Below are positions 1 to 57,668 of a stretch of 57,668 nucleotides of DNA, piece after piece. The notes beneath the pieces were generated by a model. The model made no database searches and was not told the DNA's origin. It saw only the letters and a program-made list of their open reading frames with translations. The stretch's first letter is position 1, and every line of letters begins with the position of its first letter. The DNA is from an uncultured Bacteroidota bacterium (lineage in GTDB: Bacteria; Bacteroidota; Bacteroidia; Bacteroidales; VadinHA17), in the NCBI GenBank assembly GCA_937864815.1, contig CALMJY010000045.1, positions 1 through 57,668 of the forward strand. The letters are read 5' to 3'. The position numbers and the translations under genes were made by a program.

Positions 1-90
1 TAATTTACCCCCAAACCCCCCAAGGGGGGCTTTTAAATCCACTTATTTTTGATAAGTCCCCCCTGGGGGATTTAGGGGTGGTTATTGAAT
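1..90. repeat. C/G-rich intergenic inverted repeat
   Basis: Two arms built from runs of C and G (about positions 8-32 and 56-85) are imperfect reverse complements and could fold into a long hairpin downstream of the minus-strand trxA gene. A related C-run/G-run sequence lies at 15917-15949 behind the pyrophosphatase gene, so this looks like a dispersed intergenic repeat family. It may also act as a transcription terminator for dnaE-trxA; that is inference. Confidence 0.5.
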
Positions 91-127
91 ATGAGGCTTA
101 TTTTAATGTCTGAATAGGCTTATTATT

Positions 128-445
128 CTAAAAAAGCGCATTAAGCTTTGAAACAAAATTGTTTTTAGGCACTGCTCCAACCTGTTTGTCGGCAACTTTC
201 CCATCCTTGAAATAAAGTACAGTAGGGATATTTCTAATGCCATATTTGGCAGACACACCAGGACTGTTATCAACATCACATTTTACAACTACAGCTCTAT
301 CGGAATATTCTTTAGAGATCTCTTCTACAATTGGAGCTATCATTCTGCACGGACCGCACCATTCAGCCCAGAAGTCAACCATTACCGGTTTTGTGGATTT
401 GACTACTACTTCATCAAAATTGCTGTCGTCTACTGCTAATGCCAT
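128..445 (-). CDS. trxA: Thioredoxin
   Basis: This 105-aa protein is a classic cytoplasmic thioredoxin, which reduces protein disulfides using electrons from thioredoxin reductase. The redox-active WCGPC motif is at about residues 29-33, after the FWAEW strand, and the cis-proline region reads NIPT at about residue 72. Length matches the family norm. It lies 45 bp downstream of dnaE on the same strand but has its own Bacteroidota-type -7 hexamer in the gap, so it may be transcribed alone as well as with dnaE. Confidence 0.97.
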   Translation of the reverse strand: MALAVDDSNFDEVVVKSTKPVMVDFWAEWCGPCRMIAPIVEEISKEYSDRAVVVKCDVDNSPGVSAKYGIRNIPTVLYFKDGKVADKQVGAVPKNNFVSKLNALF

Positions 446-481
446 AATAAATTATTTTTTTAGATTCTGTAAGGTTCGGTG

Positions 482-489
482 CAAAGATA
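482..489 (-). promoter_or_regulatory. Candidate -7 promoter element of trxA
   Basis: The minus strand reads TATCTTTG, an exact match to the Bacteroidota -7 consensus TAnnTTTG, about 37 bp before the trxA start. No good -33 TTTG was found at the expected 19-21 bp spacing, so the call rests on the -7 element alone. It overlaps the stop region of dnaE. Confidence 0.5.
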
Positions 490-490
490 A

Positions 491-3400
491 CTAATTAACT
501 TTATATTCTATACCGGGGAAGTCGTCAAGGAATGATATTAATTCATTATTAAGCCTTACCCTGTAAGTTCTTGAAAACATGGGTAATGAAACTTTATCTT
601 CCCCGCTTATAAAAAGAAAACGAAGCTCTGTCTCTCCTTTGTTTTCAAGTACAAGCTCCTTCAGTTCATGTATCATCTCATGAGTGACATCAGCAGGATC
701 AATCTTCAGGGTCACAAACTTTATGAGTTCATCCTTCACACTTGAAAGCAGGTTTATTTTCTTAATTTTGAATTCAATTTCATCTTCCTTGAACCTTCTG
801 ACCTGAACTCTTCCGGTGATAAGCAGGTAATATCCTATTACACAAAACTTACTGTTTTCAATAAATTCTTTATCGAATAACATAAACCGGAAAGAATCGG
901 AATAATCCTGTATTGTAAATGAGCCGTAAGGTTTGCCATTTTTCCCGATGCCATTTCTTGTGTCTGTCACCATACCTGCTACCACAACATCTCTTTCGAG
1001 CCAGTCCCGCAGGTTCTGAAGATCGGCCAGTGTCGCTGTTGTGAAAGTGTTTATCTCAAGCCTGAAATCGTCGAGCGGATGAGAAGAGAGATATATCCCT
1101 ATAACTTCTTTTTCCCTGTTCAGCTTTTCAAGTTTGGGCCAGTCGGGGCACTGAGCGGGTTCGGGTTTTACCATATCGAATCCGCCTGAATCTCCGAAGA
1201 GTGAATGCTGGCTCGAGCTTTTAATTGTTTTAGCTGTGTTACCATACCTGATAAGACTCTCGATATAACTGGATCCCTTTGTATCAAGTGAGAAATACTG
1301 AGCTCTTGTTATAGAAGTGAAGCAGTCGAATGCTCCTGCAACTGCCATCGCTTCAAGGTTTTTCTTGTTGAGGGAATTAAGGTTTACACGCTCAACAAGG
1401 TTATAAATATCTGTGTATAGTCCGTTCTTTTCCCTTTCTTCAATCAGCTGAAGAACAGCTGCTTCTCCAACTCCTTTTATTGCTCCCAGTCCAAACCTGA
1501 TATTTCCATCCTTATTCACTGTAAATTTTACATTACTCTCATTTACATCGGGTCCCAGCACTTCCATTCCCATCCGTCGGGTTTCATCCATGAATGTGGT
1601 GATCTTCTTAATATCACTGATATTACGGCTCAGAACAGCTGCCATATATTCGGCAGGATAATTTGCCTTCAGGTAACCTGTCTGGAATGCAACCAGTGCA
1701 TAGCAGGTAGAATGTGATTTATTGAATGCATATTGTGCAAAAGCCTCCCAGTCAGACCATATTTTATTTACAGTGATTTCATCATATCCGTTTTTTGCGC
1801 AACCTTCCTGGAACATGAGCTTCATCTCATCCATAATGGAACGCTTCTTTTTTCCCATTGCTTTCCTCAGTGAGTCAGCCTGTCCTTTGGTGAATCCTCC
1901 GAGGGACTGAGAGAGTTGCATTACCTGTTCCTGGTATACGGTAATTCCATATGTGTCATTAAGATACTTCTCCATAACAGGAATTGGGTAATCGATCTTT
2001 TCCTGTCCATGCTTTCGTTTTATGAATCTGGGGATATACTCCATCGGTCCGGGCCGGTAGAGTGCATTCATTGCTATCAGATCCTCAAGACGGTTGGGTT
2101 TAAGATCACGCAGGTATCGTTTCATCCCAGGGGATTCAAACTGGAAGATCCCTGTTGTTTCTCCGTTACTGAAAAGTTCGTAGGTCTTCTTATCATCGAG
2201 GGGCAGATTGTCAACGTCTATTGTAATACCCTTCGATTTCTTAATATTTTCAACGGCATCCTTGATTATTGACAGGGTTTTCAGACCAAGGAAATCCATT
2301 TTAAGAAGACCCACTGATTCCACATGGCTTCCATCATACTGCGTGGCATAGAGATCGGTATCCTTGGCAGTACAAATAGGAATATAATTATCGAGGGAAT
2401 CTTTACCTATTATAATTCCGCATGCATGAACGCCAGTCTGACGGATGGAACCTTCAAGCACCTGGGCGTATTTGAGGGTCTGTGCAATCAGCTTATTTGA
2501 AGAATCTCTTTCTTTTGCCAGTTCGGGTACCTCAGCATAGGCATCTGCAAGAGTTACTCCCGGACGTTCTGGTACAAGTTTGGCAAGCCTGTCAGCATCA
2601 GGCAGGGGGAGTTTCTGTACCCTGGCAACATCCCTTATGGCCATTTTTGCAGCCATTGATCCGAATGTGATAATATGTGCAACTTTATCATGCCCATACT
2701 TGTTGACTACATATTTCAGAACAGCTTCCCTTCCGTCTTCATCGAAATCGATATCTATATCAGGCATTGAAATACGATCGAGATTCAGGAAACGTTCAAA
2801 CAGCAGGCCGTATTTAATCGGATCAATATCTGTGATCCTGAGAGCATAAGCAACTGCTGACCCGGCTGCTGATCCTCTTCCGGGGCCTACTGATACACCC
2901 ATTTCCCTGGCAGCACGAAGGAAATCCTGAACAATAAGGAAATATCCAGGAAATCCCATTTTTGCTATCATCTCCAGCTCGAAATCGAGTCTGTCGGTGT
3001 GCTCTTTTGTAAGAGTCTTCCACCTTTCATTAGCTCCTTTATATGTCAGGTATTTAAGGTATTCATCCTTATCGGAATATCCTTCGGGAAGTTCAAAATC
3101 GGGCATGATCGGATCATGATCAAGCTTATATTTTTCAACCTTATTAACAAGTTCAGCCACGTTGTCAATTGCTTCAGGGATATCACTGAAGATTTTACGC
3201 ATCTCTTCCTCGCTCTTGACATATTCCTGTTTTGAATACCTCAGCCTGTTCGGATCATCAATATCCTTTGCAGTATTAATACATATCAACCGGTCGTGTG
3301 CCTCAGCATCATCAGCATTCACAAAATGGATATCATTGGAGGCGATGATCTTTACATTATATTTTGCCGAAAGCTTCCGGAATGCTTCAATCACTTTCTG

Positions 3401-3976
3401 CTGCAGGGGAAATGCTGATCTGTCTGCTTCCGGATCATACGTTTCATGACGCTGAATTTCGAGATAAAAATCTTCACCAAAAATGTCGATATAACCCTTC
3501 AGTACTGCTTCAGCCCCTGCCATGGTACCATTCAGTATTTCATCCTGGATTTCACCCGCAAGACAGGCAGAGGAGGCGATGATCCCTTCACTGTGTTTCG
3601 CAAGAAGTTCCTTGTCGATCCTTGGGCGGTAATAAAAACCTTTTATCCAGGCTGTCGAAACCAGTTTAATAAGGTTTTTATATCCCTGAAGGTTTTTGGC
3701 AAGAAGTATAAGATGGTCGCCTGAACGGTCTTCCTTCACACTAACATCAGTAAGTGAACGTTTGGCCACATATATTTCACAACCGATAATTGGTTTTATA
3801 CCCTTTTTGGTGGCTGTATTATGGAACTCCTTGATCCCAAACATATTGCCATGATCGGTAATTGCCAGAGCCTCCATGTTAAGTTCTTTTACCCTTTCAA
3901 GGAGAAGGGGTATACTTGATGCACCATCGAGGATAGAGTATTGAGTATGAACATGTAAGTGGGCAAATCCAGCCAT
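491..3976 (-). CDS. dnaE: DNA polymerase III subunit alpha
   Basis: This 1161-aa protein is the replicative polymerase catalytic subunit. The N-terminal PHP domain begins with HLHVHTQYSILDG (residues 6-18) and continues with TDHGNMFG (about residues 40-47). The C-family polymerase core carries GPGRGSAAGS and the metal-binding PDIDIDF motif in the middle third, followed by the helix-hairpin-helix region (GLGAIKGVGEAAV) and a C-terminal OB-fold region. The length is normal for the DnaE1 type. The ATG start gives the expected PHP N-terminus. It is the first gene of a probable dnaE-trxA unit. Confidence 0.97.
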   Translation of the reverse strand: MAGFAHLHVHTQYSILDGASSIPLLLERVKELNMEALAITDHGNMFGIKEFHNTATKKGIKPIIGCEIYVAKRSLTDVSVKEDRSGDHLILLAKNLQGYKNLIKLVSTAWIKGFYYRPRIDKELLAKHSEGIIASSACLAGEIQDEILNGTMAGAEAVLKGYIDIFGEDFYLEIQRHETYDPEADRSAFPLQQKVIEAFRKLSAKYNVKIIASNDIHFVNADDAEAHDRLICINTAKDIDDPNRLRYSKQEYVKSEEEMRKIFSDIPEAIDNVAELVNKVEKYKLDHDPIMPDFELPEGYSDKDEYLKYLTYKGANERWKTLTKEHTDRLDFELEMIAKMGFPGYFLIVQDFLRAAREMGVSVGPGRGSAAGSAVAYALRITDIDPIKYGLLFERFLNLDRISMPDIDIDFDEDGREAVLKYVVNKYGHDKVAHIITFGSMAAKMAIRDVARVQKLPLPDADRLAKLVPERPGVTLADAYAEVPELAKERDSSNKLIAQTLKYAQVLEGSIRQTGVHACGIIIGKDSLDNYIPICTAKDTDLYATQYDGSHVESVGLLKMDFLGLKTLSIIKDAVENIKKSKGITIDVDNLPLDDKKTYELFSNGETTGIFQFESPGMKRYLRDLKPNRLEDLIAMNALYRPGPMEYIPRFIKRKHGQEKIDYPIPVMEKYLNDTYGITVYQEQVMQLSQSLGGFTKGQADSLRKAMGKKKRSIMDEMKLMFQEGCAKNGYDEITVNKIWSDWEAFAQYAFNKSHSTCYALVAFQTGYLKANYPAEYMAAVLSRNISDIKKITTFMDETRRMGMEVLGPDVNESNVKFTVNKDGNIRFGLGAIKGVGEAAVLQLIEEREKNGLYTDIYNLVERVNLNSLNKKNLEAMAVAGAFDCFTSITRAQYFSLDTKGSSYIESLIRYGNTAKTIKSSSQHSLFGDSGGFDMVKPEPAQCPDWPKLEKLNREKEVIGIYLSSHPLDDFRLEINTFTTATLADLQNLRDWLERDVVVAGMVTDTRNGIGKNGKPYGSFTIQDYSDSFRFMLFDKEFIENSKFCVIGYYLLITGRVQVRRFKEDEIEFKIKKINLLSSVKDELIKFVTLKIDPADVTHEMIHELKELVLENKGETELRFLFISGEDKVSLPMFSRTYRVRLNNELISFLDDFPGIEYKVN

Positions 3977-4010
3977 CAGGAGATTAAAAATTTGAGGTTT
4001 TGGTCATTCA

Positions 4011-4018
4011 CAAAAATA
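4011..4018 (-). promoter_or_regulatory. Candidate -7 promoter element of dnaE
   Basis: The minus strand reads TATTTTTG, matching TAnnTTTG, 35 bp before the dnaE start codon. No clear -33 element is visible at the usual spacing, so this is a moderate call. Confidence 0.4.
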
Positions 4019-4255
4019 GGTAAAAAATGGATAAGCATTCTTAACTGACCCCAGTGTTAATTAAAAAACAATACCGTTGGATGAAACTCAACATCCGTAA
4101 ATCCATTTATGCTGTCTGTTGATTGTTCAAATCACAACTCAAAATACGGTTTTATCTTGCTTAAATAGTATTAAAAGGCGATCGTTTGCGCTGGCAAAAT
4201 GTAGTCATTGATGATACTGATACTAATACTAATTTGTTAACCTAAAATTAAAGCT

Positions 4256-7200
4256 ATGAGAAGAATTCTCTTGATTTTTTTAGTTTTTTGCGGGATGCTG
4301 CTCTCAGCGGCAGGACAGCAGAAAACTGTATCCGGAACTGTTACTTCATCCGTACCGGGGGAAGGAGCAATGCCGGGAGTGGCAGTAGCTGTACCGGGAA
4401 CAACCACCGGAACAACTACTGATATTGATGGAAAATACACGCTGGTGGTTCCCGAAAACACCACAACAATTTCATTCTCATATATTGGGATGAAAAAGCA
4501 GAATGTTTCAATAACCGGCAAAAATCTGGTTGATGTTGTAATGGAGCCGGATATCCTGGGACTTGATGAGGTGGTAGTAACTGCCATCGGAATTTCACGT
4601 GAGAAGAAATCACTGGGTTATGCAGTCCAGGATGTAGAAGGTGATAAAATAAACAATGCCCGGACAGGCAATGTTTTGACAGCAATCACCGGAAAAGTAG
4701 CCGGGGTAAATATAACAAGTTCAGCCGGAGCACTTGGAGCTGCATCCTTTATTAATATCAGGGGACAGAACTCAATAACAGGCGATAACCAGCCTTTATT
4801 TGTTATTGATGGTGTTCCGATTGATAACTCTATGGATTATTCCGGTAATCCAGATAATCTTCAGAACAACCTTACAAATGGTTATAACTACTCGAACAGG
4901 GCAATAGACCTTAATCCGGATGACATTGAGACCATATCTGTTCTGAAAGGAGGAGCTGCGACAGCCCTCTACGGGATGAGAGCAGGCAATGGAGCTATAA
5001 TTATTACCACAAAGAAAGGTAAGGATACAGCCGGTCGATTAAATGTAAGTGTAGCCTCTTCAGTGGCATTCGATAAAGTGAATAAACTACCTGAACTTCA
5101 GATGATGTACGCACAGGGCAATAACGGTAATTATGGGACAACAACTACCAGTTCCTGGGGACCCAAAATATCGGATTTAAGATTTGACGGATCAACAGAT
5201 TACTGGCGAGACAAAAATGGCCGGCTGGTTCTTGCTACTCATCCTTCTGCCCGTCAGGACCTGCCTGCAATTGCATATGATAATGTGGGTGATTTCTTTC
5301 AGACTGGTACAACATATAATAATAGTGTGTCTGTATCCGGAGGAAACAAAGATGCGAATTTCTTCCTGTCGTTCGGAAACAACTCATCAAATGGTATAAT
5401 ACCAAGGAATTCATTCTCCAAAACATCTGTAAAGCTGGTTGGTGAGACAAACATCGGCAAAAAAGTCAAGGTTTCAGCAAGTGCAAACTATATAAGGTCG
5501 GGCGGTGTGAGAGTACAGATGGGATCAAATACCTCTGGTGTTATGCTTGGTCTTCTCCGTTGTACACCAACTTTTGACAATGCGAATGGCCATGGCAAAG
5601 ATGGTTACAAATACGAAGATTCATATATTATACAGGATGGATCAGGTATGCCGAGACGCTATGCAACCTATGACAATCCATACTGGACCGTAAATAAAAA
5701 CCAGCTTAAGGACCAGGTTGACAGGATAATAAGCTATGCACAGGTCGTTTATAATCCGCTACCCAACCTTACACTTACATACCGGCTGGGTGATGATGTT
5801 TATTTTGATAAAAGAAAAGGACATACCGCTTTGATGTCAGCAAACGTACCTGACGGACAACAGGAGGAGGATTTCCATTATAGCAATAACCTTAATTCAG
5901 ACCTAACACTGAACTACAACAAGGAGCTGATAGATGGAATCTTTACCAGCATTACCATTGGACAGAATATGTTCATGAGTGACTATCAGCAGATGTACAC
6001 ACAGGGCAATGGATTTGTTATTCCCGACTTTTATCACATGTCAAATACTTCTTCACAACTTGTCAGGGAAAAGACAGAAAAATATCGTACTGCAGCTCTT
6101 TTTGCCGATTTACAGTTTTCCTTCAGGAATATGATTTATCTTGGATTTACAGGACGAAATGAATGGTCAACCACCCTGCCTGAAGATGATAATAGTTTCT
6201 TCTTCCCGTCAGCAAGCCTTGGTTTTATTTTCAGTGAACTTCCGGGCCTGAAAGGAAATGAAATCCTTTCATATGGAAAACTCAGGGCATCCTATGCTAA
6301 AATAGCAAATCATGCAACACCATATAATATTGTGAATACTTTCACAATAGCTACGATTACTGACGGATGGGGCACAGGAGATTCTTTCCCCTTCAATGGT
6401 GTTCCGGGATTCATACCAACAAATACTCTTGCAAATCCTAATATAAAACCGGAAGCACTTATATCCAGAGAGCTTGGCGTTGAGGTTAAGCTGTTAAACA
6501 ACAGGATCAATTTTGATTTATCTTATTATAATAATCAGAATAAGGATCTTCTTATCAGTGTTCCTGTAACCGGTAGTACCGGGTACAATGCCATTTACAC
6601 AAATGCTGCAACAATGGAAAACGTCGGTATAGAGATAATGGCCAATGTTGTTCCGGTCTCAACAAGCGACTTTAACTGGGGCATTAATTTTAACTTCTCA
6701 AAGAACAATAACAAAGTTCTGTCGCTTGCCCCGGGAGTTACTGATATAGGTCTTGGAGGTTTTACCGGGAGCACAATAAATGTTGTTGCGGGAGAACCTT
6801 ATGGAAGCATGTTCAGTACAAGTTTATATAAGGATGACCAGGGGAGACAAATTATAAACGATGATGCTTCCAGTTCCGGATATGGATATCCTATTCAGGA
6901 TCCAACTATGAAATCACTTGGAGGTGTTTCTCCAAAGTGGTTGATGGGGATCGGAAGTGATCTGAATTATAAAGGTCTTGGATTTACTTTCCTGATTGAT
7001 ATAAAAAATGGTGGAATAATGTGGAATGGCACCATGGGCAGACTAGTCGGTTTCGGAGTTGCAAAGAGAACTGAAAACAGGGGAGAAACGGTTGTGTTTG
7101 AAGGAGTAAAGGGACATATTGTGGATGGAGAAATTGTTACATCAGGTGTTCCAAACGATATCCAGCGCACATATTCTCAATACTATTACCAGAACATAGG

Positions 7201-7480
7201 AGGTGGAGCCAGTCCTGCACAGGAACAATTTGTTGAGAAGACAGACTGGGTAAGGCTGAGAGAAGTAACCCTTTCATATGAACTGGGTAGAGTGATTAAG
7301 AGCCCGGTATTTAAGAATGTTCGTATCTATACAACCGGTCGTAATCTGTGGCTGAATACTCCATATACGGGCATTGATCCTGAGACTAACCTTATGGGAG
7401 CATTTAATGCACAGGGTCTTGACTATTTCAACATGCCGAATACAAAGTCATATGTATTTGGTGTAAGACTCGATTTTTAA
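4256..7480 (+). CDS. SusC/RagA-type TonB-dependent outer-membrane transporter
   Basis: This 1074-aa protein has a signal peptide (residues 1-20), then a carboxypeptidase-regulatory-like beta-sandwich (VSGTVTS to about residue 100), the SusC signature region around DEVVVTAIGI, a plug domain (ITGKVAGVNI, FINIRGQNS, PLFVIDGVPIDN) and a long beta-barrel ending in an aromatic residue (GVRLDF). SusC proteins form the barrel of a pedal-bin importer lidded by a SusD lipoprotein and energised by TonB. The partner susD starts 12 bp downstream. No carbohydrate-active enzyme, sigma/anti-sigma pair or hybrid sensor is adjacent, so the substrate cannot be inferred. The 279 bp upstream (3977-4255) holds the dnaE promoter and probably this gene's promoter, but no clean consensus was found for susC. 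Confidence 0.95.
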   Translation: MRRILLIFLVFCGMLLSAAGQQKTVSGTVTSSVPGEGAMPGVAVAVPGTTTGTTTDIDGKYTLVVPENTTTISFSYIGMKKQNVSITGKNLVDVVMEPDILGLDEVVVTAIGISREKKSLGYAVQDVEGDKINNARTGNVLTAITGKVAGVNITSSAGALGAASFINIRGQNSITGDNQPLFVIDGVPIDNSMDYSGNPDNLQNNLTNGYNYSNRAIDLNPDDIETISVLKGGAATALYGMRAGNGAIIITTKKGKDTAGRLNVSVASSVAFDKVNKLPELQMMYAQGNNGNYGTTTTSSWGPKISDLRFDGSTDYWRDKNGRLVLATHPSARQDLPAIAYDNVGDFFQTGTTYNNSVSVSGGNKDANFFLSFGNNSSNGIIPRNSFSKTSVKLVGETNIGKKVKVSASANYIRSGGVRVQMGSNTSGVMLGLLRCTPTFDNANGHGKDGYKYEDSYIIQDGSGMPRRYATYDNPYWTVNKNQLKDQVDRIISYAQVVYNPLPNLTLTYRLGDDVYFDKRKGHTALMSANVPDGQQEEDFHYSNNLNSDLTLNYNKELIDGIFTSITIGQNMFMSDYQQMYTQGNGFVIPDFYHMSNTSSQLVREKTEKYRTAALFADLQFSFRNMIYLGFTGRNEWSTTLPEDDNSFFFPSASLGFIFSELPGLKGNEILSYGKLRASYAKIANHATPYNIVNTFTIATITDGWGTGDSFPFNGVPGFIPTNTLANPNIKPEALISRELGVEVKLLNNRINFDLSYYNNQNKDLLISVPVTGSTGYNAIYTNAATMENVGIEIMANVVPVSTSDFNWGINFNFSKNNNKVLSLAPGVTDIGLGGFTGSTINVVAGEPYGSMFSTSLYKDDQGRQIINDDASSSGYGYPIQDPTMKSLGGVSPKWLMGIGSDLNYKGLGFTFLIDIKNGGIMWNGTMGRLVGFGVAKRTENRGETVVFEGVKGHIVDGEIVTSGVPNDIQRTYSQYYYQNIGGGASPAQEQFVEKTDWVRLREVTLSYELGRVIKSPVFKNVRIYTTGRNLWLNTPYTGIDPETNLMGAFNAQGLDYFNMPNTKSYVFGVRLDF

Positions 7481-7492
7481 CTTTAAAAAATC

Positions 7493-8866
7493 ATGAAAAT
7501 GAAAAAAATAATATTTTCTACAGCACTCGTTCTGCTTTTGACTTCAGCATGCGAGAAATGGATTGATCCTTCATTAAATATTGATCCGAACAATCCCACA
7601 GACCTGGCCATGGCTCAGCTTCTGGCTCCGGTAGAGGCTAATTTAGCTTACATAGTGGGAGGAGAACTTGCGAGGTGGGACTGTGTATGGATGCAGCATA
7701 TCGCCGGTATTCAGAGCCAGTCAGCTGAAAATGATATCTATACCATAACTGAAGCTGATGTAACAAATGCATGGAGTTGGAACCTTTATTCTCCTGGGAT
7801 GGTAAACTTAAGATATATTCTCGAAAAAGCTGTAAGTAAAAATTCACCACATTATGGTGGTGTTGCAAAGATACTTATGGCTTATCATCTTGGAGTGACT
7901 ACTGATCACTGGGGAGATATTCCCTATACTGATGCCCTGAAAGGTGTTGAAGGTAATTTTAAGCCTTCATACGATACTCAGGAGCAGATATATAACACAA
8001 TTTTCACTCTACTTAATGAAGCGATTTCTGATCTGAATGCTTCTGAAAGTGTATTCAGTCCGGATTTTGAGGACCTGATCTACGCAGGTGATCTTAGCAA
8101 ATGGGAAATGACAGCTTATGCTCTTAAGGCCCGATATTCGCTTCATCTGGCAAAAAGAAAAGGTAACCAGGCGTATACTGATGCTCTTGCTGCAGTTTCA
8201 AATTCTTACACAAGCAATGATGATGATTTTAAATTTGTATTCGGATCTGCATATAATAATTCAAATCCTATTTATCAGTCGGAACAGGAACGCCCCGGTT
8301 ATTACACCGCAAGTGCAACCTACATGGACATGCTTGCTGCAACAAACGATCCCAGAAAGGAAGTCTATTTCGACGGTACAGTTGGTTCAAAGCCGGGTGA
8401 ACCCAATGCTGATGCTGCAGTAATAGGTGCTGCCTATGCTTCATCTGAATCACCTGTTTATCTGATGTCATATGCTGAATTGAAATTCATCGAAGCTGAA
8501 GCCAGATACAAATTGAATGCTGCCGATCCTCTTGCAGTTGTTGCCTGCAATGAAGGATTGAAGGCATCTCTTGAAAGGGAAGGAGTGTTTGGAGACGGTA
8601 CCTGGTTTAATGCCAATAAAGTAACATCAGGAAACATTTCTCTGGAGAAAATTATGACACAAAAATATCTCAGTTCATTCCTGCAAATTGAATCCTGGAC
8701 AGACTGGAGACGTACAGGATATCCGGTCCTTCAACTTGCCACCGGAGCTGTTATAAATGAAATACCAAGGAGACTACCTTATTGTGATGAAGAAAGGTTG
8801 TATAATGGTGAAAATATGCCAACTGGTATTACAGTTACAACAAGAATCTGGTGGGATGCAAATTAG
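7493..8866 (+). CDS. SusD/RagB-type outer-membrane lipoprotein
   Basis: This 457-aa protein begins with a lipoprotein signal peptide; the likely lipidated cysteine is Cys20 in LLTSACEKW. The body is rich in helices, with features of SusD-like proteins: the N-terminal DPNNPTD region, a TPR-like middle (ALKARYSLHLAKRKGNQ) and a C-terminal YLSSFLQIESWTDWRRTGYPV segment typical of the RagB/SusD fold. It would cap the SusC barrel encoded just upstream and bind the ligand at the cell surface. An intrinsic terminator follows, so this is a two-gene operon. Substrate unknown. Confidence 0.93.
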   Translation: MKMKKIIFSTALVLLLTSACEKWIDPSLNIDPNNPTDLAMAQLLAPVEANLAYIVGGELARWDCVWMQHIAGIQSQSAENDIYTITEADVTNAWSWNLYSPGMVNLRYILEKAVSKNSPHYGGVAKILMAYHLGVTTDHWGDIPYTDALKGVEGNFKPSYDTQEQIYNTIFTLLNEAISDLNASESVFSPDFEDLIYAGDLSKWEMTAYALKARYSLHLAKRKGNQAYTDALAAVSNSYTSNDDDFKFVFGSAYNNSNPIYQSEQERPGYYTASATYMDMLAATNDPRKEVYFDGTVGSKPGEPNADAAVIGAAYASSESPVYLMSYAELKFIEAEARYKLNAADPLAVVACNEGLKASLEREGVFGDGTWFNANKVTSGNISLEKIMTQKYLSSFLQIESWTDWRRTGYPVLQLATGAVINEIPRRLPYCDEERLYNGENMPTGITVTTRIWWDAN

Positions 8867-8891
8867 TATCAGGTTCTATTTTGTGAAGTAG

Positions 8892-8922
8892 GAAAGGGGC
8901 CAGATGTGGGCCCCTTTCTTTT
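8892..8922 (+). terminator. Intrinsic terminator after susD
   Basis: A perfect 10-bp stem (GAAAGGGGCC at 8892-8901 with GGCCCCTTTC at 8909-8918) with a 7-nt loop is followed by TTTTAT. It lies 26 bp behind the susD stop codon and closes the susCD unit. Confidence 0.9.
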
Positions 8923-8962
8923 ATCTTTTAACTCATTTGCCTACCAAGTTATTCATTATTTA

Positions 8963-8994
8963 TTTGTTCAATAATTTTATTAAAGCTATCTTTG
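8963..8994 (+). promoter_or_regulatory. Promoter of rpsP-rimM
   Basis: TTTG at 8963-8966 and TATCTTTG at 8987-8994 are separated by 20 bp. This is a full match to the Bacteroidota housekeeping promoter (TTTG, 19-21 bp, TAnnTTTG). It lies about 44 bp upstream of the rpsP start and is the clearest promoter in the window. Confidence 0.85.
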
Positions 8995-9037
8995 CACCCA
9001 CAATTTTAAACAGGTTAACTAAAAAGCGTAAGAATTA

Positions 9038-9619
9038 ATGGCAGTTAAAATCAGATTAGCTAGAAAAGGTCGCAAGAAAGTGGCCTACTACCACATTGTG
9101 GTGGCAAATAGCAAGTCGCCACGGGATGGCAGATATATTGAAAAGATCGGAACTTATAATCCGGTCACCAACCCCGCTACGATCGAACTCGATTTCGGTA
9201 AAGCCTTAGGTTGGCTGCAAAATGGCGCATTACCTACGGAAACCTGTAGAGCTATCCTGTCGTATAAAGGTGTATTAATGAAAAAACACCTCCTTGAGGG
9301 TGTTAAGAAAGGTGCTTTTGATGAAGCTGAAGCCAACAGGCGTTTTGATGAGTGGATGAAACAGAATGAAGCAAAAATCGAGGCCAAAAAATCAGGCCTT
9401 GAAAAATCGCATGAAGACTCTGTGGCTGCCCGTCTTAAGCACGAGAAGAAGGTAAATGATGCCAGAGCTGCAAAACTTGCCAGGAAAAAAGCCGAACTTG
9501 ATGCCAGCCTTGTAGCTGAGATCAAAGAAGCTGCTTCAGGCGAGGAAGCTGACCAGGTTGAAGATGCTGCCCAGGAACCTGCTGCTGAAACACCGGCAGA
9601 GGAGAATCCTCAGGCATAG
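9038..9619 (+). CDS. rpsP: 30S ribosomal protein S16 with long C-terminal tail
   Basis: This 193-aa protein starts with the S16 core ([20 protein letters not shown], with the [12 protein letters not shown] motif). The core of roughly 85 residues is followed by a charged helical region and a tail rich in Ala and Glu (from about residue 155). Long S16 proteins of this kind are normal in Bacteroidota. S16 is needed for assembly of the 30S subunit. Its stop codon overlaps by one base the GTG that may start rimM, a gene whose product matures the same subunit, so the two are probably translationally coupled. Confidence 0.97.
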
Positions 9620-10164
9620 TGCAGGTCATAAGGATCACTGATCCGATGGCTTACATTTGCAACATATTACTGGGACGTATCACAAAAACCAGCGGTTATG
9701 AGGGAGCCGTAAACGTTATATTAGAGAGATCTTTTATCGGAAATATACCTCACATGGAATCGGTCTTCGTTGAAATAGACGAAAGACCGGTTCCTTTTTT
9801 TATTCATGAGTATGAATATGCCGGATCTGACATTATGAAGCTTAAATTCATTGATTATGATACCGTTGACAAGGTAAGTGAATTCAAAGGATGCAGAGTC
9901 TTTTTAACAACCGGAGAAAAAGCATCAGACAGCAGTGATGAATTTGCAGAAATAACTGGTTATGAGGTTTATACTACAGATAATTTACTGCTTGGCCGAA
10001 TCAAGGAAATCATTCATAATCCCGGCCAGTATCTTCTCAGCATCACTTCCCCTGACAGGAATGAGATACTTATCCCTCTTCATGAGGATTTTATCGTGAA
10101 TCTCGATGATCCCGGCAGAAAACTTATCATGAATATCCCCGAAGGACTTACAGATTTGAACTGA
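9619..10164 (+). CDS. rimM: 16S rRNA processing protein RimM
   Basis: This protein of up to 181 aa resembles RimM: an N-terminal beta-barrel domain (LLGRITKTSGYEGAVNV, then CRVFLT) and a C-terminal PRC-barrel (TGYEVYTTDNLLLGRIKEI, ILIPLHEDFI). RimM binds S19 and helps mature the 30S head. The start is uncertain. A GTG at 9619 overlaps the rpsP stop (TAGTG), while an ATG at 9646 gives an N-terminus closer to the usual family length. The rpsP-rimM order is conserved in many bacteria. Sequence divergence from proteobacterial RimM is high, but the neighbourhood supports the call. Confidence 0.88.
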   Translation: MQVIRITDPMAYICNILLGRITKTSGYEGAVNVILERSFIGNIPHMESVFVEIDERPVPFFIHEYEYAGSDIMKLKFIDYDTVDKVSEFKGCRVFLTTGEKASDSSDEFAEITGYEVYTTDNLLLGRIKEIIHNPGQYLLSITSPDRNEILIPLHEDFIVNLDDPGRKLIMNIPEGLTDLN

Positions 10165-10247
10165 TTTTTTTGCTGAAAATGCAGCGAATTAACTGAAAGG
10201 AAGTCTTTATAGGTAATAGAGGTAAAACAAACCAAAAACTTTATGAA

Positions 10248-10952
10248 ATGAAAAAGATAACATTCATCACTGTAGCTTTTCTGCTTACTGTATTTTCAAC
10301 AGCCTTCATTTATGGACAATCAACGGACAAGGAGACAAGAAATCTTTCAGGTTTTACAAAAGTATCCTTTGGTGTTCCGGGAAACCTTTTTATCCGTATA
10401 GGATCTGATTATAAGGTAGTTCTGGAAGGAGATAAAGATTTTCTTGAAGAAATTGAAACTGAGATCTCATCCGGGAAACTGGTAATTAAAAAGGATAACT
10501 GGACCAACTTCAATAATAAAAAGGTAGTGGTCAACATTACAATGCCTTCACTTGAAGGACTTGGTGTCTCTGGTTCCGGTCAGGCTGAGGTCGTTGATGC
10601 GCTGAAAACAGGCGAACTCGATCTGGGTGTAAGCGGCAGTGGTAAACTTTATATAAATGAGCTTATTGCAGGAAGTATTGACTGCGGAATTTCAGGCTCA
10701 GGTGATGTCATTATTAAGGGTAGCGGAAGTACCGGCAAGGCTGATATAAGCATAAGCGGATCAGGTAATTATACAGGTGAATCTCTTAAAATAGACCAGG
10801 CTGATATAAGTATTTCGGGAAGCGGAAGCTGTGTTTGTCATGTCACAGGTTCGCTCGAAGCCCATGTATCCGGCAGCGGCAGTGTAAGCTACCTGGGAAA
10901 CCCCAGGGTAGATGCCAGAGTTTCAGGTTCGGGCCGGGTTAAGTCAAGGTAG
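10248..10952 (+). CDS. Secreted GIN-domain (DUF2807) auto-adhesin-like protein
   Basis: This 234-aa protein has a signal peptide (residues 1-24, ending near FIYGQS) and a putative auto-transporter adhesin head GIN domain. Seven copies of a V/I-SGSG motif (GVSGSGQ, GVSGSGK, GISGSGD, SISGSGN, SISGSGS, HVSGSGS, RVSGSGR) recur at beta-helix-like intervals. Such proteins are common and usually uncharacterised in Bacteroidota, and are expected at the surface or in the periplasm. It is convergent with the tsaC-like gene, with only 2 bp between the stop codons. Confidence 0.85.
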   Translation: MKKITFITVAFLLTVFSTAFIYGQSTDKETRNLSGFTKVSFGVPGNLFIRIGSDYKVVLEGDKDFLEEIETEISSGKLVIKKDNWTNFNNKKVVVNITMPSLEGLGVSGSGQAEVVDALKTGELDLGVSGSGKLYINELIAGSIDCGISGSGDVIIKGSGSTGKADISISGSGNYTGESLKIDQADISISGSGSCVCHVTGSLEAHVSGSGSVSYLGNPRVDARVSGSGRVKSR

Positions 10953-10954
10953 GT

Positions 10955-11524
10955 CTATTTTCTAATAATCTTTATAGAACCGTCGGAATTTAGTTTTATG
11001 ACAGGTGAGGCAGATCGCTTTTGCCTGTCATCCTGACGGTATTTTACCACATAGTCAACTGAATCTACAAGCTCTTTATCAATTTCATCAAAGTACAGAG
11101 GGCTGGGCTTTCCGGTGAAATTTGCCGAAGTTGAGACCAGGGGTTTTCTGAAACGAGTAATAAGCTCTTCGCAAAACTCTTCGTGACAGATTCTTATTCC
11201 AACTGAACCATCTTCGCTGCAAATACCTTTTGCCAGGTTCTTTCCCCAAGGGTATACTATTGTTAAAGGATCTTCAGTTACTGATAAAAGTTCAAAGGCT
11301 ATTTCAGGAATCTCATGAACATATCGTTCGAGCATCTGCTCGCTGTTCACGAGTATGAGAAGACTTTTATTAATATCCCTGGGCTTTATCCGGAGAAGTT
11401 TTTCAACTGCCTCCTGGCTGGTTGCATCACATCCTAAGCCCCAAATGGTATCTGTCGGATACAGAATTATGCCGTTGGCTCTGAGGACTTTCAGTGCGGC
11501 ATTGATATCTTCTGAAGAAAACAT
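10955..11524 (-). CDS. L-threonylcarbamoyladenylate synthase (Sua5/YciO/YrdC family)
   Basis: This 189-aa protein is a single YrdC domain. It begins with the typical ALKVLRANGIILYPTDTIWGLGCDA segment in which the PTDT motif lines the nucleotide pocket, followed by KLLRIKPRDINKSLLILV and the STSAN motif (STSANFTGKPSP). The enzyme makes threonylcarbamoyl-AMP from Thr, bicarbonate and ATP for tRNA t6A37 modification. The short length without a Sua5 domain fits TsaC. The YciO paralogue cannot be excluded without alignment. It lies 4 bp downstream of a glycosyltransferase gene on the same strand. Confidence 0.9.
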   Translation of the reverse strand: MFSSEDINAALKVLRANGIILYPTDTIWGLGCDATSQEAVEKLLRIKPRDINKSLLILVNSEQMLERYVHEIPEIAFELLSVTEDPLTIVYPWGKNLAKGICSEDGSVGIRICHEEFCEELITRFRKPLVSTSANFTGKPSPLYFDEIDKELVDSVDYVVKYRQDDRQKRSASPVIKLNSDGSIKIIRK

Positions 11525-11528
11525 TGGT

Positions 11529-12299
11529 TTATTCTTGAGGAGAAGCTTTCTTTTTATTCAGCTGTCTCAGATGTTTGTACTTAACAAAAGCAGATTTTCC
11601 ATACTGTTGACAGATCATTAATCCGTTCTTTCCGTCGAGGAATCCTCCATTGATGATATAGGTTCTGAAAAACCCCCAGAACCCATGAAGGTAAGGAGTA
11701 AAGAAATATGCTTTTTTTCCTGCTTTATGGAACTCCTGGGCGCCGATGATTGCAAAACGGCCCATTTTTTCGACGTGATCTTCAACACTTGTAAAAGGCC
11801 AGTGAAGCAGATCTCCGTTAAGTCTGCCAATTGAAGAGCCGTTTGACAATATAAATCTTTCATGAAGGTTAAGTTCACCCCAGGAACCGTCTTCAGCCCT
11901 GAAAAGCCTCAACTGCCTGTCGGGATACCAGCCTGAAAACTGTATCCATTTTCCGCAGTAGTTGTTTCTTCTGTTAAAAACATAGCTGTCATATTTCCAG
12001 TTACCCTTTATTGCCAGAATTGATTCGCGAAGTTTGTCACTCAAGGCTTCATCGGCGTCAAGTGAGAGTATACTTCTGTATGAAGCCTGTCTGAGGGCAA
12101 AGTTCTTTTGATCGCGGTAACCTTCAAAGGCATGTTTTACAAACCTCACGTTGTATTGTTTGCAAATCTCTTCGGTCCTGTCAGTGGAGAATGAATCAAC
12201 AACAACGATTTCATCAGCGACACCTTCAAGAGAAGCAAGGCACTTCCCTATAAACATCTCCTCGTTGTATGTAATTATTACCGCTGATATCTTAGGCAT
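11529..12299 (-). CDS. Glycosyltransferase family 2 (WaaE/KdtX-like)
   Basis: Taken from the ATG at 12299, this is a 256-aa GT-A fold glycosyltransferase. It opens with ISAVIITYNEE, followed by VDSFSTDRTEEIC, and has a DADE metal-binding motif (LSLDADEAL, about residues 77-85). The C-terminal region (WYPDRQLRLFRAEDG, LHERF) resembles lipopolysaccharide core transferases such as WaaE. An in-frame start 39 bp upstream is possible, but 12299 has an AGAAGG ribosome-binding site and restores the conserved N-terminus. It probably adds a sugar to LPS or another envelope glycan. The acceptor is unknown. Confidence 0.88.
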   Translation of the reverse strand: MPKISAVIITYNEEMFIGKCLASLEGVADEIVVVDSFSTDRTEEICKQYNVRFVKHAFEGYRDQKNFALRQASYRSILSLDADEALSDKLRESILAIKGNWKYDSYVFNRRNNYCGKWIQFSGWYPDRQLRLFRAEDGSWGELNLHERFILSNGSSIGRLNGDLLHWPFTSVEDHVEKMGRFAIIGAQEFHKAGKKAYFFTPYLHGFWGFFRTYIINGGFLDGKNGLMICQQYGKSAFVKYKHLRQLNKKKASPQE

Positions 12300-12485
12300 A
12301 ACCTTCTTTCTAAATAGGATTGGCTGCAAATGTAACACAATTTAAGTAAAAAACTTAAAATATGCTATTCATTTGGTGAATTAATGCAAAAAAGTGACAA
12401 ATCACTGACTTTATTGTATGAATCAGGACAAGTTTATGGAAAAATAAAGTGTCTGATTTTACTTTACTTAATGTAATAAATAGTG

Positions 12486-12493
12486 TAAATTTG
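12486..12493 (+). promoter_or_regulatory. Candidate -7 promoter element of the unknown gene at 12563
   Basis: TAAATTTG matches TAnnTTTG and lies 69 bp before the ATG. The whole stretch 12300-12562 is very AT-rich and shows no other gene. Confidence 0.45.
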
Positions 12494-12562
12494 ATATACA
12501 AATCGCATTGTTCTTTAAAAGGATGTCAATAGATAATTCACGGTTCATTAAAATATAATGTT

Positions 12563-13327
12563 ATGAGCAAGTACATTTATCTAACCTGCAATCCTGAAGC
12601 ACTTGTTGCTTCAATGCTGCCTCCTGAAGCGTTCGGACTATATTTATCAACCGGTACAAAAAAAAGAAACAAAGGGCAGGCAATCTTTTTTGAGATTGAT
12701 CCTGATAAGGCCGGTTCTGTAATTGATCATGACAGCCTGAACAAACGTTGTGTTGCAAAGGAAGACGGCAGCCCGAAAAGTTCTGTTTATCTTTCAGTCT
12801 ACAAGGTACTGGAGATGATTCCTCTGGCAGCCCTCAAAAGTCTCTATCTGACAACAGATCATGGCATTGTACTTGAGCTTAAGAGATCGGATTATGACAA
12901 GTTGAAGGAACCTAAGAATGAACTTCACCTTTACCAGGAACTCTGCCCTGTAACGCCAATGGTAGCCAGCAGCCTTGCACCTTCAGTGTTTATGAAGAAA
13001 CTCACCGACGGGTCAATTCCCATTGTTCTTCCGAAACTCCTCTTTGTTGAGCTGAAACTTGGAGAACTGGCTGTAAATCCATTAGGCGGTTCATCAGAAA
13101 ATCTTCCCTATCCTAATATTGGTCATTTAAGGGATTGTCTTGAAATTATAAGGGGAGAATATGAGAAGCACATGAAAACGGTCAACCGTATCTTTACAGG
13201 TGAACTTCTTTACAGGACCATTGCAACTGGATTTTATATTGGAGCAGGGGATGAGATGGTCTTTTATGCCTATCCAAGGATGAAGGACCTTGAGAAGATG
13301 AATTACAACTTCTTCAGGGCAATATAG
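12563..13327 (+). CDS. Conserved-looking protein of unknown function
   Basis: This 254-aa protein is not recognised. It has no signal peptide or membrane helix and looks cytoplasmic, with mixed alpha/beta composition. It opens with SKYIYLTCNPEAL and includes PEAFGLYLSTGTKKRNKGQAIFFEIDP, which reads like a beta-rich fold, and a helical segment around residues 190-215 (LRDCLEIIRGEYEKHMK). It stands alone between divergent glycosyltransferase and convergent-free pyrophosphatase genes. Codon use looks like that of its neighbours. It could be a structural or enzyme-accessory protein; no function is proposed. Confidence 0.8.
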   Translation: MSKYIYLTCNPEALVASMLPPEAFGLYLSTGTKKRNKGQAIFFEIDPDKAGSVIDHDSLNKRCVAKEDGSPKSSVYLSVYKVLEMIPLAALKSLYLTTDHGIVLELKRSDYDKLKEPKNELHLYQELCPVTPMVASSLAPSVFMKKLTDGSIPIVLPKLLFVELKLGELAVNPLGGSSENLPYPNIGHLRDCLEIIRGEYEKHMKTVNRIFTGELLYRTIATGFYIGAGDEMVFYAYPRMKDLEKMNYNFFRAI

Positions 13328-13473
13328 ATTAAATGGATTATTATCAGACCGCATAGTTCAGAGGAAGCCGTTTTGACGCTGTTCAGATAAACAATTCATA
13401 TGGTTTATCATGGAAAATTCAAAGATCCTCATGAACTTTGCGGTTTGTTTTTTTGAAATAATAAATTTTTCCC

Positions 13474-13503
13474 TTGGTAATATGAAAAACTAATATAGTT
13501 TTG
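13474..13503 (+). promoter_or_regulatory. Promoter of hppA
   Basis: TTG at 13474-13476 and TAGTTTTG at 13496-13503 are 19 bp apart, matching the Bacteroidota promoter layout. It lies about 58 bp before the hppA start. The rest of 13328-13561 shows no gene. Confidence 0.65.
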
Positions 13504-13561
13504 TACCGGTGAATTTTTTTTCATTTCAAAAAAATATTTAATAAAATTAAAAACAGATTTT

Positions 13562-15862
13562 ATGATTAGTACGATTTTCTGGATTGTTCCAATTTCAGCT
13601 CTTTTCGCTCTGTTGTTCGCCTGGATCTTCTATAAAAGTATGAAAATGCAGGATGAAGGAACAGATAAGATGAAAGAGATTGCTGAATATGTTAGGGAAG
13701 GTGCAATGGCTTACCTTAAAAGTCAGTACACAGTCGTAGGCAAGATATTTATAATACTTGTCATATTATTATCCATTCTGGCATATATGGGTGTTCAGAA
13801 TCCATTTGTACCAGTTGCATTCCTTACCGGAGGTATCTTCTCCGGCCTATGTGGTTATCTGGGAATGAAAACTGCAACATTTGCTTCAAACAGGACAGCA
13901 TGGGCTGCTTCAAAGTCACTCAACAAGGGTTTGCAGGTAGCTCTTCGAAGCGGTGCTGTTATGGGACTAGTTGTGGTTGGCTTCGCTCTTCTTGATATAG
14001 CAGCCTGGTTCATTTTCCTGGATAAAGTAGTATTTTCTCCGGAACATATGGTCACGGGATTAAATTGGTTAGGCCTTACATTTGTTAATCCAGGTATTGA
14101 TGAACACCAGAAATTCGTTGAGATAACAGCAACTATGATCACCTTTGGTATGGGTGCCTCAACACAAGCACTATTTGCCCGCGTTGGTGGCGGTATCTTC
14201 ACAAAAGCTGCAGACGTTGGCGCAGACCTCGTAGGTAAAGTTGAAGCCGGTATCCCGGAGGACGATCCTCGTAACCCTGCAACTATTGCTGATAATGTTG
14301 GCGACAATGTAGGTGATGTTGCTGGTATGGGTGCTGACCTCTATGAATCATATGCAGGTTCAATTCTTGCAACCGCTGCTCTGGGAGCTGCTCTGCCTGC
14401 TATTGCCGGACAAAGTGATAATCAGCTGAAAGCAATAATTGCACCTATGCTGGTATCAGCCATCGGAATCTTATTATCAATTGCCGGTGTTTATATGGTC
14501 AGAACAAAAGAATCAGCATCACCAAAATCCCTTCTCAGAGCACTTTTGCTTGGAACTGGTGGAAGCTCAGCTCTTATTCTGGTTGTGCTGGCAATAATGG
14601 CTCAGGCTGACTGGATTACCTGGGGTGTATTCGGAGCTGCTGTCTCAGGTCTGGTTGCAGGTGTTATAATCGGGCAGGCTACAGAATACTATACATCAGA
14701 TGGTTACAAACCCACCCAGGGTATCTCAAAACAATCACAAACAGGACCTGCAACAGTAATAATTGAAGGTATGGCAGTTGGGATGTTCTCAACCTGGTTG
14801 CCTGTAATGACAATAGTTGCAGGTATTATTGCAGCCTATGCATTTGCAGGCGGATTCCAAAATTTTGCTATGGGTGTTTACGGTATCGGTTTTGCATCAG
14901 TAGGTATGCTCTCAACTCTTGGAGTGACTCTTGCGACAGATGCATTCGGACCTATTGCTGACAACGCCGGAGGTAATGCTGAAATGTCTGATCTTCCAAA
15001 AGAAGTAAGGGAAAGAACTGATGCTCTCGACGGACTTGGTAATACAACAGCTGCAACGGGTAAAGGATTTGCAATAGGTTCCGCGGCTCTTACAGCGCTA
15101 GCACTTGTTGCTGCATATATGGAAGAGGTAAAACTCTGGCTTGGCAGACTTGCTGATAAAAGTGTCGATGGTTATAAGCAGATCGGAGATATTTTATTTT
15201 ATCACAGTCAGGTTCCGGCTAATGTTCAGGCAGGTCAGCAGGCAGTCGAAGTTACCCAGGCTGGAGTTAATGATTTTGTCCAGGCATACAACTTGTCACT
15301 ATTTAATCCGATATTGCTGGCAGGTCTTTTCATAGGCTCAATGATGTGTTTCGTATTTGTTGCTATGGCAATGAAAGCTGTCGGAAGGAATGCTGGAAGA
15401 ATGGTTGATGAAGTAAGACGCCAGTTCAGGGAGATTCCGGGGATTATGGAAGGTAAGGGAAGACCTGAATATGCAAAATGTGTTGCAATTGCAACTAAAG
15501 GCGCTCAGAAAGAAATGGTTATGCCTGCTCTTATGGCTATAATAGTTCCGGTTACCACAGGTATTATTTTTGGCGTTCCCGGAGTAGTCGGATTGTTAGT
15601 GGGAGGTATGACAACAGGTTTTACACTTGCCAGTATGCTCAATAACTCAGGTGGTGCATGGGATAACGCTAAAAAGTATATTGAAAGAGGTAATTTTGGA
15701 GGAAAGAAAAGCGATTGTCATAAAGCAAGTATTGTTGGCGACACTGTTGGTGATCCATTTAAAGATACATGCGGCCCTTCAATGAATATCCTTATAAAAC
15801 TCATGTCGATGGTAGCAGTTGTTATGGCAGGTGTTACAGTTGCATGGAGTATTTTCGGTTAG
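13562..15862 (+). CDS. hppA: K+-dependent membrane-bound ion-pumping pyrophosphatase
   Basis: This 766-aa, multi-helix integral membrane protein hydrolyses pyrophosphate and pumps H+ and/or Na+. The pyrophosphate-binding signatures are intact: DVGADLVGKVE and the DDPRNPATIADNVGDNVGDVAGMGADLYESY region in the first half, NAGGNAEMSDLP in the middle, and GDTVGDPFKDTCGPSMNIL near the C-terminus. In the segment GNTTAATGKGFAIG the position that is Lys in K+-independent enzymes is Ala, which indicates the K+-dependent class. Many Bacteroidota homologues pump Na+, so the ion is left open. A hydrophilic insert at about residues 530-565 separates two helices. The gene has its own promoter and terminator. 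Confidence 0.95.
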   Translation: MISTIFWIVPISALFALLFAWIFYKSMKMQDEGTDKMKEIAEYVREGAMAYLKSQYTVVGKIFIILVILLSILAYMGVQNPFVPVAFLTGGIFSGLCGYLGMKTATFASNRTAWAASKSLNKGLQVALRSGAVMGLVVVGFALLDIAAWFIFLDKVVFSPEHMVTGLNWLGLTFVNPGIDEHQKFVEITATMITFGMGASTQALFARVGGGIFTKAADVGADLVGKVEAGIPEDDPRNPATIADNVGDNVGDVAGMGADLYESYAGSILATAALGAALPAIAGQSDNQLKAIIAPMLVSAIGILLSIAGVYMVRTKESASPKSLLRALLLGTGGSSALILVVLAIMAQADWITWGVFGAAVSGLVAGVIIGQATEYYTSDGYKPTQGISKQSQTGPATVIIEGMAVGMFSTWLPVMTIVAGIIAAYAFAGGFQNFAMGVYGIGFASVGMLSTLGVTLATDAFGPIADNAGGNAEMSDLPKEVRERTDALDGLGNTTAATGKGFAIGSAALTALALVAAYMEEVKLWLGRLADKSVDGYKQIGDILFYHSQVPANVQAGQQAVEVTQAGVNDFVQAYNLSLFNPILLAGLFIGSMMCFVFVAMAMKAVGRNAGRMVDEVRRQFREIPGIMEGKGRPEYAKCVAIATKGAQKEMVMPALMAIIVPVTTGIIFGVPGVVGLLVGGMTTGFTLASMLNNSGGAWDNAKKYIERGNFGGKKSDCHKASIVGDTVGDPFKDTCGPSMNILIKLMSMVAVVMAGVTVAWSIFG

Positions 15863-15882
15863 TACAATTACGCATATAAATA

Positions 15883-15918
15883 AAAGGGATCCCAATTAAC
15901 AGGATCCCTTTATTTTTT
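15883..15918 (+). terminator. Intrinsic terminator after hppA
   Basis: A 10-bp stem (AAAGGGATCC at 15883-15892 with GGATCCCTTT at 15902-15911) with a 9-nt loop is followed by ATTTTTT. It lies 20 bp behind the hppA stop. Confidence 0.88.
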
Positions 15919-15949
15919 ACCCCTAAATCCCACGTAGGGGGACTTTACC
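15917..15949. repeat. Copy of the C-run/G-run intergenic repeat
   Basis: The sequence CCCCTAAATCCC followed by GGGGGACTTT resembles the arms of the inverted repeat at positions 1-90. It is a short, degenerate copy of the same intergenic family. Confidence 0.4.
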
Positions 15950-16090
15950 CTGGAGCCTGTTGACACAGTGATCAAGCCCCAAGACTGTCAATCAATAAAT
16001 TGTTTTAATGCAGGAGATAATGGTATAATTTTCCCCTCCTTTTGAGTTGACTCTTTGTAGGCAACTTTTTTATATAAGTTCCTACTATTA

Positions 16091-16292
16091 GTAGGAGATC
16101 CCTCTCCGCTAAAGCGGGATCGGGATGACAGGTTATTTTAGTGTAAAATATGAGGGAAATAAGCGGCGAGCCGCAAATATACATTCTTCATTTATCCTGA
16201 ATACTGATGCGGCTCGCCGCTTATTTCCCTCTGTCTCTCAACTAATTACCTGTCATCCCGAAGCGAAGCAAGGGACCTCCATCTCCCTTCAG
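16091..16292. repeat. Nested palindromic intergenic element
   Basis: A perfect 23-bp inverted repeat (16153-16175 with 16208-16230; core AAGCGGCGAGCCGCA) encloses a 32-bp loop. It is itself enclosed by a second inverted repeat (CGGGATGACAGGT at 16121-16133 with ACCTGTCATCCCG at 16248-16260). Outer flanks GGAGATCCCT and AGGGACCTCC are also nearly complementary. The element carries no credible gene. It resembles a small miniature or REP-like mobile palindrome. Similar GTCATTCC/AAGC/ATCTC words occur at 31461-31565. Confidence 0.7.
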
Positions 16293-16408
16293 CTGCTAGC
16301 TTATTTGAAGATGAGTACAAAGATTAGCTTTTGAAGGAGGGGACACTTTTGCTATCCCTTAACTTCATTAAAAGAAGTCTTAAGCTGATCGCCTGCGTCA
16401 AGTCAGAA

Positions 16409-17287
16409 TTAACCTGACATTTCTTTATCCAAATCTTCAAGCAATTCGCTGCCAAGAACACCCCTGACAATTTCTCTCACTTCACCTGTCATCCGGATGT
16501 TCCACTCCCTGTCTATATCAATTTTCAGTGTACCACCGATCATATGCATCGTGAGGTCACCCTTAATGAGGCCTTTTTTTACCAGAACGCTTGATGCTGC
16601 ACATGACGAGCTGCCGGATGCCAGGGTAAATCCTGCTCCGCGTTCCCATATTAGAATTTGAGCATCATGATCTGATAAAACCTTTGCAAACTGAACATTA
16701 ATGCGGTTTGGAAACATTGGGTGGTTTTCAAGTAACGGACCATATTTACGGATCTCTTTCTCGTCAAGAACATCCTTAATGACAACACAATGAGGATTCC
16801 CGACAGAAACACAGTTTACTTCATATTCCTTATCACCGGCCATAATTTTTTGTCCGATGAATTCCGGGAGATCTGAGTTAACAGGGATCTCACGCGATAT
16901 AAATTTTGCCTTACCCATATCTACCCGGATAAGCAATGCTTTTCCGGCTTTTTCTTCCACAATTTCAGCATAAACTATATCGGTAAGTGTTTCAACCGAA
17001 AATTTACGTTTTGTACAGAAGCCATAATCGAAGAGGTACTTGCAAAAAATGCGTAACCCGTTTCCGCTTTTCTCAGCCTCAGAGCCGTCAGGATTGTACA
17101 CCCTGAACCCAAAGTCAGCTTTAGAGGATGGAACTTTCATTACAATCCCGTCAGAACCTATCCCGAAGTGTATGTTGCACAAACGTATTATAGCCTGCTT
17201 TGAAAGTTGAAAATCTATGTTTGAACTATCGAGGACAATATATTCATTGCCCAGTCCGTGCATCTTAACAAAACTGTTTTTTTCCAT
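16409..17287 (-). CDS. dapF: Diaminopimelate epimerase-like protein with Ser/Ser active site
   Basis: This 292-aa protein has the full DapF fold length and landmarks: MHGLGNEYIVLD at the start, GSDGIVM, NPDGSEAEK, and ERGAGFTLA near residue 221. DapF converts LL- to meso-diaminopimelate using two catalytic cysteines. Here both positions are serine: the signature N-x-D-G-S-x4-C-G-N reads NPDGSEAEKSGNG (Ser74), and the usual ACGTGA reads ASGSSS (Ser224). A cysteine five residues later (Cys229) is in the wrong register. The gene lies 25 bp behind lysA and next to dapL, which argues for a role in the diaminopimelate pathway. The chemistry is uncertain. The family call is strong; the exact activity is not. 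Confidence 0.85.
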   Translation of the reverse strand: MEKNSFVKMHGLGNEYIVLDSSNIDFQLSKQAIIRLCNIHFGIGSDGIVMKVPSSKADFGFRVYNPDGSEAEKSGNGLRIFCKYLFDYGFCTKRKFSVETLTDIVYAEIVEEKAGKALLIRVDMGKAKFISREIPVNSDLPEFIGQKIMAGDKEYEVNCVSVGNPHCVVIKDVLDEKEIRKYGPLLENHPMFPNRINVQFAKVLSDHDAQILIWERGAGFTLASGSSSCAASSVLVKKGLIKGDLTMHMIGGTLKIDIDREWNIRMTGEVREIVRGVLGSELLEDLDKEMSG

Positions 17288-17312
17288 AATTTATATTGAT
17301 CAGGATTGACTA

Positions 17313-18569
17313 TCAGATTGTGAAATTTCTGACAATATCGTCAAGTGTGTCTCTTCTGCGGATCAGTCTGGGATTACCATCTGCCTGTATCAGAACTTCG
17401 GCAGGACGGAGACGGTTATTGTAATTTGAACTCATGGAATAGCCATATGCCCCGCTATCCAGCACACCAAGAATATCCTCCTCAAAAATTTCAGGAAGCA
17501 TCCTGTCTTTTGCTATTATGTCACCTGTCTCACAGATATTACCTACGATTCTTACACTCTCTTCCTTTAGGGATGGTGTGTCATTCTTCCGGTAAATTTC
17601 AATATCATGATGAGAATCGTACATGACAGGACGTACAAGAACATTAAAGCCAAGGTCGGTGCCAATATATTTTATATCATAATTCATTTTGGTGGCATAG
17701 ACACTTCCCAGGAGGATTCCTGATTCTGCAACAATGTATCGTCCAGGTTCAATTTTAAATTCTATGTTCTTTCCATACTCGGCAACAAATTTCTGTATGA
17801 GTTCCGATAATTTGTTTCCAAGCACTTTAAGGTCAAGCCTCGCCTGGTTTGCCTGTTTTCTGTAGGGGATCCCGAATCCTCCTCCAAGATCTATAAACTC
17901 AAGATCTTCAAATTGTTTAGCTATTGATAGTATATTACCGGTGCTTTGCAGATAAGCTCCCCCTTCCATAAAAAGAGATCCTATATGCTGGTTTATCCCG
18001 ATAAGCTTGAGGTTAAATTCCTTTAAAATTCTCTTCACTTCAGGGACGCTGCTCATTTCTATCCCGAACTTTGTATTTTGTCCAGCTGTGGTTACCTTTT
18101 CATGATGTCCGGCACCATGACCGGGATTAACCCTGAATGCCACTTTTCCGCCGGGGTTTATCCGCCCATACATTTCCAGCTGGGATACAGAATCTACAGA
18201 AATCTTCACACCGGCATTTATTGCATAGCGAAATTCATCTTCACCGACATTATTGCTGATGAATAATATTTCTTCGGGTTTAAAGCCTGCCATCAGGTTA
18301 ACATATATTTCACCGGGCGACATTGCATCTACCCTTAAGCCTTCGCTTCTCACAATTTTCAGAAGCTCGAGGTTCCCGTTGGCTTTCGGGGAGAAGTTAA
18401 CAGTGAAATTCGGATAGGAAATAAGTCCTTTCAGATCGTGGCAGCGGTTTCTAAGAATATTTTCATTATAGACATATAGCGGAGAGCCGTAACTTTCTGT
18501 TAGCTGGACCGGATCGGTGTTGCCAAAGAACTTCTTTTCATTGCTTACTGCGGAATAAATGTAATTCAT
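17313..18569 (-). CDS. lysA: Diaminopimelate decarboxylase
   Basis: From the ATG at 18569 this is a 418-aa PLP enzyme of the alanine-racemase fold that converts meso-diaminopimelate to lysine. The PLP lysine is Lys62 in [12 protein letters not shown], the glycine-rich DLGGGFG, and [11 protein letters not shown] follow in order. The C-terminal domain carries GNICETGD, the cysteine-containing substrate motif, and [16 protein letters not shown] 39 bp upstream could extend the frame but would overlap the divergent promoter, so the ATG is preferred. It is transcribed with the dapF-like gene and divergently from dapL. Confidence 0.94.
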
Positions 18570-18594
18570 TGTCAGGGGAGAAATAATTACTTTA

Positions 18595-18613
18595 TATATT
18601 TGCGACAAAAGTA
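18595..18613. promoter_or_regulatory. Overlapping divergent promoters of dapL and lysA
   Basis: The plus strand has TATATTTG at 18595-18602 and the minus strand has TACTTTTG at 18613-18606. Both match TAnnTTTG, and they face away from each other with 3 bp between them. They would give short leaders to dapL (ATG 18619) and lysA (ATG 18569). No convincing -33 elements are seen. If real, the two promoters cannot be occupied at once. Confidence 0.45.
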
Positions 18614-18618
18614 TAAAA

Positions 18619-19851
18619 ATGGCGCAGATAAACGAAAATTATTTAAAACTTCAGGCCGGATACCTTTTCCCGGAAATAGGCAGAAGAGTTCGTGAATTTC
18701 AAAAGGAACACCCAAATGCAGATGTTATAAAAATGGGGATCGGCGATGTAACCCAGCCGCTTACTGCATCTGTTATCAGGGCATTTCATGAAGGTGTTGA
18801 AGAGATGGCAAAATCTGCCACTTTCAAAGGCTACGGGCCGGAGCAGGGTTATGATTTTCTGCGTGAAGCAATTGCAAAGAATGACTATCACGACAGAGGC
18901 GCTGATATACAGGCTGATGAGATATTTGTTTCGGACGGATCAAAATGCGATACAGGAAATATCCTGGAGATTTTTGGCATGAACAATATAATCGCTGTAC
19001 AGGATCCGGTTTATCCTGTCTATGTTGATACAAGCGTAATGGCAGGCCGGACAGGTGAATACCTTGGTAACGGGTATTACGACAGGATGGTTTATATGCC
19101 ATGCAATGCTGAAAACGGATTTATCCCCGAAATTCCCCAAAGCAAAGCTGACATTATCTTCTTATGTTATCCCAATAATCCGACAGGAACTACAGCAGGT
19201 AAGCCAGAACTGAAGAAATGGGTGGATTATGCCAGGAAAAACAAATCGATAATTCTTTTCGATTCAGCCTATGAGTCTTACATCTCCGATCCTGAAATTC
19301 CACATTCAATTTACGAAATTGAAGGAGCAAGGGAGGTTGCCATTGAATTCCGCAGTTTTTCAAAGACAGCTGGTTTTACAGGAACCAGGTGTGCCTATAC
19401 CGTCATTCCGAAAAACCTTGTTGCCACTGCTCCCGACGGCTCTGAAAAATCGCTTTACTCATTATGGTTCAGACGGCATACAACAAAATTTAACGGAGTT
19501 TCATATCCTGTTCAGAAAGCTGCTGCTGCAATCTTTACACCTGAAGGGAAAATAGAGGTAAAGTCTGTCATAAGTTACTATATGAACAATGCCAGGATTC
19601 TCCGTGAGAGTCTGACAAAAATAGGATTCCGGGTTTTTGGCGGTGTAAATGCTCCGTATGTCTGGGTTAACTCAGGCAGGGGTATCAAATCGTGGGATCT
19701 CTTTGATAAACTGCTTAATGAAGCTTATGTGGTAGGTACCCCAGGTTCAGGTTTCGGCCCGTCGGGAGAAGGATATTTCAGGTTCTCATCATTTGCAACA
19801 CATGAAAATGTCCTTAAAGCCATGGAGAGACTTGGTAATCTGAAATGGTAA
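18619..19851 (+). CDS. dapL: LL-diaminopimelate aminotransferase
   Basis: This 410-aa fold-type-I PLP aminotransferase makes LL-diaminopimelate directly from tetrahydrodipicolinate. It opens with [20 protein letters not shown] and [10 protein letters not shown], the hallmark of the DapL family. It continues with the substrate loop YPNNPTGT (about residues 184-191), Asp215 in FDSAYESY and the PLP lysine Lys249 in [12 protein letters not shown]. Length is typical. It is divergent from lysA and the dapF-like gene, so the three make a compact lysine/meso-DAP locus that uses the aminotransferase shortcut. Confidence 0.95.
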
Positions 19852-19927
19852 TACTCAGAGTGTAGTTTCAGTTTTACTAGCACATTTAAAAGCCTCACAG
19901 CCTGATGCTCGATTAAAGTATTTATAG

Positions 19928-20134
19928 GAACTTGTAAAGGCGAAATGGGGTGATAAACAAATTCCAGTAAAAAATATTTTAGTTATGATAAATGAAAAAC
20001 CGAATGCAGATTTCAAATATGTAAAAGTGAAATCTTTAGGTGAGCTTAATAAATACTTGACTTATTTTGAACCAATCTTCACAGAGAATGAGGTTGAAAG
20101 AATTGCAAAATATCTTATTAAAATTCAAGATTAA
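19928..20134 (+). pseudogene. Gene fragment resembling a NERD-domain C-terminus
   Basis: An open stretch of 68 codons without a good start follows an in-frame TAG at 19925. An internal ATG at 19985 would give only 49 residues. The translation contains KAKWGDKQIPVKNILVMI and KSLGELNKYL, with FTENEVERIAKYL at the end. This order (KW, a hydrophobic strand, then SL-EL-YL) looks like the tail of a nuclease-related (NERD) domain. The family match is by eye only. It sits just behind dapL and in front of a repeat unit, so it may be the relic of a mobile cassette gene. Confidence 0.4.
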
Positions 20135-20671
20135 AAAATCCCTGTTTCTAACACGGACAATGCTATAGGTAAGTTGTTTGTCACAGTTTTTGCCTGGTGA
20201 CGTTAACGCTAGCCGAGCAGAAACTGCTAGTAATTTATGGACCCGAACTTTCTTTTTTCTTTTAATCTTGTAGCATCATGACCGTCGGCTGGCTTACATT
20301 ATCCTGAAATGACTGGTTACTCTATTCTACCGGGATCGGTAAAAACTGCGCCATACCCTCCTTGCACCGTGACAACTCTCTGGCCCCGCTACCGCGTGGT
20401 ACCTGGATTCTGCCCGGATGCGGCATCGGGTAACACAACCTCCCCATATTGCCGGGCCGTCAGACTGTCTAAAAACTAAAATGAAGTCCCTGAGAATCGA
20501 TTATTTTGAGTTTTTCACGTACAGGTATCCAAATATAAAAACATATAAAATAGGTTATTAGACAGACTCCCGTTAGGCGTAATAGAATCTATCTACCAGA
20601 GACATCCGTCTGACTATATTTTATTACTTTCGTTTACCTGAAACTGTTAATACTGAACTCTTTTTTTTTAA
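20135..20671. other. Non-coding accessory stretch with structured GC-rich core
   Basis: No credible gene is seen. The first part holds repeat copy A (20148-20190). The middle, about 20330-20475, is GC-rich and full of small inverted repeats (CCCGGATGC with GCATCGGG, TACC-GCGT-GGTA) in an otherwise AT-rich area. It ends with CCGGGCCGTCAG (20452-20463), a 12-mer found again at 21768-21779. The 200 bp before the DUF3800 gene probably hold its promoter, but no clean consensus was found. Confidence 0.5.
20148..20190 (+). repeat. Cassette-associated repeat, copy A
   Basis: CTAACACGGACAA (20148-20160), then GGTAAGTTG (20168-20176) and TTTGTCACAGTTTTTGC. The same words, in the same order, follow the DUF3800 gene (21659-21717), and a diverged copy follows vapC. 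It begins 13 bp after the stop of the gene fragment. Confidence 0.6.
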
Positions 20672-21478
20672 ATGGGACTTTTGACAAGTAAGAAAGAAAA
20701 AAGTAGGACTGGAAAGATCCATTATTATATTGATGAAAGTGGTAGTCCTGAATTCTATGGCAAAAGAAAAAAACTTCTTATCGAAAAGGAGGGATATTCT
20801 CCCCTTCTCATAATTGGTTTAATTTCAGTAACAAACCGAAAACATCTATGTGATGAAATTGAAAATTTCAAAAAGAGTTTAATAGCGGACAAATCTCTTC
20901 GACATATTCATTCCCTCCATCAACCAGGCTGGTACTTACATGCGAAAGATGATCATCCTGAAGTAAGGGAGCGCTTTTTTCAATTTCTTTCTAAGAAATC
21001 ATTTAGAGGTTACTTTATTATTGGTAGAAAAAAGCTTAAAGTGTTCTTAAAGAAGCATAAAGGAAGTGAAAAAGAGTTTTATTTCGATCTTATCCAAAAT
21101 CTCTTAAAAGGCAGATTTACAGAATTTAAGGAATATAACATATATCTTTCAAGAAGGTCTGGTAATAGTATCAAAGCCTTTTCTGATGCTATTGAGGCAT
21201 CTATTAAGAAATATAACAAATCAACTAAGAAAGAGGATATTAAACCGACATATTCGTGTAATATTGTTCCAAGTAAAACAACACCCGAATTAAGTGTGGT
21301 AGATTACATGTTATGGGCACTTCAAAGATATATTACTAAAGGGGATAAGAAGTATTTTGATTTGTTACAAAATAAATTCTGTTTCATTTATGATATTTAT
21401 GCCAAAAAGAAACTGGGGCAAACTAGATATTATAATCATGCAACACCATTTGACCTTGAAAAAGCAGAAAAATTTTAA
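20672..21478 (+). CDS. DUF3800 domain protein
   Basis: This 268-aa protein shows the DUF3800 pattern: a first strand YYIDESGSPEF with the conserved acidic pair (about residues 18-23), and a late motif DYMLWALQRYITKGD (about residues 219-233). The family is thought to be an RNase H-like nuclease fold and is often seen in defence or mobile regions; its function is not established. Composition is AT-rich and lysine-rich compared with the neighbouring housekeeping genes, suggesting transfer. It is flanked on both sides by related non-coding repeats. Confidence 0.85.
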   Translation: MGLLTSKKEKSRTGKIHYYIDESGSPEFYGKRKKLLIEKEGYSPLLIIGLISVTNRKHLCDEIENFKKSLIADKSLRHIHSLHQPGWYLHAKDDHPEVRERFFQFLSKKSFRGYFIIGRKKLKVFLKKHKGSEKEFYFDLIQNLLKGRFTEFKEYNIYLSRRSGNSIKAFSDAIEASIKKYNKSTKKEDIKPTYSCNIVPSKTTPELSVVDYMLWALQRYITKGDKKYFDLLQNKFCFIYDIYAKKKLGQTRYYNHATPFDLEKAEKF

Positions 21479-21656
21479 AAAGAAAAAAGATTCTTCTACA
21501 CCCGTATTAGCAAGCTAACAACCGCCGCATGAAGCGACTTATGGTAATAGAACAATCTTTTCAAAAGCAAATATATGACATTTCTTAATACAAGTCAATA
21601 AAAGTGATAAAAATTATCCTAGACTCTTAGAACAAAAAACATACCAAAACTACTCC

Positions 21657-21790
21657 ACCTAACACGGACAAGGTAAGTTGCTTCCCGCCTTGCGGGACAA
21701 GTTGTCACACTTATTGCTTTTGCTCCTGCACCCAAGATAGCTTTGCAATGATTGTTATACCCGGACACCGGGCCGTCAGGTGCCAACTCT
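21657..21790 (+). repeat. Cassette-associated repeat, copy B
   Basis: ACCTAACACGGACAAGGTAAGTTG is followed by a perfect hairpin (TCCCGC-CTT-GCGGGA, 21683-21697), then GTTGTCACACTTATTGC and, further on, CCGGGCCGTCAG (21768-21779). It shares its first half with copy A and most of its length with copy C. The left end fits the integron attC rule RYYYAAC, but no matching GTTRRRY lies within 150 bp, so it is not a canonical attC site. It fills much of the gap 21479-21879, which holds no gene. Confidence 0.65.
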
Positions 21791-21828
21791 GAGCATTCCA
21801 GACAAATTATAATTCAAGATAAAAATTG

Positions 21829-21879
21829 TTGTTGTTCCAAACAAGATTACGTATATTTGTATTATAATTACTACGTATA
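21829..21879 (+). promoter_or_regulatory. vapBC promoter with putative operator repeats
   Basis: TTG at 21829-21831 and TATATTTG at 21852-21859 are 20 bp apart, a good Bacteroidota promoter. Two copies of TACGTATA (21848-21855 and 21872-21879) overlap the -7 element and touch the ATG. Each contains the palindrome TACGTA. This is the usual position for autoregulation by the antitoxin. Confidence 0.6.
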
Positions 21880-22128
21880 ATGGATGCAAAATTAACATTA
21901 AGCATTGATAAGGCAGTGGCCAACAGAGCAAAAATCTATGCTCGGACCAAAGGCAGAAGCCTTTCAGATCTGGTAGAGAACTACCTTAAACTACTTACAA
22001 AGAATACTTCAATTGATGATTCTGAATTAACTCCAAGAGTAAAATCATTGCTTGGATCCATTTCTCTTCCGGAAGACTTTGATTACAAAAAGGAAATGGC
22101 AGATTACCTTGCAAAAAAGTATTTATAG
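21880..22128 (+). CDS. VapB-like ribbon-helix-helix antitoxin
   Basis: This 82-aa protein begins with a beta-strand (AKLTLSIDKAV) and two helices (ANRAKIYARTKG and SLSDLVENYLKLL), the layout of a ribbon-helix-helix DNA-binding domain as in the DUF6364 antitoxins. The C-terminal part (PEDFDYKKEMADYLAKKYL) would wrap the toxin. It is followed after 1 bp by the PIN-domain toxin gene, so the two form a toxin-antitoxin operon. It should repress its own promoter through the TACGTATA repeats. Confidence 0.85.
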   Translation: MDAKLTLSIDKAVANRAKIYARTKGRSLSDLVENYLKLLTKNTSIDDSELTPRVKSLLGSISLPEDFDYKKEMADYLAKKYL

Positions 22129-22129
22129 T

Positions 22130-22549
22130 ATGACAGATATCTTTATCAACACAGATGTCATTATCGACTTTCTCATTGACAGAAAACCTTACTCAAGAGA
22201 AGCTGCAATCCTATTCACCTTAATAGATCAAAGAAAACTAAAAGGGTATTCTTCCTCATTGACATTTAGCAACTTGTATTATATCCTCAGAAAAATTGAG
22301 ACTCATAATAAAGTGATTTCAAAGCTTGATAACTTATCTGATATTCTTAGTATCTTAAAAGTAGAAGAGCAGACAATTAAAAATGCATTAAAATCAGGAT
22401 TTGCAGATTTTGAGGATAGCATACAATATTTCTGTGCTCGGGACAACAAGAAAATTTCTGCAATAATTACCAGAAATACAAAGGACTACAAGAGATCGGA
22501 AATTCCCGTTATGACTCCAGGAGATTATTTAAAAGCAGTAAGCACCTAA
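22130..22549 (+). CDS. VapC-like PIN-domain toxin
   Basis: Taken from the ATG at 22130 this is a 139-aa PIN-domain ribonuclease. Its N-terminus (DIFINTDVIIDFLIDRKPYS) carries the first catalytic Asp. Later come the acidic pair in FADFEDSIQYF and the ITRNTKDYK segment where PIN proteins place their last acidic residue. A longer frame starting inside vapB is possible, but the ATG lies 2 bp behind the vapB stop and gives the proper PIN start. The stop codon lies inside repeat copy C. It is expected to cleave RNA when freed from the antitoxin. Confidence 0.87.
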   Translation: MTDIFINTDVIIDFLIDRKPYSREAAILFTLIDQRKLKGYSSSLTFSNLYYILRKIETHNKVISKLDNLSDILSILKVEEQTIKNALKSGFADFEDSIQYFCARDNKKISAIITRNTKDYKRSEIPVMTPGDYLKAVST

Positions 22550-22620
22550 TACGGATGACGGTGTAATATACTTCCACGCTTAACGGGAAAAGTCGTCACA
22601 CTTTTCTGCTCCCGATAATG
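22544..22620 (+). repeat. Cassette-associated repeat, copy C
   Basis: CACCTAATACGGATGACGG..., then TTCCACGCTTAACGGGA and AAGTCGTCACACTTTTCTGCTCC. It aligns along its whole length with copy B (ACCTAACACGG, TTCCCGCCTTGCGGGA, GTTGTCACACTT, TGCTCC). The vapC stop codon is part of it. Confidence 0.6.
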
Positions 22621-22628
22621 AGAGAAGT

Positions 22629-23465
22629 CTAGTATTCCTCAGGTAATGATAATATCTGTTCATAGCTGAATACAGGACCATCCTTACATACAAAAACCTT
22701 TCCCACATTACAGCGGCCGCATTTGCCGAAACCGCATTTCATCCTGTTTTCCAGGGTAGTATAGATATCCTTATCCTGAAATCCGAGTTTTTTCAATACA
22801 GGCATTGTAAATTTTATCATTACCGGGGGACCGCAGAGAATAGCAATTGTATTTTCTGAAGACGGAGCAAGCTTTTCGAGAACCATCGGTACAAAACCGA
22901 TTTCACCTTTCCAGTCAGGAGTCTGTCCGCCCGGATCAACTGTGGTTACCAGCCTGATGTCGGGTCTCTCTTCCCATTCCTTTAGTTCGTGTTTGTAAAC
23001 CAGGTCGCTGACAGTACGGGCTCCATATACAATGGTTATATCTTTATATTTTTCGCGCAGGTCAATAGTGTTCCAGATAACGCAACGCATAGGAGGTAAT
23101 GCAATTCCCCCGGCGATATAAAGCAGATTCTTTCCTTCCCACTCTTCAATCGGAAAGGTATTGCCGTAAGGCCCCCTGAATCCTACAGTATCTCCTGCTT
23201 CGAGGTTTGCCAGTGCATTTGTTACCCTTCCGGCTTTTCTGAAAGTACATTCAATGTAACCTTTACGGGTTGGGGATGATGCCACACAGAAAGTTGATTC
23301 GCCTTCTCCGAAAACAGAATATTCTCCAAACTGGCCTGCTTTAAAGGTGAATTTTTCTGCATCCTCAGCATTCTTGAATTTTAAGCGGAATGTCCTTACA
23401 TCAGGAGTCTCTTCGATAACATTATCGATCTCCATCAGGTAGGGTTTATAGATATTGTCGCTCAT
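22629..23465 (-). CDS. flxA: FlxA-like FAD/NAD(P)-binding oxidoreductase subunit
   Basis: This 278-aa protein is a ferredoxin-NADP reductase-type flavoprotein. An FAD-binding barrel (residues 1-100, ending in GDTVGFRGPYGNTFPI) is followed by an NAD-binding domain (LLYIAGGIALPPMRCVIWN, then AILCGPPVMIKFT), and a C-terminal [2Fe-2S] motif of four cysteines (KCGFGKCGRCN...FVC, about residues 243-259), as in PyrK and sulfhydrogenase gamma subunits. In the Flx-Hdr complexes known from sulfate reducers, FlxA is the NADH-oxidising entry point. It is the last gene of the seven-gene hdr-flx run, 12 bp behind flxB. Confidence 0.88.
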   Translation of the reverse strand: MSDNIYKPYLMEIDNVIEETPDVRTFRLKFKNAEDAEKFTFKAGQFGEYSVFGEGESTFCVASSPTRKGYIECTFRKAGRVTNALANLEAGDTVGFRGPYGNTFPIEEWEGKNLLYIAGGIALPPMRCVIWNTIDLREKYKDITIVYGARTVSDLVYKHELKEWEERPDIRLVTTVDPGGQTPDWKGEIGFVPMVLEKLAPSSENTIAILCGPPVMIKFTMPVLKKLGFQDKDIYTTLENRMKCGFGKCGRCNVGKVFVCKDGPVFSYEQILSLPEEY

Positions 23466-23477
23466 CTGATTGAATGA

Positions 23478-24488
23478 TTAAATTTTTTGTAAAGCTTCTA
23501 ATTGTTCAGCAATGTTCATATCAACAGGACAACCGCTTGAACACCGTCCGCAGCCGACACAACCAAGTGATTCATTTCTTTCGGGCATATAGGAAAATTT
23601 GTGCATGATTCTCTGTCTCCATCTCTGGCTTTGAACCTCACGGGGATTATGACCCGAGGTATGGAGTGTAAACAGCCCGAAACCGCATGAATCCCAGCTC
23701 CGGTAACGTTTCCCGTTCTTTCCCTTTGTTTCATCCTGGATATCAAAACATGCGCAGGTCGGACAAACATACGCACAGGCACCGCAACCTATACACCTAA
23801 GCGAGTTCTCCACCCAGAACGGATTTTCAAAAGCGGTCTTAAGTTTTTCAGTTACCTGTTCATGACTGAATTTCCCTTTAACCTCTGTAATAAGCTCTTT
23901 TTCAGCTGAGACCGGTTCAAAAAGTTCTCCGGCCATATTGAGTATACTGTTTCCCTTTTCTGTCAGTATCTGAGCATGATAATCTCCATTCTGCAGTCTG
24001 GAGAGCAGGATATCACTCCCTTTTGAAGACTCGGGGGCAAGACCAACCGATGTGCAAAAGCAATAATCATCACTCTGATGACAACTCAGACCTATTACAA
24101 CAAGTTTTTCAAGCCTTTTTGAAAAAAACTCATCAGTTATATCCCAGCAGAAAATCGACCTCAGGATATCAAATGCCGCATTGTCGCAGGGGTGTGCTCC
24201 CCATAATATCACCTCAGGTATCTTATTCAGATCTATATCGTTGATTGTACTTTCAGTTTTCGAATTGGTAAATGTAAAGAGGTTCTCAACTTTAGGGAAC
24301 ACAACATTTTTTGCTGAAAGGGTTGACCTGATATGATCAAATGTTATATCTGAAAATGCAGGATTGTATTTATATTCCACCTGTTTATCAGCGGCAATAA
24401 CAGGTGCGTATATCTTCCTGGTTTCAGACAAAAGTTTATACAGCTTTTCCAGCGATTGCTTCCTGATTAGTTTCCTGGTTGTTTCCAT
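23478..24488 (-). CDS. flxB: FlxB-like 4Fe-4S dicluster subunit
   Basis: This 336-aa protein resembles the beta subunit of sulfhydrogenases and anaerobic sulfite reductase A. The N-terminal two-thirds has the pattern WGAHPCDNAAFDIL and GLSCHQSDDYCFC. Two [4Fe-4S] motifs follow: CIGCGACAYVCPTCAC (about residues 233-248) and CVGCGRCSSGCPVD (about 309-322). It would carry electrons between FlxA and the rest of the complex. It lies 1 bp behind flxC, consistent with translational coupling. The gene name rests on the order and domain match to the characterised flxABCD-hdrABC cluster. Confidence 0.85.
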   Translation of the reverse strand: METTRKLIRKQSLEKLYKLLSETRKIYAPVIAADKQVEYKYNPAFSDITFDHIRSTLSAKNVVFPKVENLFTFTNSKTESTINDIDLNKIPEVILWGAHPCDNAAFDILRSIFCWDITDEFFSKRLEKLVVIGLSCHQSDDYCFCTSVGLAPESSKGSDILLSRLQNGDYHAQILTEKGNSILNMAGELFEPVSAEKELITEVKGKFSHEQVTEKLKTAFENPFWVENSLRCIGCGACAYVCPTCACFDIQDETKGKNGKRYRSWDSCGFGLFTLHTSGHNPREVQSQRWRQRIMHKFSYMPERNESLGCVGCGRCSSGCPVDMNIAEQLEALQKI

Positions 24489-24489
24489 C

Positions 24490-25293
24490 TTATATTATAA
24501 AGCTTTCTTTATCATTAGGTTCATAGGTCGACATTACCGAACTCATTTTGTCAGATGTACCGGCATAAACTTTGAAATAATTGAATACCTTGTCGGTGAG
24601 ATGCATTGTAAGCAGATGGCAGGGAATACCAACAGGGCAGGACCTTCCACACTCACCGCAACTAATGCAGCGTCCGGCTAAATGCATTGCCCTTAAAATA
24701 TGCCATTCCATGTTTCCGTGTGTATTTGCCTGTACCGGGATCCATTGCGGCTGATTGACCTCAACAGTGCAGCGTGTGCAATAACACATAGGGCAGGCCT
24801 GTCTGCATGCATAACATTTAATGCATTTCGACAACTCCTTCTGCCAGTAGGCAAATTTTTCTTCAGGACTCATCTTATTTAATGCGGCAAGCAGTTCCCT
24901 GTATTCCGGGGGATTGCTGAGATCTGATTTTTCAATTATTCCCTGCATCACCCGGATATCGGCTATGTCGAGTAAATTTCCTTCAGAAGAAATGCCCAGC
25001 ACAACTAAATTTTCTCCAATTATCTGTTGTTCCGAGATTAACATCATAATGCTTCTCATTACAGGAAGGGTGGCTACTATTGCTGCTTTACCAAGCTTTC
25101 TGACTTCGTGCTTTGTAAGATAAACTGCAAGATTCTGGACGCAGCGTTCATCATAAATCAGCCTGTCTGCTTTTTCACTGTTGGTGATAAATGCAGGACG
25201 CGCCACTCCTGTTGGACCTGTTTCATAGCCAATAACTACCTGAACACTGTTACTGTTCAGCAGTTCCTTTGCGCGGGCAACCAGGTTATTCAT
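24490..25293 (-). CDS. flxC: FlxC-like iron-sulfur subunit
   Basis: This 267-aa protein combines an N-terminal region like the beta subunit of F420-reducing/coenzyme F420 hydrogenases (GYETGPTGVARPAFI) with clustered cysteines: CIKCYACRQACPMCYCTRC (about residues 156-174) and CISCGECGRSCPVGIPC (about 208-224). These give at least two [4Fe-4S] clusters. It overlaps flxD by 8 bp. It is expected to be soluble and to link the NADH dehydrogenase module to FlxD and HdrA. Confidence 0.84.
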   Translation of the reverse strand: MNNLVARAKELLNSNSVQVVIGYETGPTGVARPAFITNSEKADRLIYDERCVQNLAVYLTKHEVRKLGKAAIVATLPVMRSIMMLISEQQIIGENLVVLGISSEGNLLDIADIRVMQGIIEKSDLSNPPEYRELLAALNKMSPEEKFAYWQKELSKCIKCYACRQACPMCYCTRCTVEVNQPQWIPVQANTHGNMEWHILRAMHLAGRCISCGECGRSCPVGIPCHLLTMHLTDKVFNYFKVYAGTSDKMSSVMSTYEPNDKESFII

Positions 25294-25738
25294 TTTTCAC
25301 CTCCTCCTCAACTGATTTGTTTACCATTTCCTTATATGACACATAAGGTCCCAGTTCACGAACCCTGGCAACTGTAGTATTTACCACCTCTGCCCACCTG
25401 GCACCTTCGGCGGCAGATACCCACGAGAAGGTAACCCTGTTCATGTCGATCCCCATGAAATCCATAAGTTCCTTAAACATGATCCAGCGTCTTTTTGCAT
25501 GGAAATTGCCTGAAGTGTAATGACAGTCATTAGGGTGGCAGCCCGAAACTATAATTCCATCTGCCCCGTTTGCAAATGCTTTCAGAAGAAGCATAAAATC
25601 AATTCGTCCTGTGCACGGGAACCTGATGATTTTAACGTTTGTGGCATATTTTATACGGCTTGTACCGGTTAAGTCGGCGCCGGCGTAAGTACACCAGTTA
25701 CATACGAAGGCGACAACTTTGGGTTCAAAATCTGACAT
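25286..25738 (-). CDS. flxD: FlxD/MvhD-like electron-transfer subunit
   Basis: This 150-aa protein is a stand-alone MvhD/FlpD domain. It contains FVCNWCTYAGADLTG, then RFPCTGRIDFMLLLKAFANGADG, and SGCHPNDCHYTSGNFHAKRR, whose cysteines bind a [2Fe-2S] cluster. In methanogens and in Flx-Hdr systems this subunit hands electrons to HdrA. It lies 37 bp behind hdrA and overlaps flxC. Confidence 0.93.
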   Translation of the reverse strand: MSDFEPKVVAFVCNWCTYAGADLTGTSRIKYATNVKIIRFPCTGRIDFMLLLKAFANGADGIIVSGCHPNDCHYTSGNFHAKRRWIMFKELMDFMGIDMNRVTFSWVSAAEGARWAEVVNTTVARVRELGPYVSYKEMVNKSVEEEVKNE

Positions 25739-25775
25739 ATATTTCTCTTTTTAAAAAGATTGACCTATTGATATT

Positions 25776-27779
25776 TTAATACTCATTAAGCAAGGCCATA
25801 ACCTCGGCATGTACCTGATTGTTAGAATATCCAAGCAGATCAATGGATTTTGACCTGCAAAGAGCAACACAGGTACCGCATCCCTGACACAGACCTTCAT
25901 TAATTTTTGCTACTGCTTTAACTACTTTCCCGTCGCGTGTTTTAAATTCCTCACGTTCAATTGCCTGGTAGGGGCAAACCGACTGGCAGAGGAAGCACCC
26001 TACACAGGTTGAATAAAGTGGCGGTGCATAACGGTTTACAACAGCTACAAGGGGTTCACGGGTAAGTTCGCTCTGTGAGAAGAGGGCAGCAACTTTTACT
26101 GCAGCACCTGAAGCCTGGGATACCGAATCAGGAATATCTTTCGGATTCTGACAAGCACCTGCAAGGAAAATTCCGGCTGTATTGGTTTCGACAGGTTTTA
26201 ATTTGGGATGTGCCTCTGCAAAAAACTTATGCGAATCGTATGACACATGTAATTTCTGTGCAAGATCCTCTGCACCGGGATTAGCTACTCCTGCTGTTGC
26301 AAGAACAACCATATCGGCTACAACTTCCACAGGCTGGGCTCCAAGCAGCGTATCAACACCTTTTACAATCAGCTTCCCGTCTCTTTCATATATTGTTGAT
26401 ACTCTTCCCCTTATATAATTGACATGATCTTCTTCGATTGCCCTTCTGACAAATTCATCATAATTCTTTCCACCCGATCTTATGTCCATATAGAAGACAT
26501 GGGCCCTGCCTTCATGAACTTTGTGCTTATACAGCATGGCATGCTTGGCTGTGTACATGCAGCAGATCTTTGAGCAGTAGGCAATCCCTTTTGCAGGATC
26601 GCGCGAACCTGCACAGGCGATGAATACAATGTTTTTGGGAATCTCACCGTCAGACGGACGACGAATCTCACCGGAAGTTGGTCCTGAAGCCGAAGCTAAG
26701 CGTTCAAACTGCAGTCCGTCAATGATATCCTTGTATTTACCATAACCATATTCAGGGAAGAAATCGGCATGTTTGATATCGAATCCCGTAGCGACTACTA
26801 TAGCTCCGATTTCCAGTTCAAGTATCTCATCAGGCTGGTCAAAACGGATCGCTTTCGTCGGGCAGACTATCTCACAGACCTTGCATTTGCCTTTTATGTA
26901 GTATGTGCAATGTTCACGGTCTATGACGGGCCTGTTGGGAACAGCCTGAGGAAACGGAACATAAATGGCTGGTCTCATTCCCATTCCCTGTTCGAACTCA
27001 TTGGGAATTTTTTTCTGGGGACATTTGGTTGTACAAAGACCGCAACCCGTGCATGCTTTCTCATCCAGACTTTTAGCCTTCTTCCGAACTTTCACCTTAA
27101 AGTTGCCTATAAATCCTTCCACACTTTCAACCTCTGCATAGGTATACAAAGTAATATTAGGATGCTGAGCCACTTCCACCATCCTGGGAGTTAGGATACA
27201 CTGTGAACAGTCCAGGGTAGGGAAGGTCTCTGAAAGCTGTGACATATGTCCGCCTATTGAGGGAGACCGTTCAATCATAACGACTTTATGTCCGGTATTG
27301 GCAATATCAAGCGCCGACTGTATACCAGCTATACCACCTCCGATAACCATTGCAGTTTTGGTTACAGGAACTCTGATAGGCTGAAGTGCAGAGTTAAGCT
27401 TAACTTTTTCAACCTGGGTCCTGACAATGTCGATTGCCTTTTCAGTTGTCAGATCATTCTTATCATGAACCCATGAACAATGTTCACGAAGGTTTGCCAT
27501 TTCGCAGAGGAAGGGATTAAGTCCTCCTTCAGCACATGCCTTTCTGAAAGTCGGTTCATGCATCCGGGGACTGCATGCCGAAACGACAACACCGGTAAGT
27601 TTGTGTTCCTTAATAGCCTCTTTTATTAAAGTCTGACCGGGGTCAGAACACATATACTTATACTCAGTGCTGAGAACAACATGCTTCAGGTTGCCAATGT
27701 TTTCAGCAACTTTCCCGCAATTGACAGTCGCGCTTATATTCTCACCGCAATGACATACAAAAACACCTATTCTTGCCAT
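25776..27779 (-). CDS. hdrA: Heterodisulfide reductase subunit A-like flavin-bifurcating protein
   Basis: This 667-aa protein has an N-terminal cysteine motif (VFVCHCGENI), a Rossmann FAD site (IGGGIAGIQSALDIANTGHKV, about residues 147-167), SIGGHMSQLSETFPTLDCSQC, and four further [4Fe-4S] ferredoxin motifs: CTGCGLCTTKCP, CKVCEIVCP, CVGCFLCQSVCP and CQGCGTCVALC. HdrA is the site of flavin-based electron bifurcation in Hdr complexes. There is no in-frame TGA suggestive of selenocysteine and no fused MvhD domain; that part is the separate downstream flxD. Confidence 0.95.
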   Translation of the reverse strand: MARIGVFVCHCGENISATVNCGKVAENIGNLKHVVLSTEYKYMCSDPGQTLIKEAIKEHKLTGVVVSACSPRMHEPTFRKACAEGGLNPFLCEMANLREHCSWVHDKNDLTTEKAIDIVRTQVEKVKLNSALQPIRVPVTKTAMVIGGGIAGIQSALDIANTGHKVVMIERSPSIGGHMSQLSETFPTLDCSQCILTPRMVEVAQHPNITLYTYAEVESVEGFIGNFKVKVRKKAKSLDEKACTGCGLCTTKCPQKKIPNEFEQGMGMRPAIYVPFPQAVPNRPVIDREHCTYYIKGKCKVCEIVCPTKAIRFDQPDEILELEIGAIVVATGFDIKHADFFPEYGYGKYKDIIDGLQFERLASASGPTSGEIRRPSDGEIPKNIVFIACAGSRDPAKGIAYCSKICCMYTAKHAMLYKHKVHEGRAHVFYMDIRSGGKNYDEFVRRAIEEDHVNYIRGRVSTIYERDGKLIVKGVDTLLGAQPVEVVADMVVLATAGVANPGAEDLAQKLHVSYDSHKFFAEAHPKLKPVETNTAGIFLAGACQNPKDIPDSVSQASGAAVKVAALFSQSELTREPLVAVVNRYAPPLYSTCVGCFLCQSVCPYQAIEREEFKTRDGKVVKAVAKINEGLCQGCGTCVALCRSKSIDLLGYSNNQVHAEVMALLNEY

Positions 27780-27799
27780 CTTATTTTATATTTTCCTCT

Positions 27800-28645
27800 T
27801 TAACTGATGTTTACTTCGACAAAATGCCGTTCCAATCCTACTTTTTGTGCAGGTAGTCCTATTGCAAGTCCTATAGCCTGTGTTACAAAAATTACAGGAA
27901 TTTTATACTCTGTCTTCCAGTATTTATTAATATCCGGTCGTCTCATATCGAGATTGGAATGACACATCGGGCAGGCAACAATTATTGCATCAGCACCTCT
28001 GTGTTCGGCATCCTCAATGATCTTTCCAGATAATTTTGATACGATATCTGTCCTCGAAACCGAAAATCCGGCACCGCAACATTCTGTTTTATAGGGATAG
28101 TCAACAGGAGTTGCGCCTAATTTCGACATGACAATGTCCATTGTCTGAGGATCTTCTGCACGGTCATAATTAAGAACCTTATTTGGTCTTACAAGCAGGC
28201 ATCCGTAATAGCAGGCTACTTTATAACTGAATGGTCTTGTGATCTTTTCTTCCAGTTTTGGTACGATATACTTGTCGATCCATTCAATTACATTAAGTAT
28301 TCTTGAAGTTCCCCGGTAATCCATCTCAATTACTTCGCTGATCCGGTTCTTAAGCTCCGGATTTTTTTTCAGTTCATGTTGAGTCACTACAAGCCTGCTG
28401 TAACAAGCTGCACAAGGGACAATAATTTCTTCGAGTCCGTGATTTTCTGCAAGTGCCAGTATGCGGGCAGGTAGTGCCAGGGCCAACTCTTTATTAAGAT
28501 TATGGGCAGCTGTTGCCCCGCAGCAGTTCCAGTCGGGAACCTGTTCAAAGTCGAGACCAAATGCCTCAGCAAGGGCAAAAACCGATTCATTATAGTCTCT
28601 TGCAGAACCGGTCAGTGAACAACCTGGATAAATACCAAATTTCAT
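27800..28645 (-). CDS. hdrB: Heterodisulfide reductase subunit B-like protein
   Basis: This 281-aa protein carries two complete CCG (cysteine-rich) motifs: Cys9, Cys41-Cys42, Cys78 and Cys81 in the first half, and Cys145, Cys149, Cys189-Cys190, Cys225 and Cys228 in the second. In methanogen HdrB such motifs hold the noncubane [4Fe-4S] clusters that cleave the disulfide substrate. All ligands are present, so it should be catalytically active on a disulfide or similar two-electron acceptor. The natural substrate is unknown here; no dsrC is in view. Confidence 0.94.
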   Translation of the reverse strand: MKFGIYPGCSLTGSARDYNESVFALAEAFGLDFEQVPDWNCCGATAAHNLNKELALALPARILALAENHGLEEIIVPCAACYSRLVVTQHELKKNPELKNRISEVIEMDYRGTSRILNVIEWIDKYIVPKLEEKITRPFSYKVACYYGCLLVRPNKVLNYDRAEDPQTMDIVMSKLGATPVDYPYKTECCGAGFSVSRTDIVSKLSGKIIEDAEHRGADAIIVACPMCHSNLDMRRPDINKYWKTEYKIPVIFVTQAIGLAIGLPAQKVGLERHFVEVNIS

Positions 28646-28655
28646 AAATGCCTCC

Positions 28656-29216
28656 TTAAATGCTTGTTTTTTTAAATATCCTTGCGACCTGGGCTTTTCC
28701 TTTAATAATGCCCGGGAACAGATGAAGCTTGCCCCTTGAAATCATTTTCGGGGCAAGAGAAATATCCTGTGTCAAGTTAAGTGACTGACGTTTATAGTCG
28801 AGAATAAGTCCGAGTTCGTAAAGCCTGCCGGTCCATTTTATGGAATTCAGGAACGATTTATGGAAAGCAATAATGTTCCTTGCTTTTTTATGGACCTTCT
28901 TTTCGCTTCGTGACCGTTGTCTTAAGAAATCCATCATTGAGGGGATATCAATCTCCATCGGACAACGGCTGAGACACATCTCACATGTTACACATAGCCA
29001 GATTGAGTGCGACCGGAGGATCTTCTCATCATTGGCAGCTTCTTCAGTCTGAAGCAGGCGCATAACCATGCTGGGAGGAAGGTCCATCTCTTCTGCAACC
29101 GGACATCCGGCTGAGCATTTGCCGCACTGGTAACATTTCTGGGCATGGACCTCCACATTCCTTTCAAGGAGTCCGGCCAGTGAATTTCTTTCTTTATGAT
29201 GTTCGGAATGAGCCAT
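28656..29216 (-). CDS. hdrC: Heterodisulfide reductase subunit C-like ferredoxin protein
   Basis: This 186-aa protein has two [4Fe-4S] motifs, CYQCGKCSAGCPV (about residues 26-38) and CVTCEMCLSRCPME (about 73-86). They are followed by a helical C-terminus without membrane helices, so the complex should be soluble (HdrABC type, not HdrDE). It lies 10 bp upstream of hdrB and 20 bp behind the dihydroorotate-dehydrogenase-like gene, all on the same strand. Confidence 0.93.
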   Translation of the reverse strand: MAHSEHHKERNSLAGLLERNVEVHAQKCYQCGKCSAGCPVAEEMDLPPSMVMRLLQTEEAANDEKILRSHSIWLCVTCEMCLSRCPMEIDIPSMMDFLRQRSRSEKKVHKKARNIIAFHKSFLNSIKWTGRLYELGLILDYKRQSLNLTQDISLAPKMISRGKLHLFPGIIKGKAQVARIFKKTSI

Positions 29217-29236
29217 ATTTCTTATCAGTAAATGAA

Positions 29237-30280
29237 TTATTCAATGCTTGAAAAAAGACGTAAAAATTGTACACGTTCATATGAGGCGGGATTTTGAACA
29301 TTCTTTCTGCTCAACATTCCCTTAAAATCTGAAATTGAATTGAATTTGTGACGGATCATCCATTCCTCCATGCCTCTGATTATTACCGGAATAATATCAA
29401 AAGTATGAGGATGCTGTTTGTAAAAAACCGAAACAAGCTGAACAGCATCGGCACCTGCAAGAAGTTGCTTGATAACTGTCTCATGATTATGTATCCCTGT
29501 TGAAGCTGCAATATCACATTTGATTTTGCCTGCAAGAAGTGCAACCCAGCGTAATGAATGTGAATATTCTGATTCGGTGCTGAACATATTTGATGCACTC
29601 ACATGAAGTGTTTCAATTTCGATATCAGGGTTATATGGCCTGTTGAACAATGTCAGTCCTGATATTCCGGTTTCAGACAGGCGAAGAAGAGTTTGTGCAA
29701 CACTCGAAAAATAATAGCCTGTTTTAAGAGAAACAGGGATAGTGATATATTTTTTTACCTCTTTAATGATATCGAAATAAACATTTTCGTTATCAATCCC
29801 GTTTTTTTCAAAATCGGATGGCAACAGATAAACATTAAGCTCGAGGGCGTCAGCTCCTGCATCCTGAATACGTTTTGCAAAATATTGCCAGTCGTACCGG
29901 GTACTGCAGTTTATACTTGCAATAACAGGGACACTTATAACTTTCTTTGCCTCAGCTATTAATCCAAGATATTGGTTCAGGGTATGTTCTTTTGCATAGC
30001 TTGTGAGGTAATCAAAAGCTTCGTCGTAATAAAATTCAGTTTTATTTACTATCCCCTGAAATGCCTCATTCCATGATGTCATTCCCGGATGATCGGATTG
30101 AAGAAATTTATCGGCCTCGTATTTAATCTGTTCCTCGAAGATCGATTTAAGGACAATAGCACCCGGGTCCATCTTATCGATGGCTTTCAGTTTTTCAACT
30201 GAGGATGTTAACCCGGAACTTCCAACTACTAATGGATTTTTTAACTTCAATCCCAGATATTTGCATGACAGATCAATCAT
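29237..30280 (-). CDS. Dihydroorotate dehydrogenase-like flavoprotein lacking the active-site Cys
   Basis: This 347-aa TIM-barrel protein is related to class 1 dihydroorotate dehydrogenases (KNPLVVGSSGLTSS at the start; PVSLKTGYYFSS; GADAVQLVSVFYK near the phosphate site). The motif that normally reads N-x-S-C-P-N with the catalytic cysteine is here ELNVYLLPSD (Asn149 onwards), so the base is missing and pyrimidine synthesis is unlikely. An FMN site is still plausible. It is the first gene of the hdr-flx operon, 20 bp before hdrC, and has its own -7 element upstream. It may be a flavoprotein partner of the electron-bifurcating complex; this is inference. Confidence 0.85.
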   Translation of the reverse strand: MIDLSCKYLGLKLKNPLVVGSSGLTSSVEKLKAIDKMDPGAIVLKSIFEEQIKYEADKFLQSDHPGMTSWNEAFQGIVNKTEFYYDEAFDYLTSYAKEHTLNQYLGLIAEAKKVISVPVIASINCSTRYDWQYFAKRIQDAGADALELNVYLLPSDFEKNGIDNENVYFDIIKEVKKYITIPVSLKTGYYFSSVAQTLLRLSETGISGLTLFNRPYNPDIEIETLHVSASNMFSTESEYSHSLRWVALLAGKIKCDIAASTGIHNHETVIKQLLAGADAVQLVSVFYKQHPHTFDIIPVIIRGMEEWMIRHKFNSISDFKGMLSRKNVQNPASYERVQFLRLFSSIE

Positions 30281-30296
30281 GGTGTTATTTTTTTAA

Positions 30297-30304
30297 CAAA
30301 GCTA
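30297..30304 (-). promoter_or_regulatory. Candidate promoter of the hdr-flx operon
   Basis: The minus strand reads TAGCTTTG, matching TAnnTTTG, 17 bp before the start of the dihydroorotate dehydrogenase-like gene. No clear -33 element is visible. Confidence 0.45.
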
Positions 30305-30432
30305 AATATACTCACATATTATTTTCTGTAAAATGATATTTATACATTTTATCAAGAAATAGAGAGATTTTAGTTTACCTGAGAAAACTATCGGGAAAAT
30401 CTATTTTTATTACTTTTATCAAAACAATTACT

Positions 30433-31377
30433 ATGAGATTACCAGCTCTTTCCGATATTCAGGCAGCCCATTCAAGGATAAGACCTTTTATACATTATAC
30501 CCCTGTTCTGACATCACAGCAATTAACTAAATTGTTTGATTGTGAGCTTTATTTCAAATGTGAAAATCTTCAGAAAGTCGGAGCATTCAAATTCAGGGGA
30601 GCAACAAATGCAGTTATGCTGTTAAATGATGACGAAAGGAAAAGGGGAGTTGTAACTCATTCATCAGGTAATCATGCTGCTGCTCTGGCCCTTGCTGCTT
30701 CCATGAACGGGGTAAAGGCAAACATTGTGATGCCTGATACAGCCCCTGCAGTTAAGAAAAATGCTGTGGCAGGCTATGGTGCTGAAATAACTTTCTGCAA
30801 ACCGACTCTTCAGGCGCGGGAAGAGACAACCAGGGCCATTATGGAAAGAACCGGTGCAACACTTGTTCATCCTTATGATAATTTCAATGTTATCTGCGGA
30901 CAGGGAACTGCCGCACTAGAACTTCTTGCTGATAAGCCGGATCTTGACTTTGTAATTGCACCTGTGGGAGGGGGCGGACTCATGAGCGGAACCTCAACAT
31001 GTGTCAAAGGATTAAACAGCAAAATCAGGGTAATTGGTGCTGAGCCAATGAATGCAAATGATGCGTGGAAATCGTTCAATTCAGGACAGCTGGTCCCTTC
31101 TGTTAATCCGTTAACAGTAGCAGATGGGCTGCTTACTTCGCTTAGTGATCTTACTTTCACAATAATAAGGAAGAATGTTGATCAGATACTTACGGCAACA
31201 GAAGAGTCGATTATAGAATGCATGCTTCTGGTATGGGAAAGGATGAAAATTATAATAGAACCTTCATCCGCAACTGTGCTTGCTGTAATAAAGGAGAACC
31301 CGGAAATATTCAGGGGTAAAAAGGCAGGTCTGATAATTTCAGGAGGAAATGTTGATTTCAGGAAATTGCCGTTTTAA
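30433..31377 (+). CDS. Serine/threonine dehydratase or serine racemase-like PLP enzyme
   Basis: This 314-aa fold-type-II PLP enzyme carries the PLP lysine Lys53 in KVGAFKFRGA, SSGNHAAALA (residues 77-86) which binds the carboxylate, and the phosphate-binding glycine loop PVGGGGLMSG (177-186). The length without an ACT regulatory domain fits catabolic threonine dehydratase or serine racemase. The exact substrate cannot be told by eye. Its last 57 bp, including the stop codon, are repeated perfectly at 32105-32161, showing that DNA was inserted at its 3' end without disrupting the coding sequence. Confidence 0.9.
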   Translation: MRLPALSDIQAAHSRIRPFIHYTPVLTSQQLTKLFDCELYFKCENLQKVGAFKFRGATNAVMLLNDDERKRGVVTHSSGNHAAALALAASMNGVKANIVMPDTAPAVKKNAVAGYGAEITFCKPTLQAREETTRAIMERTGATLVHPYDNFNVICGQGTAALELLADKPDLDFVIAPVGGGGLMSGTSTCVKGLNSKIRVIGAEPMNANDAWKSFNSGQLVPSVNPLTVADGLLTSLSDLTFTIIRKNVDQILTATEESIIECMLLVWERMKIIIEPSSATVLAVIKENPEIFRGKKAGLIISGGNVDFRKLPF

Positions 31378-31378
31378 T
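31322..31378 (+). repeat. 57-bp direct repeat, left copy
   Basis: The 3' end of the dehydratase-like gene (from AGGCAGGTCTG to the TAAT at the stop) is identical to 32105-32161. The two copies bracket a 726-bp segment carrying the GIY-YIG gene. Confidence 0.9.
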
Positions 31379-31460
31379 AACGTTTAATCAGCTTGTTTTA
31401 ATATTGCGGTGCGCTGCACCTTTGATACCTGTTAGAATTGCTTAGCTACTTATAATTAGC

Positions 31461-31565
31461 CGGGGAGATCCCGCGAAGCGGGAGAAATGAGGAATCTCCA
31501 ACTTATACCACCCCACTGCCATACAAATATTAGATTGTCATTCCAAAGCAAAGCGAGGAATCTCG
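31461..31565. repeat. Palindromic intergenic element inside the insertion unit
   Basis: It contains the hairpin TCCCGC-GAA-GCGGGA and then GAGGAATCTCC, followed by GTCATTCCAAAGCAAAGCGAGGAATCTCG. The words resemble those of the element at 16091-16292 (GTCATCCCGAAGCGAAGC, AGATCCC). It is probably a degenerate member of the same family. Confidence 0.5.
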
Positions 31566-31712
31566 TGAATTAATTAAGGAAATTTTACAGATAAACATTG
31601 CATCAGCAGGCACTTTAATAACATTAGCGAAGACCAGATTGTTATTATTAAAGGATTAAACTTTTTTAGTAATTTGGGCTACATAATTGTTTTGACAATA
31701 ATCTGCAGATCA

Positions 31713-32042
31713 ATGAAAATTCATTTATATTATGTTTATATCTTAACAAATATGCATCATACTGTTCTTTATACCGGAGTTACTAATGACTTAGAGAGAA
31801 GGTGTTATGAACATAAACAGAAGAAGATAAAGGGATTTACACAAAAATATAATGTTGATAAGCTGATTTATTTTGAAAAGTTTGATTCAATAGAAGAAGC
31901 CATTACCAGGGAAAAACAGATTAAAGGGTTTTCCAAAGAAAAGAAACTGGCACTAATTAATAAGGTTAATAATGATTGGAAGGAATTATCACATACAGGA
32001 TTATTTATGAATCCTTTGGTAATTGAATCAAATCAGCAATGA
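31713..32042 (+). CDS. GIY-YIG nuclease family protein
   Basis: From the ATG at 31713 this is a 109-aa single-domain GIY-YIG protein (YhbQ/UPF0213-like). YYVYILTN supplies the first motif and LYTGVTNDLERRCYEHK the second, with the arginine and histidine in the usual places, and the Glu-containing helix follows (EEAITREKQIKGF). A TTG start 39 bp upstream is less likely. It stands alone within the duplicated-repeat bracket, so the nuclease may be what mobilised this unit, in the manner of a homing endonuclease. Short GIY-YIG proteins of this type are otherwise common in Bacteroidota and poorly understood. Confidence 0.9.
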   Translation: MKIHLYYVYILTNMHHTVLYTGVTNDLERRCYEHKQKKIKGFTQKYNVDKLIYFEKFDSIEEAITREKQIKGFSKEKKLALINKVNNDWKELSHTGLFMNPLVIESNQQ

Positions 32043-32104
32043 AAAGTTCTCAGATTGGATTTGTCTTTCTATTTCAGGTTTGGCTGTATACTGCACAAAA
32101 CAAG

Positions 32105-32161
32105 AGGCAGGTCTGATAATTTCAGGAGGAAATGTTGATTTCAGGAAATTGCCGTTTTAAT
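32105..32161 (+). repeat. 57-bp direct repeat, right copy
   Basis: Perfect copy of 31322-31378. Its last bases also provide the stop codon (minus-strand TAA at 32159-32157) of the EEP gene. The open reading frame is not used on the plus strand. Confidence 0.9.
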
Positions 32162-33236
32162 CAGGTTTCCTCAGCCAGGCAACAATCGGATAATGATCTG
32201 AGTATTTAACTTTCAGGATATCAAAATGATTATTTATGAGCGGATCACCATACAAGATGTAATCAATTCTGTTTGGAGGGTAATTCCCCTTATATGTAAA
32301 ACCAGCCCCGTATCCTGAATTGACGAATGAATCATTCAACCCTCTTCTTATCTTCCTGTATGTGTAGGATACAGGTGTGTCATTGAAATCACCGGCTACG
32401 ATAACAGGGTACTTTGAACTGTTGATATGGTCTTTAACTACCTGTGCCTGAAGAGATCTTCTTACAAAACCATTTTTGAGACGTACCGAAAGAGATTTAA
32501 CTTCTTCTATTGTCTCCTTTTCTTCAGAAGTCATCTCTTCAAGCAGTGATTTTTCCATCTTTTTCAGCCTGAATGACTGAAGATGGTTGTTATAAATTCT
32601 GAATGTATCATTCTGTATAACAACATCGGTAAAGATTGTGAGGCTTGATGATCCGGGATGTATTATTTCACCCTTTCTGACTATAGGGAACCTGCTGTAA
32701 GTTGCAATTCCATAATATCTGTTTTTACCTCTGCCAATAAGTTTAATATGAGAATGGTACTTTCCTCCCAGCATTGATTTAGCCAGCTTTTCATTAGCTG
32801 AAGGATCACCCTGAACAAAATATTCCTGCATGCATATTATATCGCAATCCTGAGCCCTGATAAAATCAAAAACCTTCTTTTCCGAACCGGGTCCATTCCT
32901 GGTTTCATAATAATTGAAGAGCCTTACATTATAGCTGATCATTTTAAAGGCACCTTCCTTTGTACCGGAAGGTTGTGAAAGCTTGATATAATTTGAAAAA
33001 TGATTCAATCCCAGGAGGATGACCGCAAGCGAGATAAAAGCCTCAAAACGAAGCAGCATGGCCCAGACAATTACCAGAATTATATTAACCAGCAGAAGAT
33101 ACGGATATGCCAGACCGAAATATGCAGGAAGGATAAAATCACCCGGACTGATATGCACGGCAAGGTATGATATCAGAAGGGTTGCAGCAACCAGGGCATT
33201 AAAGCTCAGCAGTACCCAGTACAGGATTCTTTTCAA
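32157..33236 (-). CDS. Membrane-anchored endonuclease/exonuclease/phosphatase family protein
   Basis: This 359-aa protein has two to three N-terminal membrane helices (residues 1-85), then an EEP domain. The domain carries ISYNVRLFNYYE (Asn for metal/phosphate), CMQEYF with the metal-binding Glu, AGDFNDTP, and the terminal SDHYPIVAWL with the catalytic Asp-His. The substrate could be nucleic acid or a phospho-lipid/sugar and cannot be chosen by sequence. It is the last gene of the mutL-rhomboid block, an order often seen in Bacteroidota. Confidence 0.9.
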   Translation of the reverse strand: MKRILYWVLLSFNALVAATLLISYLAVHISPGDFILPAYFGLAYPYLLLVNIILVIVWAMLLRFEAFISLAVILLGLNHFSNYIKLSQPSGTKEGAFKMISYNVRLFNYYETRNGPGSEKKVFDFIRAQDCDIICMQEYFVQGDPSANEKLAKSMLGGKYHSHIKLIGRGKNRYYGIATYSRFPIVRKGEIIHPGSSSLTIFTDVVIQNDTFRIYNNHLQSFRLKKMEKSLLEEMTSEEKETIEEVKSLSVRLKNGFVRRSLQAQVVKDHINSSKYPVIVAGDFNDTPVSYTYRKIRRGLNDSFVNSGYGAGFTYKGNYPPNRIDYILYGDPLINNHFDILKVKYSDHYPIVAWLRKPD

Positions 33237-33348
33237 GTTATCTCTGATTTGAGCACTAAATTACCTCTTCCTTAAAATATAAACAGATCATAAGATGGAT
33301 TTTTGATGAGAAGCCGGATCTATTACTTAAACCGGGATATTTGGAGGG

Positions 33349-34236
33349 TTAATTTCGCTTTTGGCTCTCTTTGAAAAGAGTATCTTTCTCTTCCTTTGTC
33401 AGGCTGTCATAGCCTCCCTTCGATATTTTATCAAGGATGGAATTTATTTTGGCCTGATGTTCAGATTTAATTTTATTATAAGTATAATCATCAGAAGGTT
33501 TCTTATATGTAACCTTCATCTTTTTCCGTGGTTTGAATAATGTAATAATGTTATCGATAAGTCTATTGATTCCTTTTCCGAAATCCCTGCCCTGCCTTAA
33601 ATTCAGAGTATAGATATAACCAAAAATTGCACCCCCTATATGGGCAAGCTTCCCCCCGGAATTAACTGAGAAATCCATGAATGATGTCAGCACAAAAATT
33701 GCCAGGGCCATATATTTCAGCTTAATCCTTCCCAGAAGGAAAAGGTTAATGGTATAGTCGGGCACATAGGCAGCAATCGCAATAACCACAGCCATTACCG
33801 AAGCCGAAGCACCTATTGCCACCGACTCGCTTACAAGTCCGGTAAATGCAGGAAAGATATTGAATGAAGCTATATAAAGTACGGCTCCGCTTATACCGCC
33901 CAGAAGATAAACGGCAACAAGCTTTCTCTGGTCCAGATACCGGAGGAATATTGTTCCAAACCAGTAAAGCCACAGCATATTAAACAGAATATGCCAGATG
34001 TCTTTATGCAAGAACATGTATGTTATTAAAGTCCAGGGCCTTACTATGAGTTTATTGAGGGCTGAAGGAACTGCAAGGATATCAATTGATCTTTCAGCAA
34101 CAATCGGATTGGTAAGCAGGAATCCAATTATTGCTGTGAGGGATATCAGTATAAAAACTGCAATATTGATGTAGATCAGCCTTGTAAGGCTGCTGCCATT
34201 GTGAAAGGTATTTTTTATATCATCCCAGATGCCCAT
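33349..34236 (-). CDS. Rhomboid family intramembrane serine protease (first paralogue)
   Basis: This 295-aa protein has six or so membrane helices. Rhomboid landmarks are HILFNMLWLYWFG (about residues 82-94), the catalytic Ser144 in IGASAS and the catalytic His199 in AHIGGAIFGY. The usual GxSG reads GASA, a mild variation. A hydrophilic C-terminal tail of about 80 residues ends in the helix KGGYDSLTKEEKDTLF, typical of Bacteroidota rhomboids. Its start overlaps the end of the second rhomboid gene, so the two are translated together. Confidence 0.92.
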   Translation of the reverse strand: MGIWDDIKNTFHNGSSLTRLIYINIAVFILISLTAIIGFLLTNPIVAERSIDILAVPSALNKLIVRPWTLITYMFLHKDIWHILFNMLWLYWFGTIFLRYLDQRKLVAVYLLGGISGAVLYIASFNIFPAFTGLVSESVAIGASASVMAVVIAIAAYVPDYTINLFLLGRIKLKYMALAIFVLTSFMDFSVNSGGKLAHIGGAIFGYIYTLNLRQGRDFGKGINRLIDNIITLFKPRKKMKVTYKKPSDDYTYNKIKSEHQAKINSILDKISKGGYDSLTKEEKDTLFKESQKRN

Positions 34237-34979
34237 CAGTATAATGTTGTAGTTGTTTTTCGCCAGTATCTAATGAGTATATAGCCGAACAGCATTCCTC
34301 CCAGGTGGGCAGCATGCGCAATATTGCTTCCGGGATTACTGAAAGCAAGATAAAGCTCAATGGCACCATATATGAGCACAAAGTATTTTGCTCTGATAGG
34401 GATAGGCGGAATAAGCAGCATAAGCTGGGTATTCGGGAAGAGTACCCCGAATGCAAGGAGTATTCCGAATACCGCCCCTGACGCACCCACCGTGGGTGTG
34501 TTAAGCAGAAGCTGCAGTTCCTTCATAGTTTCATCAGAGAATACCTTGCCCTGTCTGAAATATTCAGCGCCATCATTCAGTACCATCTGAAGCTGATCAG
34601 GACTGATGACATTCATTAATCTTTCATATTGAAACAGGATAACTGTTTCATGTATGAATGCAGCTCCGAGTCCGCATACCATGTAGTAGATGAAAAATCT
34701 CTTCGGCCCCCACACCTGTTCAAGAACCTGTCCGAACATATAAAGGGCATACATATTGAAGAAAAGATGCCAGAAACTACCATGCATGAACATATGGCTG
34801 ACAATCTGAAGAGGCAGGAAGGAATCTGACTTTGGAAAATAGAGTCCCAGGATCATCGTAAGTTCAACACCGAAAATACTCCTGACCGTAAAATCTGCCA
34901 GAAGCATAATGACATTGATAATAATTAAATTTTTGACTACCGGGGGTAAACCCAAAAAGCCTCTTCCGAATCCGTTCAT
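34236..34979 (-). CDS. Rhomboid family intramembrane serine protease (second paralogue)
   Basis: This 247-aa protein has the canonical rhomboid motifs: HLFFNMYALYMFG (about residues 71-83), the catalytic Ser167 in VGASGAVFG and the catalytic His225 in AAHLGGMLFGY. It has no long C-terminal tail. Together with the neighbouring paralogue it forms a tandem pair between mutL and the EEP gene. The targets are unknown. Confidence 0.93.
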   Translation of the reverse strand: MNGFGRGFLGLPPVVKNLIIINVIMLLADFTVRSIFGVELTMILGLYFPKSDSFLPLQIVSHMFMHGSFWHLFFNMYALYMFGQVLEQVWGPKRFFIYYMVCGLGAAFIHETVILFQYERLMNVISPDQLQMVLNDGAEYFRQGKVFSDETMKELQLLLNTPTVGASGAVFGILLAFGVLFPNTQLMLLIPPIPIRAKYFVLIYGAIELYLAFSNPGSNIAHAAHLGGMLFGYILIRYWRKTTTTLY

Positions 34980-35007
34980 TAAAATCTGTATTTAATATTC
35001 TTACTTC

Positions 35008-35039
35008 AATTGTCGGGCCAATATGAATACCCGACAATT
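35008..35039. terminator. Hairpin between mutL and the rhomboid genes
   Basis: A perfect 10-bp stem (AATTGTCGGG at 35008-35017 with CCCGACAATT at 35030-35039) with a 12-nt loop lies 14 bp behind the mutL stop. There is no clear U-run on the minus strand, so it could be an attenuator or processing site and not a full terminator. Confidence 0.5.
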
Positions 35040-35052
35040 TGTCACCGCAAAT

Positions 35053-36861
35053 CTATTTAAATCTTTTATCTAATTCCTCAATTGTAATAATTGTTATAAC
35101 AGGTTTTCCTTTCGGAGAATAATTAGGTGCCTTGCAGGCAAAGAGTGTATCAAACAGGTTTTCCATCTCACCGGATGAAAGTGTTTTACCATAAGGGATT
35201 GAAGAAGCAGATGCCATAGCTGATGCAACTTTCTCTTTTGCACCGGTTGATGGATCGGCCTGGCTTTTCTTATAATCCTCCAGAATAATCTCGATCATCT
35301 CAATCGGGTTTGAGTTCCCGGTACCTGAAGGCTTACCGTTAACTGTAAGGTTCCTATTATCAGGATATTGAAATCTGAAGCCGAGAAGCATCAGTTCCTC
35401 TTCAATTTCCCTGACAAGCATTAGATCGGTGGGATTCATTTCAAAAGTTACAGGGAAAAGGTCAACCTGGCTGACTGATTCTCCATTGGAAAGGCAATCA
35501 GTAAATCTTTCATACAGTATTCTTTCATGAGCCCTTTTCTGGTCGATAAGCATTAGGCCGGAGATTACAGGGCATACAATGTATTTTCCCTTTATATGGA
35601 GAAACTTTCTAGCACTCTCAGTGATCTTTTCGCTTTGTCTGTTTACAGCTTCATCCTTGTTAAATGCTGAGTATAGCTTTTCCCAGTCATCGCTCTTATC
35701 CCTTTCGAACCGTTCAAAATAACTTTGCCTTCCGGGTTCCGGAGTTTCGTTATCGAACGGATTGAACTCCGTATTAATTTTTATTACAGGCATATCAGGC
35801 AGGCCTGATGATGAGCTTTTTACAGGAATATCAACCAGGGCTTCATTCTCAAAATCAATCGAAGGTACTATGTTGAATCTGCCCAGGGCTTCTCTTACAG
35901 AGGCCATCAGGATCTGCCATATAGCCCTTTCATCTTCAAATTTTATCTCTGTTTTTGTCGGATGAATATTGACATCAATTGATGCCGGATCGGCTTCCAT
36001 AAAAATGAAATAGGAGGGGATAGCCTCAGCGGGAAGAATATTCTGGTAAGCCTCAGCAACTGCCTTATGAAAGTAAGGATGTTTCATAAAACGGTTGTTT
36101 ACAAAGAAGAACTGTTCCCCATAAGTTCTTCTGGCAGTTTCTGGTTTGCCTATAAATCCTTTTATGCTAACCAGGGTTGTATCAGTATCGATAGTTATCA
36201 GTTCCTGGTTTATCTGTTTGCCAAATACACCTGCTATACGCTGACGGAGATTTCCCGGAACGAGGTTGTAAACCTCACTGTCGTTATGGTATAATGAAAA
36301 TTTTATATCAGGATGGGCAAGGACGATTTTCTGAAATTCATTGACAATATGGCGCATTTCGGTATTGTCAGATTTAAGGAATTTTCTTCTGGCCGGGATA
36401 TTGTAGAAGAGGTTTTTGACGCTGAAGCTGGATCCTTCGGGACAACTGCATGGCTCCTGAGTTTCAACCCTTGATCCGTTTATTATAATAAGTGTTCCGG
36501 TTTCGTTCTCCTTTTTCCTGGTTCGAAGTTCAACCATTGCCACAGCAGCAATTGATGCCAGAGCCTCTCCCCTGAATCCCTTCGTTCTGATGGCAAAAAG
36601 ATCCTGTGCAGAAGTGATTTTTGATGTGGCATGTCTTTCGAATGAAAGCCTGGCGTCAGTCTCTGACATCCCTGTTCCGTCATCAATAATCTGGACAAGA
36701 GTTTTGCCTGAATCTTTAATAATTATCCTGATGTTCCCGGCTCCGGCATCGACCGAGTTTTCCATCAGTTCCTTAACGATTGATGCCGGCCGTTGAATAA
36801 CTTCTCCGGCAGCAATCTGGTTTGCCACCGAATCGGGAAGAAGTTTTATTACATCAGCCAT
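35053..36861 (-). CDS. mutL: DNA mismatch repair protein MutL
   Basis: This 602-aa protein has the GHKL ATPase domain: IAAGEVIQRPASIVKELMENSVDAGA (about residues 16-41), IIDDGTGM, and TKGFRGEALASI. The transducer domain and a C-terminal dimerisation domain follow. The C-terminal endonuclease motif DQHA-x2-E-x4-E of many MutL proteins reads DQKRAHERILYE here, and the CPHGRP-like zinc motif reads SPKGKP, so nicking activity is doubtful. The gene lies 5 bp behind the upstream secreted-protein gene and starts the mutL-rhomboid-EEP part of the operon. Confidence 0.95.
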   Translation of the reverse strand: MADVIKLLPDSVANQIAAGEVIQRPASIVKELMENSVDAGAGNIRIIIKDSGKTLVQIIDDGTGMSETDARLSFERHATSKITSAQDLFAIRTKGFRGEALASIAAVAMVELRTRKKENETGTLIIINGSRVETQEPCSCPEGSSFSVKNLFYNIPARRKFLKSDNTEMRHIVNEFQKIVLAHPDIKFSLYHNDSEVYNLVPGNLRQRIAGVFGKQINQELITIDTDTTLVSIKGFIGKPETARRTYGEQFFFVNNRFMKHPYFHKAVAEAYQNILPAEAIPSYFIFMEADPASIDVNIHPTKTEIKFEDERAIWQILMASVREALGRFNIVPSIDFENEALVDIPVKSSSSGLPDMPVIKINTEFNPFDNETPEPGRQSYFERFERDKSDDWEKLYSAFNKDEAVNRQSEKITESARKFLHIKGKYIVCPVISGLMLIDQKRAHERILYERFTDCLSNGESVSQVDLFPVTFEMNPTDLMLVREIEEELMLLGFRFQYPDNRNLTVNGKPSGTGNSNPIEMIEIILEDYKKSQADPSTGAKEKVASAMASASSIPYGKTLSSGEMENLFDTLFACKAPNYSPKGKPVITIITIEELDKRFK

Positions 36862-36866
36862 GGAAA

Positions 36867-37727
36867 TTATTTCAGGGACCTAAGATAATCATATCTCTCC
36901 AGATTGTTTTCTGAGAGATCTGAAATGAGCCAGCCTGAATTAAGTTCATTTCTGTTGAATTCCCTGACCTTTATGCTCCAGCCGGGCATATCAACTATGT
37001 GATAAATAACCTCATTAACATATTCAAATTTCAGTGCTCCGGTATTTACCAGGTAAAAGAAAAGGGTAAGATAATCGGGTTGATAATCTTTTGCTGCATA
37101 ATACTGGAGGTAGCTGACATCCTCAAGCGCCCTTTTAAGGTTCATGAAATCGGTCTCATTACTTGAAGGGGGGATGAAGCGTATAAAGGCAGTATCCGTT
37201 TTCAAGAAGTTAAATACATCACCTTTTACATCAAGGATTACCCATTTACTGCGGGTTTCCCTTATTACCTCCTGGGCGAGGAATACACTGATATTATGAG
37301 GATTTCCTTTATATATAACCCGTGATTTTGCTTCAGCAATAATATTCCCTGAATACTTCGGGACCTCCAGATTCCTGTTTACCACCTCGTTGACAAACCG
37401 GGTTTTAAGGTCAGTATATAATTGTGAGTATTCCTTTGAATTTTTATCCGTTCTTTTATCACTGAGGTCAAAGAGCAAACTGATCATCCTGTTTCTTGGC
37501 ATTTTTGTCATAAAGACCGAATCAACAGGCTCTCCTGTAAAAGTTGTTTTATAATTGAACCTGTCTATAAATTCATTAAACTGCTTTGTCCTTGCAAGGA
37601 AGATCTTTTCATTTTGATTTACAGCAGGAGTTATTTCCTGTGCAAATGAATTTACAGCAATGACTATTTCCAAAGCAATAACAACAGCCAGGATAGCTGT
37701 TCGTTTATATGTAAGTCTGACAATCAC
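36867..37727 (-). CDS. Secreted protein of unknown function
   Basis: This 286-aa protein has an N-terminal hydrophobic segment that looks like a signal peptide or anchor (residues 10-29, ending VNSFAQ). The rest is soluble and mixed alpha/beta. It contains FYLVNTGALKFEYVNEVIYHI near the C-terminus. No known domain was recognised. It sits between mutL and a smaller secreted protein, 5 bp from each, so the genes are surely co-transcribed. No function is proposed. Confidence 0.8.
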   Translation of the reverse strand: MIVRLTYKRTAILAVVIALEIVIAVNSFAQEITPAVNQNEKIFLARTKQFNEFIDRFNYKTTFTGEPVDSVFMTKMPRNRMISLLFDLSDKRTDKNSKEYSQLYTDLKTRFVNEVVNRNLEVPKYSGNIIAEAKSRVIYKGNPHNISVFLAQEVIRETRSKWVILDVKGDVFNFLKTDTAFIRFIPPSSNETDFMNLKRALEDVSYLQYYAAKDYQPDYLTLFFYLVNTGALKFEYVNEVIYHIVDMPGWSIKVREFNRNELNSGWLISDLSENNLERYDYLRSLK

Positions 37728-37732
37728 AATAA

Positions 37733-38350
37733 TCAGGTTGTTTTTGTTTCAGAGGCTTTGATATCGCCAAGGAAAATCTTCCATCTTTTCTCATTAAAGA
37801 ACTTATCTTCAACAAGGTCGATGATGATTTCAATATCTTTTTTGGTAACGTCTGTATAAACAATATTGTCTTCATTGAATCCGGTGAATTCCTGAATAAT
37901 TGTTGCAGTCGAATAGTATTTCCCGTCAGGACCTTTTGTGAATTCACTGATATATGCTATATCATAGAATTTAATTACAACCTTGGTATAGGGAAGTGAT
38001 TTAAGCCTGGCAAGGTACTTCTCCATTGGGCGCATTACTTTTTGTGTAGTTCCGTCAGCCAGTACCATGGAAATTTCCATCTGGGCGCCTTTATAAAAAA
38101 GTTTTATCGCCTCTTTTTCGGCCATATCACGTTTTTCAGCAGGCTGATCCTTGCTACCAAGAGTAATAATATACTGCTGAAATTCGTCAACTTTTTGTTT
38201 GGTCTGTTCCTTAAAAACCTGGATGTCTGCTTCGCTGAGGTTTATTTCATCTACTATTTTGGCCTCCTTGCTGGAGACAGCAGTTTTTGTCTGGCCAGAA
38301 GCTAACAGGCTTATTGTCAGTGCAGTTACAGTAAATATTCTTTTAAGCAT
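37733..38350 (-). CDS. Small secreted protein sharing a module with its neighbour
   Basis: Taken from the ATG at 38350 this is a 205-aa protein with a signal peptide (LKRIFTVTALTISLLASGQ). A TTG further upstream would extend it into the preceding gene and is rejected. The mature part has an LGSKD segment, then YLARLKSLPYTKVVIKFYDIAYISEF and GPDGKYYSTATIIQEFTG. The second of these resembles NEDGSYYTYANAMKFFSG in the next protein upstream (38373-40301), so the two share a repeated module of roughly 130 residues. The fold looks NTF2- or cystatin-like, but this is a guess. Confidence 0.78.
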   Translation of the reverse strand: MLKRIFTVTALTISLLASGQTKTAVSSKEAKIVDEINLSEADIQVFKEQTKQKVDEFQQYIITLGSKDQPAEKRDMAEKEAIKLFYKGAQMEISMVLADGTTQKVMRPMEKYLARLKSLPYTKVVIKFYDIAYISEFTKGPDGKYYSTATIIQEFTGFNEDNIVYTDVTKKDIEIIIDLVEDKFFNEKRWKIFLGDIKASETKTT

Positions 38351-38372
38351 AGTTGTTTGTTTTCCTATAACA

Positions 38373-40301
38373 CTACAATTTATATGCAAAACTAACTTTT
38401 AAACCGAAACTTTTTATTTTGGTGGGTTGATGTTCATAAGGATTACTGAAGACATCACGGTATGTATTCACATGATTCATAACGTCAGTTAGTCCGATTA
38501 CTATTTCTGGTCCGATACTTATGTTTGAATAATAGCTTATCGGAATATTAACCCCGGCAAATCCATAAAAAGCCAGATTTATACCCCTGAGTTTGACATC
38601 TCCTGTTTCATTGAAGTTTGTCTTCTGGTAAAACCACCCAAGTGCATCCTGTTCATAGTTATAAACCTCATCAACATCCGGATAGTAACCTCTGGTTTCA
38701 TATAATCTTCCTGAGGAAGTGTATTTACAGTTTAACGGGATTGATATTTTGATACCTGCTTCACCGAAAAATCCAAGTTTCCCAGGTTCTCCGCTCGTAT
38801 AGCTAAGTGTTACCGGAATGGTAAGGAAGCTGATATTAACGAGAGAATCCATATCAGAATCGACAATTTTTTTAAACGATCTTAAGTTTATATCCTGGGA
38901 ATACTCCTTATTCACTAAAGAATCAAGTAATAAAGTATAATTGGCCGAAAACCTGTTGTATTCGATTCCTGATTTTAAACTGATATTATCGGTAAGGTAA
39001 TAGATTGCGTTGACCCCAAAAGAAAATCCGGTCTTATTTGTTACATCCCAGGAATAAGGTGTAACAGCTGAACTCAGGGAACTTATATCACCTGAATTTA
39101 TCTGAGTCAGGCCATACGAACCGGTAAATCCAAGCCAGAAACCTTTCCTGGAGACTGGCTGGATTACAAGTTCAGGTTTCTGATCAGCAACGGTTCCGGG
39201 GGCGGCATCATAGAAATTCTGGGCAGCTATATCGACGCTGTTGAATCTGAAATCGGTAAATGTTTTACCTGCAGCATTGAATGATATTTTGAATATCAGG
39301 GGGAAATTCTCACGAAAGACTTCTTTTCCCTGGTAGCTTCCCGAGAAGAATTTCATGGCATTGGCATAAGTGTAATATGAGCCATCTTCATTCTTCATTA
39401 CGTTACCAATTTTAGCTGAGTCAGCTGTGACTGACAAGTTCCTGATACCATTCGGGTAGTCGGTAACATATGCTGCCAGATATTCTGCCACAGTTATCAG
39501 TTTAGTTTCGGGTGAAGGTCTGATATCATTAAAAATCTTTGTATCGGGATTGGTGAAGAGACCGGTGAAGCTTGTTTTATAAAACTCCTTGTCGTCGGTA
39601 GTTTCCTGCGGGTCGCCGAGCAATGACAGGAAGTTTGCGTAATCCCTTATCCTGCCTTTAACTTCAGATTCTATCTTGGCTAAATCCTCAGCACTGAAAT
39701 CCTCGCTGTTAACCTCCTGAAGAGCCTTTGAATAGTCAACCACTACATTTGATGCTGCATTTCTTATCCCGACAATTCTGAAGTTGGAGGGAGATTTACT
39801 GTCGACACCAAATGCAATTCTGAATGTCAGCTCCTCTGTATTCTTATTCATTGTCTGGTTAAGGTAGTTTCCGTTCATGGATTTTTTGACCATTATATCG
39901 AGAGAGTATACTGATTCTCCATGGTCCATTATGTTGCTGACCCGGGCATTGTCAAGATCGAGAGTTATTGAAACTCCGTCGGGATACCAGAGGATCACAT
40001 TTGAAGCATAGGTTTCTGCCTCATAGAATTCACTGAGCTTATGTGAGGGGTCGAGATCGTTAAAAAGCAAAACCTGTCTGTTTACGAACAGTTCGAGGAA
40101 ACCCTCCGAACTGCTTTTTGCCTTTTCTATGTCATTAACGACATATTCGCCCATCTGATTTATCACTGTCTGATAGTTTTCAAGGACCTTGACAGCGTTT
40201 GTATAAATAACTGCTTTCTCCTTATCTGAAAATTCAGCAGCTTTAACAACAGGAAGATAAATCAGGATAAATGTCAGAACCAGGCTAAAAGATCTTTTCA
40301 T
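38373..40301 (-). CDS. Secreted two-module protein with C-terminal outer-membrane barrel
   Basis: This 642-aa protein begins with a signal peptide (residues 1-21). Two tandem modules of about 150 residues follow (about 25-190 and 205-355), each with a helix, a DL/DI-x-P element, a Y-P-(D/N)-G strand (LWYPDGVSITL; TDYPNGIRNLSV) and a closing strand pair. From about residue 385 the sequence has alternating aromatic strands (GFWLGFTGSYGLTQ, FGVNAIYYLTDNISLKSGIEY, SFGLKVSFAYKL), typical of a porin-like or OmpA-type barrel ending at the C-terminus. It is probably the first gene of the operon that runs to mutL. Function unknown. Confidence 0.8.
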   Translation of the reverse strand: MKRSFSLVLTFILIYLPVVKAAEFSDKEKAVIYTNAVKVLENYQTVINQMGEYVVNDIEKAKSSSEGFLELFVNRQVLLFNDLDPSHKLSEFYEAETYASNVILWYPDGVSITLDLDNARVSNIMDHGESVYSLDIMVKKSMNGNYLNQTMNKNTEELTFRIAFGVDSKSPSNFRIVGIRNAASNVVVDYSKALQEVNSEDFSAEDLAKIESEVKGRIRDYANFLSLLGDPQETTDDKEFYKTSFTGLFTNPDTKIFNDIRPSPETKLITVAEYLAAYVTDYPNGIRNLSVTADSAKIGNVMKNEDGSYYTYANAMKFFSGSYQGKEVFRENFPLIFKISFNAAGKTFTDFRFNSVDIAAQNFYDAAPGTVADQKPELVIQPVSRKGFWLGFTGSYGLTQINSGDISSLSSAVTPYSWDVTNKTGFSFGVNAIYYLTDNISLKSGIEYNRFSANYTLLLDSLVNKEYSQDINLRSFKKIVDSDMDSLVNISFLTIPVTLSYTSGEPGKLGFFGEAGIKISIPLNCKYTSSGRLYETRGYYPDVDEVYNYEQDALGWFYQKTNFNETGDVKLRGINLAFYGFAGVNIPISYYSNISIGPEIVIGLTDVMNHVNTYRDVFSNPYEHQPTKIKSFGLKVSFAYKL

Positions 40302-40405
40302 ATCCTAAATTTTTTCAATAATACAGGTTTTTGAGAATTGAGCATTAATATACAAATAATTCAGCAAAGTACCAATTTTTTATCAGAAATTTGATAAAAA
40401 AGCCG

Positions 40406-40522
40406 GAAGTTGGAAGTCCGAAGTCGGAAGACAGAAGTCTATAGGTGATAGGTAATTCAGTAATCAGTAATCAGTGATCGGTGTCAGACAGACCGATTAC
40501 CAAATACCGATTACTGAATACC
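40406..40522. repeat. Heptanucleotide-phased degenerate tandem repeats behind the 2362-aa gene
   Basis: Five units of 7 bp (GAAGTTG, GAAGTCC, GAAGTCG, GAAGACA, GAAGTCT; 40406-40440) are followed by TAATCAG, TAATCAG, TGATCGG (40461-40481) and, after a 13-bp spacer, GATTACC, AAATACC, GATTACT, GAATACC (40495-40522). The last two blocks are inverted relative to each other and could form a hairpin just behind the stop codon at 40526. Confidence 0.8.
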
Positions 40523-40525
40523 CCT

Positions 40526-43500
40526 TTACTCGACGAGCACCTTCCTAACCGCCCTGAACTTATCGAGCGACAGATTAATAAGGTATATCCCGTCAGGTTG
40601 CTCCGACAGGTCTATCTGGCTCCTGAAGTGCCCGGTGGTCTTTTCAAACTTTATGTTCAGCACCTTGCTTCCAGTCTGTGAGAAGATATCGATCACCAGC
40701 TCCCCGAAGATGTTGTTGTTCATCTCGATTGTGAATAAACCGGATGTGGGATTGGGGTATATTTTCACCTCCTCGAACGGGTCCGTGTCTTCAATGCCTG
40801 TCAGAGCATCAGGAATCCTTATTGTATCACTGAAAGTGTAACATTTTTTGTCATCGGAAATACTAACCCTGTAAATACCAAGTTTCTGACCTGCCAGATA
40901 AAAGTTTTTGTTTTCTGCATCCGGAATATTTTCACCGTTATGATACCATTTGTAGTAAGTTGCTTTGGCTGGTGTTGAGAGATACCAGAGAGTAGGTCCT
41001 TTTGCCCTGATATCTGGCTTTGGTAATGTGTAGGGGAAGACAATATTCAGTGAAACAGTGTCACTCTTACATATGTCATAATTTGCTTCAAGGACATATT
41101 TGCCTTCACTCCTGGTTTCAATAAATGCAGCGTTGCTTACAGGGGATCCATTAAGATACCATGTATATGTATAATCAGGAGAAATATTTTTAACCGATAG
41201 CTTAAGAGGATTCTCTCCCAGGCACTCACCAATTCTGAATGACCCATAATCAATTGCCTGTTTTGCAGGCCTGTCAACAACTTCAATTTTCAAAGGAGAG
41301 GAGGTTATTTTGCATCCGAAAGATGTTGAAACTTCCACTGAATAGTCACCACTCTCACTTACAGTGGTGCTGTTTGATGATGATCCTGTTTCGGTATTAC
41401 CTTTCTTCCATTTGTATATGTAAGAAGTATTCAGAGGAACACTAAGTGTTATGCTTTGACCACTACAGAATTTTGTTTCACCGGATTGGCTGATATTACC
41501 GACTACGGGCAGGGCATTTACAGAAACCGGAATCTGGTTTGATGAAGATACTGAGCATCCGTTACTGTTTGCTACAGTCACTGAGTAAGTACCGCTGGAT
41601 TTTGCATAATGCCGGCTGGTGTTTGACCCGACAGCCCCTCCGTTAAGTTTCCAGAGGTAAGTATATCCAGGGGTAGAAGTAACACTGAGTAATAATGAAT
41701 CATTCTGACATATTATATTCGATCCGGAATATGTTATAAGCGGTGCGGCAGGAGCATTGAGTACAGTTACGGTTGCACCAGTAGAGAGAGTTGTACAGTT
41801 ACCTGTAAGATTGATAACTTCAACTGTATAGCTGCCTGTTGATTTTGCTGTAATAGTGTTGGTACTTCCTCCTGTTATATTTACTCCGTTCGACATCCAT
41901 CTGTAAGTATGACCTGTGTAGGATGCGACAGCAAGTCTGACACTGTCACCTAAACAGAATGAAAGGGGTGAAGTGGCTGAAATCGATGCCTGAGGATAAG
42001 CAGCAACAGTAACAGTTTTGGTTATTGAATTGGAACAACCGTTATTTGCAGCTGAGCTTAGTATTACTTCATAATTTCCGGCATTCAGATATCCGTGTGT
42101 TCCCGGGTTCATGGCTGTTGAACCCCTGCCATCACCATAATCCCATGACCATGAAGTTATTGTGAGTCCGGTGATATCCGACAGGTTGGTAAAGGTAGTC
42201 TCGGTACCGAGGCAGGCCGTTGCTGCACTGAAATCAACAAGTGGTTTTCCTTTTACAAGAACTTGTTTTACAATGGTATCACTTGTATTTGCCGAGAAGG
42301 CAATTAAAGTGACATTTTTAACTCCTGCCGAGCTGAATGAATATGACGGATTCGTTTGTGTGGATATTACTCCGCTTTCAAAAATCCATTTATAACCGGT
42401 TATTGTTTCACCGAATCCGACTGACTGATTTGTAAATGTTGTATTCAGTCCCTGGCAGACGGTATCGGCAGTAAAGAATGCAAGAACATTTTTGACCTCA
42501 AAGGTAATTACCGGAGACCAGGAGCTCCCTCTTAATGATTGATCAACAGCCTGAACACTCCAGTAATAAGTTCCGGGTGCCATATTAACCATTATTGCAT
42601 TAGTATCGAGCTGCATGTTACCCGGTGCCGGAATCTCACGGAAACCTGAAGCGGAGGAATGTGAAGGCATTATATTGAAATTACTGCCTGTTGTTCCGAT
42701 TTTCAGATTATAGGTAAGTGTTCCGGAGGGTGTTTCATTATCCTTTGAAGGTGCCCAACTTAAGGCGACTCCCTGAGGTGTATTAGAATATGCAAGACCG
42801 GCTGGTAAATCCGGAGGGGTATTGACTTTGAAAAGTCCTGATTTCATTACTTTGTTATTTCTGAATATCTTCGTAGGAAGGCCACTCTCTTTTGAAATAA
42901 GAAAATCGAGGTCTCCGTCATTATCATAGTCAGCCCAGTTTACAAAGCTGTAGCCGATGCTTTTTACGGCATCATCATCCTGTTTGTTGAACCATTGGGT
43001 TATTGCTCCGGGTATCTGTATCCCATGAGTGTTCCTGTAAATTTTAGTGTCGAGACCGGGATTTGAAAGTATAATATCCAGGTAACCATCATTATCATAG
43101 TCACCCCAGGCAGCATAGCAGGCACCCTGGTAGGGCAGTGAAACGGTAAGGTGAGGGATGAAAGTATTATTCCTGTCATTTCTGTAAAGGATCATTGCAC
43201 CATGCTTCGTAAAGATCATATCCTGATCACCGTCATTATCATAATCACCCCATGCAGTTGATGAATACCCTGCACCATTGAGTCCTGATATCATCTGATC
43301 AGTGAATGTTCCATTACCGTTATTCCTGTAAATCTTAGTCACTCCTTCCCAGTAAGGTCCGTTATCCAGTGATCCGGTCATAACAAGATCAGGATCACCG
43401 TCATTATCGTAATCTATCCACCTGTTTGAACCACGGTACAGAGGTGTAAGTGTTATCTGTGATTGATGTGTGAAGGAATTATTTCCGTTATTACGGTATA

Positions 43501-46500
43501 TTTTGGAAACAGGAACATAGTTCGGATCATTACCGGTAGCTCCCGAAAGAACAAGATCCAGGTCACCATCACTGTCATAATCGCCCCATGCTGCAGAGCT
43601 GTATAGGAGCTGATCAAGTATGATAGAAGTTTGTTCTGTAAAGACATCTGAACCATCATTCCGGAAGATCTTTGTAACAGGTACTGAAGCCGGATATTGA
43701 ACTGTTGCTCCTGTTATTATAATATCAAGGTCGCCATCCTTGTCATAATCGCCCCATTCTGCCGATCCGTGTGTAACTGAAGGAAGGGCAATTCCTGTTT
43801 TTTCAGTAAAGGTGTTATTCCCGTTGTTCCTATAGATTCTTGAAGGCATACCCGGTATCAGGAGATCGATGAAACCGTCATTGTCATAGTCTCCCCAGGA
43901 AACATTATTGTATAAACCTGAATTAAGTGTAATGCCGGTCTGTTCCGTAAAAAGACTTGTACTGAATACCCCGGGATTTCCATCGGCTGTCTGTGTAAAA
44001 TACTGTTCACTTCCGAAGTTACCCATGTATTCAAAAATGTGAAAGCTGTATAACTTGCTGGCAAGCAGCCCTGTAACAAGCACACTGTCTGCTCTTCCGT
44101 TATAAACACAATACCATCCTGAACTTCCTATCTGGCTTCCGAACCCTATTTCAGGATCGGCAACATATCCTGCATTATTTACAGGGCTTGCAGTTCCTGA
44201 AGCTGTTTGTTTTGCAAAAACAGCACATCTGTCACCATTGCCTCTGTCCCATTTCAGGAGCAGGCTGTTATTATCAACTATCCTGGCAGAAAGGGAACCA
44301 GCCTGCACCGGAGAAACGGTAAACGACCCTTCGGCAGAAAAGGGGCTGCCTGCAAAACCATTGTCAATACCCTGTACGCTCCAGTAATAGGTTCCGAAAG
44401 TCATCTTCCTGAAAATAAATGATGTATCCTGAAATGCGTTACCCGGTGTAGCCAGCCTTCTCGATCCATTGGAGGCAGAATGCGGAGTCATAATGTTAAT
44501 TCCTCCTGAGGTTGTACCTGTCTTCAGGTTATAAGTTATGGCCTTGTATGGAGTGTTGTCGGTCCTGATACTTTTCCACCGGAGAGTTACATCCGACTTT
44601 ACAACTGTTGATGTTATACCTGAAGGGGCTACAGGGGCATTATTGACAATATTAAGTTCATTACGATAAATTCTGGCAAAGGAAGAATTAATAGTATTGC
44701 CAACAAGAAGAATGTCAAGATCACCGTCTTTATCATAGTCGCCCCATGCGGCAGAAGCTGATCCTGTACCAGGGAGTATGGCAGAAGCATCTTCGGTGAA
44801 ACTACCGTTACCTTCATTTATATAGATCCTGGATATAGGATTGGAGAAAACACCTGTGAACCCGCTGATAAGAATATCAAGATCCCCGTCACTGTCATAG
44901 TCACCCCACCTTGCTGTCCCGTAATTAACCCTTGGAAGGTTTACCAATGTTTGCTCTGTAAATGTATTATTTCCATCGTTCCTGTAAAGTTTTGTAAGTG
45001 AGGAAAAAATAACATCACCGGTATATAGCAGATCAGCATCTCCATCGTTGTCGTAGTCTCCCCAGTCGATCGATGAATTTGAGGTACCCGACAGGCTAAT
45101 TGATGTCTGTTCAGTAAAATTGTTATTCCCGTTATTGCGGTATATTCTGGTATTATAAAAGGCATCATTAGTCATGCCTGAGATGTTCAGGTCGATGTAA
45201 CCATCATTGTCATAGTCAATCCATTTAACAGTTCCGAAAGCCATGCCTGCGAGGACAATTGACTGCTGTTCGGAAAAAGTTCCACCTCCGTTGTTCCTGA
45301 ACACTTTGACAAATTTACCTTCAGTCCCGGAATTTCCACTTATTACAATATCAAGGTCGCCATCATTATCATAATCACCCCAGTCAAGCGATCCGTTTGC
45401 ACCGGTTACCGGTAATGCGCCAGGCTGAAGAACAAAATTTCCTCCACCTGTATTCCGGTAAAGTAACACTTCAGGATATTTACCTATTGCAATATCAACC
45501 AGACCATCATTATCATAATCGCCAATTGCAGCAGCTTGTCCGTTTTCGATTGATACAGGCAAAAGTGTAAAAATATTGGAACCGTCATTCCTGTATATTC
45601 TTGAATAAGCGGCACCTACTATCAGAATATCGAGATCATTCGAGGCATCGTTGTCAAAATCACACCAGAAAGCAAAAGTGGGACTGTTATAATCAGGAGT
45701 GGATACCGGTAGGAGGTTTGCAGTTTTGATCTCAGTTAATGTTCCTGTTCTGAATGTCAGCGGATTATCAATTCCTGTGGATATATCATAGTTGGTACTT
45801 GCACCGGACCCCGTATACTCTGTGACATGAAATACATAATCGGTGTTTGCTTTCAGATTACTAACACTGACAGCACTGGCAGTTCCATTATATACACAGT
45901 ACCATCCGCTTGTCCCAATTTGCGTGCCTGATTTAAAAACAGCATTTCCTGCATAAGTGAAACCATTAACAGGAGTGGCTGAACCGCTTGCAGCTTCTTT
46001 CAGAAAAACTGCACAGTTGGCGCCATTACCTCTCGACCAGGTAAGAGTGGCTGAAACAGCATCCTTTACAGGTACAGCCAGTGAACCTGCCCTTAAACTC
46101 ACATTATATGTAAAATTGGGTCCTGAAGTAAAAGGGCTCCCTTTCCAGCTGTTGTCAACTGCCTGAACCTGCCAGTAAAATGTTACTCCTCTTTGAAGGT
46201 TCCTTAGTATGAAAGTGGTATCATGCTGTGCATTCCCTATACCGGCAGCCCTGTAAATACCTGTTGATGCTGCATTCGGACTCACAACATTCACACCTCC
46301 TGCCGATGTTCCAACCATCAGGTTGTATGTCATTGATTTATAAATAGTATTATCGTTCCTTACAGAATTCCACCTGAGAATGATCTGATCACCTGATGTC
46401 GTTACCGAAAGGTTTGATGGTGCAGCGGGCAGTGGATTATTTACAGTCGAATTGTTCTTGTAGACTTTTACTATCCTGGAACTGCCATTATCCCCGCTTA

Positions 46501-47614
46501 TCAGAATGTCAAGGTCTCTGTCATTATCATAATCGAACAAATCGACAGAACTTTTATATACCCCTTCAATTGTTAAGCCGGAAAGGTTAGTGAAGCTGTT
46601 ATTGCCGTTATTAATGAATATTCTTGTAATATTGTTGCTGCCGTTTTTGCCGTTCAGGACAATATCCAGGTCGCCATCATTATCAATATCACCCCATTTA
46701 GCCATGCTTTCAGATACTCCTGTAAGGCTAATCAGGTTCTGGAATGAAAAAGTATCATTACCATTGTTTTTGAATATTTTGGCAATATCATATTTCCCGT
46801 TCACGAGCAGATCAGGATAGCCGTCCCCGTTATAATCTCCCCAGTCTGAGGATCCATCGAATGCCAGACCTGATAATGAAGTCACAAGAGAGAAAGTGTT
46901 ATTTCCATTATTTTTGTATAACCTTCCGATCCCGGTATAATTAATACCCTGGAAACCCCTCAGAAAGATATCGAGATCGCCATCATTGTCAAAGTCGATG
47001 AACCTGCATGAGCTTTCACCCACTCCTTCAAGTTGAATAGTGACCTGTTCCCTGAAAACGAAATTCCCCTGATTCTGATAAATCCTTGAACCATTATGAT
47101 TGGCCACAAGGATATCCCTGTCACCGTCATTGTCATAATCACCGCAGTCGAAAGAATTGCCTTGCCATGCCCAGAAATCGAGCGTTGTTTTCAGAAGATA
47201 GGAATGGTCTGCTTCATGCCGGTAGATAAGAATATTATTAGCATCGCCGGAAGATATCGTATTTACAATAATATCAAGGAATCCATCATTGTCAATATCG
47301 GTCCACTGGGTCGACATGGTGTATTGGCCTGACACAGAAGGGAGGGCAGGTGAAAAAATATTACCTGCATCAGAATAGACGAAGGAACCATTATTCCTGT
47401 AAAGCCTCACTATCAGTGTATTTGATACATCGTAACCTGAAATCAGGATATCTATATCTCCGTCATTGTCAGCATCACCCCAGAGGGCGTTACCGTTTGC
47501 AATTCCAGGAAGAACAATCCCGGTTTGTTCGGTGAATGTCTGAGAAAAAAGAAGAGAAGCATATAAAAACAGGGTAATTGTAAACAGCCCTTTTATCCCG
47601 GATTTTGTTTTCAT
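40526..47614 (-). CDS. Giant T9SS-exported protein with three seven-repeat propellers
   Basis: This 2362-aa secreted protein has a signal peptide (residues 1-24). It contains three sets of exactly seven FG-GAP/VCBS-type repeats with the Ca-binding consensus WGDYDNDGDLDIL, each set followed by a fibronectin III-like module with a QAVDNS-type ending. Each set fits one seven-bladed beta-propeller. Two PKD-like domains (SWSWDYGDG) and several Ig-like SprB-type domains follow, then a type A T9SS sorting domain (PNPTSGLFTIEM to the end, RAVRKVLVE). It is expected to be moved through the outer membrane by the type IX machinery and anchored or released. Ligand unknown; adhesion is a reasonable guess. 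Confidence 0.92.
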   Translation of the reverse strand: MKTKSGIKGLFTITLFLYASLLFSQTFTEQTGIVLPGIANGNALWGDADNDGDIDILISGYDVSNTLIVRLYRNNGSFVYSDAGNIFSPALPSVSGQYTMSTQWTDIDNDGFLDIIVNTISSGDANNILIYRHEADHSYLLKTTLDFWAWQGNSFDCGDYDNDGDRDILVANHNGSRIYQNQGNFVFREQVTIQLEGVGESSCRFIDFDNDGDLDIFLRGFQGINYTGIGRLYKNNGNNTFSLVTSLSGLAFDGSSDWGDYNGDGYPDLLVNGKYDIAKIFKNNGNDTFSFQNLISLTGVSESMAKWGDIDNDGDLDIVLNGKNGSNNITRIFINNGNNSFTNLSGLTIEGVYKSSVDLFDYDNDRDLDILISGDNGSSRIVKVYKNNSTVNNPLPAAPSNLSVTTSGDQIILRWNSVRNDNTIYKSMTYNLMVGTSAGGVNVVSPNAASTGIYRAAGIGNAQHDTTFILRNLQRGVTFYWQVQAVDNSWKGSPFTSGPNFTYNVSLRAGSLAVPVKDAVSATLTWSRGNGANCAVFLKEAASGSATPVNGFTYAGNAVFKSGTQIGTSGWYCVYNGTASAVSVSNLKANTDYVFHVTEYTGSGASTNYDISTGIDNPLTFRTGTLTEIKTANLLPVSTPDYNSPTFAFWCDFDNDASNDLDILIVGAAYSRIYRNDGSNIFTLLPVSIENGQAAAIGDYDNDGLVDIAIGKYPEVLLYRNTGGGNFVLQPGALPVTGANGSLDWGDYDNDGDLDIVISGNSGTEGKFVKVFRNNGGGTFSEQQSIVLAGMAFGTVKWIDYDNDGYIDLNISGMTNDAFYNTRIYRNNGNNNFTEQTSISLSGTSNSSIDWGDYDNDGDADLLYTGDVIFSSLTKLYRNDGNNTFTEQTLVNLPRVNYGTARWGDYDSDGDLDILISGFTGVFSNPISRIYINEGNGSFTEDASAILPGTGSASAAWGDYDKDGDLDILLVGNTINSSFARIYRNELNIVNNAPVAPSGITSTVVKSDVTLRWKSIRTDNTPYKAITYNLKTGTTSGGINIMTPHSASNGSRRLATPGNAFQDTSFIFRKMTFGTYYWSVQGIDNGFAGSPFSAEGSFTVSPVQAGSLSARIVDNNSLLLKWDRGNGDRCAVFAKQTASGTASPVNNAGYVADPEIGFGSQIGSSGWYCVYNGRADSVLVTGLLASKLYSFHIFEYMGNFGSEQYFTQTADGNPGVFSTSLFTEQTGITLNSGLYNNVSWGDYDNDGFIDLLIPGMPSRIYRNNGNNTFTEKTGIALPSVTHGSAEWGDYDKDGDLDIIITGATVQYPASVPVTKIFRNDGSDVFTEQTSIILDQLLYSSAAWGDYDSDGDLDLVLSGATGNDPNYVPVSKIYRNNGNNSFTHQSQITLTPLYRGSNRWIDYDNDGDPDLVMTGSLDNGPYWEGVTKIYRNNGNGTFTDQMISGLNGAGYSSTAWGDYDNDGDQDMIFTKHGAMILYRNDRNNTFIPHLTVSLPYQGACYAAWGDYDNDGYLDIILSNPGLDTKIYRNTHGIQIPGAITQWFNKQDDDAVKSIGYSFVNWADYDNDGDLDFLISKESGLPTKIFRNNKVMKSGLFKVNTPPDLPAGLAYSNTPQGVALSWAPSKDNETPSGTLTYNLKIGTTGSNFNIMPSHSSASGFREIPAPGNMQLDTNAIMVNMAPGTYYWSVQAVDQSLRGSSWSPVITFEVKNVLAFFTADTVCQGLNTTFTNQSVGFGETITGYKWIFESGVISTQTNPSYSFSSAGVKNVTLIAFSANTSDTIVKQVLVKGKPLVDFSAATACLGTETTFTNLSDITGLTITSWSWDYGDGRGSTAMNPGTHGYLNAGNYEVILSSAANNGCSNSITKTVTVAAYPQASISATSPLSFCLGDSVRLAVASYTGHTYRWMSNGVNITGGSTNTITAKSTGSYTVEVINLTGNCTTLSTGATVTVLNAPAAPLITYSGSNIICQNDSLLLSVTSTPGYTYLWKLNGGAVGSNTSRHYAKSSGTYSVTVANSNGCSVSSSNQIPVSVNALPVVGNISQSGETKFCSGQSITLSVPLNTSYIYKWKKGNTETGSSSNSTTVSESGDYSVEVSTSFGCKITSSPLKIEVVDRPAKQAIDYGSFRIGECLGENPLKLSVKNISPDYTYTWYLNGSPVSNAAFIETRSEGKYVLEANYDICKSDTVSLNIVFPYTLPKPDIRAKGPTLWYLSTPAKATYYKWYHNGENIPDAENKNFYLAGQKLGIYRVSISDDKKCYTFSDTIRIPDALTGIEDTDPFEEVKIYPNPTSGLFTIEMNNNIFGELVIDIFSQTGSKVLNIKFEKTTGHFRSQIDLSEQPDGIYLINLSLDKFRAVRKVLVE

Positions 47615-47895
47615 AGTCAGGAATATTGTTTAAGTAAAACTATTCATAACTATAACACCGAAGCCGGGAATATTGTTTATATCATATTTATAAACAGAAA
47701 GTTACTGTTAATTATTTCACAGAAGATAGACGGCACACGACTCACGACACACGACTCACGGCATCCGGCACCCGGCGCAAAAGCCAAAACCATGGAACTT
47801 TATTTTGAAGAAGTAATCGGTAATCAGTAATCGGTAATCAGTAATCGATGTAGTCAGTCCGATTACCGATTACCGAATACCGATTACCGAATACC
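47615..47895. repeat. Intergenic region with heptamer arrays and a long hairpin
   Basis: No gene is seen. From 47734 six 7-bp units run in phase (CACACGA, CTCACGA, CACACGA, CTCACGG, CATCCGG, CACCCGG; to 47775). From 47814 five units (TAATCGG, TAATCAG, TAATCGG, TAATCAG, TAATCGA) face five inverted units (GATTACC, GATTACC, GAATACC, GATTACC, GAATACC; 47861-47895) across a 12-bp loop. This could fold into an 82-bp hairpin, probably terminating the remnant gene at 47899. Near the start of the giant gene, GGAATATTGTTTA occurs twice (47620-47632 and 47667-47679). Confidence 0.8.
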
Positions 47896-47898
47896 CTT

Positions 47899-47979
47899 TT
47901 ACTCGACGAGCACCTTCCTCACCGCCCTGAACTTATCGAGCGACATATTTATAAGGTACAATCCCTTCGATTGCCCAGG
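47899..47979 (-). pseudogene. Remnant of a T9SS sorting domain
   Basis: The minus strand encodes PGQSKGLYLINMSLDKFRAV and then RKVLVE with a stop. This is the last 26 residues of the type A T9SS tail seen in both giant genes. Upstream the similarity ends abruptly at the 3' end of the ATPase gene (stop at 48008), so the rest of the cargo gene is gone. Confidence 0.8.
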
Positions 47980-48007
47980 TAGTGGAAAATATTTCTGAAA
48001 GCAGCTT

Positions 48008-49171
48008 TTACAGGCTCGGAAGATATTTTACTGTAAATTGCCGAATACTGCAAACAAGGATATTTTCTGTAAGATTAAATGCATCATCACATTTTGGTAT
48101 AACAATGAAGTTTTTCGTAGTCTTGAGATCATTTAATGCTAAAGTCAGACTCCTGGTCTTTTTAGGTGCTTCCGATATTTTTATTTCAATGCATGAGACC
48201 GGAATATTATTTCGTGTAAGCAGAAGGTCACATTCGGTTCCTTCATGAGTCCTGTAAAACCAGGCTTGCAGTTGTTTCCCCATATTTGTTATTATCTGTT
48301 CAATTACAAATGACTCCCATGAGACTCCAAGATAGATGTTATTCCATAATTGTTTGAATGTTGTAATATCAAGTAAAGAATGAAGAATGCCTGTATCCCT
48401 GATATAAAATTTTGGTGATTTAACCAGCCTTTTCTTATTATTTAAATAGAATGGAGATAAGCGTCTGATGAGAAATGACTTTTCAAGAAAGTCGAGATAG
48501 CGTTGTATTGTTACGGAGGAGACTCCCATCGATCGTGAAAGCATTTGTATATTGAGAATGTTTCCCTGAATCCCTGCTATCATATTCAGGAATTTCCGAA
48601 GCTGAACTGTTGATGTATTCAGTCCTAACATTGGCAGGTCACGTTCAATATATGTTGATATGAAGGACTGATACCAATACTGCCTTATTTCGTCATCCTT
48701 AGTCAGATATGGTTCGGGAAATCCGCCTTTGATCCAGAGTTTTTCAATCTCATCACTGTCTATTTCCATTATCTGGAGCGGAGTAAGTTCAATATATGTA
48801 ATCCTGCCTGCAAGTGATTCAGAACTTTGTCTTATAAGTTCCGGACTTGCGCTTCCCAGTATCAGAAACCTTCCCGGCAACCTGTGTCTGTCTATTATAG
48901 ACCGTAGTTCAGGAAACAGTTCAGGACGTCTCTGAATTTCATCCAGAATTACAAGTTCATCCTTTCTGGTTTCGAGATATAATGACGGATTATCAAGTCT
49001 GGCCAGATCGACTGACCTTTCCAGGTCAAGATAAGTTGATTCTTTTTCTATCTGTGTCTGTAATAATCTGGCAAGGGTGGTTTTTCCTGCCTGTCTGGGT
49101 CCAACTATTGCCACTGCAGGAAAATTATCAAGAAATTTCAGGACAAGAGGTGTTATTGCTCGTTTGATCAT
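48008..49171 (-). CDS. AAA ATPase with DUF4143 domain
   Basis: This 387-aa protein belongs to the AAA_14/DUF4143 family. It has Walker A AIVGPRQAGKTTL (about residues 20-32), Walker B ELVILDEIQ, and ILGSAS as sensor. A winged-helix-like middle (SRSMGVSSVTIQRYLDFLEKSF) and a nuclease-like C-terminal DUF4143 region (YRTHEGTECDLLLTR...CIEIKIS) follow. The family is common in mobile and accessory regions, and its role is not settled. It replaces the body of a T9SS cargo gene whose tail survives at 47899-47979, which suggests insertion or a deletion next to it. Confidence 0.9.
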   Translation of the reverse strand: MIKRAITPLVLKFLDNFPAVAIVGPRQAGKTTLARLLQTQIEKESTYLDLERSVDLARLDNPSLYLETRKDELVILDEIQRRPELFPELRSIIDRHRLPGRFLILGSASPELIRQSSESLAGRITYIELTPLQIMEIDSDEIEKLWIKGGFPEPYLTKDDEIRQYWYQSFISTYIERDLPMLGLNTSTVQLRKFLNMIAGIQGNILNIQMLSRSMGVSSVTIQRYLDFLEKSFLIRRLSPFYLNNKKRLVKSPKFYIRDTGILHSLLDITTFKQLWNNIYLGVSWESFVIEQIITNMGKQLQAWFYRTHEGTECDLLLTRNNIPVSCIEIKISEAPKKTRSLTLALNDLKTTKNFIVIPKCDDAFNLTENILVCSIRQFTVKYLPSL

Positions 49172-49185
49172 TTTAAATATTTTTT

Positions 49186-49193
49186 CAAATCTA
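49186..49193 (-). promoter_or_regulatory. Candidate -7 promoter element of the ATPase gene
   Basis: The minus strand reads TAGATTTG (TAnnTTTG) 14 bp before the start codon. Just upstream, ATATCGAT words occur at 49209-49218 and 49242-49249 and could bind a regulator. Confidence 0.4.
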
Positions 49194-49469
49194 CAATATA
49201 TTCACGAAATATCGATATGTTATATTAATATTTCAGGAATAATATCGATTAGTCTGCTTTTGATCTGATAAATGGGAATATATGAAGTCAAGTTAGCTAA
49301 TGTGAGGTATTTTCTGATCAGTAATTGAATAACAATATAAATACCGTAGTCGGAAGTCCATTTCTACACTCGACACACGATATACAACTCATGGCAAAGG
49401 GCACAAGGTAATATGACCGAGTGTCGGACATCAATTGTCGAACGCCTTGCGTCGTGCGTCGTGTGCCCC
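49194..49469. other. Intergenic region with degenerate repeats behind the 1561-aa gene
   Basis: No gene is seen. Close to the stop of the 1561-aa gene, 7-bp units such as GCGTCGT (49449-49455 and 49456-49462) occur. Further away CGACACACGATA-type words resemble the CACACGA units at 47734. Confidence 0.5.
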
Positions 49470-52400
49470 TTATTCTATCAGAATTTTCCTCACTGCCCTG
49501 AACTTATCGAGCGACAGATTTATAAGGTAGAATCCCTTCGATTGCCCGGAAAGGTCAATTTGGCTAATGAAGTGTTCAGTTGTTTTTTCAAACTTTATGT
49601 TCAGCACCTTGCTTCCAGTCTGTGTGAAGATATCGATCACAAGTTCCCCGAAGACATTGTTGTTCATCTCTATTGTGAATGTTCCGGTTGTTGGATTGGG
49701 GTAGATACTGACATCGTCGAAAATTTCATTTTCTTCAGTTCCGGTTATGCCCAGAGGCAAAGTTATTTCATCCGAAGGTATGTAACAATTTCCCATATTG
49801 GATATCTCTACCCTGTATGTTCCCATTTTCTGGTTTGCGAGGTAGTAGTATTTGTTATTGGCTTCTGCTATTAACTGGTTATTGTAATACCATTTGTAAA
49901 GGTTGGCATTGGTAATGGTGCATGTCAGGTACCAGACACTCGGTCCTTTAGCTGTTATATCGGGTTTATCGAGCTGTTCATTGCAGATAAATAAATCTTT
50001 GCTGACAGTATCGGCACATCCATTTTCAGCCATTACTACGAGGCGGACTTTTTTCAATCCGTTTTCGGAATAACCATGTGGTTGAGGATCCCTTCCCTCG
50101 AATTTAAGTGCATCACCGAAATCCCAGGACCAGTTCGAAATCTTTAAAGTCCCGGTGTCGGATTTGTTTGTAAAATTAATTACTGTTCTGTTCTGAGGCA
50201 TATTCTCATAATCAAAATCAGCAGCAGGAGAGGGCTTTACCAGTATTTTCCTGGTTCTTCGGAATGTAACGGTATCCTTCTTAACAGCAAGTGTGACACT
50301 ATACTCACCAGGATTCTGATACTCATGTTCAGGATTCTGAATGGTTGAATTTTTACCATCCCCAAAATCCCACTTCCATGAAATTATCGGACCAAGTGGA
50401 GAAACGGACAGGTCGGTAAATGATGTTGGTGTTCTGTTACAAGCTGTATCAGCCTTAAAATCAGGATATATATCTCCCATAATAAATGACTGTTCTGCTG
50501 TCCATGGCCCGCCCTTAAATGCGGCGTCTACAGCCTGTACACTCCAGTAATATGTAACTGCCGGTTTCAGGCCTTTAATAAACCAGGACATATTATTCTG
50601 AACATTTCCCTGAACGGGTATCTTCCTGTATCCTGTTTTTATATCAGACATTGGAGAAACAATATCATATCCTCCGGGTTTGGTCCCTATCCTTATATTA
50701 TATGTTACAACTCCGGTATTTTTCTGATCTGCCCAGGAGAAAACAGCATCGAATCCCTTCACTGTAACCTTCAGGCTGTCAGGAGATGCAGGAGGGATAT
50801 TTGGGGTATTGTAATTATTGGAAAAGATGAGTCCGTTCTTTACAAAATCGAGGTTGCCGTCATTGTTATAATCTCCCCATAAAACGTAATTCACCTGCTC
50901 AACAACATCATGCGGATTAATCGGATGGTCATATATCTCTTCAAACAGGTCATTTCCTTTATTTATGTAAACTTTACAAATTCTTGCCCCGCTCCATCCG
51001 GTTAAAACAATATCAGGATCACCATCATTATCAAAATCACCCCACCGGGACTGACCCTGGTATATACCTCTTATTTCAGCATCAAAATTGTAAAAGTTTC
51101 CTTTTCCGTCATTCCGGCTGATGAAAGTAAAATTATTTCTTAAAGAATCATAACCCGAAATTAGCAAATCAGGGTCTCCGTCTTTGTCATAATCAGCCCA
51201 GTCCATTGATCCAAAATACAGTGGAGCAAAATTCGATAAGGATCTGTAAAAATTTCCATCATTATTTTTGTAGAGCTCTTTTTTAATCCACTGGCAGCTG
51301 ACAAAGAAATCAAGATCCATGTCGTTGTCATAATCAGCAAAAGAATTATTTGTCATATCAGCATAGCCTCCCGGATTAATCTTTTCTGAAAAAACTCCCT
51401 TACTGACATTTCTGTAAATTTCAGCATTTACAGCCACATCAAGGTCTCCGTCGTTATCAACATCCCCCCAGATAGCTGAACTGAATTGTGTCGAGGCGAA
51501 AGTCAGCGGGAGTTCAGTGAACTTATCATTTCCATCATTACGGATTATATTTGCCCCTTCCTGTCCATCTTTATTTTTGCCGGATATCAGAATGTCAATA
51601 TCGTTATCATTATCGAAGTCACCAAGGTTAATTGAACCGGAATACCTTCCATGGTTTACAAGAATTATTTCAGTAAAGGTTGTATCTCCCTCATTCTTAT
51701 AAATCCTGGTTGTTTCGCCATCATATTGTGTCACCCTGCCTGTAACAAAAAGGTCCATATCGCTGTCATTATCATAGTCTCCCCAGGCGGCTGAGGCACT
51801 ATAAAGCATCGGTATTCCCGTATCAAGTTTACTGAATGGTGGCGAGACAGAGAAGCTCTGTTCAGTAGAGAATGCTGATCCTGCATACATATTATCTATT
51901 GACTGGACACTCCAGTAATAGGTTCCCAGAGGGAGGTTGTCTATAAAGAACAGAGTATCGATTGAGCAGTTGCCCATGCCCGGAATTTTAATAAATCCTG
52001 TTGTAAGATCGGCGAGTGGGGCTACAATATCATATTTTCCGGGAGCAGTACCGATACGGACATTGTAAGATAAAGATTTTGAAGGAGTTTCGTTGTCGGA
52101 TGAGGGATTCCATGTAAGGTAGAATCTTGTTCCGTTCCTGAATGATCTCAATCCTCCCGGAACAGAAGGAGAGGTATTAGGGATATCCGAATTATTGCGA
52201 TATACTTTTAAGTAGTTATGGTACATCCTGTAAACAAGTACATCGAGATCTCCATCCTTGTCATAATCGCCGTTTGAGATACGTGTTATCCCATTGTCAC
52301 TTGATCCCGGAACAACCATGGAAAAATCATCAACGAACTTCCCGTTGCCATCATTCCGGTACCTGACAACAGTTTCTAACTTGTTAAGATCTCCGAAGCC

Positions 52401-54155
52401 GGCAATGTCAAGATCTCCGTCATTGTCATAATCATTCCATTTGTAGAATCCCCTGCCAAACAGTGTTAAACCAGCTTTGATATCAGCAAATTCATCATTT
52501 CCGTCATTTCTGTATATTTTAATCCTGATATCATCATTGCTGTCACCGTTTACCAGAAGATCCAGGTCCCCGTCATTATCAAAATCTCCCCAGTTGACAT
52601 TACCTGAATACAGACCATATAAGCCAGCCCGGATATCTGTAAATGTATCGTTACCCTCATTCCTGTAAATAATTGTAACGGAATTTCCATTTACATCCCT
52701 GCCATGAATTGCCAGATCCATTAGTCCGTCATTGTTATAGTCACCCCAGTCTGAAGTACCCCTGAATATTTTTTTCAGCTTTATACCCGAGTTGACAAAT
52801 TTATCATTGCCAAGATTTTTATAAAGGATTGTGCTGGCTGAGTTTTGGATGTCAGCACCCATTATCAACAGGTCGGATTTTCCGTCATTATTGTAATCAC
52901 ACCAGCTTGCAAAACTCCATACAGCACTTTCATCAGGCACGAATGTATCAAGTGTGGCATTTATATCGGTATATATTCCCGGACCGTCATTGCGGTATAT
53001 TTTAGCAATATCAGGTGTCCATATATTACCTGCTGGATCATATTCAGCGTTTATAAGCACAAAATCAAGGTCTCCGTCATTATCATAATCACCCCAGTAA
53101 GTCAATCCATTTGTATTGGGAAGATCTGTAAATGGCTGAAATGTGAAACTGCCATTAGAATTGACTCCCACCGCGGTGTTGTAGCCTGTAATGTCGAGAT
53201 CATTGTCACTATCATAATCTGTAAATGCATGTCCCGAACTATAATATGGTGCAGTAAATATTTTTTCTGATTCAAACTTATACTGGTTGATCAGGAGTGT
53301 GTCCTGTTTTACATCAGTTCCAGAAAGGATAACATTAGCAGTTCTTATATTTTCATTCAGGGTTCCGGAAGATGCCACAACCTTAAAGGTAAGTTGTCTG
53401 TTGATAAGATCTTTGGTTGAAGAGATCCATGAAGGAAGTGTATTTACTGTATAATCTGGCAGGTTGGTTTCAATATTAACAGTAACCGTGCTGTTTGGAT
53501 CTGTTGAGACATCTCTGTTTGCAGGTCCGTAAAGATATAAATAAGGAGTTTCTGTCAGTGAGCCGGAAATCTTGATATTTGGAATATGCTGAAAGGCTTC
53601 AAATTCCCCTTGCGGATTTGCCGGGTCAATATTATAAAACTTGTCTCTGGTATACATTGATGGATGCTCATCATCGAGAATTGAATTTGAGAACCATCCG
53701 TTGCCTCCCTCAGGGTCGACAGAGTTTTTATCGATAGCAATTACAAGGTTATCAGTATTGTTATAAGTGAATGGAGTTTGAAGGTTTATTTCAAGCCAGC
53801 CATCATTTCCCGGGAAGTTAAAAGGTCCGTCATATACCAGGGTAAGCTGTTGTAGGGAGATCCAGTCCCTCCCGGAAAAGCTTGTCCGGGATGTGTGTCC
53901 CATAAATATCTTTACATCGTATGATTCAGTAGAGTTTCCATTAAAATAATATGCAATTTTATTTATTGTGCCACTGGAATGGATCCATTGCTGTTTATAA
54001 ATGAACTGGTTGTACTGGAAATTAATGAAATTTGCCGGGCTTATCGGGAAATCGAGAGCATTTAGATGTTCTTTCCCTATTATTAATTCCTGTGCCTGTG
54101 AAATGTTTAGAAACAAGAACAGGCCACAGACTAAAAGCATTGCAGACTTACTCAT
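49470..54155 (-). CDS. Giant T9SS-exported protein with two seven-repeat propellers
   Basis: This 1561-aa secreted protein has a signal peptide (residues 1-21), then an N-terminal jelly-roll-like region (about 22-200) and a BACON-like domain (about 205-295; LPSWISSTKD, TANVILSG). Two sets of exactly seven FG-GAP/VCBS repeats follow, each with a fibronectin III-like module after it, then two PKD domains (SWKWDFGDG, SWSWDFGDA) and a type A T9SS sorting domain (IYPNPTTGTFTIEM to RAVRKILIE). The layout parallels that of the 2362-aa protein with one propeller fewer and a different N-terminus. The sorting tail is almost identical at DNA level to that of its sister. Confidence 0.92.
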   Translation of the reverse strand: MSKSAMLLVCGLFLFLNISQAQELIIGKEHLNALDFPISPANFINFQYNQFIYKQQWIHSSGTINKIAYYFNGNSTESYDVKIFMGHTSRTSFSGRDWISLQQLTLVYDGPFNFPGNDGWLEINLQTPFTYNNTDNLVIAIDKNSVDPEGGNGWFSNSILDDEHPSMYTRDKFYNIDPANPQGEFEAFQHIPNIKISGSLTETPYLYLYGPANRDVSTDPNSTVTVNIETNLPDYTVNTLPSWISSTKDLINRQLTFKVVASSGTLNENIRTANVILSGTDVKQDTLLINQYKFESEKIFTAPYYSSGHAFTDYDSDNDLDITGYNTAVGVNSNGSFTFQPFTDLPNTNGLTYWGDYDNDGDLDFVLINAEYDPAGNIWTPDIAKIYRNDGPGIYTDINATLDTFVPDESAVWSFASWCDYNNDGKSDLLIMGADIQNSASTILYKNLGNDKFVNSGIKLKKIFRGTSDWGDYNNDGLMDLAIHGRDVNGNSVTIIYRNEGNDTFTDIRAGLYGLYSGNVNWGDFDNDGDLDLLVNGDSNDDIRIKIYRNDGNDEFADIKAGLTLFGRGFYKWNDYDNDGDLDIAGFGDLNKLETVVRYRNDGNGKFVDDFSMVVPGSSDNGITRISNGDYDKDGDLDVLVYRMYHNYLKVYRNNSDIPNTSPSVPGGLRSFRNGTRFYLTWNPSSDNETPSKSLSYNVRIGTAPGKYDIVAPLADLTTGFIKIPGMGNCSIDTLFFIDNLPLGTYYWSVQSIDNMYAGSAFSTEQSFSVSPPFSKLDTGIPMLYSASAAWGDYDNDSDMDLFVTGRVTQYDGETTRIYKNEGDTTFTEIILVNHGRYSGSINLGDFDNDNDIDILISGKNKDGQEGANIIRNDGNDKFTELPLTFASTQFSSAIWGDVDNDGDLDVAVNAEIYRNVSKGVFSEKINPGGYADMTNNSFADYDNDMDLDFFVSCQWIKKELYKNNDGNFYRSLSNFAPLYFGSMDWADYDKDGDPDLLISGYDSLRNNFTFISRNDGKGNFYNFDAEIRGIYQGQSRWGDFDNDGDPDIVLTGWSGARICKVYINKGNDLFEEIYDHPINPHDVVEQVNYVLWGDYNNDGNLDFVKNGLIFSNNYNTPNIPPASPDSLKVTVKGFDAVFSWADQKNTGVVTYNIRIGTKPGGYDIVSPMSDIKTGYRKIPVQGNVQNNMSWFIKGLKPAVTYYWSVQAVDAAFKGGPWTAEQSFIMGDIYPDFKADTACNRTPTSFTDLSVSPLGPIISWKWDFGDGKNSTIQNPEHEYQNPGEYSVTLAVKKDTVTFRRTRKILVKPSPAADFDYENMPQNRTVINFTNKSDTGTLKISNWSWDFGDALKFEGRDPQPHGYSENGLKKVRLVVMAENGCADTVSKDLFICNEQLDKPDITAKGPSVWYLTCTITNANLYKWYYNNQLIAEANNKYYYLANQKMGTYRVEISNMGNCYIPSDEITLPLGITGTEENEIFDDVSIYPNPTTGTFTIEMNNNVFGELVIDIFTQTGSKVLNIKFEKTTEHFISQIDLSGQSKGFYLINLSLDKFRAVRKILIE

Positions 54156-54481
54156 ACAGTTCAGGTTTTCAGATAGTAATCTAATTTATAATTTTTTTCT
54201 GTAATAACATTCTTATTCTAGAATTTATGCTGAACTAAATTTTACCACATCATTCATTATATTAAATGACAGTATTTTAAAAGTAAAATCCATTAACCGC
54301 AGAGGTCGCAAAGAATTTACGCAAAGAACACAAAGAATTGTCTTTCAGTATTTTTACTTTGCAACCTTTGCGGTTATAAGAAAGTTTTGAGACACTCTAA
54401 TATTTGAACTATATAATAAGTACTATATTATAGTGGAATTGATATAACGATTTTGAAATCCCACATTTATTAAGAACCATT
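54156..54481. repeat. Intergenic region with a 19-bp imperfect inverted repeat
   Basis: No gene is seen. AACCGCAGAGGTCGCAAAG (54295-54313) and CTTTGCAACCTTTGCGGTT (54357-54375) pair at 17 of 19 positions across a 43-bp loop that itself contains ACGCAAAG words. This is a dispersed-repeat type common in Bacteroidota intergenic DNA and may also end transcription of the DsbA-like operon. Confidence 0.65.
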
Positions 54482-55174
54482 TTATTGGCAATTTGATCCT
54501 GATCCAGAGACTAATTCATTTTCAATTATATTCTCAAAGTATCTGAAATCCCTGAGACCAAGGATTACTTTCTGATTTATAACTGTAGTCGGGGTACCGT
54601 TTATATTGTATCCACGGGCCTCAATAAGATCCTTTTCAATGGAAGTATAAAAACTTTCGGTATTCAAACTTTCCCGGAAAGCAATTGTGTCAATATTGAG
54701 TGAATACATTATTTGGTTTAATGTTGTAGTATCCAATTGTGAGTCGAAGGCAAATACTTTAAAAGTATAATCCCTGATCAATCCATTAGCTTTTGAATAC
54801 TCAGCTCCTTTTGCAAGGAGTTCTGCAATTTGATGAATATGATTAAGAGGGAGATGCTTAATATATATAGATGCAACCCCACTATCAACAAACCTTTCTT
54901 CAATCTTTGTTACAACCTCATTGAAAAACTGTTTGCAATAGGTACATTGATAATCAATAAATACTGTAATCTTTACTTTTGCAGAATCTGAGCCGCTCAG
55001 TAAACTCCCACCAACAGGTTTTGGCAACTCAATATTGCTTTTGCCAAGGGTTGAATTTCTATAGATCATTAATCCTATCTGGTCGACATACCCGACAAGA
55101 CGAATAATATAAAATAGAATTATTGAAATCAGAATCAGAAGTGTACCTTTAAAGAAATGTTCAAAATATTTCAT
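54482..55174 (-). CDS. Membrane-anchored DsbA-like thioredoxin-fold protein
   Basis: From the ATG at 55174 this is a 230-aa protein. One N-terminal membrane helix (about residues 9-28) is followed by a DsbA/BdbD-type thioredoxin fold: FIDYQCTYCKQFF with the CTYC active site, a helical insertion, and the cis-proline loop NGTPTTVI. The catalytic domain would sit in the periplasm. A longer frame starting at 55246 overlaps the upstream gene and is rejected. It lies 5 bp behind the gene for a cysteine-rich lipoprotein, a plausible dedicated substrate or partner. Confidence 0.87.
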   Translation of the reverse strand: MKYFEHFFKGTLLILISIILFYIIRLVGYVDQIGLMIYRNSTLGKSNIELPKPVGGSLLSGSDSAKVKITVFIDYQCTYCKQFFNEVVTKIEERFVDSGVASIYIKHLPLNHIHQIAELLAKGAEYSKANGLIRDYTFKVFAFDSQLDTTTLNQIMYSLNIDTIAFRESLNTESFYTSIEKDLIEARGYNINGTPTTVINQKVILGLRDFRYFENIIENELVSGSGSNCQ

Positions 55175-55179
55175 TGATT

Positions 55180-55716
55180 TTAATTGCAATAAGGGCAGGC
55201 AGGAAGTTTGGAGTTGACTTGTCTGAATTGTGTATAGGTGGCACATGAACTTTTAACGCCTGCAGCATTACCTTTACACTTATAAACAAATGCAGTCTGA
55301 CAGAAAGACGCTGATTGTACATCAGAGGTCGGCCCTTTATAATTGCTTAATGAGCATGGATCGCCGGAAGAAGAGGAATTTGTTCCCCATTTGCCATTTG
55401 CACCTGGATAACTACCATCGTTGGTTGCGACATACTGACCCCATACACGTTCACTTTTTGGAAGACTAATAGTATAACCAAGTTCCTGGCATGTCATTCC
55501 TTCCCAAAAAATATTATCTTCATCCTGTTGATAGTCATTTGCCTTCCCGTTGTCACAGGAATAATGATATGTACTCTTGCCCAATTCATATCGCCATGTA
55601 AAATATTCCCATGCTCCCTTTTTACCACAGGATGTTAAAAATGAACAAAACAGCACTAACAAAACATAGCTTTTTACAATTGGTATATGCTTCGCAGAAA
55701 TTGAAACTCTTTTCAT
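55180..55716 (-). CDS. Cysteine-rich lipoprotein ending in CPYC
   Basis: This 178-aa protein has a lipoprotein signal peptide with lipobox FLTSC (Cys30). The mature part is Ser/Gly/Asn-rich and carries eight further cysteines, enough for four disulfides. The last two form CPYC one residue before the C-terminus (PACPYCN), a glutaredoxin-type CxxC in an unusual place. No family was recognised. It is translated just before the DsbA-like gene, with 5 bp between them, so the pair looks functionally linked. Confidence 0.8.
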   Translation of the reverse strand: MKRVSISAKHIPIVKSYVLLVLFCSFLTSCGKKGAWEYFTWRYELGKSTYHYSCDNGKANDYQQDEDNIFWEGMTCQELGYTISLPKSERVWGQYVATNDGSYPGANGKWGTNSSSSGDPCSLSNYKGPTSDVQSASFCQTAFVYKCKGNAAGVKSSCATYTQFRQVNSKLPACPYCN

Positions 55717-55769
55717 ATAGCTATCTTTTTAAATACGTTATAAAATTATTGTCTGTGCGCAAAATAGTC

Positions 55770-55795
55770 AATCCCCCAATTGGGGGATTTTTTCT
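55770..55795 (+). terminator. Perfect palindrome with T-run
   Basis: AATCCCCCAATTGGGGGATT (55770-55789) is a perfect 20-bp palindrome followed by TTTTTT on the plus strand. It looks like an intrinsic terminator, but no plus-strand gene precedes it. It lies between the divergent lipoprotein and hydrolase genes, so it may insulate them or be a repeat relic. Confidence 0.5.
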
Positions 55796-55828
55796 GTTAT
55801 TTTAGTAACAGTAAAAGATTTTTATTTA

Positions 55829-55836
55829 TATATTTG
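55829..55836 (+). promoter_or_regulatory. Candidate -7 promoter element of the hydrolase gene
   Basis: TATATTTG matches TAnnTTTG, 20 bp before the ATG of the alpha/beta hydrolase. No -33 TTTG is visible at normal spacing. Confidence 0.45.
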
Positions 55837-55856
55837 AGTGAAGTCAATATCTCAAT

Positions 55857-56669
55857 ATGAACAGAAAATTTGTTGAAACCAGTTTTGGACAAATAGCAGT
55901 TCAGCAGAACAGGGATGATGGGTTCCCTGTTTTTTTTGTCCATGGTAATTCGCTGTCGGCATCCACATTTGTAAACCAGTTTAATGATCCGCATTTCAAC
56001 GGATTCAGGTTAATAGCACCTGATCTGCCCGGCCACGGCGATACCGGCAGAATGAAAAATCCGGAAAAAGTTTATTCTCCCTTCATATATATTAAACTGA
56101 TTATTGAGTTATGCCATATGCTGGATGCCGCTGATGGCGTCCTTGTTGGCCATTCACTCGGTGGTCACCTGGTTATTAGTGCTCTGGAATACCTGCCGGG
56201 ATTGAAAGGTGCAATGATTTTTGGGACACCTCCTCTGACAAATCCTCCACGGATGGACAGGGCATTCATTCAGGGCCCGGTCCTGGCATTTGCTTTTAAA
56301 CACGACCTTTCAGAAGATGAAACTGCTTTACTGGCTTCGGGTTTTGTAAAACACGGGAGCGATATCCCTGCTGAGATATCTGAAAGCATTGGTAAGGCAG
56401 ATCCACTTGTGAGGTTTTATATAGGAAAGGCTTTGATGGGAGGGGAGGCTCCTGATGAAAACAGGAAGATATCAGAATTTAAAAAGCCTTTTGCACTGCT
56501 GCATGGAGAGAATGATCAGTTTGTTAACACGGAGTATTTCAATGAGTTTCCTGTTCCGGGTCTTTGGAAAAATGGTTTACAGTTAATTCACAATTCAGGT
56601 CATTCACCCCAGCTTGAACAACCTGATTTGTTTAACAGGATATTACAGCAATTTTTAAAGGAACTTTAA
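55857..56669 (+). CDS. Alpha/beta hydrolase
   Basis: This 270-aa soluble protein has the alpha/beta hydrolase order. The oxyanion strand VFFVHGNSLSASTF (about residues 24-37) comes first, then LIAPDLPGHGDTG. The nucleophile elbow is VGHSLGGHLV with the catalytic Ser at about residue 102. The acid is in LLHGENDQFVN and the catalytic His in HNSGHSPQLEQP near the C-terminus. It may be an esterase, a haloperoxidase-type hydrolase or a lactonase; the substrate cannot be told. It is followed by a PAS-LuxR regulator gene on the same strand. Confidence 0.9.
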   Translation: MNRKFVETSFGQIAVQQNRDDGFPVFFVHGNSLSASTFVNQFNDPHFNGFRLIAPDLPGHGDTGRMKNPEKVYSPFIYIKLIIELCHMLDAADGVLVGHSLGGHLVISALEYLPGLKGAMIFGTPPLTNPPRMDRAFIQGPVLAFAFKHDLSEDETALLASGFVKHGSDIPAEISESIGKADPLVRFYIGKALMGGEAPDENRKISEFKKPFALLHGENDQFVNTEYFNEFPVPGLWKNGLQLIHNSGHSPQLEQPDLFNRILQQFLKEL

Positions 56670-56678
56670 TTTTTTTTA

Positions 56679-56706
56679 TTGCCAACTGCTTATTGCCAAC
56701 TGCCCA
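56679..56706 (+). repeat. 14-bp (2 x 7) tandem repeat
   Basis: TTGCCAACTGCTTA (56679-56692) is followed directly by TTGCCAACTGCCCA (56693-56706). It lies in the gap before the regulator gene and fits the heptamer phasing of the other arrays. Confidence 0.7.
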
Positions 56707-56719
56707 ACTCTCCGATCCT

Positions 56720-57484
56720 ATGAACGTTCCCGACGATTTCAGAGCTTTCTGCAGCCAGATGGAGTTTGACCTCAACCTTAAGAGTTATAAGGATAAACTG
56801 ATCGACTGGAGCAGGCTCGATGACAGCCTTATACTAAGGAATCAGTTTTTCTGGATCAATGATTATACGGAAGGATGCAATGTATATGTGCATCCGAATA
56901 CTGAGGCCATCACCGGATATCCGGTTGAGAATTTCAGGGAATTCGGATTTGCGTTTTCTATTACACATCCCGATGACCATGATTATACCTATGAATTCTC
57001 AAAAAGGACCATCGCCCTTACGAGGGAATATAAAAAGGAATTACTGAATGACCCCTATTTTGCATCCTTCTTGGTTGATTTCAGGTTAAAATGTAAGGAC
57101 GGAAAATATATAAGGTTAAACAGGCATACCTGCTGTTTTAAAACTGATAGTGAAGGGAATATGGTATATGCCCTGGTGATGTTTACTGACATTTCACACC
57201 TGAAGAAAAACGATCATATGACATTCTCGTGGTTTGGGAACGGTAAATTCGATCACTACTTTGATGATCTCATCAGAAAATACAACAATAACCTGAATAT
57301 TACAAGGAGGGAGAAAGAAGTCCTTGCCAGGCTTGCGGGTGGTCACAGTGCAACAAGGATTGCAAGGCAGCTTAATATTTCAGTACATACAATAATTTCA
57401 CACCGTAAGAATCTGCTTCAGAAGACAGGAACGAAGAATACTGCCGAGTTGATCAGGTTTGCCCTGGAAAGGGAGTTGATTTGA
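56720..57484 (+). CDS. PAS-domain LuxR-type transcriptional regulator
   Basis: From the ATG at 56720 this is a 254-aa protein. The N-terminal part (about residues 30-165) resembles a PAS fold (QFFWINDYTEGCNVYVHPNTEAITGYP, HPDDHDYTYEF, and a final DISHLKK linker). The C-terminal LuxR/GerE helix-turn-helix is clear: ITRREKEVLARLAGGHSATRIARQLNISVHTIISHRKNLLQKTG (about 189-233). It should bind DNA and respond to a ligand or redox cue through the PAS domain. A TTG start 27 bp upstream lies inside the tandem repeat and is rejected. Targets unknown. Confidence 0.9.
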   Translation: MNVPDDFRAFCSQMEFDLNLKSYKDKLIDWSRLDDSLILRNQFFWINDYTEGCNVYVHPNTEAITGYPVENFREFGFAFSITHPDDHDYTYEFSKRTIALTREYKKELLNDPYFASFLVDFRLKCKDGKYIRLNRHTCCFKTDSEGNMVYALVMFTDISHLKKNDHMTFSWFGNGKFDHYFDDLIRKYNNNLNITRREKEVLARLAGGHSATRIARQLNISVHTIISHRKNLLQKTGTKNTAELIRFALERELI

Positions 57485-57493
57485 TGTAATAGG

Positions 57494-57548
57494 TAATCAG
57501 TAATCGTTAATCATTTATACCGGTCGCCGGTCGCCGGTCGCCGGTTAC
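57494..57548. repeat. Heptanucleotide tandem arrays behind the right-edge T9SS gene
   Basis: TAATCAG, TAATCGT, TAATCAT (57494-57514) are followed by CGGTCGC three times and CGGTTAC (57521-57548), all in 7-bp phase. The array stops 1 bp before the stop codon of the T9SS gene at 57550. Confidence 0.8.
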
Positions 57549-57549
57549 T

Positions 57550-57668
57550 TTACTCCACCAGCACCTTCCTCACCGCCCTGAACTTATCGAGCGACAGATT
57601 TATAAGGTACATTCCGTTCGGCTGGCCTGACAGATCTATCTGACTCATAAAGTGTTCTGTTGACTTGT
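57550..57668 (-). CDS. T9SS sorting domain of a gene continuing past the window (partial)
   Basis: The minus strand encodes the last 38 residues of a type A T9SS C-terminal domain (STEHFMSQIDLSGQPNGMYL, ending RAVRKVLVE and a stop). The body of the gene lies outside the window. It matches the tails of the two giant genes almost residue for residue. Confidence 0.85.
   Translation of the reverse strand, partial: KSTEHFMSQIDLSGQPNGMYLINLSLDKFRAVRKVLVE

Follow-up and report, generated by a model that had tools for sequence, protein, structure and literature searches.

In 2013, short palindromes called CGTC REPs were described that apparently have no dedicated transposase (Di Nocera et al. 2013, PMC3733652). 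The part of that report used here describes a CGTC, TGTC or CCTC tag, a stem that starts with AT and a CCA tail, with the repeats arranged as head-to-head pairs at 3' ends in alpha-Proteobacteria and Neisseria. In the RAYT/REPtron and REPIN system, as the sections of Bertels and Rainey (2011, PMC3116915) drawn on here describe it, a chromosomal gene is flanked by short palindromes, inverted palindrome pairs are scattered as miniature repeats, and the RAYT genes are single-copy. The free-standing GIY-YIG homing endonucleases of T4-like phages are encoded by intergenic genes beside their target genes, according to the portion of PMC2988022 used, and the main text of that paper contains neither 'duplicat' nor 'direct repeat'. 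For the phage enzyme SegB, the available part of PMC13096335 describes tRNA linkage and segmental amplification, which is a precedent for the tRNA-linked relatives described below. Stand-alone GIY-YIG proteins of the UPF0213 type are also known as structures (PDB 1zg2 and 1ywl); these entries are named hypothetical proteins and give no function and no link to REPs. Among the matches listed by our literature search, none ties a GIY-YIG gene to REPs, and the main texts of PMC3686654 and PMC8049555 contain neither 'GIY-YIG' nor 'CGTC'.

Here, a locus was analysed in which a small GIY-YIG nuclease gene lies between two convergent genes of an uncultured Bacteroidota bacterium. The window is the whole stretch of DNA analysed, 57,668 nucleotides of contig CALMJY010000045.1. 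Like the RAYT/REPIN system, the locus has a chromosomal gene accompanied by short palindromes, which also occur as inverted pairs elsewhere in the genome. Unlike that system, the gene encodes a GIY-YIG nuclease and not a Y1 tyrosine transposase, and it has one to eight matches per genome. RAYT/REPtron membership was rejected because the only Pfam match in the insert is GIY-YIG, with no Y1 tyrosine transposase. The nuclease resembles the phage enzymes in its intergenic position and in the conserved Arg, Glu and Asn of its GIY-YIG domain, but it is chromosomal and is essentially the catalytic domain alone. It was set aside as a Seg-type homing endonuclease because it has no separate DNA-binding region and few phage records contain it (2 of 50,697). 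It is like the UPF0213 proteins in size and domain. An insertion sequence was also rejected, since no transposase was seen, the duplication is 57 bp and not short and fixed, and repeat lengths vary among loci. A search of 31379-32104 against Rfam gave zero matches at E up to 1, and an Rfam-listed RNA element or intron was rejected on that result.

The comparison with CGTC REPs is closer in annotated replicons than in the window itself. In the replicons the palindromes beside the nuclease gene share the tag, the AT-starting stem, a CCA-like tail and the inverted pairing, and the taxa overlap with those named in the part of PMC3733652 used (Sinorhizobium meliloti, Azospirillum lipoferum, Neisseria). 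In the window and at many other loci the stem is looser and the tail is CTC, so that the published definition fits these repeats only in part. The window's own repeats lack the described 8-9 bp stem, 4-5 nt loop and CCA tail: the short one has the TGTC tag and AT start, but its core is ATTCC/GGAAT and its tail CTC; the other is truncated. Inverted head-to-head pairs do occur in the window's genome, which has ten.

A GIY-YIG unit inserted between convergent genes

The features of the locus are collected in the table. A repeat search confirmed what an earlier note on this DNA had claimed, that the end of the dehydratase-like gene is repeated exactly over 57 bp at a spacing of 783 bp. This is the longest exact direct repeat at distances up to 1500 bp in the window, where the next longest is 22 bp, and the 57-mer occurs twice in the window, at the two insert edges and nowhere else. 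The note was also right that the right copy supplies the stop codon of the EEP-family gene, which is a TTA on the minus strand inside that copy, and that both neighbours keep their ends. It had described the insert as one palindrome plus a 109-aa GIY-YIG nuclease, without transposase or integrase. The 726-bp length and the gene stand, and the single palindrome becomes two REP remnants and a small palindrome near 31408-31420. By open reading frames and Pfam, the sole recognised gene of the insert is GIY-YIG, and no transposase or integrase was seen in it.

Table. Coordinates of the gene pair, the repeat copies and the insert, as positions in the window.
Feature	Coordinates	Strand	Basis
PALP-family (dehydratase-like) gene; last 53 bp and stop duplicated	30433..31377	+	PF00291, E 2.4e-73; ORF
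Left copy of the exact 57-bp repeat, the functional PALP gene end	31322..31378	+	Repeat search
Insert, 726 bp	31379..32104	+	No GIY-YIG insert at the PALP-EEP junction in 29/29 same-genus loci
Truncated REP palindrome	31462..31500	+	DNA fold -8.6 kcal/mol, z -2.59
Decayed short REP, TGTC-ATTCC..GGAAT-CTC	31536..31564	+	Fold alone not significant, z -0.70
Stand-alone GIY-YIG nuclease gene, 109 aa, ATG at 31713	31713..32042	+	PF01541; alignment
Right end of the unit	32043..32104	+	L077 and L078 homology stops at the first base of the right repeat copy
Right copy of the 57-bp repeat, which also gives the EEP stop codon	32105..32161	+	Repeat search
Endonuclease/exonuclease/phosphatase (EEP)-family gene, convergent neighbour	32157..33236	-	PF03372, E 1.3e-22

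The note had proposed a comparison with relatives, and 60 genomes were screened for the PALP gene. Of the same-genus genomes, leaving out the window's own, 31 had a PALP match at E < 1e-100, and 29 loci were retrieved. The convergent PALP-EEP pair is kept in all 29, and tblastn found no GIY-YIG gene at the junction in any of them. The note had named unrelated sequence in place of the repeat as a result that would speak against it; the relatives have a homologous gene end there. It had named the same 57-mer around other units as another, and the units that were read do not have it. The two genes overlap by exactly 4 bp in 21/29 loci, in agreement with the TTAA overlap that the note obtained by collapsing the repeat, and the gap is at most 10 bp (abutting or overlapping) in 26/29; in the other three it is 41, 73 and 502 bp. 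Since 29/29 same-genus loci are without the GIY-YIG gene, the ancestral state was most simply a single gene end without the insert. The 726-bp segment is an insertion, and the PALP and EEP genes are unbroken. Apart from the risk of misassembly, the insertion and its 57-bp duplication are near certain.

The longest of the three gaps, in L042 (about 2445-2948, PALP strand), holds other, partly repetitive sequence whose start is a simple repeat of the GGGCACA type. In this genome the C-terminus of PALP is altered, and tblastn found no GIY-YIG gene in the filler.

The limits of the unit can be read from related units. A unit from another species of the same genus (L077) matches the insert over 582 bp at 79%, from 31525 to 32105, and the homology of a further unit of the genus (L078) ends at the same base, the start of the right 57-bp copy. 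Because both stop there, the unit appears to own its right end. The left end is less certain: the 146 bp to the left of 31525 are not common to L077 and include the truncated REP, and 31525 itself is close to the decayed short REP. A full REP of the long type, like the truncated one, is present on contig C110 of the same genome.

The nuclease matches PF01541 at E 6.7e-17 in a 122-aa frame, with the domain at residues 19-90 of that frame. The protein is 106-109 aa long, and its relatives also stop soon past the GIY-YIG domain. In an alignment of 19 sequences the putative catalytic R27 and E64 are invariant and N83 is conserved in at least 90%; the catalytic role of Arg, Glu and Asn is taken from the I-TevI description in the part of PMC2988022 used. 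The closest solved structure by sequence is the UPF0213 protein 1zg2 (E 4.4e-6). NCBIfam has no family for the window protein or for the tRNA-linked GIY-YIG protein, and PHROGs gave two weak families of unknown function and nothing else. Relatives were found at 10 IMG/VR loci and are rare in the plasmid collection, with 34 of 72,556 records, some of them chromosome-sized. No tyrosine transposase is listed within the 2-3 kb shown around 13 annotated relatives, and one of the 13 has an IS4-family transposase upstream; another six records carry no annotation in that region. On a Planktothrix plasmid (L362) a relative has an MmeI-type restriction gene on one side and the DISARM gene drmA on the other.

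Flanking repeats and duplicated gene ends at related loci

Flanking direct repeats recur around the nuclease subfamily. An exact flanking repeat of at least 20 bp was found at 17 of the 56 usable GIY-YIG loci of the genus and neighbouring set, compared with 46 of 2445 random slots. A flanking direct repeat of at least 20 bp was present in 28/76 loci when L245 (a run of N) was dropped, and in the order-wide set blastn found flanking repeats at 39/60. Their lengths differ among loci, and many contain REP sequence.

Duplication of a protein gene's end is rarer. It was confirmed at 3 of 201 loci, the window, L094 and L352, and in all three it affects the upstream gene on the same strand. The 201 loci are 141 plus the 60 order-wide ones and include 24 more distant GIY-YIG loci as well as some loci with short flanks. 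The count may be low, as L103, L115, L209, L227, L320, L321, L346, L349 and L354, among others, were set aside without being read one by one; such overlaps of a repeat with a reading frame were set aside as REP-containing, as lying at the start of the frame, or as a short frame within the repeat. In L094 the copies are 105 bp long and 88.6% identical, with a 57-bp identical core and divergent edges, and the right copy keeps the reading frame up to the same stop, its changes being synonymous or conservative. In L352 the copies are 140 bp long and 95% identical; 99 bp are coding, and the two mismatches in the coding part are both synonymous. Judged from these few substitutions, the changes in L094 and L352 hint that the end was carried in and not simply copied.

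Two other candidates, L337 and L345, were rejected as host-gene-end duplications, as their repeated DNA is mainly REP-containing and follows or supplies the gene end. In L337 (1827-1957, nuclease on the plus strand) a REP-like hairpin gives the upstream gene its last codons and stop, and the segment recurs after the nuclease gene at 98.5% identity.

More distant GIY-YIG genes, about 30-45% identical, follow tRNA genes directly and lie on their strand. A tRNA gene is upstream at 28 of 52 matched loci, and in 20 of those 28 a copy of the tRNA 3' end follows the nuclease gene, a count that includes one place counted twice (the repeated places in this survey are L127/L166 and L120/L137). The copies are exact and 14-70 bp long, with three of the 20 just 14-17 bp; they include those at L125, L127, L130, L134, L138, L142, L145, L148, L155, L157, L159 and L164, and the tRNA of these units is mostly tRNA-Val TAC. 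In several genomes the tRNA-linked units form tandem arrays with a period of roughly 330-410 bp. Since tRNA 3' ends are duplicated too, end duplication by GIY-YIG units is a broader habit. The earlier note had proposed a search for other GIY-YIG genes of the subfamily flanked by duplicated gene ends. End duplication recurs at the unrelated protein genes of L094 and L352 and at tRNA genes, and at protein genes it is the exception (3/201). By eye, a GC-rich hairpin that is absent from the tRNA precedes the tRNA-end copy at L125, L127 and L130.

Tagged palindromes beside the nuclease genes

The association of the nuclease subfamily with tagged REPs is strongly supported. In the flanks, the palindromes take the form TGTC-ATTCC..GGAAT-CTC or GTCATTGCGAG..GAAGCAATCT. 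Within 400 bp, 159/205 loci from five sets have a tagged palindrome of the strict or the relaxed form, compared with 23/302 control windows, and 46/205 have none. The strict CGTC form is present at 43/205 loci, in rhizobia, Neisseria and part of the Bacteroidota; elsewhere, the window included, the looser TGTC-tagged form is seen. The two forms may belong to one superfamily, to judge from their common tag, AT start and inverted pairing. The earlier note had proposed a minimal unit that carries or copies the end of its target; the insertion and the kept gene ends hold, and the usual company of the nuclease, the REP palindromes, had been missed.

The five sets differ in how much they say. The strict hairpin follows the published CGTC description, scanned with one mismatch and with loops of 3-12 nt (published, 4-5). 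The relaxed motif was picked after the genus loci and flanking repeats had been viewed, so neither the genus set nor the many-phyla set tests it independently; the order set was scanned once the motif was fixed. In the genus set the strict form was at 1/16 loci and either form at 12/16 (controls 0/37 and 0/37). In the order set these counts were 6/60 and 35/60 (controls 0/69 and 2/69), with scrambled tags at 1, 1 and 2 of 60 against the strict 6; the relaxed motif was within 500 bp at 32/60, on both sides at 20. In the many-phyla set, the best 80 of 574 confirmed relatives, the counts were 5/80 and 71/80 (controls 5/162 and 19/162). There the relaxed motif was within 500 bp at 69/80 loci and on both sides at 51/80. 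Per 10 kb, it occurred 48-53 times up to 250 bp from the gene and 1.0-2.2 times at distances above 1 kb; near the nuclease gene its reversed form was absent. The Bacteroidota sample gave 18/30 and 27/30, with scrambled tags at 1, 1 and 1 of 30; this set is biased, having been chosen as the best 30 matches to the S. meliloti protein, and its loci are too short for control windows.

The strict test in annotated replicons was prompted by the description in the part of PMC3733652 used. The plasmid-collection records that hold a relative were sampled as 16 fetched first and 3 later, several of which are closely related. A CGTC tag with an AT-starting 8-bp palindrome was found at 13/19 loci, either form at 14/19, with controls at 2/34 for each and scrambled tags at none nearby. 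Among the first 16 the strict hairpin was within 400 bp in 11, three sets of scrambled tags gave 0 near, and 40 hairpins were near the gene against 12 far from it, ten of the far ones in one record. These 11 records come from Sinorhizobium, Shinella, Neorhizobium, Rhizobium, Azospirillum lipoferum, Aeromonas, Photobacterium and one Neisseria gonorrhoeae record, and in the first 16 the Planktothrix, Spirosoma and three sphingomonad records have no CGTC hairpin near the gene. Across the five sets, the strict hairpin is enriched in two, the annotated replicons and the Bacteroidota sample, and not clearly elsewhere. Repeated places among the loci are L178/L079 and L179/L080. In Azospirillum lipoferum 4B (L364, 2857-3475) the nuclease gene and its CGTC REPs are inside the suf cluster, between sufB and sufC.

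The association is also seen at the level of genomes. In 295 genomes of the order, with the nuclease called at E at most 1e-15, at least three REPs were found in 32/55 genomes with the nuclease and 28/240 without it. The corresponding counts for 395 genomes of the phylum, where the S. meliloti protein served as query and the CGTC pattern was stricter, were 38/148 and 6/247. Both p values are 2e-12, ignoring relatedness. The window's genome has 36 patterned REPs, with zero matches to the reversed control, and the ten inverted pairs among them span 101-255 bp. These pairs were used to look for a window-like duplication at REP pairs without the nuclease, and this was rejected: none has an exact flanking repeat of at least 13 bp within 300 bp.

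How the unit may have arrived

The explanation we favour, with a little better than even confidence, is that a chromosomal micro-element of a stand-alone GIY-YIG gene and TGTC-tagged REP palindromes recently inserted at the overlapping convergent 3' ends, driven by its nuclease and producing the 57-bp target duplication. The nuclease would nick or cut at REP hairpins and at new sites, and repair or recombination would insert the unit at a break whose nicks are far apart. Filling in the DNA between them on both sides would then give a long and variable target duplication, and the insertions that survive would be those that leave the gene end intact. We infer the nuclease as driver, its action on the REPs and the duplication by fill-in; for the nuclease as driver and for the exact copying step our confidence is about even. 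Several results count against this explanation. Protein-gene ends are duplicated at just 3 of 201 loci, the strict hairpin is not clearly enriched in three of the five sets, and the ten REP pairs of the window's genome have no such flanking repeats. The window's own REPs are truncated or decayed, no tagged palindrome is near 46 of the 205 loci, 28/240 and 6/247 genomes are REP-rich with the nuclease undetected, and 23/55 and 110/148 have fewer than three patterned REPs despite it. By eye, at least four of the ten REP pairs in the window's genome are inside longer inverted repeats of the kind moved by ordinary transposases, and the mosaic copies of L094 are not what simple fill-in predicts.

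It is somewhat unlikely, but consistent with the L094 mosaic, that the unit came from another strain or locus together with a gene end and integrated by homology, in a homing-like way. The functional left copy would then be partly donor DNA and the right copy partly displaced original. The identical middle and divergent edges of L094, its in-frame right copy with synonymous or conservative changes, the synonymous coding mismatches of L352, and the tRNA 3' ends carried by tRNA-linked units, several in tandem arrays, would all fit such an origin. Against it, the 57 bp of the window are identical and bear no donor signature, the donor allele was not found, and the substitutions in L094 and L352 are few, so that the coding signal is no more than suggestive. 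Coincidence is an unlikely reading: GIY-YIG genes and REPs would gather in 3' intergenic spaces, each moved by separate machinery such as RAYT or DDE transposases. REPs are known at 3' ends (in the part of PMC3733652 used), the left gene is co-directional at 78/100 and 46/57 loci (raw counts without a baseline), and some REP pairs are in MITE-like inverted repeats. But the motif density falls off steeply away from the gene, REPs and nuclease are associated at the genome level in two samples, and CGTC repeats are described, in the same part of PMC3733652, as not associated with transposase genes. The motif is also missing within 500 bp in the set of 24 more distant GIY-YIG loci, ten of which lie next to a tRNA gene.

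Passive repair, in which a break at the PALP end was patched by a fragment that happened to hold the nuclease gene, with the nuclease uninvolved, is improbable. A paralogue 88% identical over 268 bp elsewhere in the genome could have supplied such a fragment, but the unit end is conserved and family loci have flanking repeats far above controls. The chance that two molecules were wrongly joined at the 57-bp repeat is very small. The window is a contig of a fragmented 348-contig assembly, which leaves room for such a join, yet neither gene end is cut short, units in other genomes match the end of the insert, and similar structures appear in other assemblies.

Beyond the preferred account of a nuclease-driven insertion at this locus, the GIY-YIG nuclease is a candidate partner of CGTC-type REPs. 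A wider reading is tentative and stays short of even confidence: that the subfamily moves and maintains CGTC-type REPs and their looser TGTC kin as a transposase-free class of mobile element. The single-domain nuclease would cut REP hairpins, REP pairs would be the miniature form and nuclease units the full form, and insertion would be at gene 3' ends with long end duplications. Our confidence in this reading was lowered slightly because the strict hairpin is enriched in two of the five sets. If it is true, two unrelated enzymes have driven REP elements, and a GIY-YIG protein of a single domain takes the role of a transposase. Later work reportedly places RAYT genes in Neisseria, and therefore a RAYT may be present there. 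A small nuclease amid CGTC REPs in rhizobia, Azospirillum, Neisseria and part of the Bacteroidota would turn the gap of a missing enzyme into a direct experiment. The window locus would be useful as a model target site: its insertion is clean and recent, and the long duplication is exact and falls where two gene ends overlap.

Four REP-pair loci of the window's genome (L275, L285, L292 and L297) show, by eye, pairs within longer imperfect inverted repeats of MITE-like appearance, with ends GAGTATCGGCAATCAT / ATTCCCGACACTC.
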